DNA from: Lysobacteraceae bacterium
Lineage (GTDB): Bacteria > Bdellovibrionota > UBA1018 > JAGTJX01
Direction of reading: 5' to 3'
Assembly: GCA_023657465.1 (NCBI GenBank)
Contig: JAGTJX010000003.1
Coordinates: 71,436-135,435 of the forward strand
Length of the DNA: 64,000 bases
This document shows, piece by piece, positions 1 to 64,000 of this stretch. The notes under the pieces were generated by a model, which saw only the letters and a list, made by a program, of their open reading frames with translations, did not search any database and had not been told where the DNA came from. Within the stretch, counting starts at the first letter, position 1. The number at the start of each line of letters is the position of its first letter. The position numbers and the translations under genes were made by a program.

Positions 1-662
1 TCAGAAAACATTTTCCAGACGCAGATGTTTTCCCAACCTTTGATCCTAGGAAAGATCGCATCCGAGATCGCATGATCGAACGAGAAGCACAGACTGTTGA
101 AAAGCTTAAACCAGCGATAAATCTTCCAAAACCCTGGGGAGTTTTAGGCAGTGTGTGGCCTTCTGATTTACCGATACTGATGAACGTTCTGAAGAAGACT
201 AAGGATACGATCTGGGTCGTGCCTCATGATCTCTCAACTAAGAACTTGGATAAGATCATGAGTTATTTACCTTCTGATCTTACGGTGATCTGGAGCAAGT
301 GGAGCGATCGCAAGATTGAAGCACCACAATTCATCATCGTCGATCAATTCGGCTGGCTTGCTGAGCTCTATTCTCTCGCCTCATGGGCTTACGTCGGTGG
401 AGGATTCGGTCAGGGTATTCATAGTACGCTTGAGCCCGGAGTTCTGGGAGTTCCTGTCAGTTCGGGGCCAAAAAGAGTGGCTGAATTCTCAGAGACAGAA
501 TGGCTCTCAGCCCAAAACATCCTTACGATCGTTAAGAAGCCAAAAGACTTTGAGTTGTGGCGTGAGTCTCTCACTATTAGTGATGCGAAGCGTTCGTTTA
601 CAGAGATTGAAGGTGGAACCCAAAAAGTAGTAGACTGGATCAAGGAGAAACTATGGAAGTGA
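1..662 (+). CDS. waaA: Kdo transferase (lipid A Kdo transferase), 5' end outside window
   Basis: C-terminal ~220 residues of a 3-deoxy-D-manno-octulosonate transferase, which adds Kdo from CMP-Kdo to lipid IVA at the inner face of the cytoplasmic membrane. The frame is open to the first base, so the start and the N-terminal acceptor domain are missing. The GT-B donor half is visible: a segment beginning at the VLGSVWPSD residues, then LAELYSLAS, the glycine run YVGGGF and the [10 protein letters not shown] donor-site segment typical of KdtA/WaaA. The stop overlaps the next gene by 10 nt, making it the first visible member of an overlapping operon. Family call is confident; the rest of the gene cannot be judged. 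Confidence 0.85.
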
Positions 663-1048
663 TGCTAAGAGTGCGAATGAGCGCTTATGATGGACATTAT
701 GCAGGCGGATTAGTCGATGGAGCTAGAATGCTAGGGCTCTTCGGAGATGTTGCTACTGAGCTACTGATTAGACTCGATGGCGATGAAGGATTGTTCCGTG
801 CGTACGAATCAGTAGAGTTCTTGGCTCCTGTGTTCGTCGGTGATTATATCGAAGTCGTTGGCAAAATCGTCAAGACTGGTAAAACTTCTCGTACGATGGA
901 GTTCGAAGCAAGGAAAGTCATCACTCCACAACCCCAAGACAAAGGCGGGAAGGCAGTATCTTCCGCAGAAATACTGAAGAATCCCATCATTGTTTGCAAA
1001 GCCAAAGGCACTTGCGTGACACCACTTGAGTTACAAAGAAATGGGTAA
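653..1048 (+). CDS. kal: Kal-like 3-aminobutyryl-CoA ammonia-lyase (hotdog fold)
   Basis: 131 residues, the usual size of Kal, a single-hotdog enzyme that removes ammonia from 3-aminobutyryl-CoA (lysine fermentation) or adds it to an enoyl-CoA. The N-terminal [14 protein letters not shown] segment, [15 protein letters not shown], the [11 protein letters not shown] stretch and the late KAKGTC motif match what I recall of Kal/beta-alanyl-CoA ammonia-lyase proteins almost throughout. It starts inside the Kdo transferase gene and overlaps the next gene by 8 nt, so it is probably co-translated. No other lysine-fermentation gene is visible, so the physiological substrate is uncertain; a CoA-ester role within this envelope operon is possible. 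Confidence 0.75.
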
Positions 1049-2429
1049 AGAGTCTGCTGAATCCGTTGTGATTTTGGGAGTAGATCCTGGCGCCGTGATG
1101 GCGGGTATCTGGCTCGCCAAAACGGGGTTCGATGTCACTTGGATTCCTGAGAAGCAGACTCATTCCAAAGAATCAAGTGCGCTCATTCCCGTGTCTCCAC
1201 TCCTCACCGATTGGTTGAAGAGCGTAGGCATTGATCTGAAGCTCCCTCACGATAATGCTCTCGGTTATGAGCCCATGTGGTTGACAAAAGAACACCGAGT
1301 TCAATGGAAACAAAACAAGAAACTTCAGCTCTTCGATCATCTGCAAGAATGGGGTGATGCCAAGACGAATGAAATGCAAGCTTGGAGATATGACTACGAA
1401 GATAGAAAAACAAAAGAACAAAATTTCTGGAAATCTTGGCCAAGATTGCAAACAGGAAGATTCACCAATAAAAATATATTATCTAAATTCTTCTCGCCTC
1501 AAGTTTTGAAAGATGATGGAAAGCAATTCTGGAAAACACAACTCAATCATGATTGGACCAAGGTTCTACATGAAAGTGGAGATTCAAGAGGTTTCGCTTG
1601 GAGATCTGAATCGTATTACCTTCCGGATTATGTAGTACTTCTTCAGGAAAAACTAAAAACTACTGCCCTTCACTTTGGTGTAAAAATCATTGATGAACCA
1701 ATCATCGCTGTTCACTCGAGAAAAAGTGATGTGATTGAAGTTCATTTTGAAAAAAGAATTCAATCCTTCAGAAGTCTCATTCTAGGAATGCCTTGGAATG
1801 AGTTTTCAGACAGGCTTGTTCATCTCGCAACTTACCTTGAGAATCGTCCTCCAGTATTTTGGAAGTTCAAAACTGAAGCGATCGTACACCGCGAAGCGAT
1901 TCCTTCTCATCTTTCTCCCTGGTTAATATGGACAGAGGCAGATGCACCTTCTCTTAAGATTCACTTCGATCAATCTCAAGATCCAGTTCAGATCACACTT
2001 GAAACTTCACTTCCTATGAACGACGAAAGCTTGGATCCATCAAGACTCAAGCAGATTTCTGGTCGTATGTTTAGGAAGCTCAACGAGTTCATTCCTTATC
2101 TTGAGTTTCATTTGGTACGCGTGAATCCTGATTTCAGAAACATGAAAGATCTCGAAGATGTGAAGACTCTCATTCCTTATGAAAAGGTTTCTCAAATTCC
2201 AAAATCTCTTCATGAATTCTCAAATACTTCTCTCGGAATTAAAACCAAAATTCCAGGTATCTATCGCTGTAATGGAGAATCATTCTCTAGCCTTGGATAT
2301 TTGAGTAGTTGGGTATCCGCTCTGAAGATTCATGCGAAGTTTGTCTCCAAAGAAAAGTCTTGGGATTCATCTCCTAGAGTGAAGTCCTATACCGAACTCT
2401 GGCCTCTGAGCGAGAGGACAGGTGAGTGA
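1041..2429 (+). CDS. hypothetical protein with degenerate FAD/NAD-binding N-terminus
   Basis: About 462 residues. ATG at 1041 is chosen over an upstream TTG at 1026; it overlaps the end of the preceding gene. The N-terminus ([23 protein letters not shown]) has the beta-alpha-beta shape of a Rossmann dinucleotide fold, but the glycine signature is degenerate (GVDPGA instead of GxGxxG). A second region around residues 205-260 ([20 protein letters not shown] followed by a strand-rich stretch) resembles the substrate/FAD part of amine-oxidase-like flavoproteins. I do not recognise a specific enzyme. Its place between Kal and a glycosyltransferase in one overlapping operon suggests an envelope-related role; this is inference. 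Confidence 0.5.
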
Positions 2430-3364
2430 AGGTACTTCTTTTCCATCCATGCCAGTTACCGCCAAAGGATTACGGTGGTGTGGAGCGGGTGGTGCTCTGG
2501 CTTGCACAAGGTCTATTTGAGCGAGGTCATGAAGTGACTATCGCTGCATTCCCAGATTCAAAGTTACCTCAGGGTGTGAATCTCTTGCCTGTTGAACCTA
2601 CTAATAAAAACGCAAATTTGCTTCTCGCATTAAAACTAAACCAAAAACTCAATTACGATATAGTTCATTTTATGGCTCCTCCAGAAGAAGGAGTGATTGA
2701 GAAACTAGGAATTCCTTCCGTCACGACCATTCATGGCAATGGCGTAGAGGGAGAAGTTTTTCCGAAGAACTCTATTTTTCTTTCACAAGATCATGCCCGT
2801 AGGCATGGTTCCCAGAGATTTGTTTATAACGGGATTAATCCTGATGAGTACAAGATTTCGATTAAGAAGTCGGATTCTTTTCTATTCCTCTCTAAGACGA
2901 GTTGGAAAGTGAAGAACCTCCGAGGAGCGATTCGATATTGCAAAGAAGCTCGAGTGATTCTCAAGATCGCTGGTGGTAATAGACCTTATATAGAAAGAGT
3001 GAAGGCTTGGCTCAGTGGCTTCAGTTGGGAAGGTGCAGTTACAGGAGCGAAGAAAGCAGAACTTCTTTCCGAAGCTCAGGCACTAATTTTCCCAATAATC
3101 TGGGATGAGCCATTCGGACTAGTCGTCATTGAAGCATTAATGAGTGGCACTCCGGTCATCGCTCGTTCGCGTGGCAGTCTCACTGAGCTTGTGACGAATG
3201 AAGTAGGTGTACTTTGTAAGTCAGATGAAGAGTTTGTCCATGCGTTGAAGAATCCGCCTCGTATGAGTCCTGAGGTCTTAAGATCGTACGCAATCGAAAA
3301 ATTTTCTCATAGACGTATGGCCGAAAACTATGAAAAGAGCTATAAAGAGGCAATTTCATCATGA
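2426..3364 (+). CDS. GT4-family glycosyltransferase
   Basis: 312-residue GT-B glycosyltransferase (group 1). The N-terminus has the YGGVERVVLWLAQGL acceptor-side motif typical of GT4 enzymes; the C-terminal donor domain shows FLSKTSWKVKN, then WDEPFGLVVIEALMSGTPVIA, the EPFGLxxxEAxxxGxP signature that binds the nucleotide sugar. It starts with GTG overlapping the previous stop by 4 nt. Position behind Kdo transferase suggests an LPS or glycolipid sugar transfer at the cytoplasmic face; the sugar and acceptor cannot be told from sequence. Confidence 0.8.
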   Translation: MKVLLFHPCQLPPKDYGGVERVVLWLAQGLFERGHEVTIAAFPDSKLPQGVNLLPVEPTNKNANLLLALKLNQKLNYDIVHFMAPPEEGVIEKLGIPSVTTIHGNGVEGEVFPKNSIFLSQDHARRHGSQRFVYNGINPDEYKISIKKSDSFLFLSKTSWKVKNLRGAIRYCKEARVILKIAGGNRPYIERVKAWLSGFSWEGAVTGAKKAELLSEAQALIFPIIWDEPFGLVVIEALMSGTPVIARSRGSLTELVTNEVGVLCKSDEEFVHALKNPPRMSPEVLRSYAIEKFSHRRMAENYEKSYKEAISS

Positions 3365-4668
3365 TTGAAAGATACACTTTACCTGAAATGAAAGCGATTT
3401 GGAGTGATGAGAATCGCTATAGGAAGTGGCTAGTAGTAGAACTCGAAGTCTGCTCACATCTCGCAAAAACGAGAGTCATCCCTAAGCAGCAGGGGAGTGA
3501 ACTCAAATTAAAACTAGAGAAACTCATTCGAAAGGGAATCGATGTCTCAAAAATCCATGAACATGAAAAAGTATTAAAACACGATCTCATTGCTTTCACA
3601 ACGACTGTAGCTGAATCCGTAGGTCCTCTCTCTCGTTGGGTACACTTTGGACTCACTTCTTCAGATGTCATTGACTCCGCTCAAGCACTTGTGATGTTAG
3701 AGGCTAACGAGATTCTGATGAGTGGTCTTGAAAAATTAAAAAAAGAGCTCATTAAGAAAGCCAATCAAACCAAAAATTTACCCACCATCGGACGCAGTCA
3801 TGGAATCAACGCTGAGCCTACAGCGTTTGGTTTAAAGTTTTTAGGTTTCTATGCTGAATGCGAACGTGCAATCACAAGGTTGAAAGCAGCTCATGGAAGC
3901 TTAAGCTACGGCAAACTCTCAGGGGCGGTAGGAGTGAATGCTCATTTCTCTCCTCGTGAAGAATCTCAGATGCTTAAGAATATTGGGTTGAAGCGTGAAA
4001 CAGTCTCTACTCAAGTGGTGCCTCGTGATCGTCACGCTGAGTGGATGAATGCGATAGCGCTTACAGGAGCCACTCTTGAGCGTATGGCCATTGAGTTTAG
4101 ACATCTTCAGAGAAGTGAAGTGAGTGAAGTCATCGAAGGTTTCACCAAAGGTCAGAAAGGATCCAGTGCCATGCCTCATAAGCGCAATCCGATTTCTGCA
4201 GAGAACATTACCGGATGTGCGCGGCTCTTAAGATCATACGCACAAGCTAGTTTAGAGAACGTAGCGCTCTGGCACGAGAGAGACATCTCTCACTCTTCAG
4301 TAGAGAGAGTGATCCTTCCTGATGCAACTATTCTTCTAGATTACTCTTTAAATCGCATGACGAAACTCGTTCTGGGTTTAGAGATCGACCGTAAGCAAGT
4401 CGAGAAAAACCTAAAGAGTGCTGGGACAGTATCGTTCTCAGGTCACTTCCTGCTCGCACTTGTGAGAAAAGGTGCCGCAAGAGAAGACGCTTATTATTGG
4501 GTTCAATCCTGTGCTCATGAGAGTCTCAAAACAGGTAAGCCAATGACTAGATTCTTAGAGAAGCATGCTGAGATTAAGAAGTATTTAAAGCCCTCAGAGA
4601 TCAAAACTTTGGGATCGCTCAAGTATCAGTTGAGACATGTCGGTGATATTTTTAGTCTCTGTAAGTAG
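3361..4668 (+). CDS. purB: adenylosuccinate lyase
   Basis: 435 residues, normal for PurB, which cleaves SAICAR and adenylosuccinate to release fumarate in purine synthesis. The fumarase/aspartase superfamily signature GSSAMPHKRNP lies near residue 266, with HFGLTSSDV near 96 and TIGRSHG near 141 supplying active-site histidine and binding residues. The ATG overlaps the glycosyltransferase stop by 4 nt, so purine synthesis is translationally coupled to an envelope operon. The stop directly abuts the stop of the convergent gene at 4669. All signature residues are present. Confidence 0.95.
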   Translation: MIERYTLPEMKAIWSDENRYRKWLVVELEVCSHLAKTRVIPKQQGSELKLKLEKLIRKGIDVSKIHEHEKVLKHDLIAFTTTVAESVGPLSRWVHFGLTSSDVIDSAQALVMLEANEILMSGLEKLKKELIKKANQTKNLPTIGRSHGINAEPTAFGLKFLGFYAECERAITRLKAAHGSLSYGKLSGAVGVNAHFSPREESQMLKNIGLKRETVSTQVVPRDRHAEWMNAIALTGATLERMAIEFRHLQRSEVSEVIEGFTKGQKGSSAMPHKRNPISAENITGCARLLRSYAQASLENVALWHERDISHSSVERVILPDATILLDYSLNRMTKLVLGLEIDRKQVEKNLKSAGTVSFSGHFLLALVRKGAAREDAYYWVQSCAHESLKTGKPMTRFLEKHAEIKKYLKPSEIKTLGSLKYQLRHVGDIFSLCK

Positions 4669-6171
4669 TTAACCTTTAGCAGCTGTTAAGAAGTCGAGTA
4701 GGAATTGCTGTTTCTTAATATAAATATCTAGAATGTTTTTTACTTTCTTACGGGTCCTATCGTCAGTTGTGTAGGCAAGTACCATTATTCTTCCTTCTTC
4801 TTCTTCACTCTCAAAGTGATCTGCAACGACTTCAATGGTTGTTTCATTCTTAGTTTTTCCTTCAGTCATGCATACATCAATATTGAGCAAGTCTGATAGG
4901 TTTACTGAACCCGCTGGGATATCCAGTATAATATTGTGATCTTGAACTTCTATCAGTTCAACAAGAATAGGTGGATTAATGTCGACACTATTCTTTTGTT
5001 TGACGAATAGTTCAAGCTTGAGAGTCTCCATTGCATCGGCTCCAGCCTTCCAAGGGAGTTCTTCTTCGTCTTGTCTAGCATCTTTCAAAGAACCTGTGTT
5101 GAAATCTCGATACATCTGATCATCATTGATTGAAGAATCTTTGGGTGCTTCCTGAGTAACATCTGCAGGGTGTGTTTTATCTAATTCCTCATCGATGAGA
5201 TCGTCGAACGCCGATGATTTTTTCTTCTCATCTTTGAAGGTCTTGAGGTTATCGATAGTTTTCTGTATTGCTTCTAGGAAGTTATTTCCATGTTTAGAGT
5301 TTTCTGTAATGAGAAGTCTTTTTGGATCCTCGCTGATCATTCTGTAAGCGGTCGGCTCATTCTCGACGTAATATGCAAGTACGGGTTGACGACTGACAAG
5401 TGACCAGAGGTTGTCCTTCCAAGAAAACTCAGGTTCACGTCCGAAGAATATCCAGCGGCCCTCACTGACTTTGAATGTATCAAGGAATTGCGGTCCTACC
5501 TTCCATTCCCAGCCTTGTTTCTTGCCAAGAGTAAGCTCACTCTTCTCCCAGCTACCACTAGCAGGGCCAGGACCCAGGATCTGAATGAGCCATTGACCCA
5601 AAACATTTCTAATATTTTTTTTATTAGTGATGAGCCAGAAGTCACTTGAGTGATCCAGTTGCTTGTCCCAAGAGATAACTGTTTTTCCATCTTGATTATT
5701 CTTTGCCGCTATTTTTGAGAGAGACTTTTTTGAGACATCGGAGCCGCTGAGTTCTGCATCTTTTACAAGACGGTTATGCGCTTGACGGGCAAGTTTGATA
5801 TAATTATTGAGTTTGAAATTGAATTCTTTCTTTCCGACTTTAAAATCCAGAACTTCAAAACAGCCTTTGCCTTTGAGCATGAGGGGAATTTTCTCATGAG
5901 CGAGTTTATTGATGGCAATCACTCGTAGTGTTCCTGCTGTTATTTCAGGTGAAGTAGTTTCTAATAAACTCATTAAACTCACTAAGTCAGACTTCTCACT
6001 TACACAGATCAGGCAGACTGCAATGCTAGCCTTCTGAGTTTGAAGTACAGCAGCAGCAATGGTATTTGTTTTAAGAAACTCTATATTTTCTAGATCTTTT
6101 GAATATACTTCAAGTTCTGCAAGAGAAGGCGGAGCGTTTTCAGGGATGCAGACAATCAAGGATGTTTTCAC
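4669..6171 (-). CDS. hypothetical acidic protein, possible receiver-like N-terminus
   Basis: 500 residues from a GTG start without a clear ribosome binding site. No family recognised with certainty. Residues 1-130 alternate hydrophobic strands and helices (LIVCIPENAPP, SIAVCLICVS, LRVIAINKLA) like a degenerate response-regulator receiver domain lacking the phosphoacceptor motif; the middle is lysine-, aspartate- and glutamate-rich and probably disordered; the last ~120 residues are strand-rich and could be a PilZ-like barrel, though the RxxxR and D/NxSxxG motifs are absent. No signal peptide, so probably cytoplasmic. Ends base-to-base with purB and lies downstream of the exported AAA+ gene, 30 bases from it, on the same strand. 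Confidence 0.5.
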   Translation of the reverse strand: MKTSLIVCIPENAPPSLAELEVYSKDLENIEFLKTNTIAAAVLQTQKASIAVCLICVSEKSDLVSLMSLLETTSPEITAGTLRVIAINKLAHEKIPLMLKGKGCFEVLDFKVGKKEFNFKLNNYIKLARQAHNRLVKDAELSGSDVSKKSLSKIAAKNNQDGKTVISWDKQLDHSSDFWLITNKKNIRNVLGQWLIQILGPGPASGSWEKSELTLGKKQGWEWKVGPQFLDTFKVSEGRWIFFGREPEFSWKDNLWSLVSRQPVLAYYVENEPTAYRMISEDPKRLLITENSKHGNNFLEAIQKTIDNLKTFKDEKKKSSAFDDLIDEELDKTHPADVTQEAPKDSSINDDQMYRDFNTGSLKDARQDEEELPWKAGADAMETLKLELFVKQKNSVDINPPILVELIEVQDHNIILDIPAGSVNLSDLLNIDVCMTEGKTKNETTIEVVADHFESEEEEGRIMVLAYTTDDRTRKKVKNILDIYIKKQQFLLDFLTAAKG

Positions 6172-6201
6172 GAATGAATAAAAATTTTAGCAGAAGTCAG
6201 C

Positions 6202-8835
6202 TTATCCGCCAATGGCTTTCTCACAAGGCTTCACTCCTTGACCGCTCACCCAAGGAGACCATTTTATTATAATTGGCTGAGTGGTTTGCTTTTTTGATTC
6301 ACTCATAACAATTTCACGTGCGATCCAGAGATCGAGTTGATCTTGTATGTATTCGCTAATGGTTCTGTAATCACTTTGGCCCTCAACGAATTGATTCATA
6401 TAGAACGCCATCATCTCTTTTTCATTTGAGAGAGTAATAGGGCGACTTTTCTTTCCTGAAGCAAACTTAATCGTTTTAGTAACGGCTTTCTTTAATGCAT
6501 CTTCAAACTCAGCGCGATTTGGGAGGTCAAGAGCTACAACAATTCCTGTACGTGAGATGAGAGGTTCTGCTATTCCTCCAGCGACGAGTGCTTTTCTAAG
6601 ATCATTGCTGGAGCGTTTTGGCTGAGTGGATTCTACATTTGATTTTCCACCAAAGCCTACAGGTTTGTAGGTCACGGCTCCTTGACCCGCATTCGTGGTC
6701 ATGAGGAATACAGCGTTGTGACATCTCACTTCTTCGAATACGAATTTGCCATAAGAATCTTTGAAATTAACAGTGAACTGTCCTGGTTGCAGCATCGAGA
6801 GAGCAGCATTTTGGACAGCAGGGTCAGCTTTCTCGATTTCATCAAAAGTGAAAATCGTTGCAGGACTCTTTAGTTGCGCCATATAGACTTCGTAGCGGAA
6901 TTCCTCTACAGAGTGAGGTGACTTGTATTTGTTCATCTCGATGAGTTTGTAATTGTAACCGAGAGCGACGCTCGAGAGCTTCGAGATGAATGTCTTACCT
7001 ACACCAGGAGGACCCATGAGAATCATACTATCCGCGTAGTCTTTGGAATGAACTCCAGCAAAACGTTTGAGCCACAGATCGAGAGTTTTGTTTATCGCTT
7101 CAGCTTGTCCGATGACTTCTTCCCTAAGAAGTTTTTCTAGTTTCTTAATGAGCTCTGAAGCCTTGGCAGAATCAAAGTTAGCTGGATCGAGGTTATAAGT
7201 TTTCTTCGTTGCTTCAAGAAGGGAGCCCATGTCAGCAACTCCTGCTTTCCAACTACCGCTGTTTCTTCCTTTGATTTGACCTGCAGCGAGTAAAAGATTG
7301 ATTGCAATTCTTGGCTGAGCTCCCGAGATGGAGTACTGATTGGAGAGCTCAATTGCTTTTTCGATAATAGCTTGTTCAGGGGCATCTTTGCCGATGAGTT
7401 TATAAGCATTTCTGATTGTTGTTAGAAGAACCTCTCCTGAGGGTGCGTGTGCTGTCACTTTTGTAAAACGTTGATTGAGTGCTGTATCAGTTGCATATGC
7501 ATTATCCCATTCATGGGGAGTGGAAGCCGCGATGAGACGGAGTAAACCAGTTTCTAATTCTGCTTTAATGGTGTTGAGATTGTTAGTAGTGTTGCCTTCG
7601 TATACACCTGCACCAGACATGGTATGAAACTCATCAATAAAATACGCTGGACGTACTTGTTGTGCATAAGAAATCAAGCTCTGCATACGAATTGCGTCTG
7701 AACCCACATATTTTGTACCCGCTACGAGCTTACTTGTAGATACAGCACGAATTTGAAGGGTGCGAGGTACATTGGGTAGAGTTCCCTTAGCAATTGCGCG
7801 TGCAAGTATTTTAATGAGTGTAGATTTTCCTACACCGGGATCTCCAATAAGTTTTACGCTTTTACCGTTTGCAAAAGTACTGAGAATATCCATATGGAAT
7901 TCAGAATAGATGTCGTTGATGTCAGCTTCAGTACCATTTTTAATTTTTTCTCTCTCGATTTCAACTAGATCAGGGAATTGCTCGTCCATCCATTGAGGTA
8001 CATTGATAGTTTTTTCTTGAGCATCTCTCACAATACTGAATTTCTGAGAATGCCCAATGAGATCAATTTCTGCATCAAACTGTCTTAAGTCGATTGCTCT
8101 TTCAACAGTATCGAATCTAAGAATTCCATCAACAATTCGACTGCGCTCAAAAGGATCTGGTGTCAGAGATCTATCAAAGAAAGATGAATTTAGGTTTTGA
8201 GTAACAATTAAAAATCTTCCTTTTTCATCAAAAAGCTTCAGAATGCTTTTATCGGATAGTTCTATTCTAAATTTTTTGCCTTCAAACTCAATGGTATTGT
8301 TTGATAATAGAGTTGCTTCTGTTTTCTTTTTGATTTTTATTGAGTTTTTTACTTCAGAGTCATTTGCTGCAACTGTAGGATTAGTTGAAGAATTGTTGAC
8401 GAAAATTTTAGGAAAATCTTGTAGTATTTTTTCTCTAATCGTTTCTACATAAATACTTTTTAAATTATTGTTTTTGTCAAAATATGTTGTTCCGATATCT
8501 GCCTTTAAAAGTTCGTCGCTCTTCACTGCCTCTAATTCAATATTATACTTCACTTCGCTCTTCGAGTCTTTGTCCTCGGAGTAGACTATTTTTTTAAAAT
8601 TAACATCTGTAAATAGCATGAACTGAGTCCATATATTGTCTCTTGGATCTTTAAATTCCAAATTAAGTACGGAGGTGTTTTTCTCAGATTTAACTTTTGC
8701 AGTGATTCTCACTCTCAGTTCTTCTTTTTCGATTCGTACTTTTACCATTCGCTCATAACGATGCTCTTGAGCAAAAGTAGAAGTGGTGATCCAGAAAGAC
8801 AACGCAGCAAGACTCAGGTGTATGAGAGGTTTCAT
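6202..8835 (-). CDS. ClpB/ClpA-like double-AAA+ ATPase with a signal peptide
   Basis: 877 residues from ATG at 8835 (a TTG lies one codon earlier). Two AAA+ modules are clear: NBD1 with Walker A GDPGVGKST near residue 330 and Walker B YFIDEFHTM; NBD2 with Walker A GPPGVGKT near 608, Walker B FTFDEIEKAD, and a C-terminal region resembling the Clp D2-small domain. The Clp N domain and the long coiled-coil M domain are not apparent; instead ~310 strand-rich residues come first. The N-terminus looks like a true Sec signal: Lys-Pro, then a hydrophobic stretch of about 19 residues and an Ala-Phe-Ala/Gln cleavage site. An exported ATP-dependent unfoldase would be unusual because periplasm lacks ATP. 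Probably in an operon with the two flanking minus-strand genes. Confidence 0.8.
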   Translation of the reverse strand: MKPLIHLSLAALSFWITTSTFAQEHRYERMVKVRIEKEELRVRITAKVKSEKNTSVLNLEFKDPRDNIWTQFMLFTDVNFKKIVYSEDKDSKSEVKYNIELEAVKSDELLKADIGTTYFDKNNNLKSIYVETIREKILQDFPKIFVNNSSTNPTVAANDSEVKNSIKIKKKTEATLLSNNTIEFEGKKFRIELSDKSILKLFDEKGRFLIVTQNLNSSFFDRSLTPDPFERSRIVDGILRFDTVERAIDLRQFDAEIDLIGHSQKFSIVRDAQEKTINVPQWMDEQFPDLVEIEREKIKNGTEADINDIYSEFHMDILSTFANGKSVKLIGDPGVGKSTLIKILARAIAKGTLPNVPRTLQIRAVSTSKLVAGTKYVGSDAIRMQSLISYAQQVRPAYFIDEFHTMSGAGVYEGNTTNNLNTIKAELETGLLRLIAASTPHEWDNAYATDTALNQRFTKVTAHAPSGEVLLTTIRNAYKLIGKDAPEQAIIEKAIELSNQYSISGAQPRIAINLLLAAGQIKGRNSGSWKAGVADMGSLLEATKKTYNLDPANFDSAKASELIKKLEKLLREEVIGQAEAINKTLDLWLKRFAGVHSKDYADSMILMGPPGVGKTFISKLSSVALGYNYKLIEMNKYKSPHSVEEFRYEVYMAQLKSPATIFTFDEIEKADPAVQNAALSMLQPGQFTVNFKDSYGKFVFEEVRCHNAVFLMTTNAGQGAVTYKPVGFGGKSNVESTQPKRSSNDLRKALVAGGIAEPLISRTGIVVALDLPNRAEFEDALKKAVTKTIKFASGKKSRPITLSNEKEMMAFYMNQFVEGQSDYRTISEYIQDQLDLWIAREIVMSESKKQTTQPIIIKWSPWVSGQGVKPCEKAIGG

Positions 8836-8923
8836 CAATCTCTTATCGGATAGATGCAGATAAAATAAAGTGTCAAAAAAATGACTTTTTATGAAATGAA
8901 ATTCAGCTCTGATCTAGTGCCAA

Positions 8924-9226
8924 TTAAAAAAAACTCTGAATGATTAACATGAGATTGTTCCTGCCTTCTTTGTCTAAGAAGATTATTGAAATGACTTGGC
9001 ATGCACCCATAAAATAAATGAGAGTAGTGTACGCTTGTACCCAAAGGTTTTTAGAAAACTCCTGCATTTGTATTTTCTCAGCAGTGTTCTGATGCTTTTG
9101 CTGGTGCTCTATGATTTCTTGAATCATTGCCTCATCACCTGCATTGGGATTGTTTGTAGCGAGTTGAGTAGGTGAAGTGTTAGCAAAGGGTGAGATATAT
9201 GCTGGGACGATTCTGATATTTGTCAT
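8924..9226 (-). CDS. small membrane-associated hypothetical protein
   Basis: 100 residues. The first ~55 are polar, with a Gln/His-rich helix (EIIEHQQKHQNTAEKIQMQEF); residues ~62-86 form one probable transmembrane helix (AYTTLIYFMGACQVISIIF), followed by a short tail with a second hydrophobic stretch. No family recognised. It lies 88 bases upstream of the exported AAA+ gene on the same strand and may be its operon partner or membrane tether; this is inference. Start has no strong ribosome binding site. Confidence 0.5.
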   Translation of the reverse strand: MTNIRIVPAYISPFANTSPTQLATNNPNAGDEAMIQEIIEHQQKHQNTAEKIQMQEFSKNLWVQAYTTLIYFMGACQVISIIFLDKEGRNNLMLIIQSFF

Positions 9227-9291
9227 ATGACTCTGAAGTGAGGCATTTTACGAGTTAACGCATAGAGCTCTAAAGGTTAAATAAACTTCCT

Positions 9292-9732
9292 ATGTTGAAA
9301 CAAGGTTTGTTCCTCCTTCTCCTCATCAGCCAAGTCTCTCAAGCAGAGGATTTCTCTCAATACCTCACGCCCGAACTTGAACAAGATAAAATCACAGCGC
9401 CACTCCATAAAAAATTAGAAAAAGTAAAAGCCAAAGCTGCAAAGACTAAGAAGCTTCATCGAGCATGGGCTGTCTGTATGGATACTGGAGCAGCAGCTGT
9501 TTATCATGCGATGGCAATTATCTGTACCGGCAGAGAGGGTGCATTCGCAGTAGTGGCTATTGGATTCGGGTTTTCACTTCATGCTCATTTGGGTCTCATG
9601 GTCGGTCATGGCTTTCCAGGTGACGGAACGTACTATGGATCATCAGCAGGTTTCTGGTTAGGAATTGGTGGCAATGGCATCAGTCTAGGTTTAGATATGA
9701 GTGTGAACTTTTATCAAGTGACTAGACTCTAA
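9292..9732 (+). CDS. exported glycine-rich hypothetical protein
   Basis: 146 residues with a signal peptide (MLKQG, then a Leu-rich core ending SQVSQA/E). After a charged helical linker (residues ~35-60) the last 85 residues are Gly/Ala/His-rich with alternating hydrophobic strands (VVAIGFGFSLHAHLG, GFWLGIGGNGISLGL), which looks like a small membrane-inserting or outer-membrane-associated domain. Two cysteines (near 62 and 78) could form a disulfide. No family recognised. It is divergent from the small membrane protein gene at 9226. Confidence 0.5.
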   Translation: MLKQGLFLLLLISQVSQAEDFSQYLTPELEQDKITAPLHKKLEKVKAKAAKTKKLHRAWAVCMDTGAAAVYHAMAIICTGREGAFAVVAIGFGFSLHAHLGLMVGHGFPGDGTYYGSSAGFWLGIGGNGISLGLDMSVNFYQVTRL

Positions 9733-9738
9733 TTAAAT

Positions 9739-10427
9739 TTAAACAAAATCTTTTAAAGAGCGCGGAGTTTGTCTTGAGAACTCCGGCATCCAGTTCATAA
9801 ATAGAATCATGGGTTCATATTTCTTCGTAATGTATTTGATAAAGTCTTTCTTCCAGAATTGATCAGGGAAGTCCTCTTCATTTACAAAATAAAGACCATT
9901 TTAATACAGAAATTCAGTATTCTGATGTTTCGGATCAAACCCTAACGGGAACTTTTTTTTGTGAATTTACTTAATGATCTTCGTGAATAATTCTGCAGAT
10001 TCACATTCTGTAATCAGGAGTCTAAAACGTTCTCGTTCTGAAATTGAGAATTGGAAGATCCCAGCTCCAAAAGCAAGCCCTGTGGGATCAAACTCAAAAT
10101 AGAATCTAGGAGAGAGATCAGTCCTTCTGCGAGAGTCTTTGAACATAAATGAGAGATAGGTGAGATAGAGCAGTGCGTCCGTAGCAAATCTCATGTCGCG
10201 ATAGATTCTACTCAGAGATCTTGGAGAGATTTGGAGCGTGGGAACGAGCGAGCGAAGTGGTTTTGAAATAGATGCGATGAATTGCTTGGACGGTGCAATC
10301 AGTTCCTGATCGAAGATAGGTTTTCTTTCTTTAAACCATTCTCGGTCATTGTTCTTCTTTAGTTGGCGAAGGAAAGTGATGTCTTTTTTTTAGAAAAACT
10401 ACTAAATGTTACTGTTTCAGGTTTCAT
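9739..10427 (-). pseudogene. DUF2461-family gene, broken
   Basis: Read through its breaks this is a DUF2461 protein: start segment MKPETVTF at 10427, then FLRQLKKNNDREWF, IYRDMRFATDA, the FYFEFDPTGLAFGAGIF core and a C-terminal FPLGFDPKHQ segment. Breaks seen: a frameshift in an A8 run (coding strand) at 10384-10391, an in-frame TAA after the residues FTKIIK near 9970, and a second in-frame TAA near 9902. The natural end is at 9739-9741. The family is widespread in bacteria but its biochemical role is not known to me. Decay is clear because the lesions are independent. Confidence 0.7.
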
Positions 10428-10541
10428 AAAGTTTAGGCGCAAACGATAAATTCTGTCCTCATTGAATTCAATCTCTTTAAGGCCAATTTTCTTTGTTGAT
10501 GGGCAGAGCTGCAGAGGTTTGAACTTGGCCGGACCTTTGAT

Positions 10542-12347
10542 ATGAAAATACAAACTTTTTAGCAAGCCTTTCATTGTACTCACAATTATTTTAACACTAT
10601 TTGGAAGTCAGTCTGATCCTAGATCCCAGCTTCCAAATTTAAAATCAACCACTCCTCAACCCAAATCTAGCAATCCATGAAGTACTTCAGAGTATCTTCC
10701 TCCAATGGTTCCAAAGGATTCATTTGGTAGAGTTCTCAATGATTCTGAAAGAGAAAACCAAATGGTTGAGTGTAGGCTAAGTTTAGTACCAGAAGTTGCT
10801 TATATTACTCGATCAAATAATAGACTTTCAATTGTCGTTCAACTCCGTTATGGAACTCTTTGGTTTTTTAACCGCAGGAAGATCATTCAGCCCGGATCGT
10901 CTCCATAGAAACCCTGTCGCATCAGTATCGAATGAATCAGCTTCTACAAGTTCAAAAATGTCTGTTCTATTAAAAAAAGAAAAAACTTCCATCAGTTCTG
11001 TATCAAGTTTTCAAAACTTGGGATTAGCAGGACCAGGGGATGATAGCTGTAATATGCCGGGAAAATCTTACTTACCCACGTGGTCACACTGCGTATTTGC
11101 ACAAATCCTTAAAACTTGGAAATAATATGGAATTAGATCTTGTGAATAAGCTTGATTCTAAAGGTTATCATCTCTGTCAAAGGAACCTGTACGCTCGACG
11201 AATTCAGGTCTCTCAATCAGATCGATATCTTATGGGTGAGTAGTCATGAAATCCCCATTAATATGGTTATTAATGACAAAGGTGATACAGTCTGCACTTA
11301 TCTGCTCATCACTAGTGAGCCTTTCAAGAGCTGCAGTGAGATTCCTCAGTCTCAATGCTTGCAGAATAGAGCAGACATTAAGCGCTGAGAATTTTCTCAG
11401 GTGATGTGTATTCTTTTATGAGAGATCGCGGCGAAACCACAGATGGCTCAGTTAATGGTTATGGCTGAGCTAAAAAATTGAACCGCAAAGAATGAAGTTT
11501 TCCCGGATTACTTTTAGCGCCTACTATTTCTTTTTTAGTAATCGATAGCGCTAACAACAGAATGAGAATTAATGGAGATTTTGGTGATGAGCAAGGTGAA
11601 GTCACTGTGTCTAATCTTCCTTTAGCCAATATTGTGAGTTGGAAGCCCAATCAGATTATAGTGGGTTTACCTTCAACAGGGCCTACATCAAAAGGTCCTG
11701 TCCAAGTCAGCGTGCGCGGAACAAAGAGTAATACAGTTCCGATCACAGAATGGACTGGAAGCTTTACTTTAACGAATGCATGGAAAAAAGACTACGGAGC
11801 AGCAGGGCCTCAGATTCGGTTGAGCTGCAATAATCTTAGGTTTAGAGAAGATTTTCATCGATATAGACCCTCAATTCACAGTGATCCAGTTTGGGTCAAT
11901 CCTCACCTCAGTTTAGCCTCTCCTGAAAGAGGAAGTAGCTGCTCATGGAGTTGGTCGGGAGAGGGTGTAGACTCTAGCGGCAACCGAACAGTCATCAGTG
12001 CTACGGGTCCTACTTCTGCTCTGAGTATTTTGGAAGCACCTGATAATGGTTATACTTTTGGTCTATTGGGATACCTTCAGAATAGCAGATTCTCATTTTC
12101 TGGAATCGGAGTGTATCCTCAAGGAAGAGTCGTAACTACTAATCCTGCTGGCAGAGTGATCTTAGACCAAATCAGAACATTCTCTTTTAATTGGGATGCG
12201 TTTATGGCTGTGACGTTCCCGTTTGATTCAACGCGAGGTGTCTTCCAGATAAACGAAACTAAGCGTATAGGTGATTCGGGTGACCCAGCAACTCAAACTC
12301 TGATTCTCAACCCAACCGAAATTCCAAATAGCGATACTGAGTCATAA
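10542..12347 (+). pseudogene. exported protein with IPT/TIG domain, decayed
   Basis: A gene for a secreted protein can be followed through at least five breaks. The ATG at 10542 gives a signal peptide only if one T is dropped from the run at 10556-10560 (MKIQTF then SKPFIVLTIILTLFG). An in-frame TGA follows at 10678, then frame changes near 10870, 11080, 11180 and between 11388 and 11562. The long 3' open stretch (11562-12347) begins with an IPT/TIG immunoglobulin-like fold (GDFGDEQGEVTVS, IVSWKPNQIIVGLPS) and continues with Ser/Trp/Gly-rich sequence typical of surface proteins. It may still be translated from an internal ATG at 11562, but without a signal peptide. Divergent from the DUF2461 remnant. 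Confidence 0.65.
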
Positions 12348-12423
12348 GATAATAGAGTTCTCAGGCTCAATCGATTGACACGATTGTAGAGGTAAGGCAA
12401 AACTCATTGAGTCGGGGGGCTTA

Positions 12424-12882
12424 ATGAAAATCTTACTTTTATTCGTCGTATTACTATCTCACAGCGCTTACGCTCAAAATTGTTTAGATAAACGAAAAAG
12501 AAATATTCCTGTCCAAAATGAGCAAGTCTTGGAGTGGAAAAAGAATTCACGCAATCAAACTAAATATCGTACCCATGTACTGGGATCGTTAAATCGAGTC
12601 TATCCAGATAGAAACACTCATAATCATTTTGCAATTCAAATAGGACCCAATCGTTCTGACACGTTGGAAGTTGTTTATAATAATGAGTTCGGAAAACTTC
12701 CGAAATTGAAGATGGGCGACGAAGTCGAAGCTTGCGGTGATTATATTACTTCCAAGAAAGCTTCTCGCTATCCAGCTTCACCCGATGGAGCGATCATTCA
12801 CTGGGTTCATGTCGCAAACAGAAGTGATCATTTGGATGGATTCCTCATGATTAACGACGTGGTCTACGGGAATAAGCCTTAG
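12424..12882 (+). CDS. exported DUF3465-family protein
   Basis: 152 residues with a clear signal peptide (MKILLLFVVLLSHSAYA). The mature part matches what I know of DUF3465: an OB-like strand pattern, HNHFAIQIG in the middle, GDEVEACGDY, and the diagnostic late GAIIHWVHV followed by GFLMINDVVYG. Two Cys (mature residue 2 area and in EACGDY) may pair. Function unknown; family members are secreted or periplasmic. Starts directly after the ggggggc tract at 12414-12420, which may act as part of the ribosome binding site. Confidence 0.7.
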   Translation: MKILLLFVVLLSHSAYAQNCLDKRKRNIPVQNEQVLEWKKNSRNQTKYRTHVLGSLNRVYPDRNTHNHFAIQIGPNRSDTLEVVYNNEFGKLPKLKMGDEVEACGDYITSKKASRYPASPDGAIIHWVHVANRSDHLDGFLMINDVVYGNKP

Positions 12883-12898
12883 TAGAGTTTGGGTTCTA

Positions 12899-13309
12899 TT
12901 AACGGCAACGAGCGGAAGCGAGCTTATAGAATCTCTTGCTGTTCTCTTTCTTGTGATCTAAACGCAAGGTTCTTTCAGAGGCTACGTAAGTAATGCTGAA
13001 TCTTTCTCTGGGTCTGTTGTGAACTACATCAAGAGCGATTGATACATATACAAAATCATCCGCATCTTCCAATGACACAATGTCTTTACGTGTGTTTCGA
13101 TAGTGGAAACCGCCGATTTTAGCTTCAACTTTTCCTTTTGAGTTTTGGCTAAACCAAATTTTGGAATAGTCTTCATCTCCATCTCCCCAAACGCTCAGTC
13201 CTTCATCGAGATCGCTATTAGGGCTCACCCAAGTAACGAAGCATTCAACGTCGATTGTCGATTTTGCTGAAACATCTTGTGCTAATAAACTGAGTAATAA
13301 AAAGATCAT
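12899..13309 (-). CDS. exported small hypothetical protein
   Basis: 136 residues; short signal peptide (MIFLLLSLLAQDVSA) then a strand-rich mature domain with one N-terminal Cys (VECFVTW) and one C-terminal Cys (ARCR end) placed to bridge. A GAGGAATAG ribosome binding site formed by the end of the upstream gene supports the ATG at 13309. It starts 3 bases after the stop of the gene at 13313-13717, so the two exported proteins are one transcription unit. No family recognised. Confidence 0.6.
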   Translation of the reverse strand: MIFLLLSLLAQDVSAKSTIDVECFVTWVSPNSDLDEGLSVWGDGDEDYSKIWFSQNSKGKVEAKIGGFHYRNTRKDIVSLEDADDFVYVSIALDVVHNRPRERFSITYVASERTLRLDHKKENSKRFYKLASARCR

Positions 13310-13312
13310 GAT

Positions 13313-13717
13313 CTATTCCTCGCGAATGTAGCAATCGTTAAGAGTAATATTTGCATCACCATCTTGCAAATCGGCGCTGAAACGATTGCCTTCTACTAGT
13401 TTAGCGCTCATGTATCCTCTGACCACTCCTATTCTTTGAGTTTTGATTTTGAGAAGATCAATGGCGAATGTATTAGCCCAGCGACAGACTTGAGCAATGT
13501 GAGTGCTTGAACGAGCAAGTTCGAGACAAGTAGTTTTTCCGACTTTGAGTGCTGGAATGGTGAGTTTGTCGCCTAGATCAATGAAGCGAGTACCATCTTT
13601 AAAGGCTGCGCCGTATTTGTACTTGCTGCAGTCGATGTAGTATTTCGACTTTCCTTTTTCTGCGAAGGATTGTGTGGATGCCAACAAAGCAACTAACGAT
13701 GTGAGTATGATTTTCAT
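13313..13717 (-). CDS. exported small hypothetical protein
   Basis: 134 residues; signal peptide MKIILTSLVALLASTQSFA/EK. The mature part has four cysteines (YIDCSKY, TTCLEL, QVCRW, NDCYI), consistent with two disulfides in the periplasm. First gene of a two-gene minus-strand unit with 12899-13309, and both mature proteins have a similar size, strand pattern and terminal cysteine, so they may be distant paralogs. No family recognised. Confidence 0.6.
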   Translation of the reverse strand: MKIILTSLVALLASTQSFAEKGKSKYYIDCSKYKYGAAFKDGTRFIDLGDKLTIPALKVGKTTCLELARSSTHIAQVCRWANTFAIDLLKIKTQRIGVVRGYMSAKLVEGNRFSADLQDGDANITLNDCYIREE

Positions 13718-14145
13718 GGGGGTCTTATAAGTTCACCCTCGCATAGGTGACAAATTAAATAAAAACAATTTCATTAAATATCTTATATTGAGTTTTACCA
13801 AGAAATGAAGACGACGAAGAGTGTCAGCAGACTCGCGCAATTCACTTCCATACATAAAGATATAAAAGTTCGTTTTTCGAGACGTGATGTCGAAAGAAAC
13901 AAGCGCAGGATGTGCGTCTGTTTGACTGGTATGTATTTATTGAAGGGAAAAATGGAGCGTATAATTGCCCATCAATGATTTCAATGGGTTACGTGGTGTT
14001 GGCAGGGTTATGGCAGGATCGAGCTCGTCGTTTGAAAGGTCGAACTCAGAGGAGTACTTGCTATCAATGAAATGGTATAACTAGCTGATATTTAATGGTA
14101 TTATTAGAAATTTACTTTTATTGGATATTCCAATAAACTGGTTTT
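13718..14145. other. gene-poor stretch left of the nucleotidyltransferase module
   Basis: 428 bases. A 57-codon open frame from 13805 has no ribosome binding site and no recognisable product. The stretch contains a 19-base sequence at 13999-14017 that recurs at 15750-15768. I see no RNA gene or clear promoter, but the last 60 bases before 14146 are AT-rich and likely carry the module's promoter. Confidence 0.35.
13999..14017 (+). repeat. left copy of 19-bp direct repeat
   Basis: TTGGCAGGGTTATGGCAGG; matches 15750-15768 at 17 of 19 positions. The two copies bracket the nucleotidyltransferase/HTH module and the right copy lies 125 bases from the 3' end of tRNA-Gly, a layout seen with integrated elements. 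An attachment-site role is inference. Confidence 0.35.
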
Positions 14146-14680
14146 ATGGCTGAGATAGATGTTCTTCAGGCTATTCGAGAATTAGATTCGGTACTACATG
14201 AAATGGGATGCACCTTTGAGCTATTCACCTGTGGAGGAGCCGCGCTCATTTATTTGGGCTACGAAACGAGACGTACCACAGACATCGATATCATCGAAGA
14301 TGAACTCGATGAGACTCTCAAGAAGGCTGCGGCCATTGTTGCAAAAAAAAATCCGGATTAATGAATCGTGGCTCAACAATAAAGTTTCACCTCTTGGAAA
14401 GAGATTAGGCAAAAACTGGAAATCAAAATGTAATATTATTTTCAAAGGCAATGCAGTCACACTGAAATCTATTTCTAGGCAAGATCTCATTAATTCGAAG
14501 CTTCATGCGGCCGTTGATCGGCGTTCGAAAGATTACAATGACATTCTTTGGTTGAAACCAACCCTGAGTGAACTCGAGTTTGCCAAGAAATACACACTCA
14601 AACAAAGTGAAGCAGAAACTTTCGAGGTTTGGGTGAATGGTTACATTTCCGAAATAAAAAAGGATTTGGGATATGAATAA
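14146..14680 (+). pseudogene. DUF6036-like nucleotidyltransferase, frameshifted at an A9 run
   Basis: Two open frames read as one ~177-residue protein once the A9 run at 14343-14351 is corrected by one base. The N-terminal part has FELFTCGGAALIYLGY, RRTTDIDIIED, the GGxA and DxD-type motifs of minimal nucleotidyltransferases (DUF6036/AbiEii-like); the downstream part continues INESWLNNK, then DLINSKLHAAVDRRSKDYNDI, a segment common in these proteins. The 3' end overlaps the next gene by 8 nt. Such proteins are often toxin or antitoxin partners. The break may be real decay, a slippage-controlled switch, or a sequencing error; the intact downstream frame argues against old decay. Confidence 0.6.
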
Positions 14681-15350
14681 GATCTTTTCAAATCTGAGAA
14701 GCATCGGAATTTCATTTACAGTAAGAACGATTGATTTCAAAAAAGAGATCGTTACTCCGGAAGAGGCTATCATGAGTGCGCTCCCGATTGTTAAATCAGA
14801 TATGCTGACGCTCGAATTAATGTATACTTGGCTCAGACACAATTCTGAACTCATTCATGCTGAATCACTTCAGAAAAAAATAGAATCGGAAACGAATCCG
14901 ACTCATTTGGCATTCTTGGCGGGTCTTTTGGCTTCGACGGGAGATCGTCGATTATTAATGGTTGCTTCAAAAATAAAATACTCAAAAAAGAATGTGAATG
15001 ATGAGGTTGATAAAACTCTCTGGCTATCCGTCAAGTTCGGGCAAGTTGAACCTGATCCAATTTTTCTTAAATTCGGATTGAAGATCAGTCAATTACAAGA
15101 AGAAGACGAAAAGAAATTCATTCCAAAAAAATACTTTATTCAAGACAATCCATTTTTATTTTGCCGTGCACTTTTTGGAACGAATTGGCGGGCGGATGTC
15201 GCAGCGGTTCTTTCCGTAAGAAAATTTAATCCCACTGAGATCTCAAATGTTTTGGGGTGCTCTTATGAAACCGCCCATCGCAATTATCAATCTCTGAAAG
15301 CTGCTGGGTGGCCTAAGATCGAGATGAATCACTTAGAAGAACAGCCTTGA
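14673..15350 (+). CDS. hypothetical protein with C-terminal helix-turn-helix, partner of nucleotidyltransferase
   Basis: 225 residues, no family recognised. The first ~160 residues are helical (TLELMYTWLRHNSELIHAESL; HLAFLAGLLASTGDRRLLMVASK), with an LIH/LLA pattern like a small alpha-solenoid. The C-terminus has a likely DNA-binding helix-turn-helix: FNPTEISNVLGCSYETAHRNY. Start overlaps the nucleotidyltransferase gene by 8 nt, so the two are coupled. By analogy to other nucleotidyltransferase pairs this could be a two-gene defence or toxin-antitoxin unit with the HTH protein as autoregulator; that is inference. Confidence 0.5.
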   Translation: MNKIFSNLRSIGISFTVRTIDFKKEIVTPEEAIMSALPIVKSDMLTLELMYTWLRHNSELIHAESLQKKIESETNPTHLAFLAGLLASTGDRRLLMVASKIKYSKKNVNDEVDKTLWLSVKFGQVEPDPIFLKFGLKISQLQEEDEKKFIPKKYFIQDNPFLFCRALFGTNWRADVAAVLSVRKFNPTEISNVLGCSYETAHRNYQSLKAAGWPKIEMNHLEEQP

Positions 15351-15352
15351 AG

Positions 15353-15387
15353 TGCATAATATACTTAATAGTTAAGTATATTATGCA
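15353..15387. repeat. perfect 16-bp inverted repeat, 3-base loop
   Basis: TGCATAATATACTTAA at 15353-15368 and its exact complement at 15372-15387 around TAG. It sits between convergent ends (15350 and 15400), so it could stop transcription from both sides, but it is AT-rich and lacks a T tract, so a protein-binding palindrome is equally possible. Confidence 0.7.
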
Positions 15388-15399
15388 GCTATCATATTA

Positions 15400-15606
15400 C
15401 TACTCTTGCCAAAATGTATATAGTGCATCTATTTGGTCTGCAAACCAGCGTAGGTTTTTACTATCTCTTGCAACATCTTTAAGTGTAGAAGCGATAACGT
15501 AGGCGTAGTTGATGCTATTTTTATTTCTTTTTGCTCCACGTCCTCGGGTCAAAATTTGATCCAATTGATCACAAAATCCAATCAGCTCTTTTGAATCTAA
15601 AATCAT
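15400..15606 (-). CDS. small hypothetical protein
   Basis: 68 residues, acidic and helical (KELIGFCDQLDQILTRG, NYAYVIASTLKDVARDSKNL, FADQIDALYTF). No signal peptide, membrane segment or known family. It lies inside the tRNA-adjacent accessory stretch and is convergent with the HTH gene. Treated as probable rather than certain because no strong ribosome binding site is visible. Confidence 0.4.
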   Translation of the reverse strand: MILDSKELIGFCDQLDQILTRGRGAKRNKNSINYAYVIASTLKDVARDSKNLRWFADQIDALYTFWQE

Positions 15607-15749
15607 AATCGGAAAAGAAGAAATCTCAATTGAGCCTGCCTCAAAAAAAGACTTATCTAGTCGACGCGTATTTTCTGTCTAACTCTTATCAGGGGCTAGA
15701 AGGTTCATCGCTCTCGAACTTCTAGAAACTTCCACTCGAAGAGGTTGCA

Positions 15750-15768
15750 TTGGCAGGGATTTGGCAGG
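15750..15768 (+). repeat. right copy of 19-bp direct repeat
   Basis: TTGGCAGGGATTTGGCAGG; see 13999-14017. The surrounding 15607-15892 has no gene that I can support. Confidence 0.35.
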
Positions 15769-15892
15769 GAACTAGGGTCATCTAGTGGTCCCTTAGGGGT
15801 CTTGAAAAAAAACACTAAAATCTACTCCTTAGATTTCATGTACTTGTTTTTATGGTTTGATCTGCTTTGGACGGAAATCCATTGAAATTAAA

Positions 15893-15970
15893 TGGAGCGG
15901 GTTAAGGGACTCGAACCCTCGACCTCCACGTTGGCAACGTGGCGCTCTAAGCCAACTGAGCTAAACCCGC
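15893..15970 (-). tRNA. tRNA-Gly (anticodon GCC), CCA encoded
   Basis: Cloverleaf on the minus strand: acceptor GCGGGTT/AACCCGC, D arm with AGCTCAGTTGGC, anticodon stem CCACG/CGTGG enclosing the loop TTGCCAA (anticodon GCC), T arm GAGGG-TTCGAGT-CCCTT with one G-U pair, then discriminator T and an encoded CCA (15893-15895 complement). Its 3' end faces the accessory region at 13.7-15.9 kb, the usual orientation for integration beside a tRNA. Confidence 0.95.
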
Positions 15971-16050
15971 ATCCTAGAGACTGAAGCTGTAATTAGTAAC
16001 TGAGGCTAAGCCCCCTGGTCAATACCAAAAACCCAGGGTAATGTTTCCCC

Positions 16051-16596
16051 ATGAAAATCTACACTAAGGGCGGGGATAAGGGTGAGACGGGGTTGTTTGG
16101 CGGAGCAAGAGTGCCCAAAAACGATCTCAGGATCGAAGCCTATGGCACTCTAGACGAGCTCAATGCCGTTCTTGGGGTGCTTCTGTCAGATTCAGTCCTT
16201 GATGCCAAGGTACGCGCGAGACTGCTCAGAACTCAAGGCGAACTCTTCCAGATCGGTGCAGAACTCGCCACCCCACCTAATAAGAAGGTTTCTACCAAGC
16301 TCATTGCTAGCGACGAAATCTCCAAGCTTGAAAACGAAATCGATGAAATGGAGAAGACTCTCTCACCCCTGAAGACGTTCATCCTACCAGGTGGGGCGAA
16401 GTTATCAGCCAAGGCTCACTTCGCAAGAACGGTATGCAGGCGTGCGGAGAGAGCGATAGTCACTCTCAGAGAACGAGAAGAAGTACGTGACGAAGTCATT
16501 ACTTATACCAATCGACTCAGTGATTATTTGTTTGTTACTGCTCGTTTTTTGAATGCTGTTTCCGGAGAGAGCGACGTTCCTTGGCTCGCACCGTAA
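16051..16596 (+). CDS. PduO-type cob(I)alamin adenosyltransferase
   Basis: 181 residues, the usual size. ATP:cob(I)alamin adenosyltransferase makes adenosylcobalamin. The N-terminal ATP-binding motif TKGGDKGETGLFGG is complete, followed by GTLDELNAVLG; the C-terminal RTVCRRAERAIVTL and SDYLFVTARFLN helices carry the conserved Arg and Asn residues. The last 62 bases overlap the end of the convergent pgsA gene. A hairpin in the leader (CCCTGG/CCAGGG, ~16012-16037) is present, but I see no cobalamin riboswitch. Confidence 0.9.
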   Translation: MKIYTKGGDKGETGLFGGARVPKNDLRIEAYGTLDELNAVLGVLLSDSVLDAKVRARLLRTQGELFQIGAELATPPNKKVSTKLIASDEISKLENEIDEMEKTLSPLKTFILPGGAKLSAKAHFARTVCRRAERAIVTLREREEVRDEVITYTNRLSDYLFVTARFLNAVSGESDVPWLAP

Positions 16597-17152
16597 CTCC
16601 TGCAAAAAATCCCATAATGTATTGTAATCCAGACCAGAGACTCATTCCGAGTGATAGATAAAGTAACACTTCACCTATGGCAAAGAGTGGAATGCCTAGT
16701 AATCCGGGCTTAGCCATCATGAATGGAATAGCAAACATTTGAGTGAGGTTTTTCCATTTGCCACCAGGACTGGCAGCGATGATCACACCTTCTGCAGATG
16801 CGAGAGCTCTCAAGCTCGTGATCGCAAGCTCCCTGCAAATGAGAACCATGACAAAAAAAGGATGAACTCGCTCGAGCCACTGAAGCATGATCAGAGAGCA
16901 AATGACTAAGAACTTGTCTGCCAGTGGATCCATCAGTTTGCCATAGATCGTGATGGTCTTCGTTTCTCTGGCGATTTTGCCATCGAAGTAATCGGTAATT
17001 GCAGCTGCGGCAAACGTAAAGCCTGCGATGATGTCTGTCGTGTAAGTGCGCATGTAGAGGAGTATGACGACGACAGGAACGATGGCGATTCTGATGGCAG
17101 TAAGCCTGTTGGGAACAGTATCAAATTTTAATTCGTCATCGTTATAGGGCAT
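16535..17152 (-). CDS. pgsA: CDP-diacylglycerol-glycerol-3-phosphate 3-phosphatidyltransferase
   Basis: 205 residues, membrane enzyme that makes phosphatidylglycerophosphate. The CDP-alcohol phosphotransferase signature D-x2-DG-x2-AR-x8-G-x3-D-x3-D is complete (DYFDGKIARE, then YGKLMDPLADK near residues 60-85). NRLTAIRIAIVPVV at the N-terminus is typical of PgsA, and five to six hydrophobic helices follow. The basic C-terminal tail is encoded on the strand opposite the end of the adenosyltransferase gene. PgsA feeds the PG used by Lnt, also in this window. Confidence 0.9.
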   Translation of the reverse strand: MPYNDDELKFDTVPNRLTAIRIAIVPVVVILLYMRTYTTDIIAGFTFAAAAITDYFDGKIARETKTITIYGKLMDPLADKFLVICSLIMLQWLERVHPFFVMVLICRELAITSLRALASAEGVIIAASPGGKWKNLTQMFAIPFMMAKPGLLGIPLFAIGEVLLYLSLGMSLWSGLQYIMGFFAGVTVRAKERRSLRKQHSKNEQ

Positions 17153-17189
17153 GAGATCTTATTGTTACGGTGTTAGTGTGTATAAATCT

Positions 17190-17807
17190 ATGCTTTTATT
17201 TTTAATCACTCTGAGTGGTTTTGCAGGCATTACAGAATTCATTGAACCCAAAGATGCAGCAAGGGTCAAGAGTACTCGCGAAATCGTGTCTCGTGTAGAT
17301 TTTAAAAAAAACGAGAAGATTAAGTTTTACGCTACGTTTCAAACACCTGTTTCAACTGATCAGGCAGAGCAAGTTATAACGCGCTACGATAACTACGAAA
17401 AATTCATTCCTTTTGTGACTCTCTCTCGGTACGATGCGCGAACCGGGTCGTTGGATTTAGAGGGTGGAGTTCTGGGATGGAATCTCAAATCTACTCTTCA
17501 GGTCTCAAAGATCGTAAACGGAAAGCTCAGTTTCGAAATCATCTCAGGTCACTTCAAAGGACTCAAGGGATTCATGATGACGGAAAGAACCCAGGATTAC
17601 AAAACATTGGTTTTGATCCAAGGTGAGTTAGATGACAAGAATGCCCGATGGCCTCCTGTATGGGTAGTTGAGAATGGTGGCAAAATTGTGTTTCAGATTT
17701 CTGGGAATAAACTCAGGAGTCTCATAGAAGAAGAAGTTAAACCGAGAGAAAAGGCAGACGAAGAAAATAACGATGTCCCAAAACCAAGACGCGCTAAAAC
17801 TCGTTAA
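17190..17807 (+). CDS. exported SRPBCC/START-like protein
   Basis: About 205 residues from ATG 17190 (GTG 17178 and ATG 17151 are in frame upstream; the later start best places the hydrophobic signal LLFLITLSGFAG at the N-terminus). The mature part resembles the polyketide-cyclase/START fold: VSTDQAEQVITRYDNYEKFIPFV near the front, then alternating strands and a long C-terminal helix. This suggests binding of a lipid or other hydrophobic ligand in the periplasm. The lysine/arginine-rich tail is unusual. Overlaps the PilZ gene by 35 nt. Confidence 0.6.
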   Translation: MLLFLITLSGFAGITEFIEPKDAARVKSTREIVSRVDFKKNEKIKFYATFQTPVSTDQAEQVITRYDNYEKFIPFVTLSRYDARTGSLDLEGGVLGWNLKSTLQVSKIVNGKLSFEIISGHFKGLKGFMMTERTQDYKTLVLIQGELDDKNARWPPVWVVENGGKIVFQISGNKLRSLIEEEVKPREKADEENNDVPKPRRAKTR

Positions 17808-18495
17808 ACGAATCAAAGGACAAGACAAACGTCGTGTACCTAGGATTGCACTTACTCGTGAACAATTTAAGCTCACTGACACCGGTAAAATTTTTGCAGT
17901 ACAAGATCTCTCTTTGGGTGGATTGGCTCTGAGAATTCTTGAACCTCAAGACATGATCTACTTCACGGTCTCAAGATTCATCTCAGGAACGCTTAATCTC
18001 AATGGAAGAAAAGTTCCGATCCGCGCTCAAGTAAGACATATCAAAACATCAATGGCAGGCTGTGAGTTCATTGATCTCGACCCTGATACTGAGAAGATCA
18101 TCACCCAATTCCTAGATCCATCAGAACTAGGCAGAGCGCTTCGAGCTTCACCTGAGTCCTCTGGAGATGGCGCGATTTGGTTCCACGGTCCGACAGGTAC
18201 TGATCTAATGATCTGGCGGGGGATTGATGGAGAGTTCAATAAGTTTTCATTGTTCTTACTCGGCAATTACGTACAGTGGGAATTAGATGCTGGCCTCATG
18301 ACGGGTATCTTCCAATCCAGTGGTGATATGGGATCTATGGGGTCCGTGACACTCTTCGAAGATAAACAAGTCGATGAGATGAAGCTTGAGCTTGCTAAGA
18401 AGCTGATTCTGAGTTCACAACTCACTCAAGAGCTCAAACGTTGGTGCACCAGAAAACTTGATGATGTTTTATTAGGAGATAAAGATGGATCGTAA
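17773..18495 (+). CDS. PilZ-domain protein (c-di-GMP receptor)
   Basis: 240 residues. The PilZ signature is present near the N-terminus: KRRVPRI (the RxxxR part) and DLSLGGLAL (the D/NxSxxG part), followed by a strand-rich barrel ending GCEFIDL. The C-terminal ~120 residues contain a repeated aromatic, strand-rich segment (IWFHGPTGTDLMIWRG, FSLFLLGNYVQWELD) that I do not recognise. Probably a cytoplasmic c-di-GMP effector. Overlaps both neighbours, so it is co-translated with glpX. Confidence 0.75.
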   Translation: MSQNQDALKLVKRIKGQDKRRVPRIALTREQFKLTDTGKIFAVQDLSLGGLALRILEPQDMIYFTVSRFISGTLNLNGRKVPIRAQVRHIKTSMAGCEFIDLDPDTEKIITQFLDPSELGRALRASPESSGDGAIWFHGPTGTDLMIWRGIDGEFNKFSLFLLGNYVQWELDAGLMTGIFQSSGDMGSMGSVTLFEDKQVDEMKLELAKKLILSSQLTQELKRWCTRKLDDVLLGDKDGS

Positions 18496-19447
18496 CTTAG
18501 CTTTAGAATTTGTACGTGTAACAGAAGCCGCAGCTCTCGCGTCTGCTCGTCTCATGGGTCGCGGTGATGAGAAGATGGCTGATCACGTAGCAGTTGAAGC
18601 GATGCGATCGGCACTCAATTCAATTCAATTCGATGGGACAGTTGTTATCGGTGAAGGTGAACGAGACGAAGCTCCCATGCTCTACATTGGCGAGAAAGTG
18701 GGAACTGGAGGAGGAGTGAAGCTCGATATTGCTCTTGATCCACTCGAAGGTACGACGATCTGCGCTCGTGGATCAACGAATGCGCTCTCTGTGATCGCAA
18801 TTGCCCAAGGGGGTAACTTCCTTCACGCTCCTGACACTTATATGGACAAGATTGCGGTAGGACCTGAAGCCAAGGGAGCTATTGATCTACGCAAGTCTCC
18901 ATCAGAAAATTTGAAAAGTATCGCAGCTGCAAAGAAAACAAAAGTTCAAGATCTCACTGTGATCATTCTCGATCGTCCAAGACACGAAGCGCTCATCAAA
19001 GAAGTGCGTGACTGTGGTGCGCGTATTTGGCTCATTGGTGATGGAGATGTTTCTGCATCGATTGCAGCTTGCTATGAAGACTCTGGTGTAGATGTTCTTA
19101 TGGGTAGTGGTGGAGCTCCTGAAGGAGTGATCTCAGCTGCAGCACTGAGATGCATGGGAGGGGACTTCCAAGGTCGACTGATTTTCCGTAAAGACGACGA
19201 GAGAGAGCGCGCCACCAAAATGGGCATCAAGGACTTCGATAAAATTTACATGATCGATGACCTGGCTCGCGGCAAAGTCATGTTCTGCGCAACAGGTGTC
19301 ACACAAGGTACGATGCTTAAGGGAGTGCGCTTCCACAAAGGCCACGCTCATACTCATTCCGTTGTCATGCGTTCAGAAACAGGCACCATTCGTATGATCG
19401 AAGCGGATCATGATCTAGTGAGGAAACCCAGTTATGCCCAAGGCTGA
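18485..19447 (+). CDS. glpX: class II fructose-1,6-bisphosphatase
   Basis: 320 residues, normal for GlpX, a metal-dependent enzyme of gluconeogenesis. Signatures: GEGERDEAPMLYIGE, DIALDPLEGTT (the metal-binding DPxxGT), MGSGGAPEGVISAAALRCMGG, and the late TGVTQGTMLKGV. ATG overlaps the PilZ gene by 11 nt and the stop overlaps the next gene by 14 nt. Confidence 0.95.
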   Translation: MDRNLALEFVRVTEAAALASARLMGRGDEKMADHVAVEAMRSALNSIQFDGTVVIGEGERDEAPMLYIGEKVGTGGGVKLDIALDPLEGTTICARGSTNALSVIAIAQGGNFLHAPDTYMDKIAVGPEAKGAIDLRKSPSENLKSIAAAKKTKVQDLTVIILDRPRHEALIKEVRDCGARIWLIGDGDVSASIAACYEDSGVDVLMGSGGAPEGVISAAALRCMGGDFQGRLIFRKDDERERATKMGIKDFDKIYMIDDLARGKVMFCATGVTQGTMLKGVRFHKGHAHTHSVVMRSETGTIRMIEADHDLVRKPSYAQG

Positions 19448-19862
19448 AATTGAAGATGTCGTGAATGTAGGTCTAGAATCGTTTTTCAAAGCGATTACTG
19501 CGTACGAGAGCTATCCCAAGATTGTAGATGGCTTCAAGAAGATCTCTGTAGCTCGTAAAGGTCCAGGCGAAGCACGCATTACGTATCACTTCGGGGTTCT
19601 TTTGAAGACGGTGTCCTATACACTCGACGTGAAAGAAGACATCGCCAATAACAGCATGAGCTGGACTCTCGTTGATAGTGATGTGTTCTCTAAAAATGAA
19701 GGCAAGTGGACACTGAAGTCTGATGGTGCAAAAACCAAAGTGAAATATGAACTCGAAGCTGAGTTCAAAATCCCAGTTCCGGAAATGATCATTAATAAAC
19801 TCTTAAAATCCACGATGCCCATGATGATTAAGAATTTTGAAAAGTTTGCGAGTAAAAACTAA
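19434..19862 (+). CDS. SRPBCC-family (RatA/Coq10-like) protein
   Basis: 142 residues with the polyketide-cyclase/Coq10 layout: N-terminal VVNVGLESFFKAITAYESYPKIV, a central seven-strand region and the C-terminal helix LLKSTMPMMIKNFEKFA. Unlike the protein at 17190 it has no signal peptide, so it acts in the cytoplasm. The ligand is unknown. ATG overlaps glpX by 14 nt. Confidence 0.7.
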   Translation: MPKAEIEDVVNVGLESFFKAITAYESYPKIVDGFKKISVARKGPGEARITYHFGVLLKTVSYTLDVKEDIANNSMSWTLVDSDVFSKNEGKWTLKSDGAKTKVKYELEAEFKIPVPEMIINKLLKSTMPMMIKNFEKFASKN

Positions 19863-20179
19863 TGGCTGATGATCTACAGAGTAAGGCAACTGACTTCGTT
19901 AAGAAGATATTAAGTGTAGGCGTTGGGACGATCTTCCTCACGGAAGAAGCCATGAGAAACATGGTGACTGAGTTCAAGCTCCCCAAAGAGCTCATCAATG
20001 GGATCATGCAAAGCGCGAATAATACTCGTAAGGAATTCTTGCAGACGTTATCGCACGAAGTGTTTGAGAATATATTAAGCAAGGTAGACTCAGCTAAGCT
20101 CATTCAAGAATTCTTCGAGAAGAATGAAGTCGATCTCCAAATCAGAATTAAAGTCTCTCCTAAATCAAAGTCTGAGTAG
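19862..20179 (+). CDS. hypothetical helical protein
   Basis: 105 residues, all-helical and amphipathic (SKATDFVKKILSVGVGTIFLTEEAMRNMV split over two helices, later LIQEFFEKNEVDLQIRIKV), similar in look to phasin-like or membrane-surface proteins, but no family is certain. Starts at the last base of the preceding SRPBCC gene's stop, so translation is coupled. Confidence 0.5.
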   Translation: MADDLQSKATDFVKKILSVGVGTIFLTEEAMRNMVTEFKLPKELINGIMQSANNTRKEFLQTLSHEVFENILSKVDSAKLIQEFFEKNEVDLQIRIKVSPKSKSE

Positions 20180-20188
20180 AATTAAGGC

Positions 20189-21088
20189 TTGAAAAACTTC
20201 CCTAAAGGCAAAATTGTATTCCTCACTGATCTTGATCATCTAGAGATTCGTCCTGTGGACGAAGTCTGGGCTGAGGATCTGAGATCACACGGTTATCTCG
20301 TTGAAGGAGCTCCTTGGGAAACGTTTGATGAGTTCGAAAGTATCGATGCACTCGTGTTTCGTTCGCCTTATAATTACTTTAAGAAGTATAAAGAGTTCGG
20401 TGAGTTCTTAATTCGCGCTGAGAGAGTAGGGGTGAAGACATTCAATTCCATTCAGACAGTGAGACAGAACATCGATAAGCGCTACTTACGCAGTCTAGAG
20501 TCTTCAGGAGTGAAGATTATTCCCACTCAATGGTTCATGAAAGATGATCTTGAAGGCTTCAATTCAAAATTCAAATTTAATAAACGTCCCAACGAAACTC
20601 TCATTGTGAAGCCCACTGTCTCTGCAAATAGTTATTCAACGCTTCGCATATCCTTGGCGGATGCTTCAGATATCAAATTCGCTATTGGGAAGGTCTTAGA
20701 GCAGGCCACGTGCGCGATGGTGCAACCCTATCTTTCTGAGATTGAAACAGAGGGTGAGTGGTCAATGATTTATGCTGGAGGGAAGCTCACGCATACTGTG
20801 AGAAAATTCCCAAAGACGGGCGACTTCAGAGTTCAAGAAGATCATGGTGGTAGTACGATCCTCATGAATGCTCCTATTGCAGTACTTGAAGCAGGAGAGA
20901 AGACATTGAAGTGGGTGCAGGAGTTTAATGGTGAGATGCCACTTTATGTCCGAGTAGACGGTGTTGAGTCGAAAGATGATGGGTTTTTAGTGATGGAAGT
21001 CGAACTCACTGAACCAAGTTTGTATTTTACTCACTCCCCGAAGTCGGTGAGTGAGTTTAGTGCCGTACTCCTCAAGAACTTAATCTAA
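20189..21088 (+). CDS. ATP-grasp domain protein
   Basis: 299 residues from TTG 20189, the only in-frame start after the previous gene. Layout follows glutathione-synthetase-like ATP-grasp enzymes: pre-ATP-grasp domain with VFRSPYNYF, then NIDKRYLRSLESSGVKIIPT, ETLIVKPTVSANSYST (lysine of the grasp), MVQPYLSEIETEGEWSMIY, and LYVRVDGVESKDDGFLVMEVELTEPSLYF, carrying the metal-binding Glu/Asp/Asn-region. It likely joins a carboxylate to an amine; the product is unknown. Last of the glpX-linked unit. Confidence 0.75.
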   Translation: MKNFPKGKIVFLTDLDHLEIRPVDEVWAEDLRSHGYLVEGAPWETFDEFESIDALVFRSPYNYFKKYKEFGEFLIRAERVGVKTFNSIQTVRQNIDKRYLRSLESSGVKIIPTQWFMKDDLEGFNSKFKFNKRPNETLIVKPTVSANSYSTLRISLADASDIKFAIGKVLEQATCAMVQPYLSEIETEGEWSMIYAGGKLTHTVRKFPKTGDFRVQEDHGGSTILMNAPIAVLEAGEKTLKWVQEFNGEMPLYVRVDGVESKDDGFLVMEVELTEPSLYFTHSPKSVSEFSAVLLKNLI

Positions 21089-21092
21089 TAAC

Positions 21093-21105
21093 AGTCCACT
21101 GGACT
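21093..21105. terminator. short bidirectional hairpin between convergent genes
   Basis: AGTCC-ACT-GGACT followed by CTTATTT, between the ends of genes at 21088 and 21107. The same AGTCCA/TGGACT core forms the longer hairpin after hppA at 44858-44880. Confidence 0.45.
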
Positions 21106-21106
21106 C

Positions 21107-22192
21107 TTATTTCTTACAAACTGTAAAATCTTTTAGTGACTTCGTTCCCATTGCGAGCCCCAAGCAATGAGCAGTGTCTTTCACACCTTTATCTAAACAA
21201 TACTTACAGGCGTAAACTGATTGGCCATACTTCACTTTGGTATCAGACCCATTGTAATTTTCGTAAGTTTTGGTTTGGAACCAAGCGATTGAATTATTGA
21301 GCTTCTTCTTTAGAGCGGCCTTCTGCTTCACTGTGAGCTTTGGATTCTCCATTTTTGCTCTGATGCTAGCGAGATACTCATCGTCTTGTGAGAACGCTTT
21401 TTTCAATTTGAGTACATTCATTGTCATGTCGATCTGAAACTCGAAGCTATCTGCCATCTCTTCGTACATCCGCATCGGATTCTTACGGTACTCGAGAGTG
21501 TTAAATGGGGATACTCGGGTTACTTCAGGAAGAGAGTTTGCACGATCATCTGAGAGAATGAGTTTTTTCTTCTTCAGTCCACTTCGACCGAAGTAGTGGT
21601 TCACGACTTTGTTAATCTCAGGATTAGTAAGGCCAATCACATGTAAGAACGTACGCATCGTCACTTGACCTAGGCCCAGGTCAGATCCGAAACCATCGGG
21701 CGTGCAGTTTGCATAGCTTACAGTAATCGGTTCGAGTGTTCCTGTTTCGCGAGACATGATGCATGCCATGGCGTTCTTATGATCTTCGAGTCCGCGAGAG
21801 GTTTCAGGGTCAGATAGTCTTGCGTTGACCGCAGTGCTGATTTGCTCATAGCGAGCCATGAATGCCAAGTCTTTGAACTCAGAGTTCTCGCACTGATAAG
21901 TTTTTACTTTCTTCATGCAGAAGTTGATTGTGTTACGTTCTGGGTGTTTTGCGCTTGGTTTTCTCCAAGAGTCGATCTTGGTCATGAGTTTTTTGAAGTG
22001 AAGTGCAGGGATGTAAGCAGCTGTAGCAGGATCTGCATCCGCTTCCTGTTCGCTAGCTGCTTCAGAGAGCGTGGATTGACCCTGAAATAGAAGATCGAGC
22101 AATTCTTGGTCGTCTGTTTTTGCAGCTTGAGCACTCTTTGAGATGATTGAAGTTAAGATCAGAAATAGACTTAAAGCAGTTTTCGTATTCAT
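21107..22192 (-). CDS. exported lysozyme-fold (transglycosylase-like) protein
   Basis: 361 residues with signal peptide (LSLFLILTSIISKSAQA/AK). The centre resembles an SLT/goose-lysozyme core: AMACIMSRETG supplies a candidate catalytic Glu, and DLGLGQVTMRTFLHV matches the GLGQ/GLMQ motif downstream of it. The remainder is helical, with a Lys-rich insertion and a C-terminal disulfide-rich part (YACKYCLDKGV, HCLGLAMG). Likely acts on peptidoglycan in the periplasm or in prey; the family match is partial. Confidence 0.6.
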   Translation of the reverse strand: MNTKTALSLFLILTSIISKSAQAAKTDDQELLDLLFQGQSTLSEAASEQEADADPATAAYIPALHFKKLMTKIDSWRKPSAKHPERNTINFCMKKVKTYQCENSEFKDLAFMARYEQISTAVNARLSDPETSRGLEDHKNAMACIMSRETGTLEPITVSYANCTPDGFGSDLGLGQVTMRTFLHVIGLTNPEINKVVNHYFGRSGLKKKKLILSDDRANSLPEVTRVSPFNTLEYRKNPMRMYEEMADSFEFQIDMTMNVLKLKKAFSQDDEYLASIRAKMENPKLTVKQKAALKKKLNNSIAWFQTKTYENYNGSDTKVKYGQSVYACKYCLDKGVKDTAHCLGLAMGTKSLKDFTVCKK

Positions 22193-22242
22193 CGATTTTT
22201 ATCCCCTTCGACGAATTTGAAACTGCCAGAATAGTTCGTCTT

Positions 22243-22259
22243 TCACCTCAAAGAGGTGA
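22243..22259 (-). promoter_or_regulatory. 7-bp hairpin in leader of exported lysozyme-like gene
   Basis: TCACCTC-AAA-GAGGTGA, perfect stem with three-base loop, 51 bases upstream of the minus-strand start at 22192. It may be a small regulatory hairpin; no known riboswitch class fits. Confidence 0.3.
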
Positions 22260-22400
22260 CCTTCAGAACTGATATCTGTCACTAACTTGGTCCCCACCAT
22301 GCGCTTTTGGGTGTAGCAGAGCCCTTAATGTCGTGCAAATTTTGAGCAATAAATCTGTTTATGGACGTTTTACGTAGGAGAGGCGACTTGAAGCATTGCT

Positions 22401-22937
22401 CTATTTGAAGTTCTTGAACATCATCGTCGGAACAGGGCGTGGTGTCTTGTCGTTATACTTGGCTGAAACTTTCTTATTATATGGATTGATGATGTCGCCA
22501 TTCACCATGAAGTAGATCAACTGACCAATCGGCATTCCAGCATAAACGCGTACGGGTTGCTTCACTGAGATCTCAAGCGTCCAGTAGTTGCAGAATCCTA
22601 CGTCGCCTTTACCGGCTGTTGCGTGAATATCGATTCCTAGACGGCCTACGCTTGATTTGCCTTCTAAGAAAGGAACATGCGCATGGGTTTCTGTGTATTC
22701 TTCAGTCACGCCTAAGTAGAAGCGTGAAGGCTCGAGCACGAATCCTTCCGGACCGATTTCGAAATAATCAATGGCGTGGTCCTTCTTGGCATCGAGTACG
22801 CCTTCTTTGTATATAGCGAGAGTCTTGCCCAGGTGAACGTCGTAGCTGTTCGTACCTAGACACTCTGGGCGGAAGGGTACAATAGCGATTGATTTCTTTT
22901 CGATTTCTTTGAGAATCTGCCCGTCAGTTAAGATCAT
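22401..22937 (-). CDS. dcd: dCTP deaminase
   Basis: 178 residues. Deaminates dCTP to dUTP for thymidylate synthesis. Signatures: GTNSYDVHLG near residue 28, the FLEGKSSVGRLGI loop (EGKSSxGR), and HATAGKGDVGFCNYWTLEI, where the conserved Glu of TLE acts as general base. Slightly shorter than the E. coli enzyme. A G-rich ribosome binding site (GGGGGCTC) precedes ATG 22937. Located just downstream of an L24 gene. Confidence 0.9.
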   Translation of the reverse strand: MILTDGQILKEIEKKSIAIVPFRPECLGTNSYDVHLGKTLAIYKEGVLDAKKDHAIDYFEIGPEGFVLEPSRFYLGVTEEYTETHAHVPFLEGKSSVGRLGIDIHATAGKGDVGFCNYWTLEISVKQPVRVYAGMPIGQLIYFMVNGDIINPYNKKVSAKYNDKTPRPVPTMMFKNFK

Positions 22938-22975
22938 TGTTAGAGCCCCCGCACTGTAAAATTAACTGCTTAAAC

Positions 22976-23326
22976 TTAAGCGAGTTCTTTTCCAGTGGTT
23001 TTAGCAATACGAGTGCGAGTGGTTTCTTTGCCCTTTTTAGTGAGCTTGATACCAATGCGTGTTGTCTTGCCTGCGCCATCCATGAGCATCACGTTGGAGT
23101 AATGCACAGGGCGTTCTTTAGAAATGATGCCACCTTGTGGAGCTGCTTGTGTTGGTTTCGTGTGACGCTTCATGAGGTTCACGCCTTCAACCAAGATGCG
23201 CATTGTTTTTGGATAAACGCGGAGAACTTTTCCGGTTTTACCTTTGTTGGAGCCTGTAGTGACTTTAACGATGTCGTTTTTACGGATCTTGAGCTTGCGG
23301 TCGTTTGGTACAATATTTTTTTTCAT
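22976..23326 (-). CDS. rplX: ribosomal protein L24 (uL24)
   Basis: 116 residues. The KOW motif is clear (KIRKNDIVKVTTGSNKGKTGKVLRVYP), followed by VEGVNLMKRHTKP and the GGIISKERPVHYSNVML segment diagnostic of L24. It binds 23S rRNA early in large-subunit assembly. The usual neighbours L14 and L5 are not here; the gene stands between dcd and a hypothetical gene. It may be the only copy moved out of the spc operon, or a second paralog. Confidence 0.95.
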   Translation of the reverse strand: MKKNIVPNDRKLKIRKNDIVKVTTGSNKGKTGKVLRVYPKTMRILVEGVNLMKRHTKPTQAAPQGGIISKERPVHYSNVMLMDGAGKTTRIGIKLTKKGKETTRTRIAKTTGKELA

Positions 23327-23625
23327 AAGTACCCGTTAAATACTGGATTTGGTCTTGTGAGTCAAAGGCAAAACCTGGATATAGACAAAACCGGGCGCTC
23401 TCACGCCCAATCGCCCTGCGATTCCGCGCGGTGCACTGTTTACGTTTTAGACAGCTGGCATTGATCTAAACACCTGTTCACACAATTTCAAAACTATAAA
23501 ACTCCAAATAATTGTAATCATTGGATTTTATTTGTTTATAAGAGGTGTGTCTTCTGGCACCGGGCTTGCTTTAGTGAAGAGGGAGACGTTTGAGAGATTC
23601 AAAACAATAAAGGAGTTCCCCAGTC

Positions 23626-23982
23626 ATGTCAGCAACGAGAGATCAATCACAAAAATTCACCTTCGTGTTTTCCAACATGTACAGCCTCTACAAAAAAGGC
23701 CAAGAAGCCGTACGTAATACGGGCGGCGAGACCGCGCGTATCTTGAAGGTCGATGACCTCCGTAAGTCGAGAATCGAGCCGTATAAGCCAGTGGAGCTCA
23801 TCAGTAAGCGTGTGCAAGAGTCTACAGGCGCTGCAGTTCAATCTGTCAGCATCGTTCAAGCTCGTGACCAAGCGGTCGCTACGTTGAAATCTAATTTAGA
23901 TGAACTACAAGATTTGCAGAAGCGTCTCAGATTCATGTTGAAGGATCTAGAAGTTTTAGTTGGCCCGAAGAAGGAGAAGTAA
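23626..23982 (+). CDS. hypothetical helical protein
   Basis: 118 residues, no signal peptide. Basic N-terminal half (FVFSNMYSLYKKGQEAVRN, ILKVDDLRKSRIEPYKP), then a coiled-coil C-terminus (AVATLKSNLDELQDLQKRLRFML). A strong ribosome binding site (AAAGGAG) precedes the ATG. Three bases separate it from the next gene. No family recognised. Confidence 0.65.
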   Translation: MSATRDQSQKFTFVFSNMYSLYKKGQEAVRNTGGETARILKVDDLRKSRIEPYKPVELISKRVQESTGAAVQSVSIVQARDQAVATLKSNLDELQDLQKRLRFMLKDLEVLVGPKKEK

Positions 23983-23985
23983 TTT

Positions 23986-24468
23986 ATGAAGAAAATTATT
24001 TTAGGATTAGCGATGTTTTCTGTGGTCTCTGCTCAAGCGGAAGTTCGAGTGGGTGACTCTGCTACTTACAGCATTTATAGTGGTAGCGAATCTACCGGAA
24101 AAACCGAGACTCAGACTGTGATCTCCATTGATGACGGTGAGGTGATTCAAAATCCTTCAGTCATGAGACTGAAGAAATCAGAAGCTGATTCCAAGATTCT
24201 CTCCGAGAGATTAGATGACATTGTTCAGACCGAGAAAGCACTCGAGAATTGTGATCCAATTCCTGGAATGCCTGTCAAAGGTGTGAAGAGAAATATTGTT
24301 GTAGATGCTGGAATCTTCGAAAACACTTGTCATTACGTGATGTATACCAATGGAATAGGTGAAGAAAGATACCTATCAAAAGATGTCCCATTCTTCACAG
24401 TATCAAGATCAATCTTACTTCAAGATCAGTCTGTGACTAAAGAACTTCAGAGTTTCGTAAAGAAATAG
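23986..24468 (+). CDS. exported hypothetical protein
   Basis: 160 residues; signal peptide MKKIILGLAMFSVVSAQA/EV. The mature domain is strand-rich (VRVGDSATYSIYSGSES near the start) with two cysteines (ALENCDP and FENTCHY) suited to one disulfide. No family recognised. Same transcription unit as the gene at 23626. Confidence 0.6.
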   Translation: MKKIILGLAMFSVVSAQAEVRVGDSATYSIYSGSESTGKTETQTVISIDDGEVIQNPSVMRLKKSEADSKILSERLDDIVQTEKALENCDPIPGMPVKGVKRNIVVDAGIFENTCHYVMYTNGIGEERYLSKDVPFFTVSRSILLQDQSVTKELQSFVKK

Positions 24469-24549
24469 TCTGGAAACGGAACTTTAAGCAAATACTTGAA
24501 ATGCTTTTAGTGGAATTAAAACATTAGAAATAGATGCGGAGGAGCAAGT

Positions 24550-25665
24550 ATGAAGATGACCCTTTTACTTATCCTCCTATCCAGTGCCTATTCATATGCA
24601 CATGGTCTTCAATTAAAAAGCTCTGGAAGTGATTTTTATCTTTTCTCATCTTCGTGTGCGGCTCTTGAAAAGCAATACCATTACATTCGCCAATTCAAAA
24701 AACGCTCTGACCGCAAGACGTTGCCTGAGAAGATTAACTGTTTATCCTTAAAGGAAGGCGATGGTTATCGGCTTTATCTCAATGAGCTTTTGCCGGAGAA
24801 AATGCAATCACTCCTTCGGTTGGAGACGAGCAAAGGAACAGGCGGCACATGCTGGAACAGCGTTCAGTATTTGTCCGGACATACTCCTACGCTTCGATAT
24901 ACAACCCCAGAAGAAATCAAAGAATTTTATGACTCTGGACTTTGTCGAGAAAGAACCAATACCGAGGTGCCTGAACCGGGAGATGTTATCCGTTTAAAAG
25001 TTTCCGATGACCGTTCTCTCAAACCCGACGCCCACTCTTTCATCTATATTAGTCCTGAACTCAGCTTCACCAAGAATGGTGTCAATCCCTACAGTATACA
25101 AATGACTGAGGATGTTTATAACAATTATGGCATCAAGAAGGAGTGTCAGAACCCTACTAAAGAAAACTTGGCCTATTGCACAGGCTATACTTACTCTCGC
25201 GTTTATGGATGTTTCCCTTTGAAGCGAATCTCGGATAGCCAAAAAGATATGGAAGTGTTTTCAGATTTGGAAGTTTTGATTGAAGATTATCAACTTGGAA
25301 AAATAAAGTTCACCTTGTCGCTTGAAGATTACAACGAAAAAGTATCTTTTCTTTTGGCTATTAAAAGTAGAGTTCAAACTGCCTTGGTAAATAGTCGGGA
25401 TGATCATGTTAAATACTGGTACAAGATTCTTCTCTTTAGAATTGAAAGTCTTCTCGGAGCGAATGGCCTACAGGCCATACCAAGCGCTGAAGGCGTGTTG
25501 TATTGCCCAGTCCGAACTTATAGTAAAGGTGTCGGTTATGACAGTAACGGATTCAGATTGACCAAAGAAGAAGTCATTAATGAATGCAAGACTATCATTG
25601 CTACTGAGAAAGATGAATACGACAGCATTCGGCTCTGGTGTGAAGCCGCCTTAACGAAGTTGTAA
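24550..25665 (+). CDS. exported protein, possible NlpC/P60-type cysteine peptidase
   Basis: 371 residues; signal peptide ending SYAHG and a good GGAGG ribosome binding site. Residues ~95-175 show the order expected of a CHAP/NlpC peptidase: a cysteine in GTCWNSVQYLSG, then PEPGDVIRLKV and AHSFIYIS with a candidate catalytic His. The remaining 190 residues are helical with paired cysteines. The similarity is by motif order only, so a role in peptidoglycan cleavage is tentative. Confidence 0.5.
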   Translation: MKMTLLLILLSSAYSYAHGLQLKSSGSDFYLFSSSCAALEKQYHYIRQFKKRSDRKTLPEKINCLSLKEGDGYRLYLNELLPEKMQSLLRLETSKGTGGTCWNSVQYLSGHTPTLRYTTPEEIKEFYDSGLCRERTNTEVPEPGDVIRLKVSDDRSLKPDAHSFIYISPELSFTKNGVNPYSIQMTEDVYNNYGIKKECQNPTKENLAYCTGYTYSRVYGCFPLKRISDSQKDMEVFSDLEVLIEDYQLGKIKFTLSLEDYNEKVSFLLAIKSRVQTALVNSRDDHVKYWYKILLFRIESLLGANGLQAIPSAEGVLYCPVRTYSKGVGYDSNGFRLTKEEVINECKTIIATEKDEYDSIRLWCEAALTKL

Positions 25666-25780
25666 TGGAGCATCGGAACTTTGATACTAGTTTCTCGCGC
25701 AACGATTGCGAGGGTGAATAAGAGATTGAGGCGCAAGCTGAGGAATTAAACCACTAGTTATAAAAATGGGGAAGGAACTT

Positions 25781-26569
25781 ATGAAGAAAACATTGATTCT
25801 GACGACCCTATTGACCGCGCAAATTGCCTTTTCTCAAGATTCAATTGAATCCAATCGTTTTTTCTCAGTGTAACTTAAAGCTGAGAGATATTTTTGATTA
25901 AAAAATCAGAAAACAATTTTTAATTCATCTTTGGATCGAAGGGGTTATTCAGAAAAAGAGCTTTTAATTAAAGAGACTCGTTTAATTCCTAGTCGTACAG
26001 GAAAAATTACCCTCGTCTTCTATTCCGAATCAAAATCCGATGCCCACGGACATGCTTGTGTTCCGTCTAAGATATCTTCCTATTATTTGGAGAATACAGC
26101 TTGGATCTCAGCTAGACTAAAAAATAAACCATTGGACTCACTCATTTCGGACCATAGTGTGGAATCTCATGAACTAGCGCACATTCTTTTGAATCAAGAC
26201 CATGTGGATCAAGACAATCTTTTGGGCATCCCGAGCCGAATTAATAACTCTCTCACTAAAGAACAATGCGAGCGAATTTTAAGAAACCTAGTCCAGATCA
26301 ATAGCTACTGTCTTATTTCCGAACCGCTCGCTTTTCCTGCTAGAATATACCAGGTAGATGTGAACCGTTACGTAAAAAGTGAACCTGGTTACGAAAAGAT
26401 AGAAGCTGACTGGAAAGCTGTTAAGCGTGGCATGAAAAAGGCGCGTGCGGCAGTCTCAGTAAGAAAAACACCTACTTCAATTGCCCTTGATCCTCAGTTC
26501 GTTGAAGAGCTAAAAAAACAGCTAACGAGCGAGGCATTCCTTATCAAGTTCTCATGCGAATGTTTGTGA
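25781..26569 (+). pseudogene. exported HExxH zinc-protein gene, N-terminal breaks
   Basis: ATG 25781 gives a signal peptide (MKKTLILTTLLTAQIAFS) in the same frame as the long 3' part, but two in-frame stops intervene (near 25870 and 25897). Reading one base over between the T6 run at 25858-25863 and the A6 run at 25900-25905 restores a continuous protein, so two compensating one-base changes explain it. The main part contains VESHELAHILLNQDH, an HExxH zinc site, so the ancestor was an exported zincin-like metalloprotein. Its family is not recognised. Confidence 0.6.
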
Positions 26570-26604
26570 TTGAGGGATTTAAACGATTTAAAAAAACAGG
26601 TTAA

Positions 26605-27732
26605 CTAACCTAACTTCTTCCCACTCTTTGCCTTCTGAATAGGAAGATCGGTAGGGAAGTTGGGCTTCATGCCTTTAGCCAAGTCCACATGGTGAGCTTG
26701 ATAGATCGGAGACGAAGGTCTACCCATCTTTGGAATAGTGAATACGACTTCATCGCCGCGAGATTCTTTCATCACCGCGCGCTCATCAACGGGAATATCT
26801 ACTGGGAATGCTTGAGTGTAAGACTGGTGAGCAGCAGTTGAAACGAATCCACCGCCGCCGGTCTCTTTGCGATCTTGCATCGTTCTACGACCATTGAGCA
26901 CGAGAGTGTTTCCACCCTTAATCGTGACAGTAACGTGGTCTTGTTCATGCTCGGGGATTCGAGCAATTAGAAAATAATGATCCGCATCTTCACTCACTTT
27001 TGATTCGACGCCTGCCATTTTGTAAAACGGGTCGTGAGCACGGTCGGAGTAAGCTGCAAGCTTGGTCGAGTACTGGTCCTGCATGGTGCGGAGCTGATCG
27101 GAAGACTTATCATTGAGGCGTGCGATGTTTTTATGATTGTCTTCCATGATCTTCTTTGTGTTCTCACCGTAGTGTTTCTCAGTATCCAATACCGACTGAT
27201 AGTTCTTAGTCTTGATTTCGGCTTCTTGGCGTTGGCGTTCTTCTCTCAGCGCTTCGAATTGCTCGTCACTCATTCCCTTGACTTGGTCGATGCGTTTCTG
27301 CTGATCGAGGCGGGTGAGTGCTACCTTCCGTTCAGCATCCTCATTGATCATCTGCATCTCTCTGAAGTTGCGCTCTTCGAGATTGCGAACATGGCCATCT
27401 CCACGCTTCTTCGTATAATTGATGCTCTCATCGTAGAAATCCCGAGTGGCCTGAAGTGCTGTTTTGCCTTCGAAGTCCTTCTTGCGCTGCTGACGAGAGA
27501 CAAGATCTTTGGTCTTCTTCATATCTTCGTAAGCTTTTTGCTCGAATGAAGAGCGCTTCGATGCCTGAGACTCATGCTCCATTTCATTCTGACGTTCGAA
27601 TCGATCATGAATGGCCTTGAGAGTAGTCTCGGTATCTTTTTCGGCTTCTTTGACTTTTTCCTGCAAAGTTTTAATTCTCTTCGTTGCGTAATTCTCGGCT
27701 GCAGGTAATTCTCCGGGAATTTTTGAACTCAT
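26605..27732 (-). CDS. coiled-coil protein fused to an alpha-crystallin (Hsp20) domain
   Basis: 375 residues, more than twice the length of a normal small heat-shock protein. Residues 1-~230 are a highly charged, nearly uninterrupted coiled coil (KTLQEKVKEAEKDTETTL; EAIRQ-type heptads such as FEALREERQRQEAEIK). Residues ~237-340 form an alpha-crystallin domain: DPFYKMAGVESKV, HYFLIARIPEHEQDHVTVTI, LVLNGRR and SYTQAFPVDIPVDE. No signal peptide. The ATG directly abuts the stop of the upstream gene, so both are probably co-translated. Could be a chaperone-scaffold; the exact role is unknown. Confidence 0.75.
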   Translation of the reverse strand: MSSKIPGELPAAENYATKRIKTLQEKVKEAEKDTETTLKAIHDRFERQNEMEHESQASKRSSFEQKAYEDMKKTKDLVSRQQRKKDFEGKTALQATRDFYDESINYTKKRGDGHVRNLEERNFREMQMINEDAERKVALTRLDQQKRIDQVKGMSDEQFEALREERQRQEAEIKTKNYQSVLDTEKHYGENTKKIMEDNHKNIARLNDKSSDQLRTMQDQYSTKLAAYSDRAHDPFYKMAGVESKVSEDADHYFLIARIPEHEQDHVTVTIKGGNTLVLNGRRTMQDRKETGGGGFVSTAAHQSYTQAFPVDIPVDERAVMKESRGDEVVFTIPKMGRPSSPIYQAHHVDLAKGMKPNFPTDLPIQKAKSGKKLG

Positions 27733-28179
27733 TTAATGTTTGGCCTCTTCAAGATCATAGAGATTATTCTCAACGATATTAAAATACGTACGCACAATCA
27801 TGCGAAACGTACGGTTATCTAGACGCTCTAAGAATGCGCGCTTCTGCGCAAGTGTGGGAAGCGCGATCATTTTCTCGAGATGACCTTCGACTGCTTGTGG
27901 GTTTACAGGCGTGGACTCGTCTGCGCGACCTGTACGAGTAGAAAACACTTCGCGAATGCGTTCCACATCAAACAGAATATGATTCCCAGACATAGATTGG
28001 TTAATCAAATACTCAATCTGACGGACTTGCTCTTGGTTGATCTGAATCACGGTTGAAATCCCCTTCCATGGGTTGTGTTGTGGTAGGGGTGTAGGCCTTG
28101 TCTTCAATCCATGAAGACTGTCAAACTTCCCCTCCCTATAAGCCTGACCGGGGTAAATAAAAAACGCAAGAGGCAACAT
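27733..28179 (-). CDS. hypothetical protein, partner of the coiled-coil/Hsp20 fusion
   Basis: 148 residues from ATG 28179 (an in-frame TTG lies at 28194). The N-terminus (MLPLAFFIYPGQAYREG) is weakly hydrophobic but not a clear signal. The core is helical: VRQIEYLINQSMSGNHILFDVERIREVF and a C-terminal FRMIVRTYFNIVENNLYDLEEA. No family recognised. Stop and next start are adjacent, so it is co-transcribed with 26605-27732. Divergent from the zinc-finger gene at 28220, with a shared ~40-base promoter region. Confidence 0.5.
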   Translation of the reverse strand: MLPLAFFIYPGQAYREGKFDSLHGLKTRPTPLPQHNPWKGISTVIQINQEQVRQIEYLINQSMSGNHILFDVERIREVFSTRTGRADESTPVNPQAVEGHLEKMIALPTLAQKRAFLERLDNRTFRMIVRTYFNIVENNLYDLEEAKH

Positions 28180-28219
28180 TTGACTCGTAGCCAAAACCCT
28201 GGGACAATTTTAATTAGGT

Positions 28220-29128
28220 ATGAGTGAAGATAAGGATGTCTCTCATTGTGTAGCCTGCAACAAAACCCTCCGTGAAGAGGACAGGGCTTTATTTGTAGAA
28301 GAAGAGCTAGGACGTGTATTCTGCTCTGAAGAATGTATTCTCAATCTCTTCTCTCCTGAGATCGAGCGCATCGAAGGCGAGTACCAAAAACTCGTTTCAG
28401 ACAAAGATTTGACTGCCCTAGACAAAGAAAAACTCTCTCATTTAAGACAGTCAACTTTATCTGACCCTGACGAAATCTGGAGAGAACTTAAACTCACTGG
28501 CGATCACTATTACACGATGATTGCTGAATACAGCTACAAGAAGAAGCCCGTATGGTGCGTCTGCGTGAGCTTGTTTCTTCGCGGTGAGCCTTCATTTTTA
28601 TTCATGAGTTTTGTAACGAAGAATCAATCCATCGTCGATGCCTTCAGAAAAGGCGAGCGTATGGAGTGGGTACGCACAGAAGATGGAGCTCCTGTGACTA
28701 AAGACGCTGAACAAATCATTCATGGTGGCGGACAACCGCTCGATCGCTTGGCTTCCGCATTCACTGATGACGAAACTTTCCGTGCAGATGTTGTGAAGTC
28801 ACGCAGGAAAGACGACATTCCAGCTTCAAAGTTTGAGTCGTATCAGTACTGCATGGAAGACACGCTGAAGAATCCTGATGAAGTTTGGTCTTGGATGACG
28901 ACTGCGAAAAAGCCTGTGAAGGTGTTCCACTTCATTAAGCATTATCCAAATGAATCTCCTGCGTTTTACTCCGTGGTTGTCGCGCGCGAAACATCGGATA
29001 AGGAACAATTAGAAATTTTGGAGATTTTCCCTACTAAGGATCAAGAGTGGCTCAAGCGTTTCCGCCATGGCACTCAAGAGATCGGCGAGTCACTTGATCA
29101 AAAAGATGCCGCTAGGGTTCTTCATTAA
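28220..29128 (+). CDS. zinc-finger protein with a duplicated DPDEIW-type domain
   Basis: 302 residues. N-terminal treble-clef-like zinc finger: CVACNKTL and VFCSEECIL (C-x2-C...C-x3-C). Two copies of a ~65-residue unit follow: the first starts DPDEIWREL (~residue 82) and ends IVDAFRKGE, the second starts NPDEVWSWM (~residue 218) and ends WLKRFRHG; both pass through an aromatic strand pattern. The units are somewhat like the PBECR nuclease-fold domains found on phage proteins, but I cannot confirm this. Likely cytoplasmic. Divergent from the Hsp20-fusion operon. Confidence 0.55.
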   Translation: MSEDKDVSHCVACNKTLREEDRALFVEEELGRVFCSEECILNLFSPEIERIEGEYQKLVSDKDLTALDKEKLSHLRQSTLSDPDEIWRELKLTGDHYYTMIAEYSYKKKPVWCVCVSLFLRGEPSFLFMSFVTKNQSIVDAFRKGERMEWVRTEDGAPVTKDAEQIIHGGGQPLDRLASAFTDDETFRADVVKSRRKDDIPASKFESYQYCMEDTLKNPDEVWSWMTTAKKPVKVFHFIKHYPNESPAFYSVVVARETSDKEQLEILEIFPTKDQEWLKRFRHGTQEIGESLDQKDAARVLH

Positions 29129-29149
29129 GTAAGCGGGGAGTGCGAGCGG

Positions 29150-29168
29150 CAAATAGTGCAACTATTTG
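29150..29168. repeat. hairpin after zinc-finger gene, related to the one after hppA
   Basis: CAAATAGT-GCA-ACTATTTG, inside a stretch TAAGTAAGCGGGG... ...GGCGACAC that parallels the stretch at 44850-44890. Both directly follow a stop codon and probably act in 3'-end formation. Confidence 0.5.
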
Positions 29169-29208
29169 AGGCGACACACCTAGAAGTTGTTTCGTGCGAA
29201 ACTCCAAA

Positions 29209-30236
29209 TCAAATTATTCTTTCTGGATTTACGGTAGTAAGAGATATGCGCTCTAGATTAATGTGCTGCAATTTGTGGTGGCTCGAGCAGAGCGTGGTGA
29301 GATTTTCTAGTGCATGGGTGCCGCCCTGAGAGACTGGAAGTAAGTGATGAATCTCAATCCAACGAGTTTGATTGCATCTTATGTTGTGAGTGTTGATGAA
29401 ATTGCATCGTCTCTGATCTCTCAGATTGACTTGATGGAGAATTTTCGCAGGAATGGGTGTTCGTTGTTAGGTAACGGAACTCGTCGCGCGACTAGTGTTT
29501 TGAGTGGAAAAGTCGGGCTTTCCTTTTCTGGTATTTTCTCAGATGTTTTTAATTGAGCGTCCATTCCTTTTTTTACAATGCTCCGTTTTGCTTTTTGCAC
29601 AGGGTCGTGTCTCTTCAGGTATTCCGCGCAAAGGGTGCTCATGGTCTCTTCTAAACTGACAGCTCGCTTTTGAGACTGGCTGAGTAGATCCTGTACACGT
29701 CTTAAGCGCAGCATTTCTGCTTCTGATAAACCTACTTCAAGTTTTACGCGATTTTTAGAAGTGTAAGAAGCGCGCTCGGTTGTTGAGAGGTGCGGTTTCA
29801 ACTCGACGACTGCCTTTTCAAGTTGCCTGCTGGATAACAAGGAGGCTTTTTCTAACCATTCGGTTTTATTCTGTGGTGTGAGTACCGCTACTATTTGTTT
29901 TGCATTGGTGAGGGTGAGTGAGCCAGCTGCAAGCTGAGATTTGAGTTCAGGGATCTCTCGAGCCTTACGTGCGATGGTAATCAGACTATAAGCAATATTT
30001 TCTGACAGACCCAGCTCGCTCACCACATAGGCAAACAAGCTCGAGTATCCCTTAAGGAGAAACACGCGATGGGTTTCTACCTGCTGGAGAACTTCAACTA
30101 ATTCCACTTCTGCACGTTTATATCTAGAGCTGATTTCAATCGCTAGTGTATGGATTTGCTGAGCAAGAATGCTGACTGAGGTTGTTTGGGTATTTGAAGC
30201 TGTATGAGTAATAGAATTCGCCAAGGCAGAATGCAT
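29209..30236 (-). pseudogene. DUF222/HNH-endonuclease-like gene, frameshifted before the HNH domain
   Basis: The first 271 codons (30236-29421) encode the helical N-terminal part typical of standalone HNH proteins (VFLLKGYSSLFAYVVSELGLSE; SLTLTNAKQIVAVLTP; RLRRVQDLLSQ). The frame then stops, but the next frame (down to 29209) contains a complete HNH motif: WIEIHHLLPVSQGG followed by LENLTTLCSSHHKLQH. One missing A in the A4 run near 29446 accounts for the break. As sequenced, the protein lacks its nuclease domain. The gene may be recently inactivated, phase-variable, or affected by sequence error. Confidence 0.75.
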
Positions 30237-30380
30237 GAGAGTTCTCCGTTAAAATAGTTTTTGTTTAAAATGCCGAGAGACGAACGGAGTAATTGAAGTA
30301 AACTTTGTTATAAAAGTCTATCGGAGCAAGGATTAATTTATCATTAAACAAGCCAAAAACAAACAGAATTTAATGATTAA

Positions 30381-31218
30381 TTAAAATAAATCCTTAAGTT
30401 CAGAGTAGTATTCTGAAACAGTGTTTTCAATTTCTTCGCTTGGAAAAATTTTACAGTGACTACGTAATTCAGGGTTTCCATTTGGAATATATTTTTCTAA
30501 AAAAGATCCTAGCTGGTATTTTCCCTGTATTCTTTTAAGAGAGCCATCAACATTAAACACCCTTATTGAGTCGCACCCAGTTATAGTCTTTCTAAAAGTC
30601 TCGTCATTATCCAAATGCTCAGCGAATGATTTTTTAAGCTGAATCATTCTTAATTGTGTTCCTTTAATTATTCTATTTTTATATTTTTCTTCTTCTAACC
30701 TTGGCACTAGAAGTACGAAGTGAGGATGCTGCATTAATGCATTTAAGTAATGAATGGCAGGCTCAATAGAGGAATACCCAAATACACTCATTAATTTTGT
30801 GGCACCCCAGTCAACATTTTCGTGCGAAATGAATGATAAAATTTCGCTTAAATATCCCTGATCAATATTTAGTTTTTTCGATAAATTGTTTTTATACTCG
30901 ATGTCTGGCATTTCTACGAAGTAGCTGTGCATGATTTCATGTAGAAGAACAAAAGCGAGAGCTTCCTCTTGTTCTGAGGAAGGTAAAGAGTTGCTTAAAT
31001 ATTCGAAAAATTCATTACAAACCAAGATTTTTTCCAGATCCACCACTTACTAAGCATATTTTTTCTTCGATTTTATCTTTGCTGTTAATGATCTTGAGAT
31101 CTGCATTTAAAACTTTATTCGCTCTTAGTACGATTTCTTCAGCTTTTACCTTCAATTCATCTGGTGTAGCCGCTAAACTTAGCGATGCTGATAATAAAAT
31201 CGTAGTGAAAATCATCAC
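30381..31218 (-). pseudogene. exported HExxH zinc-protein gene, frameshifted at a T6 run
   Basis: Two overlapping frames read as one ~275-residue protein if one base is dropped from the T6 run (A6 on the coding strand) at 31028-31033. The 5' frame gives a signal peptide (MIFTTILLSASLSLAA/TP) and the 3' frame an HExxH zinc site in VLLHEIMHSYFVE, followed by a helical region with a possible third ligand in SHENVDW. The family is not recognised. It is the second exported zincin-like gene in this 16-kb span that is broken at homopolymers. The start overlaps the lipoprotein gene by 4 nt. Confidence 0.65.
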
Positions 31219-31751
31219 AGCACCCCAAACGAATAATATCTAGGACATGCGCTTGGGTTTCTTGCGCTCAAGCATGAAGCCATTTGAGACTGATCACGGC
31301 TATCAAACACATAAGCTGAGTTGAATTGTGATCCTGGTTTAAGAGGCACATTCACTTTCGCAGAAGAACCATTCACCACTCCACAGAACACCATAGGATT
31401 CGCAGTGCCAGGTGCATTGATGTAAGTCCTTCCGTACTGGCTTGCGATTGCAGGAATGAAACACCAGCTCGTTCCACTTGTATATTGAGAGAAAAGCTGA
31501 ATCTCTGTAGCAGTAGTTGATGCTGTCTGAGCACCAATACAAGCCGAGAATGTACCAGAATAGTTTGTACCCCAGTCTAGAGAAGTAGCAGGCACGATAG
31601 TCGATGAACCTGCGCACGCTGCAAGTGAACTTCCTGAGATAGTTCCCGTACCAGATGTTGAGGCGCTGCTCCTAATCGTATAAGGATTGGTGAGTAAGTT
31701 TCCACAACCTGAAGTGAGTACTGCTAATCCTATTAAAATTTTAAATTTCAT
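31215..31751 (-). CDS. Ser/Thr/Gly-rich lipoprotein
   Basis: 178 residues. The lipobox LTSGC at residues ~12-16 after MKFKILIGLAV directs lipidation. The mature part is Ser/Thr/Gly-rich with short strands and five more cysteines (LAACAGS, SACIGAQ, TSWCFIP, VFCGVV, ASCLSARNPSACP). It may be surface-exposed; no family recognised. Overlaps the broken zincin gene downstream, so the two form an operon. Its modification would depend on Lnt, encoded just upstream. Confidence 0.7.
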   Translation of the reverse strand: MKFKILIGLAVLTSGCGNLLTNPYTIRSSASTSGTGTISGSSLAACAGSSTIVPATSLDWGTNYSGTFSACIGAQTASTTATEIQLFSQYTSGTSWCFIPAIASQYGRTYINAPGTANPMVFCGVVNGSSAKVNVPLKPGSQFNSAYVFDSRDQSQMASCLSARNPSACPRYYSFGVL

Positions 31752-31820
31752 AAAACCCCCCGGTTTTATTGTTTCTCTCTGACCTATTGTAAGTGCACGT
31801 CGCGTGCCAGGGGGAAGCCT

Positions 31821-33386
31821 CTAGGATTGAATAGAGTGTTTATATTTTTTACGGATGATCAATAGACTAACCAGTGTCAGAATTGACATCGGAATCAGCC
31901 ATAAATCCCCGTATTTCACATAAGGAGTGAGTGGGAAGGGATGCGTGTTCACCACGTAGTTGGCGATCAGGGACGTTCCTACGCCCGTTTGGCTTGTTAA
32001 ACGCCCAGTAGGCTCTACGAGTGTCGTGATGCCCGTATTCGTCGCTCTTAAGAGAGGAGTTCTTGTCTCAACTGATCTCAAGCGTGTGAGCGCGAGATGC
32101 AGGTAGGGCTCACCATAAGGTCCGAACCAGGAATCGTTAGTTACATTAAGCAAGATCTCAGCTCCCAACTTCTTCTGAGCTCTGGTGAATGATGCAAACA
32201 ATCCTTCATAACAAATGAGCGGCGCTGTTTTGAATTTTTTATCTCCAGTTTGAGTTTCGATTACTACTGGGCCATCTCCAGGACCGAAGAATCCCATCTG
32301 TGGAAACTGATCTCTGAACCACTTCCAGTTTTGAAACCCAGGAATGTACTCAGCGAATGGGAGGAGAATCGTTTTGTGGTACTTCGCAAGTTTCTGAGAA
32401 TGCTCCAAGTAATAAAGAGTATTGTAATCACTCGAACCATCATTGTCGTAAGCGCCGAAGATGAGCGGGACTTTTGAGCCCTTAACGAGATCGATGATCT
32501 TCTGCTCACGGGATTGCTCGTGAGACCCATGAGGTTTACCCCAGATGAGAGGATACGCAGTCTCTGGCCAGATGATGGCATCAGGCTTAGGCGTCTGCTG
32601 TGAGGCTAATCCACTCATATAGAGGTAGCTTCCGATGACTTGGTCTGAGGCCTCTTTGTAACCTCGTTCGGACGCGAGTTTCTGTGCATCTCCGATATTA
32701 GCCTGGATCACTGAGATATTGAGTTTATTCGCAGTGGTTGAAGCAAGGGTCTGCTCGATGTCACGTTCTCTCCATGCGCCCCATCCGTGAACGATAACGA
32801 GAATGAGAGCAGCAAGTGCGAGTCTTTGAATCTTGTCTTTCTTAAGAGGCGCTGAGAGCCCGAGATAAATCAGCGCGTTCACCCAGATCACCCAGAATGT
32901 CAGGAGACTTAATCCACCGAACTCAGCCCATTGCGAAGCACATGGATTCGAGACGAGCGAGTAGCCCATCCCATCGACGAATAATCTTGGCGCAATGTAA
33001 TCCACGCAGGTGTATGTCGCTGCCATCATCAGGCAGAGGATTTTGTTGTTTACTCGCCTATCCAGTAACCATCCGAAGAGAGGACCCATCAAATAAAACT
33101 GCGGCTGACCAATCACGAAGAAGAGAATTCCTAAGAACCCTGCAAACACATAGGGCATCGGTCCAAAGTTATGGAGAGCGTAGATGACCCAGTAGAATCC
33201 ACCTGCGGTCATGACGAAAGAGAAGAGGAGTCCCAGTTGGAATCTTTTTTTTGTATCTCGCGTACGTTCAAGCGCGAAGAACCAAGGAACGAGTGCAAAC
33301 CAGATCAGCGCGTGCAAATCCCAGGGTGCAAAAGAGAACACGACTAAAATAGCAGAAAGTATTGTGAGTAAATAAGGGTTAAGCAC
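31821..33386 (-). CDS. lnt: apolipoprotein N-acyltransferase
   Basis: 521 residues from GTG 33386. Lnt adds the third acyl chain to lipoproteins in the inner membrane. Six to seven hydrophobic helices fill residues 1-215 (WDLHALIWFALVPWFFALE, FYWVIYALHNFG) and a nitrilase-fold periplasmic domain follows, with IIWPETAYP (catalytic Glu), LLPFAEYIPG (Lys/Glu region), ICYEGLFAS (nucleophilic Cys) and NVTNDSWFG. The last helix is near the C-terminus. All catalytic motifs present. Confidence 0.95.
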   Translation of the reverse strand: MLNPYLLTILSAILVVFSFAPWDLHALIWFALVPWFFALERTRDTKKRFQLGLLFSFVMTAGGFYWVIYALHNFGPMPYVFAGFLGILFFVIGQPQFYLMGPLFGWLLDRRVNNKILCLMMAATYTCVDYIAPRLFVDGMGYSLVSNPCASQWAEFGGLSLLTFWVIWVNALIYLGLSAPLKKDKIQRLALAALILVIVHGWGAWRERDIEQTLASTTANKLNISVIQANIGDAQKLASERGYKEASDQVIGSYLYMSGLASQQTPKPDAIIWPETAYPLIWGKPHGSHEQSREQKIIDLVKGSKVPLIFGAYDNDGSSDYNTLYYLEHSQKLAKYHKTILLPFAEYIPGFQNWKWFRDQFPQMGFFGPGDGPVVIETQTGDKKFKTAPLICYEGLFASFTRAQKKLGAEILLNVTNDSWFGPYGEPYLHLALTRLRSVETRTPLLRATNTGITTLVEPTGRLTSQTGVGTSLIANYVVNTHPFPLTPYVKYGDLWLIPMSILTLVSLLIIRKKYKHSIQS

Positions 33387-33410
33387 GATGAGAATAGTCT
33401 ACGACTCTCG

Positions 33411-34268
33411 TTATTCTTGTGGCAATTGAATTTTCCAAAAACTGGAATTGAGTGTTTCTTGTTCTTGAGCTGCTGCTTCTCGAATGAGATTGAAAAACGT
33501 ATCATCAAACCTGATCGCGTAGTTTTTTCCTTTTCCTAATAAAATGTTGATACCAACAGTTTTGCCATTCTGAAGAATGGGGCTTCCTGAATGGCCATAC
33601 CCAATACAGACGTTGTGCTCCATCAGTGTATCTTTATGATCTCTGGTTTTTAACTGAATGATTTCACCGGTCGATTCGTAAAGATTTCCATGATTCAATC
33701 GCGTTCCTCCTATGAGATAGGGGTAACCAAGCACCTTTGATGCGCCCAGTTCAGCTGAGGCATGAGGCAAAATTAAATGAAGTGGTAGTTCAGTACTCAG
33801 TTCAACTAAAGCCCAATCCATTCCTACATCGTAAAAAGGAACAGTCCCTTCAGGCATTCTTTGAGTTGGATTGAGTAGGTTTTGAATTGGCCATAAATCT
33901 TGCGTAAGATCATATTGGCCATTAAAAAAGGTAGTAGGCATTGCGATTGATTTTACTTTCCATTTTTTCGTAGTGTCTTTTACTGATTCAGCAAAATGAA
34001 ATTCTAATATTTCTTTTTCATGATTTTCTTTGAAATGCCGCTGAACACAATGCCCTGCAGTCAAGACATGTGTTGAATCGAATGCGAATGCACTACAAGT
34101 TAAAGTACCGTCATGTTGAAAAAAAGCACCTATTTGAGAGTAAGGCGGTAAAGTTCGATCTGCTACGGATTTAGGGAATGGACTTGTCGTATTGAAGCAT
34201 CGATCTTGTGCGTAAAGAAGAGAAGGGAGGATGAAGGCTAGAAAAGTTAAAATATTATTTTCCTCCAA
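33411..34268 (-). CDS. exported trypsin-like serine protease
   Basis: 285 residues. Chymotrypsin/V8-type triad: His in TAGHC, Asp in MDWALVEL, Ser in GYGHSGSPI. A hydrophobic signal (LTFLAFILPSLLYA/QD) starts at codon 6 or 7. Start choice is open: TTG 34268 lacks a ribosome binding site, while a GGAGG sits inside codons 1-3 and lies 8 bases before an ATT codon (34253-34251), which would trim the signal peptide neatly. Four to six cysteines may form disulfides. Five bases after the subtilase gene, so co-transcribed with it. Confidence 0.75.
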   Translation of the reverse strand: MEENNILTFLAFILPSLLYAQDRCFNTTSPFPKSVADRTLPPYSQIGAFFQHDGTLTCSAFAFDSTHVLTAGHCVQRHFKENHEKEILEFHFAESVKDTTKKWKVKSIAMPTTFFNGQYDLTQDLWPIQNLLNPTQRMPEGTVPFYDVGMDWALVELSTELPLHLILPHASAELGASKVLGYPYLIGGTRLNHGNLYESTGEIIQLKTRDHKDTLMEHNVCIGYGHSGSPILQNGKTVGINILLGKGKNYAIRFDDTFFNLIREAAAQEQETLNSSFWKIQLPQE

Positions 34269-34273
34269 ATTAT

Positions 34274-35407
34274 TTATTGTATGATGACAGGTTCTGCAGC
34301 GGTTTTGCGCTTAACAGATTTGTAGGCAAGTGATTTTACAGGCTTCAAGCGTACAACTGGAGCTTTTGGCTGAAGCTGGCTTAATGCTGCGTATGCATTC
34401 ACGCGCCCACCTGATGCAACTTTGCCCAAGAGGGTAGGAAGCTTATCTACTGAACCTTTGATCGCAGTCTTGATCTGGGATGGAGTGAGTGACGGATTCT
34501 TAGCAATCATCAGAGCTGCAAGTCCGGTCACAAACGCAGTCGCTTGAGAAGTGCCTGTCATCATGCCGTGCTTACCTCCGGGAAGAGTGGAGTAGATGCT
34601 ATCGCCAGGAGCAGCAACATCTACCTTGGACTTACCCCAGTTAGAAGAGGTAATGAGTTTGTTTCGTATATCCGTAGCGGCCACTGAGATAATATTAGAA
34701 AGACCATAGGCAGCAGGGTAGTAGAAGTTCTCGCGCTTATCTGTATCTTGGCGTTCGTTACCAGCAGCGCAAACCACCAAGATGCCCTTGGATTCTGCGC
34801 GCTTCATTGCAAGGTATTCACCTTCAGAGAATTCTGGGCCGCCACCGCTGTAGTTGATGACTTGAGCATTGTGATCGATAGCATAATTGAGAGCCTTGAT
34901 CGTATTGATGAGGTTTACGGAACCTGGAGCAGATTCAGAGTAGTACTTCACTGCCATGATCGAAACTTTCTTTGCGACACCGCTCACACCTGTTTCAGGA
35001 TTAGTGATGGCACCGATGATTCCAGAGACGTGAGTTCCGTGTCCGTGATCATCTTTAGGATTAGAAGTATTATTTGTGAAGTCCCAACCATAGGTAGTAG
35101 GGTTCTTAGGGTCGCGCCATAAATTGCGGGAGAGATCTACGTGGTTTGCATCGATTCCAGTGTCGATCACTGCTACGACAACGTCGCGTGAGCCTTCAGA
35201 GAGTTTCCATGCGTCTCTGACGTGAATGTGGGAGTCAGCCTGAGAGTTGTATAAACCCCAGTTCTTAAAATTGAGAGTAGGTTGGATGGATTGAGTCTTC
35301 GTGAGCGGTATAACGGAAGCAGTGTAGCGATCTAAGCCGCTCGTTCTGAAACCACTAATGCCGATGAGAGCGATACCAGTTGCAAGTAGTAGCCAATCTT
35401 TTTTCAT
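34274..35407 (-). CDS. subtilisin-family serine protease (S8), exported
   Basis: 377 residues. Triad motifs are complete: Asp in VIDTGIDANH, His in DDHGHGTHVSG, Ser in MTGTSQATAFVTG, with the oxyanion Asn in AAGNE. The N-terminus (MKKDWLLLATGIALIGISGF) is a signal peptide or membrane anchor, followed by a short prodomain-like stretch. The C-terminal extension is Lys/Ala-rich. Likely periplasmic or secreted. First gene of a minus-strand unit with the S1 protease. Confidence 0.9.
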   Translation of the reverse strand: MKKDWLLLATGIALIGISGFRTSGLDRYTASVIPLTKTQSIQPTLNFKNWGLYNSQADSHIHVRDAWKLSEGSRDVVVAVIDTGIDANHVDLSRNLWRDPKNPTTYGWDFTNNTSNPKDDHGHGTHVSGIIGAITNPETGVSGVAKKVSIMAVKYYSESAPGSVNLINTIKALNYAIDHNAQVINYSGGGPEFSEGEYLAMKRAESKGILVVCAAGNERQDTDKRENFYYPAAYGLSNIISVAATDIRNKLITSSNWGKSKVDVAAPGDSIYSTLPGGKHGMMTGTSQATAFVTGLAALMIAKNPSLTPSQIKTAIKGSVDKLPTLLGKVASGGRVNAYAALSQLQPKAPVVRLKPVKSLAYKSVKRKTAAEPVIIQ

Positions 35408-35607
35408 AATGCTGTTTCTCTTTCCTTCATGTCGTAGCCCCTCTCACAGAGCCGTCTCGAGTATTCCTATAAGCACGAGACGTGCCAGAACAGACATTTA
35501 AAAAAGTGAATAATTACAGATGTTTAATGATTTTAGTGTAAGAAAAATATACATGGATCTGCCTAAGATTTAGACAGGTGTTTAGGGAATTAGCTGTTAA
35601 TTCTTAA

Positions 35608-36939
35608 TTAAGAGTGGTTGATCTTCTGTACGTTGTACTTGCGAAGTAACTTATCGAAGACTTCAATGGTGTGATCGAGATCCTTCTTCTGGTGCTTGCT
35701 CTGGAGAGCTAAACGGAAGGTGGATTTGTTCTTGGGCACTGTCGGATAGACCGCAGGGAATGTGAAGATTCCATTACGGATCAAATCTTGTGTGAAACTA
35801 AACATAATAGAATCGTTACCAATAAGAATGGGAACTGATGCGGTCTCAGTACCGAGAACATTAGCTCCGATTTGCTTCATGCCTTTTGCTAAGTATTTAA
35901 TATTATTCCATAGGCGCTCTCTGAGTTCAGAGTCACTCTCCATGATGTCCATAGCCTTGCTCACTGCTGTAGCAAGGATTGGGGGGAACGCAGCTGAGAA
36001 GATAATCTTTCGCGAGAGATAATTCATGTAAGTGATGACGTCCTTATCAGCAGCGATAAATCCACCCGTAGCACCTAATGACTTACTGAAGGTTCCGCCG
36101 ATGAGGTCAACTTCTTTAGAGAGACCAAAATATTCTGCAACTCCGTGGCCTTTTTTGCCATGAACGCCGATAGAGTGAGCTTCGTCGATTATGAGGCGTG
36201 CTCCGTGTGCGCGACAAACTTTCACAATCTCTGGAAGTTTAGCGATATCACCATCCATGCTGTAGGCGCCTTCAACGGCGACTAGCATTCCGCCGCCGTC
36301 CATACGGCCTTTTGCTTTCTCTAATGTTTCATTCAAGCGCTCGACATCGTTATGAGCGAAGAATCTCACGGTCGCGCCACTTGAGTAAGCGCCATCGACG
36401 ATGCACGCATGTGAGGAGGCATCAATAATCACGCGGTCCTTTGCTGTGCACAGAGTGATAATGGGGGAAGCAATTGCATCGTAGCCAGTAGGAAGTACGA
36501 TTGCGGCTTCCTTACCAAAAGAGTGAGCGATCTTCTCTTCCAGAGCCTTGTGCATGTAGGAATAGCCCGTACCGACTCGTGAGCTACCTGCGCCGATTCC
36601 ATATTCCTTAAGAGTCTTCTCAACTGCTTCGTGGATTCGAGGATCAGTGGAAAGGTTCAAATAGTCATTGCTGGCGAACATGATGAGTTCGCGCTTCTCA
36701 CCGAAGAACTCCATTTTAACGGTTGGGCCAGGGCGTGACTCGATGGGTATACCGTACTGCATCATGCCGTGACTACGGAGTTCGTTTATGGTCTCTGAGT
36801 ATACTCTGGCCTTAGCAAAGACGTCTGTATGGTCGGTCTTCAGCTCTGCGCAGTGCTTATTAAGCAAATGATCTCGATTAGATAGCAGTACAGCGCGTTG
36901 ACTGAGATCAAGAAGATATTCGGGTGTAGGGTTTTGCAT
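35608..36939 (-). CDS. spt: alpha-oxoamine synthase, probable serine palmitoyltransferase
   Basis: 443 residues from ATG 36939 (an upstream in-frame extension to 36981 is less likely). PLP enzyme of the AONS/KBL/SPT family: MFASNDYLNLSTDPR, the glycine-rich GAGSSRVGTGYSYMH, DEAHSIGVHG (PLP Asp and His) and GGTFSKSLGATGG carrying the Schiff-base Lys. The family also contains biotin and 5-aminolevulinate enzymes, but the adjacent ACP, acyl-AMP ligase, desaturase and FA2H-like hydroxylase point to condensation of serine with an acyl-thioester, the first step of sphingolipid synthesis. Divergent from those genes. Confidence 0.8.
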   Translation of the reverse strand: MQNPTPEYLLDLSQRAVLLSNRDHLLNKHCAELKTDHTDVFAKARVYSETINELRSHGMMQYGIPIESRPGPTVKMEFFGEKRELIMFASNDYLNLSTDPRIHEAVEKTLKEYGIGAGSSRVGTGYSYMHKALEEKIAHSFGKEAAIVLPTGYDAIASPIITLCTAKDRVIIDASSHACIVDGAYSSGATVRFFAHNDVERLNETLEKAKGRMDGGGMLVAVEGAYSMDGDIAKLPEIVKVCRAHGARLIIDEAHSIGVHGKKGHGVAEYFGLSKEVDLIGGTFSKSLGATGGFIAADKDVITYMNYLSRKIIFSAAFPPILATAVSKAMDIMESDSELRERLWNNIKYLAKGMKQIGANVLGTETASVPILIGNDSIMFSFTQDLIRNGIFTFPAVYPTVPKNKSTFRLALQSKHQKKDLDHTIEVFDKLLRKYNVQKINHS

Positions 36940-37000
36940 GATTAATTTATAGCAACTAGCGTATTTAAAAAAAAAACGCAATTTAGTAAGGGAAATATTC

Positions 37001-37030
37001 TTGGACGATTATTCAGATTTTCATGATAAT
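37001..37030 (+). promoter_or_regulatory. sigma-70-like promoter of the sphingolipid operon
   Basis: TTGGAC (37001-37006), 18 bases, GATAAT (37025-37030). The ACP start codon at 37042 is only 12 bases past the -10 box and has no Shine-Dalgarno, so the transcript may be nearly leaderless. Confidence 0.45.
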
Positions 37031-37041
37031 GGCTAACACAT

Positions 37042-37302
37042 ATGAACACTCAAATTGATACTGTAAAGCTCTTCACTGACTACATTTACAAAGTTGAAAA
37101 AAGTAAGCAGTTTCCAACGATTACTAGAGATGCAAAAATCTCAAGCCTGGGCATTGATTCACTCGGCATGATGGAAATCATCGGATGTTTCGAAGACGAT
37201 CTCGGCATTGTGATTCCAGACGATAAACTCGCAACGATTCAAACCGTTGGTGATATAGAAAAAGTCATCATGGGTCAGATGGCAAGCAAGCTCAGCAACT
37301 AA
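37042..37302 (+). CDS. acyl carrier protein of the sphingolipid cluster
   Basis: 86 residues, one ACP domain with the phosphopantetheine serine in LGIDSLGMMEII at about residue 38. Acidic helices follow (CFEDDLGIVIPDDKL). It stands 8 bases before the acyl-AMP ligase gene and divergent to the alpha-oxoamine synthase, as in other bacterial sphingolipid loci that have a dedicated ACP. It probably presents the acyl chain to the synthase. Confidence 0.85.
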   Translation: MNTQIDTVKLFTDYIYKVEKSKQFPTITRDAKISSLGIDSLGMMEIIGCFEDDLGIVIPDDKLATIQTVGDIEKVIMGQMASKLSN

Positions 37303-37310
37303 AATTCAAA

Positions 37311-39047
37311 ATGGAAACCCTAGTAGATATTCTTCGCACTCGGGCTTTAACAGACCCCGATGGTATCGCGTACATTTTTCTGAAAGGTTCAGAAGAATGC
37401 AAGATCACGTATGCACAGCTTGATCTTGAAGCACGAAGAGTAGCCAAGCTTCTAGAAGGTCAGGGCTCAAGCGCGCTTATCTGTCATCTTCCGGGATTAG
37501 AATATATTTATTCATTCTTTGGATGTTTGTACGCAGGCGTAATTGCAATCCCAATTTATCCACCGAGGTTCAATCAAAAGTTAGATCGTCTCTCTGCAAT
37601 CGTTTCAGAGATCGATGTCAAGTGCGCTCTCATTTCTCAGAGTGTTCTTGAGAATGTAAAACCTCTGCTGAGCGAGCAACCTAATCTCTCTCAAGTGAAG
37701 TTCATTAAAACCGATCTTCCACACTCTCTCACCGCGAACGATCTTCCTTTTCTACAACCTGAGATCACAGGTCAGTCTCTAGCGTTTTTACAGTTTACTT
37801 CAGGATCTACTTCACAGCCAAAAGGAGTGATGCTCACTCATGCGAATCTGATTAATAATCTTCAAGCGATCCATGAGAAGTTTGAATCGAGCAAGGACAG
37901 CGTAGGAGTCATTTGGCTACCGCCGTATCATGACATGGGGCTCATTGGTGGAATCTTGCAGCCTCTATACATAGGATTTCCCATTTTTCTCATGTCGCCT
38001 TATAGTTTCTTACAACGTCCGATGCGCTGGCTGCAGGCAGTCTCTCAGTACAAAGCAACGATCAGTGGTGCACCGAACTTTGCATTTGATCTCTGCACAA
38101 AGCGCATTACAGATGAACAAGCAGCTACATTAGATCTTAGTTCCTGGAAGCTAGCTTTCTGCGGAGCAGAGACAGTGCATGCACATGTATTAGAAAATTT
38201 TTATCAGAAGTTCAAAGTCGCAGGATTCAAAAAAGAAGCGTTCTATCCTTGCTATGGACTAGCCGAAGCAACACTCATCGTCAGCGGTGGAGTGAAAGAT
38301 AAAGCTGTCATCGTTGAGTCATTCGATGCGACAGCCATTGAATCACAAGGACGCGCAGTGAAATCCTCTGTAGATCTGAAGTCTTCACGTAGTTATGTTG
38401 GATGTGGAACAGCACCCAAGAAATACTCTATTAAAATTGTTGATCCCATTACTCTCAAATCACTTCCAGATGGTGCAGTAGGGGAAATCTGGTTTACAGG
38501 TCCAAGCGTAGCTCAAGGTTATTGGGGTAGAAGTGAGGAATCCGAGCGCACTTTTAAAGCTAAGATTGCTGGTGATTCAGAGACGAATTATTTACGAACA
38601 GGTGATCTTGGATTCTTACAAGGTGACGAACTATTCGTCGCTGGCCGCATCAAGGATCTCCTGATCATTCGCGGACGCAATCTCTATCCTCAAGATATTG
38701 AGAAGTCTGTAGGTGAGTCGCATCCAGGGTTAGTCTCTGGAACGAGTGCTGCGTTCTCTATTGAGTTTCAAGGTGAAGAGAAGCTCGTCGTTGTTCAAGA
38801 GCTTGACCGTCGTGACGCTAAGCCTGAGCTTCTTCAAGAGAAAAGCACAGAGTTTATTGAGCTCATTCGTAAGAAGATCTTCGAAGATCACGATCTTCCT
38901 GTGCACGCAATTGCACTGGTGAAATCACACAGTATCCCAATCACTTCATCTGGGAAGGTTCAACGTCAAGCTACTCGCAGACTTTTCTTAGATAATGCAC
39001 TTCCAGAGTTAAGACGCTTCCAAGAGGGAGTCCAAGTTTCGTCATGA
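37311..39047 (+). CDS. fatty acyl-AMP ligase
   Basis: 578 residues, typical of FAAL enzymes that adenylate a fatty acid and load it onto an ACP. The P-loop-like FLQFTSGSTSQPKGVMLTH (A3 motif) is at ~residue 155, PPYHDMGLIGGILQP follows (FAAL-type rather than CoA-ligase-type), then PCYGLAEATLIVSGG and GDLGFLQGDELFVAGRIKDLLI. ATG is 8 bases after the ACP stop. The expected product is acyl-AMP passed to the neighbouring ACP. Confidence 0.85.
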   Translation: METLVDILRTRALTDPDGIAYIFLKGSEECKITYAQLDLEARRVAKLLEGQGSSALICHLPGLEYIYSFFGCLYAGVIAIPIYPPRFNQKLDRLSAIVSEIDVKCALISQSVLENVKPLLSEQPNLSQVKFIKTDLPHSLTANDLPFLQPEITGQSLAFLQFTSGSTSQPKGVMLTHANLINNLQAIHEKFESSKDSVGVIWLPPYHDMGLIGGILQPLYIGFPIFLMSPYSFLQRPMRWLQAVSQYKATISGAPNFAFDLCTKRITDEQAATLDLSSWKLAFCGAETVHAHVLENFYQKFKVAGFKKEAFYPCYGLAEATLIVSGGVKDKAVIVESFDATAIESQGRAVKSSVDLKSSRSYVGCGTAPKKYSIKIVDPITLKSLPDGAVGEIWFTGPSVAQGYWGRSEESERTFKAKIAGDSETNYLRTGDLGFLQGDELFVAGRIKDLLIIRGRNLYPQDIEKSVGESHPGLVSGTSAAFSIEFQGEEKLVVVQELDRRDAKPELLQEKSTEFIELIRKKIFEDHDLPVHAIALVKSHSIPITSSGKVQRQATRRLFLDNALPELRRFQEGVQVSS

Positions 39048-40051
39048 AAACGTTCTTAGAGCTACTCGAAGAGACTAAAGAGTTTACTCACGAGAACAGA
39101 GCGCTTTCATGGTTTCATCTCTTATTTACTTTTTTAGTCATTGCCGTTAGCTGTTACGCAACCACAGTTGATTCACTTCCGATGACTTTGAGATTGATCA
39201 GCAGTCTAGTCATGGGACTCACGATTGTTCGAGGTTTCATCATCTATCACGACTATCAGCATGGAGCGATCTTCAGAGCATCGAAACCTGCGAAGTGGAT
39301 ATTGTCTGTCTATGGAGTGCTCGTACTCAATCCTCCGAGCATCTGGAAGCGCTCACACAATTATCATCATAAGAACAACTCTCAGATCGTGAGCTCCAGC
39401 ATTGGTTCGTTTCCGATCATGAATAAGTTGGATTACATGAATGCGAAGACCTCGACTAAGATTCTCTATAGACTGGCTCGAAATCCTCTGACGATTCTGT
39501 TTGGATATTTTACTATTTTCATCATTGGCATGTGCTTGAAGTCATTCTTGAAAGATCCTAAACGCCACGCGGATTCTGCAATCGCTCTAGTGGTGAATCT
39601 CGCGCTAACGATTTATGTAGCTCAATTCGGTGCGGAGATTTTCTTTCTATCGTTCTTCATCCCACTATTCATTTCCTGCGCAGCGGGAGCATATCTTTTC
39701 TACATTCAGCATAACTTCCCAGACATGAAGCTTAAGCCTAGGACAGAGTGGAGCTATCTTTTTGCTGCACTCTATTCATCGAGCTACATGGAGGCATCTT
39801 GGCTCATGCATTGGTTCACAGGTAACATTGGCTATCACCATGTGCATCATCTGAATCCTTTGATCCCGTTCTATAATCTTCCCCGCGCGATGGCTGCAGT
39901 TCCTGAGCTTCAGAACCCAGGTCGCACATCACTGATGCCATACGATATTTATAAGTGTTTTAAACTCAAACTCTGGGACGAAATGGCTCAGAAAATGGTG
40001 AGCTTTGACCAAGCATTTAACTCTGTTGAAATTCTAGGACAGGCGAATTAA
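39044..40051 (+). CDS. membrane fatty-acid desaturase
   Basis: 335 residues with the three histidine boxes of integral-membrane di-iron desaturases: HDYQHG (~residue 69), RSHNYHHKNN (~103) and GYHHVHHLNP (~267), between four or so hydrophobic helices. ATG overlaps the acyl-AMP ligase stop by 4 nt. In this cluster the likely substrate is a fatty acid or sphingoid chain; a sphingolipid desaturase role is inference. Confidence 0.85.
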   Translation: MKTFLELLEETKEFTHENRALSWFHLLFTFLVIAVSCYATTVDSLPMTLRLISSLVMGLTIVRGFIIYHDYQHGAIFRASKPAKWILSVYGVLVLNPPSIWKRSHNYHHKNNSQIVSSSIGSFPIMNKLDYMNAKTSTKILYRLARNPLTILFGYFTIFIIGMCLKSFLKDPKRHADSAIALVVNLALTIYVAQFGAEIFFLSFFIPLFISCAAGAYLFYIQHNFPDMKLKPRTEWSYLFAALYSSSYMEASWLMHWFTGNIGYHHVHHLNPLIPFYNLPRAMAAVPELQNPGRTSLMPYDIYKCFKLKLWDEMAQKMVSFDQAFNSVEILGQAN

Positions 40052-40053
40052 AA

Positions 40054-40740
40054 ATGACTACAGCAACTATGAGCACAAAGTCTAAAACTAAAAAAGAGAA
40101 GTACAAAAGCGTGAGACTCTTTAAGCGTGATTGGATGGAGCGATTCTCACATGTTCATCCTTTGACTCCGCTAGTACTCTGGACACCAATTGTTTCGTAT
40201 CTACTTTATCAAACTTTTGTTGTGCTCAGTCTTCCGCACATGGGTGTTTTGGCGACAGCGATTACTGCGATTCTACTTTGGACGTTCGTAGAGTACTCGC
40301 TTCATCGCTTTGCGTTTCACTTCGAAGCCAAGTCTGAAATCGGCAAGAACTTTATCTATATGATCCATGGACTGCATCACGTAGATCCGAATGATCCAAC
40401 GAGACTGGTGATGCCAGTGTTTCCAGCGGTATGTTACGCGCTGATTTTGTATCCGCTATTTACATTGATGGTGGGACCAATTTGGGTGAAGCCCTTCTTC
40501 TCATTCTTCATAGTGGGCTACCTCTGTTACGACTACATTCACTTCTATACCCATCACTTCATACCAACTACGAAGTTAGGGAAGTTTCTGAAGCAATATC
40601 ACATGACTCATCACTTTGTTGAAGGCAACGCGAGATGGGGAATCTCCAATCCATTGTGGGATCATCTCTTCGGCACGTATGACATTAAGAAAGTGAAGAA
40701 GACTGCCAAGGCTTTAGCTGAGCCTAGAGCTCCGTTTTAA
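40054..40740 (+). CDS. FA2H/Scs7-like fatty acid 2-hydroxylase
   Basis: 228 residues, sterol-desaturase/fatty-acid-hydroxylase superfamily. Histidine motifs in the FA2H order: EYSLHRFAFH, HGLHHVDPNDPTRLVMP, YDYIHFYTHH, and HMTHHFVEG, followed by WGISNPLWDHLFGTY. Three or four transmembrane helices. FA2H proteins place a 2-hydroxyl on the N-acyl chain of sphingolipids. Two bases downstream of the desaturase stop. This is the strongest context evidence that the cluster makes hydroxylated sphingolipids. Confidence 0.85.
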   Translation: MTTATMSTKSKTKKEKYKSVRLFKRDWMERFSHVHPLTPLVLWTPIVSYLLYQTFVVLSLPHMGVLATAITAILLWTFVEYSLHRFAFHFEAKSEIGKNFIYMIHGLHHVDPNDPTRLVMPVFPAVCYALILYPLFTLMVGPIWVKPFFSFFIVGYLCYDYIHFYTHHFIPTTKLGKFLKQYHMTHHFVEGNARWGISNPLWDHLFGTYDIKKVKKTAKALAEPRAPF

Positions 40741-40825
40741 TTAATATTCAAAATATTTGATTGAGATCTATTTGTTTTCAGCATACAAAAGCTTTGGCTT
40801 ACTCATATTTTATCTAGGAGGGTTT

Positions 40826-41353
40826 ATGAAATTTGTTATTCTTGCTTTATTTGTGTCTCATTCTGCGCTTGCTCAATCTACGCCATCCACTGTGATCGAG
40901 CATGAGAATTGTAATCTTAGAATATTTGTGAATGGTGATAGCTTCAATGACAATGCTCTCTTTGATCGTTGAGATAGTTTAGATATTCCACAGTATTATC
41001 GTGACCAACTGATCGAGTCTCTTTCTTCCAAAGGGTATCAGAATATCACTTTTAAGGAAAATCACGATGGTACTTCTGTTCAGATTGTATTTTTAGGCGA
41101 TCTTTACTTAAATATTCAATTTCAAAAAGGAACTGCCAGAAAGTTGGGCGGATTAGGTAGACGCTTTGCAGGTAAATACAAATTAGTAGCAAAGTTGATT
41201 GAATTCGAATCAATTGTTTCGAGAGAGAAGAAACACCAAAAATTTAAATATAAGGAAATTGCAGGCTTATTTACTCAGGGGAAAGAGGCACTCTTTGCTT
41301 TGAACAATTTTGTAAGAGACGAAATGAAGTCCTGCAAAATTGTAAAAAACTAA
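40826..41353 (+). pseudogene. exported hypothetical protein with a single internal TGA
   Basis: ATG 40826, with an AGGAGG ribosome binding site, starts a signal peptide (FVILALFVSHSALA/QS). After 48 codons the frame meets TGA (40970-40972) and then continues open to 41353 (QYYRDQLIESLSSKGYQNITF; a Lys-rich helical end). No frameshift is needed, so one nonsense change separates it from an intact ~175-residue exported protein. No family recognised. Separate from the sphingolipid operon by 85 bases. Confidence 0.65.
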
Positions 41354-41369
41354 TGTAGGCAAATTACCC

Positions 41370-41391
41370 AATGTGACAAAAGTGTCACATT
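41370..41391. terminator. 9-bp hairpin after the broken exported gene
   Basis: AATGTGACA-AAAG-TGTCACATT, perfect stem, 16 bases past the stop at 41353, with a loose T-rich tail. May be a terminator or an operator; the sequence also fits a CRP-like TGTGA-n-TCACA half-site arrangement. Confidence 0.45.
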
Positions 41392-41517
41392 TGATCGTTT
41401 CTTTCATAACCATCTAGTCAGAAAGGTGACACTGTTGTCTCCTTCGTGACTTCATTGAAATCGAGTTCTGCAATAGCTCTAAAGCAACAGCTACCCGATG
41501 GACGATACGCCCTATGA

Positions 41518-42291
41518 GTGTATCTGCGTCTCTGTTTGCTCATATTTTCTTTCGTTCTCTCCAGCCCAGCGTGGTCGTACGACCTGGATGAGGTGACGAG
41601 ACTGCTAGACAAGTCTCCACATCCACGCGAGTTGTGGACTAAGTTTAATCAAGAGACGTTTCAAGAAACTCATCATATAGTTTTTGGTTCACCGGTCTCA
41701 CGCACCGATGCCGTGCTGACACGATCATTAAGTCCAGTCACAGGTGAGCAGACAACTCAGCGTGAAATTACCATCTACTTAAAGAAACATCCCAAGATTG
41801 AATCCACGGCACTCGATCTGATTCATGAGTTAGTCCACGCTGTTCTTTCTAAGCCGCTCGATCCCTACACACCGGATCTGAATCTTCGCGGTTACATCAC
41901 TCAGACACTAGAAGGTCCAGGAGGAGAGATTGAAGCGGTTTACTCTGAATGCCAGTTTCTCAAGGATCAGGCTTGGGAGAATAAGAAAGATTCTCGGTGC
42001 GAGCGCTACCTCAATAAGCTTTCTCGTGCTCAGATCAGAGCTGACTTTTATAGAGTAGGGGAGCATAAGAAGATGCTAGACGCACATACTCTGAAGATCC
42101 CAATCACGAGCTCAGCTCCAATATTCATTTCTTCCACTGGAAATGCACCGTATCCCGTTGCTCTCTACTATGAGTATCAGGAGATCAATAGACAGGCGTG
42201 CGAGAACGCCCGACGTAGAATTGCTTCTACTCAAGATTCAGAAGCTAGTGCGATGATTCAGGCACGTTGCGTCAGTCATCGAAAAGAATAA
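41518..42291 (+). CDS. exported HExxH zincin-like protein
   Basis: 257 residues from GTG 41518; signal peptide ends SSPAWS/YD. The zinc site HELVHAVL is in the helix DLIHELVHAVLSK (~residue 103), preceded by TTQREITIYLKKHP. The third Zn ligand may be the Glu/His of a later helix (GPGGEIEAVYSE). No family is certain. This is the only intact one of three exported HExxH genes in the window. Confidence 0.6.
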   Translation: MYLRLCLLIFSFVLSSPAWSYDLDEVTRLLDKSPHPRELWTKFNQETFQETHHIVFGSPVSRTDAVLTRSLSPVTGEQTTQREITIYLKKHPKIESTALDLIHELVHAVLSKPLDPYTPDLNLRGYITQTLEGPGGEIEAVYSECQFLKDQAWENKKDSRCERYLNKLSRAQIRADFYRVGEHKKMLDAHTLKIPITSSAPIFISSTGNAPYPVALYYEYQEINRQACENARRRIASTQDSEASAMIQARCVSHRKE

Positions 42292-42346
42292 GACTTCATA
42301 CTTGACCACAATCAGAATTCTCAGTTAACGTCACTGCACATCAAAA

Positions 42347-42364
42347 GAAAATATATATATTTTC
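42347..42364. repeat. 18-bp perfect AT palindrome upstream of hppA
   Basis: GAAAATATATATATTTTC, centred 43 bases upstream of the hppA start. It could be a protein-binding site or an AT-rich promoter element. Confidence 0.4.
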
Positions 42365-42398
42365 CAGTATATAAACAAACTAAGGAGAACAGTTTCAC

Positions 42399-44849
42399 AT
42401 GTTGAAAAACTGGTTGCGAAAAGTGTCTTTAATGTCGGCAGGTTTATTCAGCTCTGCTCAAGCATTTGCGAGCGAGATTGAATTACACATCCCAGAATTG
42501 AACGTTAACTTCGATTTAATGGGAAACACACTCTCAGGTCATCAAATTCTGATTTTCGGAATCGTGATTTGTGTATTGGGAATGGTTTTCGGATTAGTTG
42601 AGTTTCTCAAAATCCGCAATCTTCCTTCTCATAAATCAATGCTCGATGTTTCTGCTCTCATTTATGAGACATGCAAAACTTACATGATCCAACAAGGTAA
42701 GTTCTTGATTGTTCTCGAAGCATTCATCGGTGGATGTTTGTTTTACTACTTCTACGGATTACTCGGCCTAGAAATGCCAAAAGTTCTCTTGATCCTTCTC
42801 TGGTCAATCCTAGGTATCTTAGGTTCCTACGGAGTGGCTTGGTTCGGTATCAGAATCAACACTTATGCAAACAGCAGAACAGCATTTGCATCACTTGGTA
42901 ACAAACCTTACCCAGTCATGGACATCCCACTTCGTGCGGGTATGTCGATCGGCGTTCTCCTGATCTGCGTAGAACTCGTGATGATGATTTTCATCCTCAT
43001 GTACGTTCCAAAAGAATCAGCTGGCGCATGCTTCATGGGATTCGCTATCGGTGAATCACTCGGCGCATCTGCTCTCCGTATCTGCGGTGGTATCTTCACG
43101 AAGATTGCAGACATCGGTTCTGACTTAATGAAAATCGTTTTCAAAATCAAAGAAGACGATGCTCGTAACCCAGGCGTGATCGCTGACTGTACTGGCGACA
43201 ACGCAGGTGACTCTGTCGGCCCAACAGCTGACGGTTTCGAAACCTATGGTGTTACTGGTGTAGCTCTCATCAGCTTCATCGTTCTTGCAGTAGGAATGAC
43301 GATGGGTGCAGATGGCAAACCTGTGTTGACTGCAGGCGGAACAGAGTTCCAAGCTAAGATGATCGTATGGATCTTCGCGATGAGAATTCTCATGGTTGTC
43401 ACTTCAGTTGTTTCTTATTGGGTGAACGGTGCGATTGCTCGTGCAATGTACGCTGCAAAAGATCACTTCGACTTCGAAGCACCTCTCACATCACTCGTAT
43501 GGATCAGCTCTATCGTATCCATCGGCGTTACATATGTAGTGAGTTACTCGATGTTAGGAACTGATGGTAGCGAACTCTGGTGGAGACTCTCCACAATCAT
43601 CAGCTGCGGAACAATTGCTGCTGCTGTGATTCCTGAGTTTACTAAAGTGTTCACTTCATCCAAGTCTAAGCACGTAGCTGAGATCGTCGAAGCTTCCCGC
43701 CAAGGAGGCGCTTCACTCACTATTCTTTCAGGACTTGTCGCTGGTAACTTCAGCGCATTCTGGAAGGGTATGGTCATGATCGGTCTCATGTTCATTGCAT
43801 ACCTCACATCCGCATCAGGATTAGATGCCTTCATGGTTTATCCAGCCGTGTTCGCATTCGGTCTCGTTGCTTTCGGATTCTTAGGCATGGGTCCAGTGAC
43901 TATCGCTGTAGATAGTTACGGTCCAGTGACTGACAACGCACAGTCTGTATTCGAACTCTCTCAAATCGAATCGATCTCTGGAATTTCTCAAGAGATTGAA
44001 AAAGATTTCGGATTCAAGCCAGACTTCCACAAAGGTAAAGCGTACTTAGAAGAAAACGACTCAGCAGGTAATACATTCAAAGCTACCGCTAAGCCTGTTC
44101 TCATCGGTACAGCTGTGATCGGCGCAACGACGATGATTTTCTCCATCATCTTGCTCCTCTCACTCAAGCTAGACCTAATGGATCCAAAAGTTCTCTTAGG
44201 ACTCATGACTGGTGGAGCGGTGATCTTCTGGTTCTCAGGCGCATCGATGCAAGCGGTTACAACCGGTGCATACCGTGCTGTTGAGTTCATCAAGGACAAC
44301 ATCAAGCTCGAAGGCGCAACGAAGGCATCTGTGGAAGACTCCAAAAAAGTCGTTCAAATCTGCACTCAATACGCACAAGCAGGTATGGTCAACATCTTCG
44401 GAGTGATCTTCTCGTTCACTCTCGCATTCGCATGTTTTGATCCTACATTCTTCGCAAGTTACCTAATCTCCATCGCAGTGTTTGGTCTCTACCAAGCAAT
44501 GTTCATGGCGAACGCAGGTGGTGCTTGGGACAACGCTAAGAAATTAGTAGAAGTTGACCTGAAGGAAAAAGGAACAAAGCTCCACGACGCAACTGTTGTG
44601 GGCGATACTGTTGGCGATCCGTTCAAAGACACGTCATCTGTGGCTCTGAACCCAATCATCAAATTCACCACACTTTTCGGTCTTTTGGCTGTTGAGATCG
44701 CTGTGAACATGGGACCAAAAGCCCAGATCTTCGGCGCAGTGATGATGGTTGTCGGTCTCTACTTCGTGTACCGCTCTTTCTACGGAATGCGCATCTCAAA
44801 AGAGAGTGCTCAAGTAGCAGCTGCTAGACACGCAAAAGCCGCTCACTGA
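42399..44849 (+). CDS. hppA: membrane proton-translocating pyrophosphatase
   Basis: 816 residues, longer than most bacterial H+-PPases. Pumps protons using PPi hydrolysis. Acidic catalytic motifs: DIGSDLMKIVFKIKEDD, DCTGDNAGDSVGPTADGFETYG, and DSYGPVTDNAQ; ~16 membrane helices. The residue after GNTF is Lys (AGNTFKAT), the position that marks K+-independent enzymes. The N-terminus (WLRKVSLMSAGLFSSAQAFA/SE) looks like a cleavable signal ahead of the first helix. Ribosome binding site AAGGAG lies 11 bases upstream. Confidence 0.95.
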   Translation: MLKNWLRKVSLMSAGLFSSAQAFASEIELHIPELNVNFDLMGNTLSGHQILIFGIVICVLGMVFGLVEFLKIRNLPSHKSMLDVSALIYETCKTYMIQQGKFLIVLEAFIGGCLFYYFYGLLGLEMPKVLLILLWSILGILGSYGVAWFGIRINTYANSRTAFASLGNKPYPVMDIPLRAGMSIGVLLICVELVMMIFILMYVPKESAGACFMGFAIGESLGASALRICGGIFTKIADIGSDLMKIVFKIKEDDARNPGVIADCTGDNAGDSVGPTADGFETYGVTGVALISFIVLAVGMTMGADGKPVLTAGGTEFQAKMIVWIFAMRILMVVTSVVSYWVNGAIARAMYAAKDHFDFEAPLTSLVWISSIVSIGVTYVVSYSMLGTDGSELWWRLSTIISCGTIAAAVIPEFTKVFTSSKSKHVAEIVEASRQGGASLTILSGLVAGNFSAFWKGMVMIGLMFIAYLTSASGLDAFMVYPAVFAFGLVAFGFLGMGPVTIAVDSYGPVTDNAQSVFELSQIESISGISQEIEKDFGFKPDFHKGKAYLEENDSAGNTFKATAKPVLIGTAVIGATTMIFSIILLLSLKLDLMDPKVLLGLMTGGAVIFWFSGASMQAVTTGAYRAVEFIKDNIKLEGATKASVEDSKKVVQICTQYAQAGMVNIFGVIFSFTLAFACFDPTFFASYLISIAVFGLYQAMFMANAGGAWDNAKKLVEVDLKEKGTKLHDATVVGDTVGDPFKDTSSVALNPIIKFTTLFGLLAVEIAVNMGPKAQIFGAVMMVVGLYFVYRSFYGMRISKESAQVAAARHAKAAH

Positions 44850-44857
44850 GTAAGCGG

Positions 44858-44880
44858 GAAATAGTCCAGTGGACTATTTC
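44858..44880. repeat. 10-bp hairpin directly after hppA
   Basis: GAAATAGTCC-AGT-GGACTATTTC in the context GTAAGCGGG...GTGCGACGC. Related stretch after the zinc-finger gene at 29150-29168; the AGTCCA/TGGACT core recurs at 21093. Confidence 0.55.
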
Positions 44881-44928
44881 GTGCGACGCATCAAGCGGAA
44901 GCGCGTATGTTCCAAGACTAAATTTTCG

Positions 44929-44962
44929 AAGCCCCGGGGAATAATGTTTCTCGGGGCTTTTT
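44929..44962 (+). terminator. intrinsic terminator of hppA
   Basis: AAGCCCCG / CGGGGCTT stem with a 15-base loop and a T5 tail at 44958-44962, just before the convergent gene end at 44979. Confidence 0.8.
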
Positions 44963-44978
44963 CATGTCATGGTACAAA

Positions 44979-46112
44979 CTACTTTTTCGACTCAAATATT
45001 CCATCAACTGAAAATCCGATACCGAAGTTGTAAACACGTGATCTGAATGTACCCGTATTTTCAAATGCGGTAGATGTCGCAGTCATATCTGAAATATCGA
45101 CATTGAAGCTGAGGGGGAATCTTTTCTCGCCGATCGTTGTTCGGTAACTTAAGCCAACTGCTAATTCTCTGTTTGCAGGCGCAAATAAACCACCATCGCC
45201 ATTCACAGGAGAATACTTTAAATACATACGAAACGACTTAAACCTGTCGAAGTTCCTTGTGATCGCAGGATAGAATTGCGGACCAGTGAGCTGACTATAA
45301 CCATAGACAGAACCTGCAACAAAAGTTCCTAAATAGTAATAACCCGTGAAGACCGAGAAGACCCAAGGGGATCCTAGTGGCATGAAGTCGTAGCCTAAGC
45401 GAACATTCAGTCCTAAGAAGCGAATAGGTGGATCATAGGTTGCTGCAACTGGAAGGACAGTGATGTACGTAAGGAATTGACCCGACCATCTCGTTGTCCG
45501 AGTATCACCAATTCGAAACGCATATCCCAATGTAGAGGTGAGCGCGATCTCAGTCAGACTTACGGAAGTGAAGCTAGATGATGAGTTAGACTCGGAGTAG
45601 GTGATGGGAGCTGCACTTACACCGATGAACATCGATCCACTCGGCGGCCGATCCGTGATCTCGACGACCCTGGTGTAGTTAGGTGGTACCCATCCACCGA
45701 AAATTTTAAAAACATATCTTGCATACTCAGGTTTACCATTGCGATCGATGGAAGCGAGCCTCACTTCAGTGAGTGTGTTTCTCATTACTGCGTAGAATTG
45801 AAATGCACCATCGCTAGGGCGGACTTCAATCTTAGTGTGTGGGCAGACAGACGCTGACAGGCAAGTGAGGATGTAACCTTCATTAACTTTGTTGAACTTG
45901 CCTTGTAGGAGGACAACGACTCGGTCTGTGCTTGAGAATCTTGGGTCAGCAACTGGTGATTGATCTTGAAGCGAAAGCGACTCTAGTGAGAGTGTGTCTT
46001 CACCTGCGCGTACTGTACGAGTGACTTCTAGGTCGATTTTAGTCTCTGAGCGTGCAAGATCTCCCCATGCTAAAGCCATTGCCAAAAGCATTAACGATTG
46101 GACGTGTCTCAT
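44979..46112 (-). CDS. exported probable outer-membrane beta-barrel protein
   Basis: 377 residues; signal peptide MRHVQSLMLLAMALAWGDLARS/E. The first ~140 mature residues are strand-rich and soluble (VVVLLQGKFNKVNEGYI; FQFYAVMRNTLTEVRLAS), then alternating amphipathic strands with many aromatic and Ser/Thr/Gly residues (WSGQFLTYITVLP; WVFSVFTGYYYLGTFVAG; LAVGLSYRTTIG; VYNFGIGFSVDG) fit a barrel of roughly 8-12 strands. The family is not recognised. Its start overlaps the divergent membrane-protein gene region. Confidence 0.6.
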   Translation of the reverse strand: MRHVQSLMLLAMALAWGDLARSETKIDLEVTRTVRAGEDTLSLESLSLQDQSPVADPRFSSTDRVVVLLQGKFNKVNEGYILTCLSASVCPHTKIEVRPSDGAFQFYAVMRNTLTEVRLASIDRNGKPEYARYVFKIFGGWVPPNYTRVVEITDRPPSGSMFIGVSAAPITYSESNSSSSFTSVSLTEIALTSTLGYAFRIGDTRTTRWSGQFLTYITVLPVAATYDPPIRFLGLNVRLGYDFMPLGSPWVFSVFTGYYYLGTFVAGSVYGYSQLTGPQFYPAITRNFDRFKSFRMYLKYSPVNGDGGLFAPANRELAVGLSYRTTIGEKRFPLSFNVDISDMTATSTAFENTGTFRSRVYNFGIGFSVDGIFESKK

Positions 46113-46123
46113 TCTCTCATATT

Positions 46124-46651
46124 ATGATCGGTTCCATGGCATTCGGTCAACGCATCCCCACATGGCTCAAGTGGTTTCTAGGTATTGTAGCCTTGTCCGT
46201 TGTTTTACCCGTATTAGGATCCAGTGGTTCACTTTTACTCATCATCCTCTTTGGAGGATTGATACTCTTCCCAGGAAAAGACAAATCCAATCCCAATCTG
46301 TTTAAAGTTTTGCCTTGGTTATGGATTTTGAATTGGCTGGGCTCATGCGTACTTGCTTGGAATCTTTGGGTGAATCATTTCATTTCACAGCCAGAGATTG
46401 ACAGAATTTCAGGATTAGAAATTTTTGCAACTCTTGTGTTCACGCCTTACCTTGTGATTGCTTTCGTTAAAAACCACAGGAAAATACGCGATATTTTAGT
46501 TATTTATGCTGTACTTGCAGTAGGAGCATCACTCATTAATGCAATCTCACAACCCACAATGGAACTCTGGATCGATTGCTTAGGCACCTTGATCGGAGAG
46601 ATCATGGTCATCTCTTATTCTTGGAAAAAGCTCCCTAGATCAAATATTTAA
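46124..46651 (+). CDS. small integral membrane protein
   Basis: 175 residues from ATG 46124 (longer in-frame starts run into the divergent gene's coding sequence). Five probable membrane helices (WLKWFLGIVALSVVLPVLG; LLLIILFGGLILFPG; VLPWLWILNWLGSCVLAW; IFATLVFTPYLVIAFV; ILVIYAVLAVGASLINA), no known family. Convergent with the permease at 46669. Confidence 0.55.
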   Translation: MIGSMAFGQRIPTWLKWFLGIVALSVVLPVLGSSGSLLLIILFGGLILFPGKDKSNPNLFKVLPWLWILNWLGSCVLAWNLWVNHFISQPEIDRISGLEIFATLVFTPYLVIAFVKNHRKIRDILVIYAVLAVGASLINAISQPTMELWIDCLGTLIGEIMVISYSWKKLPRSNI

Positions 46652-46668
46652 AGTATTGATTGAACAAA

Positions 46669-48210
46669 CTATTGACGTCTTAACTTCGAGTTTTTGACTG
46701 AATAAGTGAAGTAAATCACAAAACCAATCGCAAGCCAGACGAATAAACGAATCCAAGTATCAGAAGGCAGTCCACTCATGACCCATAGACACGCCGCAGC
46801 GCCAAGAATCGAAACTGGCCAGTGAAACGGAGTTCGGAATGGGCGTTTCGCGTTTGGATTAGTGATTCTCAGGATTGGCACACCTAAGCAAACAAGAACA
46901 AATGCGAGAAGCGTCCCGATAGAGACTAATTCTCCTACTAAACTCATAGGCATCAGACCTGCACAGAGTGAGGCGAAGATTCCGGTGAGAACTGTAGCTA
47001 TATAAGGAGTCTGAAAAGTCGGATGTACCTTGGAGAACCAAGGGAGTAAGCCGTCTTTGGACATCGCATAGAGAACACGAGTGTTACCCATCATCATGAC
47101 TAAAATCACGCTTGTGAGACCTGCAAGAGCTCCAAACTTCACTAGGAATGAAAGAGTTTTGCCTGCAATCGGTAACCAACCACGAAGAGTGATGATGCGG
47201 TCAACTCCAACAGCGACTGGATCTGGAACGCCTAGTTCCTTGTAAGGAACCACGCCAGTCATGACAAGTGCCATGAGGATATAGAGGACTGTACAGATTA
47301 CGAGAGAAGAGAGAATCCCGATAGGGAGATCCTTCTGTGGGTTTTTTGCTTCTTGAGCTGCTGTAGAGACAGCGTCGAAACCGATGTAAGCGAAGAATAC
47401 TACACCTGCTCCTGTGAGCACGCCAGGCCATCCGAAGCTCATGAACTCAACGCCACCACGAGTGGAGGCGCCATAGGCAGGAACTAATGCAGAAAGACCG
47501 GTAGCTGCTGGGTTTGCAACCCAATTCGATGAATCAATTACTCCCCAACCTAATATAATGAATGAACAGATGATGACCATTTTCGCAATAACGATGAGAT
47601 TATTGACAAATGCGCTCTCTTTCATTCCGCGATAGAGAATCGCAGCCATGATGAGGCAGATGATCGAAGCTGGGAGATTCCAAATTCCTGAGAGCTGAAC
47701 TCCTGAAGGGAGAGTGGCCATTTCCCATGGACCCTTGGTGAGTTGGTATACTAAGTCAGGAAACTGAATTCCTAAAGTCTTAGAGAGAAGCGAGATGAGG
47801 TAGCCTGACCATGAAGTGGCTACAGTCACAGCGCCAAATGCGTACTCGAGCACTAAGTCCCAGCCAATAATCCATGCGATGAACTCGCCCATGGTTGCGT
47901 AGGTGTAAGCGTAAGCAGATCCAGAAACTGGAACCATGGAAGCTAGCTCAGAATAACAGAGACCTGCGAATGCGCAGAGGATACCTCCGATGACGAAACT
48001 ATAAACGATTCCGGGTCCTGCGTAGTTTGCAGCAGCTGCGCCGGTGAGAGAGAAAATCCCAGCTCCAATGATAGCTCCGATTCCTAGTGTCGTGAGGTTA
48101 AACGCTCCTAAGGTTCTTTTTAGTTTTGGTCCCTCATGAGTGTCTGCATTTGTATCTGATGCGTCATTGATTAACCGAGTGAGATCTTTTTTTATAAATA
48201 GACTTGTCAT
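46669..48210 (-). CDS. APC-family cationic amino-acid permease
   Basis: 513 residues from ATG 48210, chosen because it aligns with the N-terminus of the divergent paralog; a GTG at 48231 is in frame. Twelve or so hydrophobic helices. APC signatures: GIGAIIGAGIFSLTGAAAA (helix 1 unwound region), CYSELASMVPVSGSAYAYTY, FFAYIGFDAVSTAAQEAKNPQKDLP. It resembles YfnA/CAT-type transporters; the substrate is not determined. Confidence 0.85.
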   Translation of the reverse strand: MTSLFIKKDLTRLINDASDTNADTHEGPKLKRTLGAFNLTTLGIGAIIGAGIFSLTGAAAANYAGPGIVYSFVIGGILCAFAGLCYSELASMVPVSGSAYAYTYATMGEFIAWIIGWDLVLEYAFGAVTVATSWSGYLISLLSKTLGIQFPDLVYQLTKGPWEMATLPSGVQLSGIWNLPASIICLIMAAILYRGMKESAFVNNLIVIAKMVIICSFIILGWGVIDSSNWVANPAATGLSALVPAYGASTRGGVEFMSFGWPGVLTGAGVVFFAYIGFDAVSTAAQEAKNPQKDLPIGILSSLVICTVLYILMALVMTGVVPYKELGVPDPVAVGVDRIITLRGWLPIAGKTLSFLVKFGALAGLTSVILVMMMGNTRVLYAMSKDGLLPWFSKVHPTFQTPYIATVLTGIFASLCAGLMPMSLVGELVSIGTLLAFVLVCLGVPILRITNPNAKRPFRTPFHWPVSILGAAACLWVMSGLPSDTWIRLFVWLAIGFVIYFTYSVKNSKLRRQ

Positions 48211-48255
48211 AAATCTATTTGTAATCGACACCTTAGTGTCTGTACAGAGGTAATC

Positions 48256-50019
48256 ATGAACTTAGAATCACTTTTTAGAACAAAATCCATCCAACAATTG
48301 ATCACTGAAGCCGAACGAGGTTCGAATGACAGCGTTCATGGCAACATCGGTGACAGATTGAAAAAAACATTGGGTGTTTGGGACCTCACTGCATTCGGAG
48401 TGGCTGCTGTCATAGGAGCTGGGATTTTCTCCACCATCGGAAACGCAGCATTTCAGGGTGGACCTGGAGTGGTTTTCTTATTTCTCTTCACGGCACTTGC
48501 GTGTGCATTCTCTGCATTTTGTTATGCCGAATTCGCAGCAACACTTCCGATCTCAGGTTCTGCTTACAGTTATGCTTATGCATCTCTGGGTGAACTCATC
48601 GCATGGATTATTGGCTGGGATCTACTCATGGAATACGCGATCGGTAATATCGCAGTTGCCATCTCTTGGAGTGATTACTTCACGTCTCTTCTCTCGGGTT
48701 ACGGCATCATCATGCCTAAATATTTAACAATGGATTTTCTTACAGCTTCACGAGCGTATGATGCTGCTCAGCCTTTGCTAGCAAATATTGTTCCGCCTGT
48801 TACACCAACTGCACTTCATCAAGCAGGACTCAGTCTCTCTCAGGTAGATGGATTCGAAGCTTGGACCTATGCTCCTAGGTTTTTAGGTATTCCTTTTATT
48901 TGTGATTTGCCTGCGATGTTTGTCACAGTCCTCGTCACTTGGGTTGTTTACATCGGCATTCAAGAATCGAAACGAGTGTCGAACGCAATGGTTCTTCTTA
49001 AGATTACAGTTCTCTTCATGATCATAGTTTTAGGAGCGTTTTATATTAAACCCGAGAACTGGACGCCGTTTGCTCCAAATGGAGTTTCAGGAATTCTGAA
49101 AGGGGTCTCAGCAGTGTTCTTCGCGTACATCGGATTTGATGCGATCTCCACTACTGCTGAAGAGTGTAAGGATCCTCAGCGCGACTTGCCTCGCGCCATG
49201 ATCTACTCACTCATTATTTGCACGATTCTTTATGTCTTTGTTGCACTCGTGCTTACGGGAGTGGTGAATTATAAAAACTTAGAAGTTGGCGATCCATTGG
49301 CTTATGTATTCGGTCCACAAGGCGCAAACATTTCGTGGATCTCAGGTATAATTGCAATCAGCGCAGTCATCGCACTTTTCACAGTGCTTCTGGTATTTCA
49401 GCTTGGACAACCCAGGATTTGGATGGCGATGAGTAGAGATGGGTTACTTCCTCCCATTTTCGCAGCGATTCACCCGAAGTATAAAACTCCTTGGTTCTCA
49501 ACCATCCTCACTGGGTTTGTAGTAGCTGTGCCAGCACTGTTCATGAACCTCACCGAAGTGACCGATCTCACAAGCATCGGAACACTCTTTGCATTCATGA
49601 TTGTTTGCGGGGGGATTCTTCGTCTCGATCCGCATCGCCCGCGCGAACCTGGAAAGTTCAGAACTCCTTACATCAACGGCAGGATAATTTTCCCAGTTCT
49701 TGTACTGGGAACAATCGCTTTTCAAATTATTTTTAGAAACGAAGCGTTCACTGCTTTCTGCACAGAGTTTACAAGACATCAGTTTCCACTCACTGTCTAT
49801 GCCTTTGGAATCCTTGTTCTGAGTTACTACGCTTTTACAAGACACCTCTCGCTCATTCCTCTTTTAGGACTCACGAGCTGCGGATACCTCATCACTGAAT
49901 TAGGAATCACAAATTGGATTCGATTCGGAATTTGGTTAGTAGTAGGTCTAGCGATCTACTTCCTCTATAGCGAGAAGAACTCAAAGCTTGGGAAGCGCAT
50001 AGAATCCAAAAAATTCTAA
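48256..50019 (+). CDS. APC-family amino-acid permease
   Basis: 587 residues, paralog of the divergent permease with the same motifs: VAAVIGAGIFSTIGNAAFQGG, CYAEFAATLPISGSAYSYAYA, FFAYIGFDAISTTAEECKDPQRDLP. Residues ~155-205 carry an insertion (YDAAQPLLANIVPPV) absent from the paralog. Twelve to fourteen helices. Its ATG is only 24 bases from the paralog's GTG, so regulation is probably shared. Confidence 0.85.
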   Translation: MNLESLFRTKSIQQLITEAERGSNDSVHGNIGDRLKKTLGVWDLTAFGVAAVIGAGIFSTIGNAAFQGGPGVVFLFLFTALACAFSAFCYAEFAATLPISGSAYSYAYASLGELIAWIIGWDLLMEYAIGNIAVAISWSDYFTSLLSGYGIIMPKYLTMDFLTASRAYDAAQPLLANIVPPVTPTALHQAGLSLSQVDGFEAWTYAPRFLGIPFICDLPAMFVTVLVTWVVYIGIQESKRVSNAMVLLKITVLFMIIVLGAFYIKPENWTPFAPNGVSGILKGVSAVFFAYIGFDAISTTAEECKDPQRDLPRAMIYSLIICTILYVFVALVLTGVVNYKNLEVGDPLAYVFGPQGANISWISGIIAISAVIALFTVLLVFQLGQPRIWMAMSRDGLLPPIFAAIHPKYKTPWFSTILTGFVVAVPALFMNLTEVTDLTSIGTLFAFMIVCGGILRLDPHRPREPGKFRTPYINGRIIFPVLVLGTIAFQIIFRNEAFTAFCTEFTRHQFPLTVYAFGILVLSYYAFTRHLSLIPLLGLTSCGYLITELGITNWIRFGIWLVVGLAIYFLYSEKNSKLGKRIESKKF

Positions 50020-50029
50020 GCAAGACACG

Positions 50030-51025
50030 ATGTTCGTAAATACACTTCAATATTTGGTCTGCCCTGATTGCGAGTCAACTGATCTCAAGCTCCATTCTGA
50101 ACAAACCCTAAAGGGTGATGTGAAGAGTGGGCGAGTGATCTGTAGCACCTGCACCGAGAGTTTTCCGATCCATGATGGCGTCCTCATCTGGCTTACGAAT
50201 CCAGATCAATATCTGAGAGCGCACGTGACTGAGCGAGAAGATCACATTGAGCATATCGATGAGAGTTTAGAGTCTGACCGAGTGACTGCTCTCTACTGGT
50301 TAGGTCATTACGTGAGTGCAAAGGAACTTCTCTCTGCAAATCCTAAGCTTAGTGCTACTCTCAAAACCCTCGTAAAGAAGTATTGGGATCAGGGTCCGAT
50401 GCAGACGCTTGCGAAGTTATTCAAACAGAAGAAGCTCAGTGGCTCTATGTTAGAACTCGGATGCGGCTCAGGTGGTCTGGCACATCTGCTTGGCTCAAAT
50501 CTTGATTCATATCTCGGGATTGATTCTGCTTACCAAGGTGTGAAGAGAGCAAGAGATATACTGATAACGAAGAAGAATATTTACAACGCTCCAAGTGATC
50601 TTGTGCAAGGACCGCTTGCGAACAAAATCACAGCAAAATCTAAAACCAAACCTCCCCTTGATTGTGACTTCATCGTTGTAGACATTGAAATAGGTGGTCT
50701 GAAGAAAAATCATTGGGACATGGTCGCAGCGTTCAATGTGATCGACATGTTAGAGGAGCCAAGCCAGCTTTTTAAGTTAAAGCAATTTCTTTTGAAATCA
50801 AGTGGTATCGCAGTGAGTTCGTCGCCCTATATCTGGCACCCTGAGACAGCTAAGCAATTGAAGCCCAAGAAGAACGAATCCTCTCAAGATCGAATGGTGA
50901 GAATGTCACGTGAAGCGGGGTTTGGGAAAATCGCTTTTGAGATCAGAGATATTCCTTGGTTATTCTTTAAGAACATCAATCAGCTCGAAATATATAATGT
51001 GCACTTACTAGGAGTGAGAAACTAA
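50030..51025 (+). CDS. SAM methyltransferase with N-terminal zinc ribbon
   Basis: 331 residues. N-terminal Trm112-like ribbon (LVCPDCEST, ICSTCTESFPIHDGVLIWL), then a class I methyltransferase core with MLELGCGSGGLAHLLGSN (SAM-binding motif I at ~residue 141), YLGIDSAYQGVKRA and an acidic motif IV region (VAAFNVIDMLEEP). The gene is 10 bases after the permease and immediately followed (no gap) by the histidine phosphatase. The methyl acceptor is unknown. Confidence 0.75.
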   Translation: MFVNTLQYLVCPDCESTDLKLHSEQTLKGDVKSGRVICSTCTESFPIHDGVLIWLTNPDQYLRAHVTEREDHIEHIDESLESDRVTALYWLGHYVSAKELLSANPKLSATLKTLVKKYWDQGPMQTLAKLFKQKKLSGSMLELGCGSGGLAHLLGSNLDSYLGIDSAYQGVKRARDILITKKNIYNAPSDLVQGPLANKITAKSKTKPPLDCDFIVVDIEIGGLKKNHWDMVAAFNVIDMLEEPSQLFKLKQFLLKSSGIAVSSSPYIWHPETAKQLKPKKNESSQDRMVRMSREAGFGKIAFEIRDIPWLFFKNINQLEIYNVHLLGVRN

Positions 51026-51505
51026 ATGAGCATTAAAACACTCATCTTAGTTAGACACGCTCACAGAGATACTACGTTACGAGCTCTAGATAATGGACTC
51101 TCTGAAAAAGGTCATTTACAAGCGAAGGAACTTGCTGAGCACTTAATGAAAGAATGCGAAGGTAAGAAACCCCTTCTTCTCACGAGCGCTAAGACCAGGT
51201 GCTTAGAAACTCTAAAGCCCTTAGCTCTTGCCATGGGTATAGAAGTAAAAACAGATGAATTACTAATGGAACAACTACCACATGAGTCAGAGCAGGACAT
51301 GAGTGTAAGGATCGATCAATTCATCACGAGTTGGGAAACTGAAATGCCAGAACTAGTTATTGTATGCTCTCACGGGGATTGGCTTCCAGTAGCAATTGAC
51401 CGCATGACAGGGCAATTCGTAGACATGGGTAAGGGTTCATGTATCGTGATCACTCATGACGGACAAAACGCTAAACTCTCGAAGCCGTTTTGGAGAGCCC
51501 AATGA
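51026..51505 (+). CDS. histidine phosphatase (SixA-like)
   Basis: 159 residues, the size of SixA. Phosphohistidine phosphatase core with LVRHAHRDTTLRALDNGLSEKGHLQA (the RHG motif with catalytic His), TSAKTRCLETLKPLA (second Arg/His) and CSHGDWLPVA (second active-site His). Its stop overlaps the GNAT gene in ATGA. Confidence 0.85.
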   Translation: MSIKTLILVRHAHRDTTLRALDNGLSEKGHLQAKELAEHLMKECEGKKPLLLTSAKTRCLETLKPLALAMGIEVKTDELLMEQLPHESEQDMSVRIDQFITSWETEMPELVIVCSHGDWLPVAIDRMTGQFVDMGKGSCIVITHDGQNAKLSKPFWRAQ

Positions 51506-51942
51506 GCGAGATCAAGATCCGTAGAATGAATCCAGGAGATCTAGAGACAGTCACCATTCTCTGCGGACAGCTAGGTTATCCGACTGAGGAAGAAACTACA
51601 GCAAAACGATTCTTAAAAATAAATACTGACTTTAAACAAACCGTTTTCGTAGCAGAAAATCAGAACGAAGAAGTCGTAGGGTACATTCATGCGAAGGAAA
51701 CAGTGAGTTTCCTCTTCGATCTGAGAGTAGAGATCTGTTCACTTGTTGTAGATGATCAGTGCCGTGGTAAGGGTGTGGGTTCATTACTGATGAAACAAAT
51801 TGATCTGTGGGCGAAGGAGAGGGGACTCAATACCATCCACTTCACCTCTCAAGCGAAACGTACGGATGCTCACAAACTCTATCAGCGCTTAGGATATGAG
51901 ATCACGAAGACGTCTCATTGGTTTAAGAAGGTAATTGATTAG
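51502..51942 (+). CDS. GNAT-family N-acetyltransferase
   Basis: 146 residues from ATG 51502, in an ATGA overlap with the phosphatase stop. GNAT core: VVDDQCRGKGVGSLLMKQID (acetyl-CoA pyrophosphate-binding Q/RxxGxG) followed by HFTSQAKRTDAHKLYQRLGY. The substrate is unknown. Last gene of the methyltransferase-phosphatase operon. Confidence 0.85.
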   Translation: MSEIKIRRMNPGDLETVTILCGQLGYPTEEETTAKRFLKINTDFKQTVFVAENQNEEVVGYIHAKETVSFLFDLRVEICSLVVDDQCRGKGVGSLLMKQIDLWAKERGLNTIHFTSQAKRTDAHKLYQRLGYEITKTSHWFKKVID

Positions 51943-52003
51943 ACTTCACCTGCAATTACTAATCCAATCCTGACAAAAACCAAACAGATGCTTTTGATTC
52001 TAC

Positions 52004-52867
52004 GTGAGAGCATTTCAGCATATGCATCAGTACAATCTCTTAACCGATGAAGAGCTAGAAGTTTCACAGACGCCTGTTTTTCCTTTTTATTCAAAAATAA
52101 ACTTAGACTTTCAAGTAGGTCGATTCACGATCAAGACCGTTTCTCAATCGGCTGAACTCAGTGAAGTCTTGAGACTCAGGTACCAAGTGTTTCAAGTGGA
52201 GACAGTGGGTACGGGCAGAGGTGTGGGACTGGATTACGATCAGTTTGATGTTGCTGCTGATCATATCCTCATACGAGATACCAGATCTCAAGAAGTCGTT
52301 GCTACCTGTAGACTCAATTGCTCAGCATTCACGAACAAGTTCTACTCAGAACAAGAATTTGCCTGCGGTGTCTTGCTAGGCAAGCCTGGAGTTAAACTAG
52401 AAGTGGGTCGTGTTTGCGTTCACAAAAAATATCGAAATGGCGCGACACTGTTCATGCTTTGGAAAGCAATTGCAGAGTACATGAAAAGAACACAGGCGGA
52501 GACACTTTTTGGATGTGGATCCATAATGACTCAGTCACCAGAAGAAACACTTGCTGTTTATAGATACCTTCATGCTGAAGGTAAAATTCGGTACGACTTC
52601 CCAATTTATCCAACCCATAAATACCGATTCTTAGACTTTGAAGAACTTCTTTTAGGAAGCGACATTGATGCGCAACCCATAACTGAGCGAGAGTCAGTAG
52701 CTAGATTAATTCCACCGCTATGCAACTTGTACTTTGATATTGGATGTTATGTGCCTGGTCCTCCTGCAATCGACCGTGATTTTAAGTGTATTGATTTTTT
52801 GACAGTACTAGAATTAAACGAACTAGATTCTAGAATCAAAAAAAGAATTTTCGGGGATAAGCCTTGA
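52004..52867 (+). CDS. olsB: OlsB-like ornithine-lipid N-acyltransferase
   Basis: 287 residues from GTG 52004 (ATG 52022 is an alternative). Belongs to the GNAT branch that includes OlsB and hemolysin-type acyltransferases: LSEVLRLRYQVFQVE, DQFDVAADHILIRD, EVGRVCVHKKYRNGATLFMLWKAIAEY and FGCGSIMTQSPEETLAVYRYL. OlsB N-acylates ornithine with a 3-hydroxyacyl-ACP to give lyso-ornithine lipid. The adjacent acyltransferase supports this assignment. Confidence 0.75.
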   Translation: MRAFQHMHQYNLLTDEELEVSQTPVFPFYSKINLDFQVGRFTIKTVSQSAELSEVLRLRYQVFQVETVGTGRGVGLDYDQFDVAADHILIRDTRSQEVVATCRLNCSAFTNKFYSEQEFACGVLLGKPGVKLEVGRVCVHKKYRNGATLFMLWKAIAEYMKRTQAETLFGCGSIMTQSPEETLAVYRYLHAEGKIRYDFPIYPTHKYRFLDFEELLLGSDIDAQPITERESVARLIPPLCNLYFDIGCYVPGPPAIDRDFKCIDFLTVLELNELDSRIKKRIFGDKP

Positions 52868-53550
52868 ATCTCTCTGTGATCCGATGTTTCTTTTGGACAG
52901 CTTGGTATGGACTTAAGATTGCAAAAAGAGAAAATGATAATCGTAGATTGATCAAACGATACTGGTCAGAGAAGATTCTAAAAAATCTTGGATTTCAACT
53001 GACCGTGAAAGGGAATCCCCCCAAAAGGGGTGCCTGTATCTTAGTTGGCAATCACATTAGTTTTTTGGATATTCCTGTACTGCTGTCTGCATTGCCAACT
53101 TGTACGTTTATTTCGAAAGATGATCTTCTCAAATGGCCTATTATAGGCCCAAGTGCAGCTGCAGCTGGAACATTGTTTATCAGTAGATCTTCAGGAAGTG
53201 ATCGAACTGCTGTCAGAAATCAGATTTCTCAGTATTTTCAAAATACTCCTGATGCTAAGCTAGTAGTATTCCCATCAGGCACGACCAGCTTAGATGAATC
53301 TCATTCTTGGAAAAAAGGGATTTTTGAAATCGCGCAACAACTTGAGATTCCTGTTCAAACGTTTAGTTTAAGTTACATTCCACTTAGAGCTTCTGCATAC
53401 ATTGATGACGATTCGCTGATCGGCCAAATGTACCAGTTGGTCACCATTCCTAATAAGAAAGTGAATTTATCATGGCTTAAGTTGCATCCCAGGCTTGTGG
53501 GAGACCCATTGGTCATAGCTCAAGAGATCAGAGCCTCAATTATTATCTGA
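52864..53550 (+). CDS. olsA: OlsA-like lyso-ornithine-lipid O-acyltransferase (PlsC family)
   Basis: 228 residues from TTG 52864, overlapping the olsB stop by 4 nt. PlsC-family motifs: NHISFLD (the HxxxxD catalytic motif), GTLFISRSSGS (acceptor-binding region) and LVVFPSGTTS in place of the usual FPEGT. Adds the ester-linked acyl chain to complete ornithine lipid. The Glu-to-Ser change in motif III is unusual for the family and may affect substrate choice. Confidence 0.75.
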   Translation: MNLSVIRCFFWTAWYGLKIAKRENDNRRLIKRYWSEKILKNLGFQLTVKGNPPKRGACILVGNHISFLDIPVLLSALPTCTFISKDDLLKWPIIGPSAAAAGTLFISRSSGSDRTAVRNQISQYFQNTPDAKLVVFPSGTTSLDESHSWKKGIFEIAQQLEIPVQTFSLSYIPLRASAYIDDDSLIGQMYQLVTIPNKKVNLSWLKLHPRLVGDPLVIAQEIRASIII

Positions 53551-53558
53551 TTTTTAAA

Positions 53559-53905
53559 CTAAGGGTTTATTGAGCCTCCCCACAGGATCGTTCCATTATT
53601 CTGCATGTAGAGTTCCTGGCCATTTCTATTCACATCTACTCCAAAGATCAATCTGCTTTGAGCACCAGTGTTTGTGAACTGTACCCAAGTTGTAATTCGG
53701 TTAGGTTCATTTGCTGAAACTACTAGATCTCCCCAAGCACATTTCCCTGCTGGAAGATGTGATAGATTGCCTCGAGCAGGAATTTTGCGCGCTCAATAAC
53801 AATTTCAATGCTCGAACCCGTATTGCCGTCTTGTTTTACATTAAAGACCATTTGACCACCGTTACGACAAGCGAATCATTCAAACGAATTAGACCGTTTG
53901 TCTGA
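53559..53905 (-). pseudogene. remnant of a secreted-protein gene
   Basis: Minus-strand tail of a coding region in two frames: first GGQMVFNVKQDGNTGSSIEIV, then after a one-base shift LPAGKCAWGDLVVSANEPN and WVQFTNTGAQSRLIFGVDVNRNGQELYMQ, ending in TAG at 53559. The strand/turn composition resembles a secreted or adhesin-type C-terminal domain. No start or signal is visible, so it is a fragment. Confidence 0.55.
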
Positions 53906-54052
53906 CATTTAATTAAAATCCCACTGGCTTGACTTTGTTTTTCTGTATCCAACCTGTTCCAGTAAGAGGCGCTTTGGTTGGGAATTTACGAGAACTCGAT
54001 CGCATAATTATCCCAAAGCGACGATGAAATTTGAGGGCTCGGTATAAAACTT

Positions 54053-54652
54053 TTAACCGATTAATCCAGCGTATAAAAAATCTGCCATCTTTGATTTTGC
54101 ATCCTTGATCAAGGATGATGGGCGACCTTTCATATGCCATGACTTGATGTATTCTTGGCAACTGCCAAAAAAAGCGGGGATCAAAATGCGCAATTCAAAT
54201 TTTTTCCTAGGGAATTCTTTCGTTAGAATCGTAGTCAATTTTTCGGTAAGTTTGATTGCAAATTGTTGTTTGAGCTGACTGGCCAGAGCGCCGCGTTCAG
54301 ACTGAACTATATCAGCTTGTGTATTGAGAAATGTGCTTTCTGTGGGATGATTTAAGTGCCAATTAAAAAAGTTATCAACACACCGGTGAATAAATTTATG
54401 GGTTACGCTGATAGAGTCTGTGCCTAACAAAATTGAATTCTTTAGATCACCCAAGATCAATACGTAAAGATCATGAGCGATATCGTCGGCGCCTTTTGGA
54501 AAGAAGTGATAAAAACTTCCAGTGCTAAGACCGGTTTCTCTCTTTAACTCAGAAACTGACACTCGATGATTGGGATTGTTCGAAATTAAATGAAGTGCAG
54601 TTGAGAGTATTTTTTCTTTTGTGTCAGCATCAGTTGTTTTTAATAAACCCAT
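54053..54652 (-). CDS. TetR-family regulator
   Basis: 199 residues from ATG 54652. TetR DNA-binding domain at the N-terminus: TKEKILSTALHLISNNPNHRVSVSELKRETGLSTGSFYHFFP (helix-turn-helix around residues 20-50). The ligand domain is divergent. Divergent from a lipoprotein gene, with two palindromes between them (54697-54706 and 54711-54728) as likely operators. Confidence 0.85.
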   Translation of the reverse strand: MGLLKTTDADTKEKILSTALHLISNNPNHRVSVSELKRETGLSTGSFYHFFPKGADDIAHDLYVLILGDLKNSILLGTDSISVTHKFIHRCVDNFFNWHLNHPTESTFLNTQADIVQSERGALASQLKQQFAIKLTEKLTTILTKEFPRKKFELRILIPAFFGSCQEYIKSWHMKGRPSSLIKDAKSKMADFLYAGLIG

Positions 54653-54696
54653 GTTTAAACAATAGTATATCTCTATACGTAAGACAATAAACAAAA

Positions 54697-54728
54697 TGTC
54701 TAGACAATTTGTCTATATTAAGATAGAC
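54697..54728. promoter_or_regulatory. TetR-type operator palindromes
   Basis: Perfect 10-bp palindrome TGTCTAGACA (54697-54706) followed by GTCTAT-n6-ATAGAC (54711-54728). Both share the GTCTA core and lie between the divergent starts. Confidence 0.65.
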
Positions 54729-54748
54729 TTTGATGAAGAGGTTTGATG

Positions 54749-55456
54749 ATGCCGATTTTAAAATGGAATCAGTTGTTTTTTGTGTTTTTCTGTTCGTTAA
54801 TTTTTCTAGGAGGATGCTCGACCATGCCAAAGATCAAAGTTAATTCGCGGACATATGAAAGCAAGATTACAGACGGTGCTTATTTGCTCATTGTGGAGTC
54901 GAAACGGCCTTGGTATGCACCTGATTTTTTGATTAGAAAAGGATTTAAAAATGCAGTTCCTGAGTATCAACATGCTGAAGGCCTGATTAGAAAAAATTTT
55001 TTAATTGGGCAAAATGGTCTATTTGGTGGACTTTACACTTGGCGAGATAGAGCTTCGCTTGATTCTTTTTATGGTGAGGCGAGAATTAACGCTATCGAAG
55101 CAAAACGAGGTATGCGTCCTATCCTCAGTATCTTTAAAGTGCTCTATGCTCACGATTTTCCATTGGGTCTTCCGCCAAGCAATAACGCTGAGAAGGAGTG
55201 GGATGGTGATTATGTGGTTAGTGTAGTGAATAAGGGCTTAGCTGCGAATCAACTCGAAACCGCGAAGGACGCATATGAAAAAGTTAATGCTCAAGGAGGG
55301 CAAATCACCAGTTATTTAGTGCAGGGCGATGACGGGAACATCTATGATATTAGACTCTGGGTCAGTCAAGAAGAGAGGGACTTGAATCTGCAGGGAATGA
55401 GTTCGAAGGATTTTGATGCGCCAGTGCTGATCGAGGGATCTAACGGAGCTCTCTGA
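54749..55456 (+). CDS. lipoprotein with ABM/YdhR-like monooxygenase fold
   Basis: 235 residues from ATG 54749 (ATG 54746 and TTG 54743 are in frame; an AGAGG site is 7 bases upstream of 54749). Lipobox LGGC after the hydrophobic run FFVFFCSLIFLGG. The mature part resembles a dimeric alpha-beta barrel protein of the YdhR type: AYLLIVESKRP, QHAEGLIRKNFLIG and GLYTWRDRASLDSF, a strand-helix-strand order usual for that fold. Probably anchored in the membrane and induced when the divergent TetR protein is released. Confidence 0.65.
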   Translation: MPILKWNQLFFVFFCSLIFLGGCSTMPKIKVNSRTYESKITDGAYLLIVESKRPWYAPDFLIRKGFKNAVPEYQHAEGLIRKNFLIGQNGLFGGLYTWRDRASLDSFYGEARINAIEAKRGMRPILSIFKVLYAHDFPLGLPPSNNAEKEWDGDYVVSVVNKGLAANQLETAKDAYEKVNAQGGQITSYLVQGDDGNIYDIRLWVSQEERDLNLQGMSSKDFDAPVLIEGSNGAL

Positions 55457-55523
55457 AGAAATTTTAGGTCCTATAGATAATCGTTTAAGTGTAAAAATTT
55501 AGATTTAATATGGTTTCCTTAAA

Positions 55524-55847
55524 GTGATTAAGTTTGAAGCCAGCGAATATAAAGTGGGTGATCGCTCTAGGCCTTTTGGTGATGGTGCCCTCGGCACTAA
55601 GCTGAGAGAACCGGTTGTTTTGGATATAAGTTATCCAATTCAATGGGTCGAGTCGAGGGTGAATTTAGCGGAGCTGGCAAAACTACGCTATTTACAGGGC
55701 TGGTCAAGGCAAAGACTGGCATCCCATTACGGGAGGACTCTTTACGCCATTACTAACTACTGCCAGAACATCAGGAAAAAGAACTTCAATCTTGAGGGGC
55801 TGACGGCAGAGGAAAAGGAGCAAATCCGATGGGTCTATCATAATTGA
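55524..55847 (+). CDS. HTH-containing protein of duplicated module, copy 1
   Basis: 107 residues from 55524, but the true start may be TTG 55620 since the first ~30 residues have no counterpart in copy 2. The conserved part (from DISYPIQWVESRV) has a likely helix-turn-helix in YLQGWSRQRLASHYGRTLYA. It is near-identical to 58354-58581, with an exact 2734-base offset. The upstream tail EYKVGDRSRPF resembles the C-terminus of the Phd antitoxin at 57504 (EYKMGDKSRLQRF), suggesting the module landed in a related antitoxin gene. Confidence 0.55.
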   Translation: MIKFEASEYKVGDRSRPFGDGALGTKLREPVVLDISYPIQWVESRVNLAELAKLRYLQGWSRQRLASHYGRTLYAITNYCQNIRKKNFNLEGLTAEEKEQIRWVYHN

Positions 55848-55870
55848 TATCAATTGCTGTGACGGCAACA
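55583..55870 (+). repeat. direct repeat copy 1 (~2.7 kb apart)
   Basis: Near-identical to 58317-58604 with no gaps at offset 2734; weaker similarity continues to about 55980. The two copies flank the IS110 transposase and the Phd toxin-antitoxin genes. Confidence 0.8.
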
Positions 55871-55984
55871 TTCTTAGCTGCTTCAACGGGGCAGCTTCCA
55901 AGAATGATTCGCGCTGTTCAGATAGCCCAAGCAAAGCTTATTAAAGATTCACAGGCAAGTAAGTGGCCGTCTATAGTGAACTAA
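55829..55984 (+). pseudogene. second gene of duplicated module, copy 1, stop at codon 5
   Basis: Counterpart of the 47-residue protein at 58563. ATG GGT CTA TCA is followed by TAA where copy 2 has AAA (Lys). The rest remains open and alike (TATFLAASTGQLPRMI; a short insertion AKLIKDSQ before ASKWP), showing selection until recently. Overlaps the first gene of the module by 19 nt. Confidence 0.65.
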
Positions 55985-56169
55985 GTCAACAAGAAAAAAC
56001 TTCTCCCTAGGATTCATTCCGATCCTTTTTATTTTTACTTAAAGCTTTTTTTACTCGGAGTTTAACTTCTGATCTAAAAATGCTTTCAAACATCTCTGCA
56101 TTAACATTGGCTATTCTGTATGCGTCTATCTGGCCTCTACATGTGTGGGCACGTTAATTTAAAGTAATA

Positions 56170-56304
56170 GAGCGGAAGGTAATCGAAAGCCTGAACTCTT
56201 AATTTAATAAAATTAGGTTAGGGCCACTTTTGAACTCTTTCCGCTAGACTTGTGAGATTGTTTTAATGGCAAAGCAATGTTAGTTCCAAAGCTAACCTCA
56301 CAAG
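56170..56304 (-). ncRNA. structured region beside IS110 transposase, candidate bridge RNA
   Basis: Nested pairings: AGCGGAA (56171-56177) with TTCCGCT (56239-56245); CTTGTGAG (56249-56256) with CTCACAAG (56297-56304), enclosing GTTAG (56279-56283) with CTAAC (56292-56296). TGAACTCTT occurs twice (56192, 56231). It ends six bases from the transposase stop on its downstream side, the place where IS1111-type elements keep their guide RNA. Bridge RNA function is an inference. Confidence 0.4.
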
Positions 56305-56309
56305 AATCC

Positions 56310-57317
56310 TTAATCTTCGATGCTGTAGTTTTTTTCAAATTCCTTTCTCTTATATTTCTTCTTTGATTTTAAAATTCCAAAACAGGTTGTTGCTATAATT
56401 CGAGCAATCGCGTGGCGTGCTTGATATGCAGGATATTTTTTTACCTTCATGAGGTAATGATAGGTTTCACCAAATTGATTTTTTGGAGATATGATCGAAA
56501 CCATAGCCGCTGTTTTAAAAACATTTTTCATCATCTTGCAGTAGCGGCCGTTTTTGCGGTAATATATTTTTCCACCACTACTGTGCTCTAACTTAATCAA
56601 TCCACAATAACTTAAAAATGCCCCCTTCGTTTCAAACCGCTTTGCGTCTACCACTCTGGATAAAATCTTCACAGAGTTGATCAGGCCAAATCCAGGAACA
56701 TCTTGTAGCAACTTTATTTCCGGGTGTTTTTTAGTGAGCAATTTAAATTGATCTTCGTACTCTTTTCGCTTTTCTTCTAAAAGCTCTAAAACATCTGCCT
56801 TTTCATTAAAAATAAAATTGGTCAACTCGTGCGAATCATCTGGAAGATCTTCTTTTTTCGAGCACCCGTAGCCTCGCAAGATTGCAAATTTTTGATTCTT
56901 GTAACCAATCACATTCAGTATCAAATCTTCGTATGCGCTCACGATTTGTCTCAAATAAACGATTTCATCTAGTTCGTGGTAAACTTCTTTTAGGTGACCG
57001 CTTCGAAGTAATCGTGCCAGTTTTTCGGCATCAATTTTATCTGTTTTTGCTCCCTCTTTTAAAAGTGCATTTCTGGTTGGATCGCAAATGATCAAGCGGT
57101 CAACTGAGCCTTTGAGTTCGGTGTACAACCAGTGCGACCAGGTGCCTTCTTCGATCGTCATTATTTTGGTGCCCTTTAGTTGTGACAAATAGGCCTTCAA
57201 GCCTTTTACATCCGCTGGACCCTCAAAAACGGTCGCTTTATCTAAATATTTTGTCATGCGCGCTACTGCCATCATTTTCAAAGACCAATCAATTCCGATA
57301 TAATGATCATAGTTCAT
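56310..57317 (-). mobile_element. IS110-family transposase gene
   Basis: 335 residues. N-terminal RuvC-like DEDD domain (YIGIDWSLKMMAVARM; MTIEEGTWSHWLY; TDKIDAEKLARLLR) and C-terminal Transposase_20 domain (LLQDVPGFGLINSVKILSRV; FLSYCGLIKLEHSSGGK; AMVSIISPK) with the late Ser region. IS110 elements have no terminal repeats, so the ends are not visible; they lie somewhere within 55985-57503. Inserted between the two copies of the small-protein module. Confidence 0.9.
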
Positions 57318-57503
57318 AGCTTTTCCCTCTTTCTTTTCCTTTTATAGGTTCGTTCAAACCACTAATCGGAAGACTTGGGGGAAAAGCTGTGTTCACTATT
57401 TATCGAAGGCGATGAGTTTACCAAGTCGATGATAAGATGACTAAAAAATGATGTGTACGCATATAGGTACTCATGTTATGCTTGGGTTAAGTGAGGTGAT
57501 TTT

Positions 57504-57758
57504 ATGGAATCCACATCCCCTAGAAGTTTTAGAGCAAATTTGAAAGACTACATGGAAATGGCAGAGGAAAAGCCCATCCGCATTCAAAAGCGCGAGGGTA
57601 ATGCCTGCGTTTTGATGTCTGAGGAATATTACGAAGGGCTTTTGAGTGAAATTTCCTCCCTTCAGAAAAGCTTAGTTTCCGCTAATGAGGTAATTAAAGG
57701 CGAAACCACTGAATATAAAATGGGCGATAAATCTCGCCTTCAACGATTCAAGAAATAA
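57504..57758 (+). CDS. Phd/YefM-family antitoxin
   Basis: 84 residues. The Phd/YefM fold shows SPRSFRANLKDYMEMAEEKPIRIQKREGN and VLMSEEYYEGLLSEI in the usual order, then a helical C-terminus that would bind the toxin. It likely represses its own promoter. The next coding frame (toxin) overlaps its 3' end. Confidence 0.8.
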   Translation: MESTSPRSFRANLKDYMEMAEEKPIRIQKREGNACVLMSEEYYEGLLSEISSLQKSLVSANEVIKGETTEYKMGDKSRLQRFKK

Positions 57759-58108
57759 ATTTCATCAAAACCCCGCAGTTTGATGCAGATCAACTTCGGA
57801 TCGAAGACCATATTTTTGAATCCAACGATCGCGAAGTAAAATTTGTTGAAAAGTTCATTGATGAGCTGGATGCAGCCATTCAGTGGCTTGGGCTGAACGC
57901 CACTACTCCAAAAGAAGATGAGATGGGTGATCGCTCTTGGCCTTTTTATCGTAACCAACAAGGTCTATTTCGCTATCGTCTAAAGTATCTTGCAGTGAAC
58001 TCACCCAAGGCCACCATCATTTTAAAACGCATTATTGATAACCGTGAACAGAATTTGGATATTTACCCAGTTCATAAGTTGGATAGTTTTTCTTCAGACG
58101 ATGAATAA
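57746..58108 (+). CDS. RelE/ParE-like toxin with no canonical start codon
   Basis: About 120 residues from around 57746. The frame encodes INFIKTPQFDADQLRIED, a helical EVKFVEKFIDELDAAIQWLG, and a C-terminal DRSWPFYRNQQGLFRYRLKYLAVN and IILKRIIDNREQNLD, a helix-strand pattern compatible with RelE/ParE toxins. No ATG, GTG or TTG precedes the conserved region; ATT 57746 or ATA 57755 overlapping the antitoxin end are the candidates, while ATG 57923 would remove half the fold. A mutated start may have silenced it. Confidence 0.55.
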   Translation: MQEINFIKTPQFDADQLRIEDHIFESNDREVKFVEKFIDELDAAIQWLGLNATTPKEDEMGDRSWPFYRNQQGLFRYRLKYLAVNSPKATIILKRIIDNREQNLDIYPVHKLDSFSSDDE

Positions 58109-58111
58109 AAA

Positions 58112-58140
58112 CGGCCCAAGATTTTTAAGGTCTCAGGCCG
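58112..58140 (+). terminator. hairpin after toxin gene
   Basis: CGGCC (58112-58116) with GGCCG (58136-58140), then CTTTG. The loop contains AGATTTTTAAGGTCTC, shared with the terminator at 59511-59543. Confidence 0.45.
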
Positions 58141-58245
58141 CTTTGAAATTGCTTATCTTGATGAACGTAACTTGCGCTAATCTCTAGGGATTTAGTTTAT
58201 CTTTCCGACTTCAGCAAGGCCCACAAATTTTAATGCACAATCCGA

Positions 58246-58581
58246 TTGATGCTTGTGAAAAAGCAAACCAACCTTACGTTCTTCAAGTTGGAAGCGAAAT
58301 CACCCCAATTCAATAGTGGTGCCCTCGGCACTAAGCTAAGAGAACCGGTTGTTATGGATATAAGCTATCCAATTCAATGGGTCGAGTCGAGGGTGAATTT
58401 AGCGGAGCTGGCAAAACTACGCTATTTACAGGGCTGGTCACGGCAAAGACTGGCATCCCATTACGGGAGGACTCTTTACGCTATTACCAACTACTGCCAG
58501 AACATCAGGAAAAAGAATTTTAACCTTGATGGACTGACGGAAGCGGAAAAGGAGCAAATCCGATGGGCTTATCAAAATTGA
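58246..58581 (+). CDS. HTH-containing protein of duplicated module, copy 2
   Basis: 111 residues if started at 58246, or 75 from ATG 58354 (position matched by TTG 55620 in copy 1, so more likely). The conserved part runs DISYPIQWVESRVNLAEL, YLQGWSRQRLASHYGRTLYA, then TNYCQNIRKKNFNL. The WSRQRLASHYG helix-turn-helix suggests DNA binding. Followed by an overlapping 47-residue gene, then a serine recombinase, which may be partner functions. Confidence 0.55.
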   Translation: MMLVKKQTNLTFFKLEAKSPQFNSGALGTKLREPVVMDISYPIQWVESRVNLAELAKLRYLQGWSRQRLASHYGRTLYAITNYCQNIRKKNFNLDGLTEAEKEQIRWAYQN

Positions 58582-58604
58582 CATCAATTGCAGTTGCTGC
58601 AACT
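58317..58604 (+). repeat. direct repeat copy 2
   Basis: Partner of 55583-55870 with constant offset 2734. Differences are scattered single bases, several at third codon positions, so both were under protein-level selection. Confidence 0.8.
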
Positions 58605-58706
58605 TTTCTGGCTGCCTCTACTGGACAGCTTCCAAGGTTGCTTAAAACAGTAAGAATTGCTCAGGCAAGCAAATGGCCCAAGGGCATGACCCTGCCTAGC
58701 CGATAA
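58563..58706 (+). CDS. 47-residue protein of the duplicated module, copy 2
   Basis: MGLSKLTSIAVAATFLAAS then TGQLPRLLKTVRIAQASKWP. A short hydrophobic run (IAVAATFLAAS) precedes a basic helical end. It overlaps the preceding gene by 19 nt. Conservation in copy 1 (apart from a stop at codon 5) supports that this short frame is real. No family known to me. Confidence 0.5.
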   Translation: MGLSKLTSIAVAATFLAASTGQLPRLLKTVRIAQASKWPKGMTLPSR

Positions 58707-58770
58707 AAAGAAAAGACCACGTGCGCGATCCCATGATTTTTCAGTTTTTAAAATTTAAACGGAGAAGTTC

Positions 58771-59501
58771 ATGTCAAAAAAAATCGCACTCTATTGCAGA
58801 GTCAGTACAGGAAACCAATCAACAGGCCTTGAGGCCCAAGTTCGAGCATTACGGGACTATTGCTCCCGAAATGCAATTTCAGATTATGTGATCTATGAAG
58901 ATGAAAACCAATCGGGAGTAAGCAATCCCGTCCAAGCCTTGATCGAATGATGAAAGATGTTCGATCTGGGTTGATTGAAAAAGTGATTGTTTATAGCTTC
59001 AGCCGCTATGCCCGATCTGTTTCCCATTTGCTTAGAGCCTTAGAGGAATTCAGAAAAATGAATGTGGGTTTTGTTTCCATCACAGAATCGATCGACACTA
59101 ATACTCCGCTGGGTGCAGCGGTCTTCACCATTTTGGGAGCTGTTGCCCAACTCGAAAGGGATCTGATCGCTGAGAGGGTCCGTAATGGATTGGCCAACGC
59201 CAAAGCGAAGGGCATCCGTATCGGTCACCTCAAAACTCGTGATAGCGATTTAATTCGCAAGCTCCGAGCTTCGGGAATGACCTATCGACAAATAGCTACA
59301 ATTGCCAAGTGTTCATCGGGTGCTGTATCGGCGGAACTACGAGCTTTGAAGGCTGAAAAGCAAAAGACGGTGGAATCCAAACTTGAAATGGAAGCGAAGC
59401 CGATGATGCAAAATCCAGCAAAGGCAAGTGAACAAAACGCCATGAAAGAATTGGATTTTCCAGTCGAAGAAATGAAAATTGAACTCGATTTCGCATCTTA
59501 A
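58771..59501 (+). pseudogene. serine recombinase (resolvase/invertase), split by a frameshift
   Basis: ATG 58771 with GGAG upstream begins MSKKIALYCRVSTGNQS (catalytic Ser), reaching TGA at 58948. The next frame opens at 58947 (ATGA overlap) and carries the rest of the catalytic domain (IVYSFSRYARSVSHLLRALEEF; LERDLIAERVRNGLANAKAKG) and a C-terminal HTH (TYRQIATIAKCSSGAV). One lost base near 58925-58932 explains the split. Small-resolvase size overall (~245 residues). Either decayed or translated as two coupled pieces. Confidence 0.7.
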
Positions 59502-59510
59502 AAACTAAAA

Positions 59511-59543
59511 GCCGGATGGAGATTTTTAAGGTCTCCATCCGGC
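59511..59543 (+). terminator. strong 12-bp terminator hairpin after recombinase
   Basis: GCCGGATGGAGA (59511-59522) and TCTCCATCCGGC (59532-59543) with a 9-base loop TTTTTAAGG; downstream is T-rich but broken. Confidence 0.7.
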
Positions 59544-59614
59544 CTAATTTCATTTATCTTTTAGAGCAAAAATCTAGTTAAAACCTAGTGGTTTAGGAGC
59601 AAACTTTGAATGTC

Positions 59615-59655
59615 TTGACAAAAGAATTATTGGTAAGTATACTTACTAATAATTC
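59615..59655 (+). promoter_or_regulatory. sigma-70 promoter overlapped by a 32-bp MarR-type operator
   Basis: TTGACA (59615-59620), 17 bases, TATACT (59638-59643). Superimposed palindrome 59624-59655: GAATTATTGGTAAGTA / TACTTACTAATAATTC, one mismatch in 16 pairs. The operator covers the -10 box and the downstream MarR gene is the obvious regulator. A GGAGG ribosome binding site follows before ATG 59676. Confidence 0.85.
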
Positions 59656-59675
59656 AGGATAACAGTGGAGGCAAA

Positions 59676-60095
59676 ATGAAAACTTATACATATAGTAAAA
59701 AAGTATCAAATATAGATATTAATAAACTTTGGAATGTTTGGTCAGATATAAATCAATGGAATACATGGCAAGACGATCTAGATTATGCAACTCTGGAGGG
59801 TGAATTTAAAGAAGGTAATTCCTTTATCTTAAAACCAAAAGGAGGCCCCAAAGTTAGAATTCAACTTTTAAAAGTTGTGCCTAATAAGCAATTTGTCGAT
59901 CTTACAACATTTCCTTTAGCTAAAATGTACGGTGATCATAATTTTATTGTTCGTGGAGAAGAAGTCGAAATTAAAACGACTATGACAATTGAAGGCCCAT
60001 TAGCATTTTTGTGGAACAAAATTGTGATGGAGGGAATAATTAAGAAGCTAGACGGCCAAACTGATAGTCTAATTAAGAAAGCTACTAAAGGTTAA
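59676..60095 (+). CDS. SRPBCC-family protein
   Basis: 139 residues with the polyketide-cyclase/AHSA1-like fold: DINKLWNVWSDINQWNTW, strand region GNSFILKPKGGPKVRIQLL, and a C-terminal helix (GIIKKLDGQTDSLIKKATK). No signal. First gene of the MarR/EVE operon. It may bind a small hydrophobic molecule, perhaps the MarR ligand or its product; this is inference. Confidence 0.7.
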   Translation: MKTYTYSKKVSNIDINKLWNVWSDINQWNTWQDDLDYATLEGEFKEGNSFILKPKGGPKVRIQLLKVVPNKQFVDLTTFPLAKMYGDHNFIVRGEEVEIKTTMTIEGPLAFLWNKIVMEGIIKKLDGQTDSLIKKATKG

Positions 60096-60099
60096 TTTA

Positions 60100-60516
60100 G
60101 TGAAATACTGGTTAGGAATTGTCTCTAAGGAGCATGTATTAATAGGTAAAACGGAAGGTTTTGCACAAGTGTGCCACGGTAAACGAGCACCACTTGCAAA
60201 AATGAAAAAAGATGATTGGCTTATTTATTATTCACCAGGAAATAAAATGGGTAAATCTGATCTTCAAGCTTTTACCGCTATCGGCCGAGTTCCAGATGAT
60301 CATGTTTTTCAATTTAAAATGTTTGAGGATTTTATACCTTTTAGACGTAAAATATATTATTTAAATTCAAAAGAAGTAATGCTTGTTTCTATTAAATCGC
60401 AGCTTGATTTTACTCAAGAAAAGAATTGGGGATATCAATTGCGACGTGGTTTAGTAGAACTTTCAAAAGAGGATTTTATGACTATTGCTAATTCTATGGA
60501 TGTTGAAGTTGAATAA
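60100..60516 (+). CDS. EVE-domain (UPF0310/PUA-like) protein
   Basis: 138 residues from GTG 60100. The EVE domain (WLGIVSKEHVLIGKTEGFAQVCHGKR; MKKDDWLIYYSPG; LQAFTAIGRV; FRRKIYYLNSKEV) fills the protein. EVE domains bind modified bases or act in nucleic-acid sensing. Overlaps the MarR gene by about 17 nt. GTG follows the previous gene after 4 bases. Confidence 0.8.
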   Translation: MKYWLGIVSKEHVLIGKTEGFAQVCHGKRAPLAKMKKDDWLIYYSPGNKMGKSDLQAFTAIGRVPDDHVFQFKMFEDFIPFRRKIYYLNSKEVMLVSIKSQLDFTQEKNWGYQLRRGLVELSKEDFMTIANSMDVEVE

Positions 60517-60973
60517 AAAGCTAAATACTAAATTTGATTCAGCAGAATCAAGCCCAGGATTTCTATTTTGGAAGGTTGCCAATCTACATCAAAGACTCCA
60601 GCGTCAGGTTTTAAAAGATTTAGATATTTCACCTACTCAATATTCTCTCTTGGCATGCTACTTTTTTTTAAAAACGCCTACTAAACTTCCAACCCAATCA
60701 GATATCTGTGAATTGGCCGGATTAGATAAAATGTTAGTGTCAGATACAACAAAGGCATTACTCAGAAAAAAACTAGTTAGTAAAAAAACCAATAAAGATG
60801 ATCAACGGTCATTTTTTATTGAGTTAACTGACGAAGGAAAATCTATTTGCAATAAGGCAGTAAAATTAATTGAAGTTCTAGATGATGAGTTCTTTGCCTT
60901 AACTGGAAATACGAAAATTTTTCATGAAATGCTACATCGGATTGAATCACGCGCAACAATCTTAAAAAAATAA
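60500..60973 (+). CDS. MarR-family regulator
   Basis: 157 residues from ATG 60500 (TTG 60509 is an alternative). Winged helix typical of MarR: YSLLACYFFLKTPTKLPTQSDICELAGLDKMLVSDTTKALLRKKLVSKKTNKDDQR (wing), flanked by helices LFWKVANLHQRLQRQVL and IEVLDDEFFALTG for dimerisation. Last gene of the operon, so it is autorepressed by the palindrome at 59624-59655 in the usual pattern. Confidence 0.85.
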   Translation: MLKLNKKLNTKFDSAESSPGFLFWKVANLHQRLQRQVLKDLDISPTQYSLLACYFFLKTPTKLPTQSDICELAGLDKMLVSDTTKALLRKKLVSKKTNKDDQRSFFIELTDEGKSICNKAVKLIEVLDDEFFALTGNTKIFHEMLHRIESRATILKK

Positions 60974-61496
60974 ATTTATATTATAACTACCATTTTATAA
61001 TTTGCATTGTACGGTGAAGATGCATCGGTACCCATTTTAGTGTTCATATTAATAATGCTTCCCGAGCATCCAACGGCCACGAGCCCTTAGTGTTTCGATC
61101 CAGCCGGACTCATGGGTTATAGCTCGATCAATTTATTAAACAATCGCAATTCAACATATCGCATCAATTTACTCAAGGCCAAACCACTGAACACGTAATT
61201 TCTTCATGGGTAGGCGGGACTTCAACGCCAAAATAAATCAGAATTTTTTTGAAACAAGTGTCTCACTACAGAGACATGAGACACATTTTTTGATGGTTTT
61301 TTCCGACTTGTAGTGATTTTTATAATTAAAAACAAGTACTTGACGTGTCTCACAATTCTTGTGAAACAACTGTCTCAAAATTTTTTCCGTGAGACACTTG
61401 TCTCTGTCCAAAACCCCATAAAAACAATCACTTCTGCATGGCTACTGCTGTCATAGAACTTGGCACGGGCTTGCAATAGGACTTATAGAGATTTTT
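60974..61496. other. 523-base gene-poor region with TGTCTCA repeats
   Basis: No gene supported at 60974-61250. From 61251 to 61404 a motif recurs: TGAAACAAGTGTCTCA (61251-61266), TGAGACAC (61278-61285), GTGTCTCAC (61345-61353), TGAAACAACTGTCTCA (61362-61377) and inverted GTGAGACACTTGTCTC (61389-61404). It is an iteron-like or operator array upstream of the broken replication-relaxation-like gene. Confidence 0.6.
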
Positions 61497-61509
61497 AGGA
61501 GGTAAAAGA

Positions 61510-62263
61510 ATGAAGTAACCAACTGGACATAAAATTTCTGAAAACGTTTATCAGTCGCTGAGGTTCGTAGCGAAGGTCGGCGTGATGACGAGGGCCACTT
61601 GGTACGAGCTATTTGGATCAGGGTCTCTTCGATGGAAGCAAAAGCAGCTTCAGCATCTAGTTGAGTTAGGGATCTTTAAGCTGCATCCATGTACACATGT
61701 TCAAGATGTTGTGGCCATAGGTGAACTTGGCAAAAAAAATCATGCAAGACCTTCAAAGGAATTACGTGGCTTCAATTTCGGCACAATTCATCGAGCATGA
61801 TGAAACTGTTGGGCGTGGGCGTTGGAGGCTAGAACAGGCCCGCGTCTGTGACAAGTGGCTCACTGATAAAGAACTAAAAGCAGTGGATTCAAAAACATTC
61901 AAACTCAATCTGAAGGGAACTGGCGATAAATTCCCTGACGCTATTTTTAGATTATCAAGCCATTCCGGTGGACAAATGGTGGCGCTCGAATACGAAAAAA
62001 CGGCCAAGAATAATTGGCGCTACAACAAAGCGATCATGGCCTACAGTGACTCATATAACTTTCATTACATTCTTTATGTAGTCGAATCAGATGGAATCGA
62101 AACCGCTGTTAAACGTGCCATGACTTTTATTGGCGATTGCCAACTCAACTCAAAAATTGGCTTTATTCATGCGAAAGATTGGAAACAAGATCCAGCAACT
62201 GCACCCATCAGGGGAAGACTTAATATCACTCACCTTGGAGGTCTTATGCAAAATGTAGCGTGA
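61510..62263 (+). pseudogene. replication-relaxation-like (Mob-associated) gene, two lesions
   Basis: ATG 61510 sits 7 bases after an AGGAGG site, but codon 3 is TAA. The frame then reads KISENVYQSLRFVAKVGVMTRATWYELF, a winged-helix start, to the A8 run at 61732-61739 where one base must be dropped; the other frame continues KKIMQDLQRNYVASIS and KFPDAIFRLSSHSGGQMVALEYEKTAKN, matching replication-relaxation proteins of mobile elements. Decayed, or expressed only after slippage. Downstream small genes and a recombinase are probably the same element. Confidence 0.6.
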
Positions 62264-62266
62264 GGA

Positions 62267-62303
62267 GACTTGTTCGCGAGCTAGTACAGCAGACGAACAA
62301 GTC
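62267..62303. repeat. 10-bp inverted repeat after the broken gene
   Basis: GACTTGTTCG (62267-62276) and CGAACAAGTC (62294-62303) with a 17-base loop, 3 bases after the stop at 62263. Terminator-like in position, but no T tract. Confidence 0.55.
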
Positions 62304-62359
62304 CATAAAACAAAAACAGGTAAGAAATTTGAATTTTTATTTTTAATTTGAAGAACTTG

Positions 62360-62471
62360 CCGCCGCCAATTCACACGCCTCCTTTCGAGAAGCATCCGTG
62401 ACCACTCCCCCCCCAACGATGTTGAGAGGAAGTGGTCACGGATGGAAAGTTCGGGCGTGATGGGGCGGCGG
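62360..62471. ncRNA. long near-continuous hairpin, candidate structured RNA
   Basis: Four stacked stems: CCGCCGCC/GGCGGCGG (62360-62367/62464-62471), CACGCC/GGCGTG (62374-62379/62454-62459), CTTTC/GAAAG (62382-62386/62445-62449) and a perfect 14-bp CATCCGTGACCACT/AGTGGTCACGGATG (62393-62406/62431-62444), loop beginning C8. Lies in the leader of the recombinase operon; could be a regulatory RNA, an attenuator, or a replication or transfer origin. Confidence 0.6.
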
Positions 62472-62512
62472 TATAAAGACTAATTGAGCAAACTAATGAA
62501 GGAGAAAAAAGA

Positions 62513-62614
62513 ATGGTAGAACAAAAAAGTTTAGGGGTAATCCATGGCAAAGTCGTGGGGAGACGTAACAGTATTAAATTTAAGAGAAAAAGAAATCGAA
62601 AAGAAGGTCTATGA
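62513..62614 (+). CDS. short basic peptide (33 residues)
   Basis: ATG 62513 is preceded by AAGGAG with 8-base spacing, better than the site for the next frame. Sequence MVEQKSLGVIHGKVVGRRN then Lys/Arg-rich. It overlaps the 64-residue frame at 62544 in another frame. It may be a leader peptide or a nucleic-acid-binding microprotein; low certainty because of its size. Confidence 0.35.
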   Translation: MVEQKSLGVIHGKVVGRRNSIKFKRKRNRKEGL

Positions 62615-62738
62615 GCAAATGCTTGAAGAGGTGGCAAGAATGATTTATGATGAGGTCTGCCAGCTCCATAAAAATTCAAATCTCGACTCGTTAACTTTAG
62701 AAGATGAAATCTTACAAAGGACGGGAACAGATGCTTAA
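62544..62738 (+). CDS. small helical protein upstream of the large recombinase
   Basis: 64 residues (VLNLREKEIEKKVYEQMLEEVARMIYDE, then LHKNSNLDSLTLEDEI), acidic and helical with no known family. Its end overlaps the recombinase start by 8 nt, so translation is coupled; it could be a recombination directionality or accessory factor. Ribosome binding region AGGGG is nearby. Confidence 0.45.
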   Translation: MAKSWGDVTVLNLREKEIEKKVYEQMLEEVARMIYDEVCQLHKNSNLDSLTLEDEILQRTGTDA

Positions 62739-64000
62739 AGATCATAATTACAATATTGCGCTATACATTCGGGTTTCGACTGAGGAGCAAGCTTCAAACG
62801 AAGAAGGTTCGCTCAAAAGCCAAGAGCAGCGACTTAGATCGGCGGTAGAGTTTCGAAATCGCCAAGCGAACTTCGGGCAGATCGTAGGCGTATACATTGA
62901 CGCTGGGATTTCTGCAAAGGACATGAACCGGCCTAGGCTTCAAGATATGCTTCGGGACATTCGAAGTAAAAAAGTGAATCTAGTGATGGTAACCGAGATC
63001 ACAAGGCTTTCTAGAAACAATCGGGACTTCTTGGAAATGTGGGACATGATGCATGACCTCGGGTGCAGGTTTATGAGTCTTGGAAATGACTTCGACACCA
63101 CCACAGCCGCTGGTGAAATGCTGCTTTTTCAGATGATGAACTTTGCACAGTTTGAGAGGAAGCAAACCAGTGAACGTGTAACTGCAAATATTTTAGCAAG
63201 GGCCAGCCGTGGACTTTATAACGGCGGCTCAATTCCTCTAGGGTTTAAGAAATGTCATTCTAAAAATGGAAGTTTGGATGTTGATGAGCCTCATGCGGAA
63301 ACGGTACAAATTGCCTTTGATGCATTTTTAAAAGAAGGAAGCCTTTCTAGAGCTGCTCGCTGGTTAAATGATAACGGGTACAAGGCCAAAGCACATTTGG
63401 AAGGTGGTGGTTCCAGAATGAGGATTGGGCATTTTACGGTAGATAATCTGCAAAAGATGCTCAGGAACAAAGCCTACATTGGGATCAAAACTTACAACCA
63501 AAAAGGGGAAATAAAGGAAGCAAAAGCCGTATGGGATGGAATTGTAGATGAAACGATTTTCCATCGTGTAAATAAAATGCTGACCAAGAACAAATCAAAG
63601 CTGAAGCCGATTAAACCGAATTGCAAGCACCCATATCTTTTATCAGGTGTAACTTTCTGCATGACTTGTGGTGATTGTATGCCAGGAAAATCGGCCACAG
63701 GCAGAAACGGAAAAGTTCCTTACTATGAACATTCATGGGCAACCAAGCGAGAATCCACACTGACAAAGAAAACTTTTCAATGTGCACCCACTCGCGTTCA
63801 GGCCAAGAAAGCGGAAGCCTTAGTGTGGGCTGAGTTTTGTAAACTTTTAGACAGCAGGGATTTTCTTTTAATGCTTCAAAGCAAGGTAAAAGAAATCCAT
63901 TCGAAAAATGATGAAGGAACAGAACGGAACAAACTTAAAGCCAAACTCTATGGCATGAATTCGCAAATGGATGCGCTTGCAGAACGGATAGCAATTCTTC
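62731..64000 (+). CDS. large serine recombinase, 3' end outside window
   Basis: At least 423 residues, still open at the right edge. Catalytic domain: ALYIRVSTEEQASNEEG (nucleophilic Ser), IDAGISAKDMNRPRLQDML, TEITRLSRNNRDFLEM (Arg cluster) and FAQFERKQTSERV. The recombinase domain follows (GSIPLGFKKC; FTVDNLQKMLRNKAYIG), then a zinc ribbon (GVTFCMTCGDCMPGK) and coiled coil near the visible end. Large serine recombinases integrate or excise phages and conjugative elements. ATG overlaps the preceding gene. Confidence 0.9.
   Translation, partial: MLKDHNYNIALYIRVSTEEQASNEEGSLKSQEQRLRSAVEFRNRQANFGQIVGVYIDAGISAKDMNRPRLQDMLRDIRSKKVNLVMVTEITRLSRNNRDFLEMWDMMHDLGCRFMSLGNDFDTTTAAGEMLLFQMMNFAQFERKQTSERVTANILARASRGLYNGGSIPLGFKKCHSKNGSLDVDEPHAETVQIAFDAFLKEGSLSRAARWLNDNGYKAKAHLEGGGSRMRIGHFTVDNLQKMLRNKAYIGIKTYNQKGEIKEAKAVWDGIVDETIFHRVNKMLTKNKSKLKPIKPNCKHPYLLSGVTFCMTCGDCMPGKSATGRNGKVPYYEHSWATKRESTLTKKTFQCAPTRVQAKKAEALVWAEFCKLLDSRDFLLMLQSKVKEIHSKNDEGTERNKLKAKLYGMNSQMDALAERIAIL

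Follow-up and report, generated by a model that had tools for sequence, protein, structure and literature searches.

ATP is not expected in the bacterial periplasm and bacterial AAA+ unfoldases are, for this reason, taken to be cytoplasmic. Clp-related proteins that act elsewhere have nevertheless been described. Plasmodium HSP101 (ClpB2), a two-ring Clp/HSP100 protein of the endoplasmic reticulum and the parasitophorous vacuole, is the unfoldase of PTEX and works outside the cell that produces it (PMC8896661, PMC7355975); both of its rings keep their pore-loop tyrosines, its N domain is of the ClpB type and it has an EXP2/PTEX150 pore (PMC7355975). Torsins are exported to the lumen of the endoplasmic reticulum and display the Clp-clade fold, but consist of a single AAA+ module, require a LAP1/LULL1 activator, carry a GCK sensor-2 motif and conserved cysteines towards the C-terminus, and lack pore loops, and are thought not to thread their substrates (PMC4999309). 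A literature search found no description of an exported bacterial AAA+ protein, which is weak evidence of absence. Here we describe a Clp-type protein encoded in the window, the 64,000-nucleotide stretch of Bdellovibrionota DNA that was analysed, which is probably a Sec-exported, ring-forming, two-ring unfoldase that would remodel or unfold proteins outside the cytoplasm with the ATP available there. The first-pass annotation had cited eukaryotic torsins as the only such exported AAA+ proteins known to it; HSP101 is the closer precedent (PMC8896661, PMC7355975).

The gene is a single minus-strand open reading frame, with its ATG at 8835 and its stop codon ending at 6202, and the product comprises 877 residues. 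A TTG immediately 5' of the ATG, at 8838, leaves the reading unchanged, and the sequence AAGAGA lies upstream of the ATG. The features of the gene, with the evidence for each in brackets, are as follows.

6202..8835, minus strand: whole gene, Clp-type AAA+ protein of 877 aa with a predicted export signal (open reading frame, domain and curated-model matches)
8770..8835, minus strand: predicted Sec signal peptide, residues 1-22, cleavage TFA|QE (sequence features and family)
7903..8769, minus strand: N-terminal region, residues 23-311, predicted to be strand-rich, replacing Clp_N (domain scan and structure prediction)
7276..7902, minus strand: first AAA+ module (D1), residues ~312-520, with the pore loop KYVG at 375-378 (Pfam, curated models, alignment, predicted structure)
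7822..7845, minus strand: D1 Walker A, GDPGVGKS, residues 331-338 (sequence, family alignment)
7630..7635, minus strand: D1 Walker B, D401 and E402 (family alignment)
6286..7170, minus strand: second AAA+ module (D2), residues ~556-850 (Pfam, curated models, alignment, predicted structure)
6991..7014, minus strand: D2 Walker A, GPPGVGKT, residues 608-615 (sequence, family alignment)
6901..6927, minus strand: point at which D2 pore loop 1 (canonical GAPPGYVG...) is deleted, ~12 residues (family alignment)
6838..6843, minus strand: D2 Walker B, D665 and E666 (family alignment)
6652..6660, minus strand: VGF tripeptide at the position of the ClpP-docking loop of ClpA (IGL/IGF; such a tripeptide in 11/17 members)
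6205..6225, minus strand: C-terminal cysteine tail, CEKAIGG (cysteine tail in 13/15 members with a complete C-terminus)

Residues 1-22 of the window protein, MKPLIHLSLAALSFWITTSTFA, are followed by QEH and display a basic start, a 13-residue hydrophobic core and an AXA-like site. This segment had been annotated as a textbook signal peptide. The signal-peptide-like start stands, and is a feature of the whole family, but the window protein taken alone falls short of textbook, as its core is modest and the 15 residues that follow carry a charge of +2. The homologues (family A, see below) have retained the hydrophobic N-terminus. One-by-one inspection of the 16 of 17 members in which the N-terminus could be read revealed a signal-peptide-like start in every case, with a positive n-region, a short core that averages 14 residues, and an AXA-like site. 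When a uniform, strict rule was applied 14 of the 16 passed, with L003 and L067 missing it narrowly. None of the 31 canonical Clp proteins did so; these begin instead with Clp_N sequence (MIGKRAE... and similar). Signal peptides were judged by a simple scoring scheme of our own, and the GTG/TTG start codons of family members were assigned by hand. There is no better start codon downstream in the window gene, as no start beyond the hydrophobic stretch has a plausible ribosome-binding site; M30, the next in-frame ATG and past the hydrophobic stretch, lacks a clear ribosome-binding site and its position is not conserved.

One alternative listed by the first-pass annotation is that the N-terminal helix is a membrane anchor that keeps the ATPase inside. 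Such an anchor would be uncleaved with its N-terminus outside, and the ATPase would stay at the membrane on the cytoplasmic side, where ATP is found. In the window protein the post-core flank is no less positive than the N-side, and further basic residues lie beyond it, which favours such an anchor. It should be emphasized, however, that the N-side is the more positive in 15 of the 16 readable family members (means of +2.5 on the N-side and +0.06 on the C-side of the core), the window protein being a tie (+2, +2), and that the cores are short and AXA-ended throughout. The same N-side-inside balance is evident in the exported AAA+-M41 families discussed below, in 15/15 and 2/2 of the proteins scored. 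The charge balance would thus place the remainder of the family A proteins outside and argues against the anchor, which we consider very improbable. As its own charge balance is a tie, the case for export of the window protein rests on the family, and on these sequence grounds export is well supported. No transmembrane segment was detected beyond the N-terminal one in the window protein, or at a later position in any of the eight family members tested.

The homologue search across Bdellovibrionota that had been proposed for this protein returned 17 family A genes, one in each of 17 genomes among 369, and their distribution across the phylum is patchy. With the window protein as query eight genomes were matched at E 1e-45, while the distant member L031 gave 17 matches, of which one (L048) is an ordinary ClpA. 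A profile of 15 rows scored 16 members at 420-841 bits and L067 at 356 bits, compared with no more than 346 bits for canonical ClpA; L067, too, contains both the signal peptide and the cysteine tail. Relatives that carry names are Bdellovibrionales bacterium SZAS-1, Oligoflexia bacterium AlinenLipids_bin-3717, Bdellovibrionales bacterium JR-MC-I-240519-274 and Bdellovibrionota bacterium KLAP30. A scan of contigs with two short peptide patterns found family A members in Bdellovibrionota only; distant members would escape these patterns, and restriction of the family to the phylum is therefore not proven. On plasmids there was no full-length relative, the only match on viral contigs was one ordinary Clp protein, and a library of anti-phage defence systems returned only weak AAA matches. 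When a maximum-likelihood tree was built from the AAA+ core, a branch of length 2.29 with a support of 100/100 separated the 17 members from ClpA and ClpB. The end branches of family A, one close pair excepted, measure ~1.2-2.6 compared with ~0.2, and the joins within the family are unsure. By this tree family A is a separate, fast-diverging clade. The genome from which the window derives also encodes ordinary ClpA, ClpB, ClpP and FtsH, and the window protein is therefore an additional protein.

The label ‘ClpB-like’, given to the window protein at first sight, is less accurate than ClpA-like. The best curated model is that of ClpA (TIGR02639), which scores 185 bits, far below its cut-off of 993, with model positions 211-728 aligning to residues 329-851 in one continuous stretch, whereas the ClpB model scores 130 bits in two stretches. 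Foldseek matched the predicted structure to those of ClpC, ClpA and ClpB with E values down to 2.8e-31, ClpC and ClpA being the best. Similar to ClpA and ClpC, the window protein has the D1-D2 layout and, as in ClpA, the M domain is absent; a VGF tripeptide that may correspond to the ClpP-docking loop lies at the position of that loop. It differs from these proteins in having a signal peptide, in lacking Clp_N, in the deletion of D2 pore loop 1 (GYVG) and in belonging to a separate clade. The resemblance to ClpB/Hsp104 consists of two AAA+ rings from the same superfamily, but in the window protein Clp_N and pore loop 1 of D2 are both missing. An M domain is absent as well, as the D1 small domain is separated from D2 by only ~50 residues, which leave no room for it, and the protein is predicted to be exported.

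The first ~300 residues were held by the first-pass annotation to be strand-rich and to replace the Clp N domain, and this view is upheld, with the strands predicted at low confidence. Scanned alone, residues 24-311 matched no Pfam family above its cut-off, Clp_N included, and Clp_N is likewise absent from the whole-protein Pfam matches listed (25 of 42). AlphaFold models residues 24-311 mainly as strands; the mean pLDDT is 69 for the protein overall, below 50 across most of residues 1-172, and 44 in a second model of the N-terminal region alone.

In agreement with the earlier description of two intact Clp modules, the window protein retains all the catalytic residues of canonical Clp proteins. 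These comprise both Walker A and B motifs, the arginine fingers R456 and R762, sensor-1 (T439 and N715) and the sensor-2 arginine of D2. Within family A the Walker A lysine is found in 17/17 members in both modules, the D2 Walker B glutamate in 16/17 (L036 has lysine instead), the D2 arginine finger in 16/17, the D1 Walker B glutamate in 12/17 (N or D in the remainder) and the D1 arginine finger in 14/17, although the exact columns vary with the alignment. The first module is degenerate in ~5 of the 17 proteins which, together with the lysine in D2 of L036, indicates that ATP use may not be universal in the family. Pore loop 1 of D2 (GAPPGYVG) is deleted in all 17 members and present in 31/31 canonical Clp controls, a contrast that leans also on general knowledge of Clp D2, because the controls were picked partly by that motif. 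In D1 an aromatic pore loop is retained, as KYVG in the window protein and likewise in several other members. It is conceivable that these proteins are exported scaffolds or chaperones that work independently of nucleotide, their ATPase sites being leftovers. Such a role would remove the problem of finding ATP outside the cytoplasm, and it is in keeping with the degenerate D1 of some members and the loss of the D2 pore loop from all. However, in a family whose identity is ~18-33% few columns are near-invariant, and those of the Walker motifs, the arginine fingers and the sensors are among them; we view a nucleotide-independent role as improbable. The suggestion that the protein draws on another energy source is likewise unlikely, because the residues for ATP hydrolysis are intact.

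Comparison with the two exported systems introduced above is instructive. HSP101, which was also retrieved by a profile search of the PDB, resembles the window protein in being a two-ring Clp protein with an export signal. In contrast to HSP101, the N domain of family A is unrelated, pore loop 1 of D2 is missing and there is no known pore partner. An export signal on a Clp-clade module without a pore-loop motif, the combination that typifies torsins, is seen in the window protein for D2 only. Unlike torsins, the protein has two modules and its own arginine fingers, and the cysteine in its tail is not at the sensor-2 position.

The predicted export signal, the ATPase design, the absence of pore loop 1 from D2, the conservation across 17 genomes and the sister proteases described below can all be read from the sequences. 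The preferred model, of an exported ATP-driven unfoldase, extends these features as follows. The Sec pathway would carry the protein over the inner membrane, with the signal peptide removed after about residue 22, and the mature protein would assemble as a ring, presumably a hexamer. Hydrolysis of ATP outside the cytoplasm would then drive the unfolding or remodelling of proteins. Most of the handling of substrates may fall to the first ring, together with the strand-rich N domain, while the second ring could act as a motor without grip, as has been proposed for the pore-loop-less torsins. No source of ATP was found; a plausible one would be a prey or host cell that has been opened, or a compartment in which predator and prey are mixed. 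Transport of ATP was reportedly described in 1986. Uptake of intact nucleoside monophosphates by Bdellovibrio has also been reported (Ruby 1985 and Rittenberg 1975, as listed in PMC7529429). In view of these reports, prey nucleotides are at most a possible fuel.

Two further families of exported AAA+ proteins, both fused to a peptidase, were found in the phylum. In genome G330 a family A member is adjoined by a gene (L114:4748-9004) for a protein of 1419 residues, in which a signal peptide is followed by two Clp D2-like AAA+ modules and the C-terminus is an M41 peptidase domain (Pfam E 1.1e-11) containing HEAGH and SND. Relatives of this protein (family B; L126-L151) occur in 26 of the 369 phylum genomes, and signal-peptide features were present in 15/15 of the N-termini scored, with starts assigned by hand. 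Of 58 genomes of the class, 6 contain family C (L118, L119, L120 and L153-L158), whose proteins of ~1400 residues carry three AAA+ modules and an M41 domain behind a signal peptide; the third module passes the Pfam Torsin cut-off (35.7 compared with 27 bits). The M41 domains of the two families contain HExGH and, in most cases, SND. Likeness to FtsH is limited to this HExGH-containing M41 domain, and thus to families B and C, as the window protein has no peptidase. Furthermore, in FtsH both the AAA+ and M41 domains are cytoplasmic, behind transmembrane helices, whereas the proteins of families B and C start with a signal peptide and contain two or three Clp-like AAA+ modules. In G011 and G027 the family C gene is preceded by one for a putative membrane protein, and a further M41-like protein, L249 (G320:C31), has an HEFGH motif and the C-terminus SCASLLKGA.

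These fusions raise the question of whether the window protein feeds a separate exported peptidase, its VGF loop docking as ClpA does on ClpP. Besides the M41 domains of the sister families, the VGF or IGF-like tripeptide at the ClpP-docking position in 11/17 family A members is consistent with this proposal. In the window's genome, however, none of the ClpP copies inspected has a signal peptide and no exported M41 protein was found, only ordinary ClpP and FtsH; families B and C were not found there at the thresholds used. Feeding of a separate peptidase is thus an unlikely role for the window protein.

The three families also have a C-terminal cysteine tail in common. A tail containing cysteine is present in 13 of the 15 family A proteins with a complete C-terminus, in every family B member with a complete C-terminus (for example GSCKSLF and QTCARLFQ) and in the family C members seen (ETCADLL). 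Among the 15 family A proteins, 10 have a match to C-x-x-[LIVMFA]-[LIVMFYA] in their final 14 residues. The tails are near-terminal and conform roughly to [ST]Cxx[LA][FL], despite the different C-terminal domains. As the domain upstream is either the D2 small domain or M41, a function common to the tails of families A-C is likely, with anchoring, disulphide formation and sorting as candidates. When the AAA+ families were left out, the motif occurred in 6/290 exported-type and 4/534 cytosolic-type proteins sampled from six genomes, and a general C-terminal sorting tag is unsupported given its rarity in the former. A disulphide between the tail Cys 871 and Cys 705 of D2 was considered as a possibility; the partner lies at different positions in different members, and the predicted structure is of poor quality in the tail.

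A narrower form of the preferred model is that the protein is delivered past the envelope of its producer into a prey or host compartment, where it would use the ATP of that cell to dismantle proteins. The finding of members in Bdellovibrionota only, their patchy distribution and fast divergence, the protease domains of the sister families and a cysteine tail that is common to different C-terminal domains, and could be a sorting mark, are all compatible with delivery. In contrast, no secretion signal other than Sec was recognised and, as noted above, few other exported proteins contain the tail motif. We therefore regard delivery into prey as a tentative and rather doubtful refinement. The intact ATPase sites, the export signals and the protease-fused relatives indicate that these machines seem to work outside the cytoplasm. 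There is, in our judgement, an even chance that Bdellovibrionota run a class of exported ATP-dependent AAA+ machines, consisting of the family A unfoldase and the two AAA+-M41 protease families, which share the cysteine tail and would be fuelled by extracellular ATP, for example from prey. If correct, proteins would be unfolded and degraded at the expense of ATP on the far side of the bacterial inner membrane. A conserved family with intact ATPase sites and predicted export signals, in a phylum that also has exported AAA+-M41 proteases, makes it a testable question whether these bacteria have ATP to use beyond the inner membrane, and for what purpose, in direct parallel to the exported HSP101 of the malaria parasite.

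Across the 17 family A loci no conserved neighbour or operon partner was found, the close relatives L104 and L105 excepted. In the window a gene on the minus strand (4669-6171), which begins 30 bases downstream of the AAA+ gene, encodes a 500-residue protein with no Pfam match; it is a possible operon mate but is not kept in the relatives. Elsewhere in the window, adjoining open reading frames at 33411-35407 on the minus strand appear from their sequence to encode trypsin-like and subtilisin-like proteases that are probably exported, and open reading frames at 56310-57317 and 58947-59501, close to the end of the window, have a transposase-like and resolvase-like appearance.
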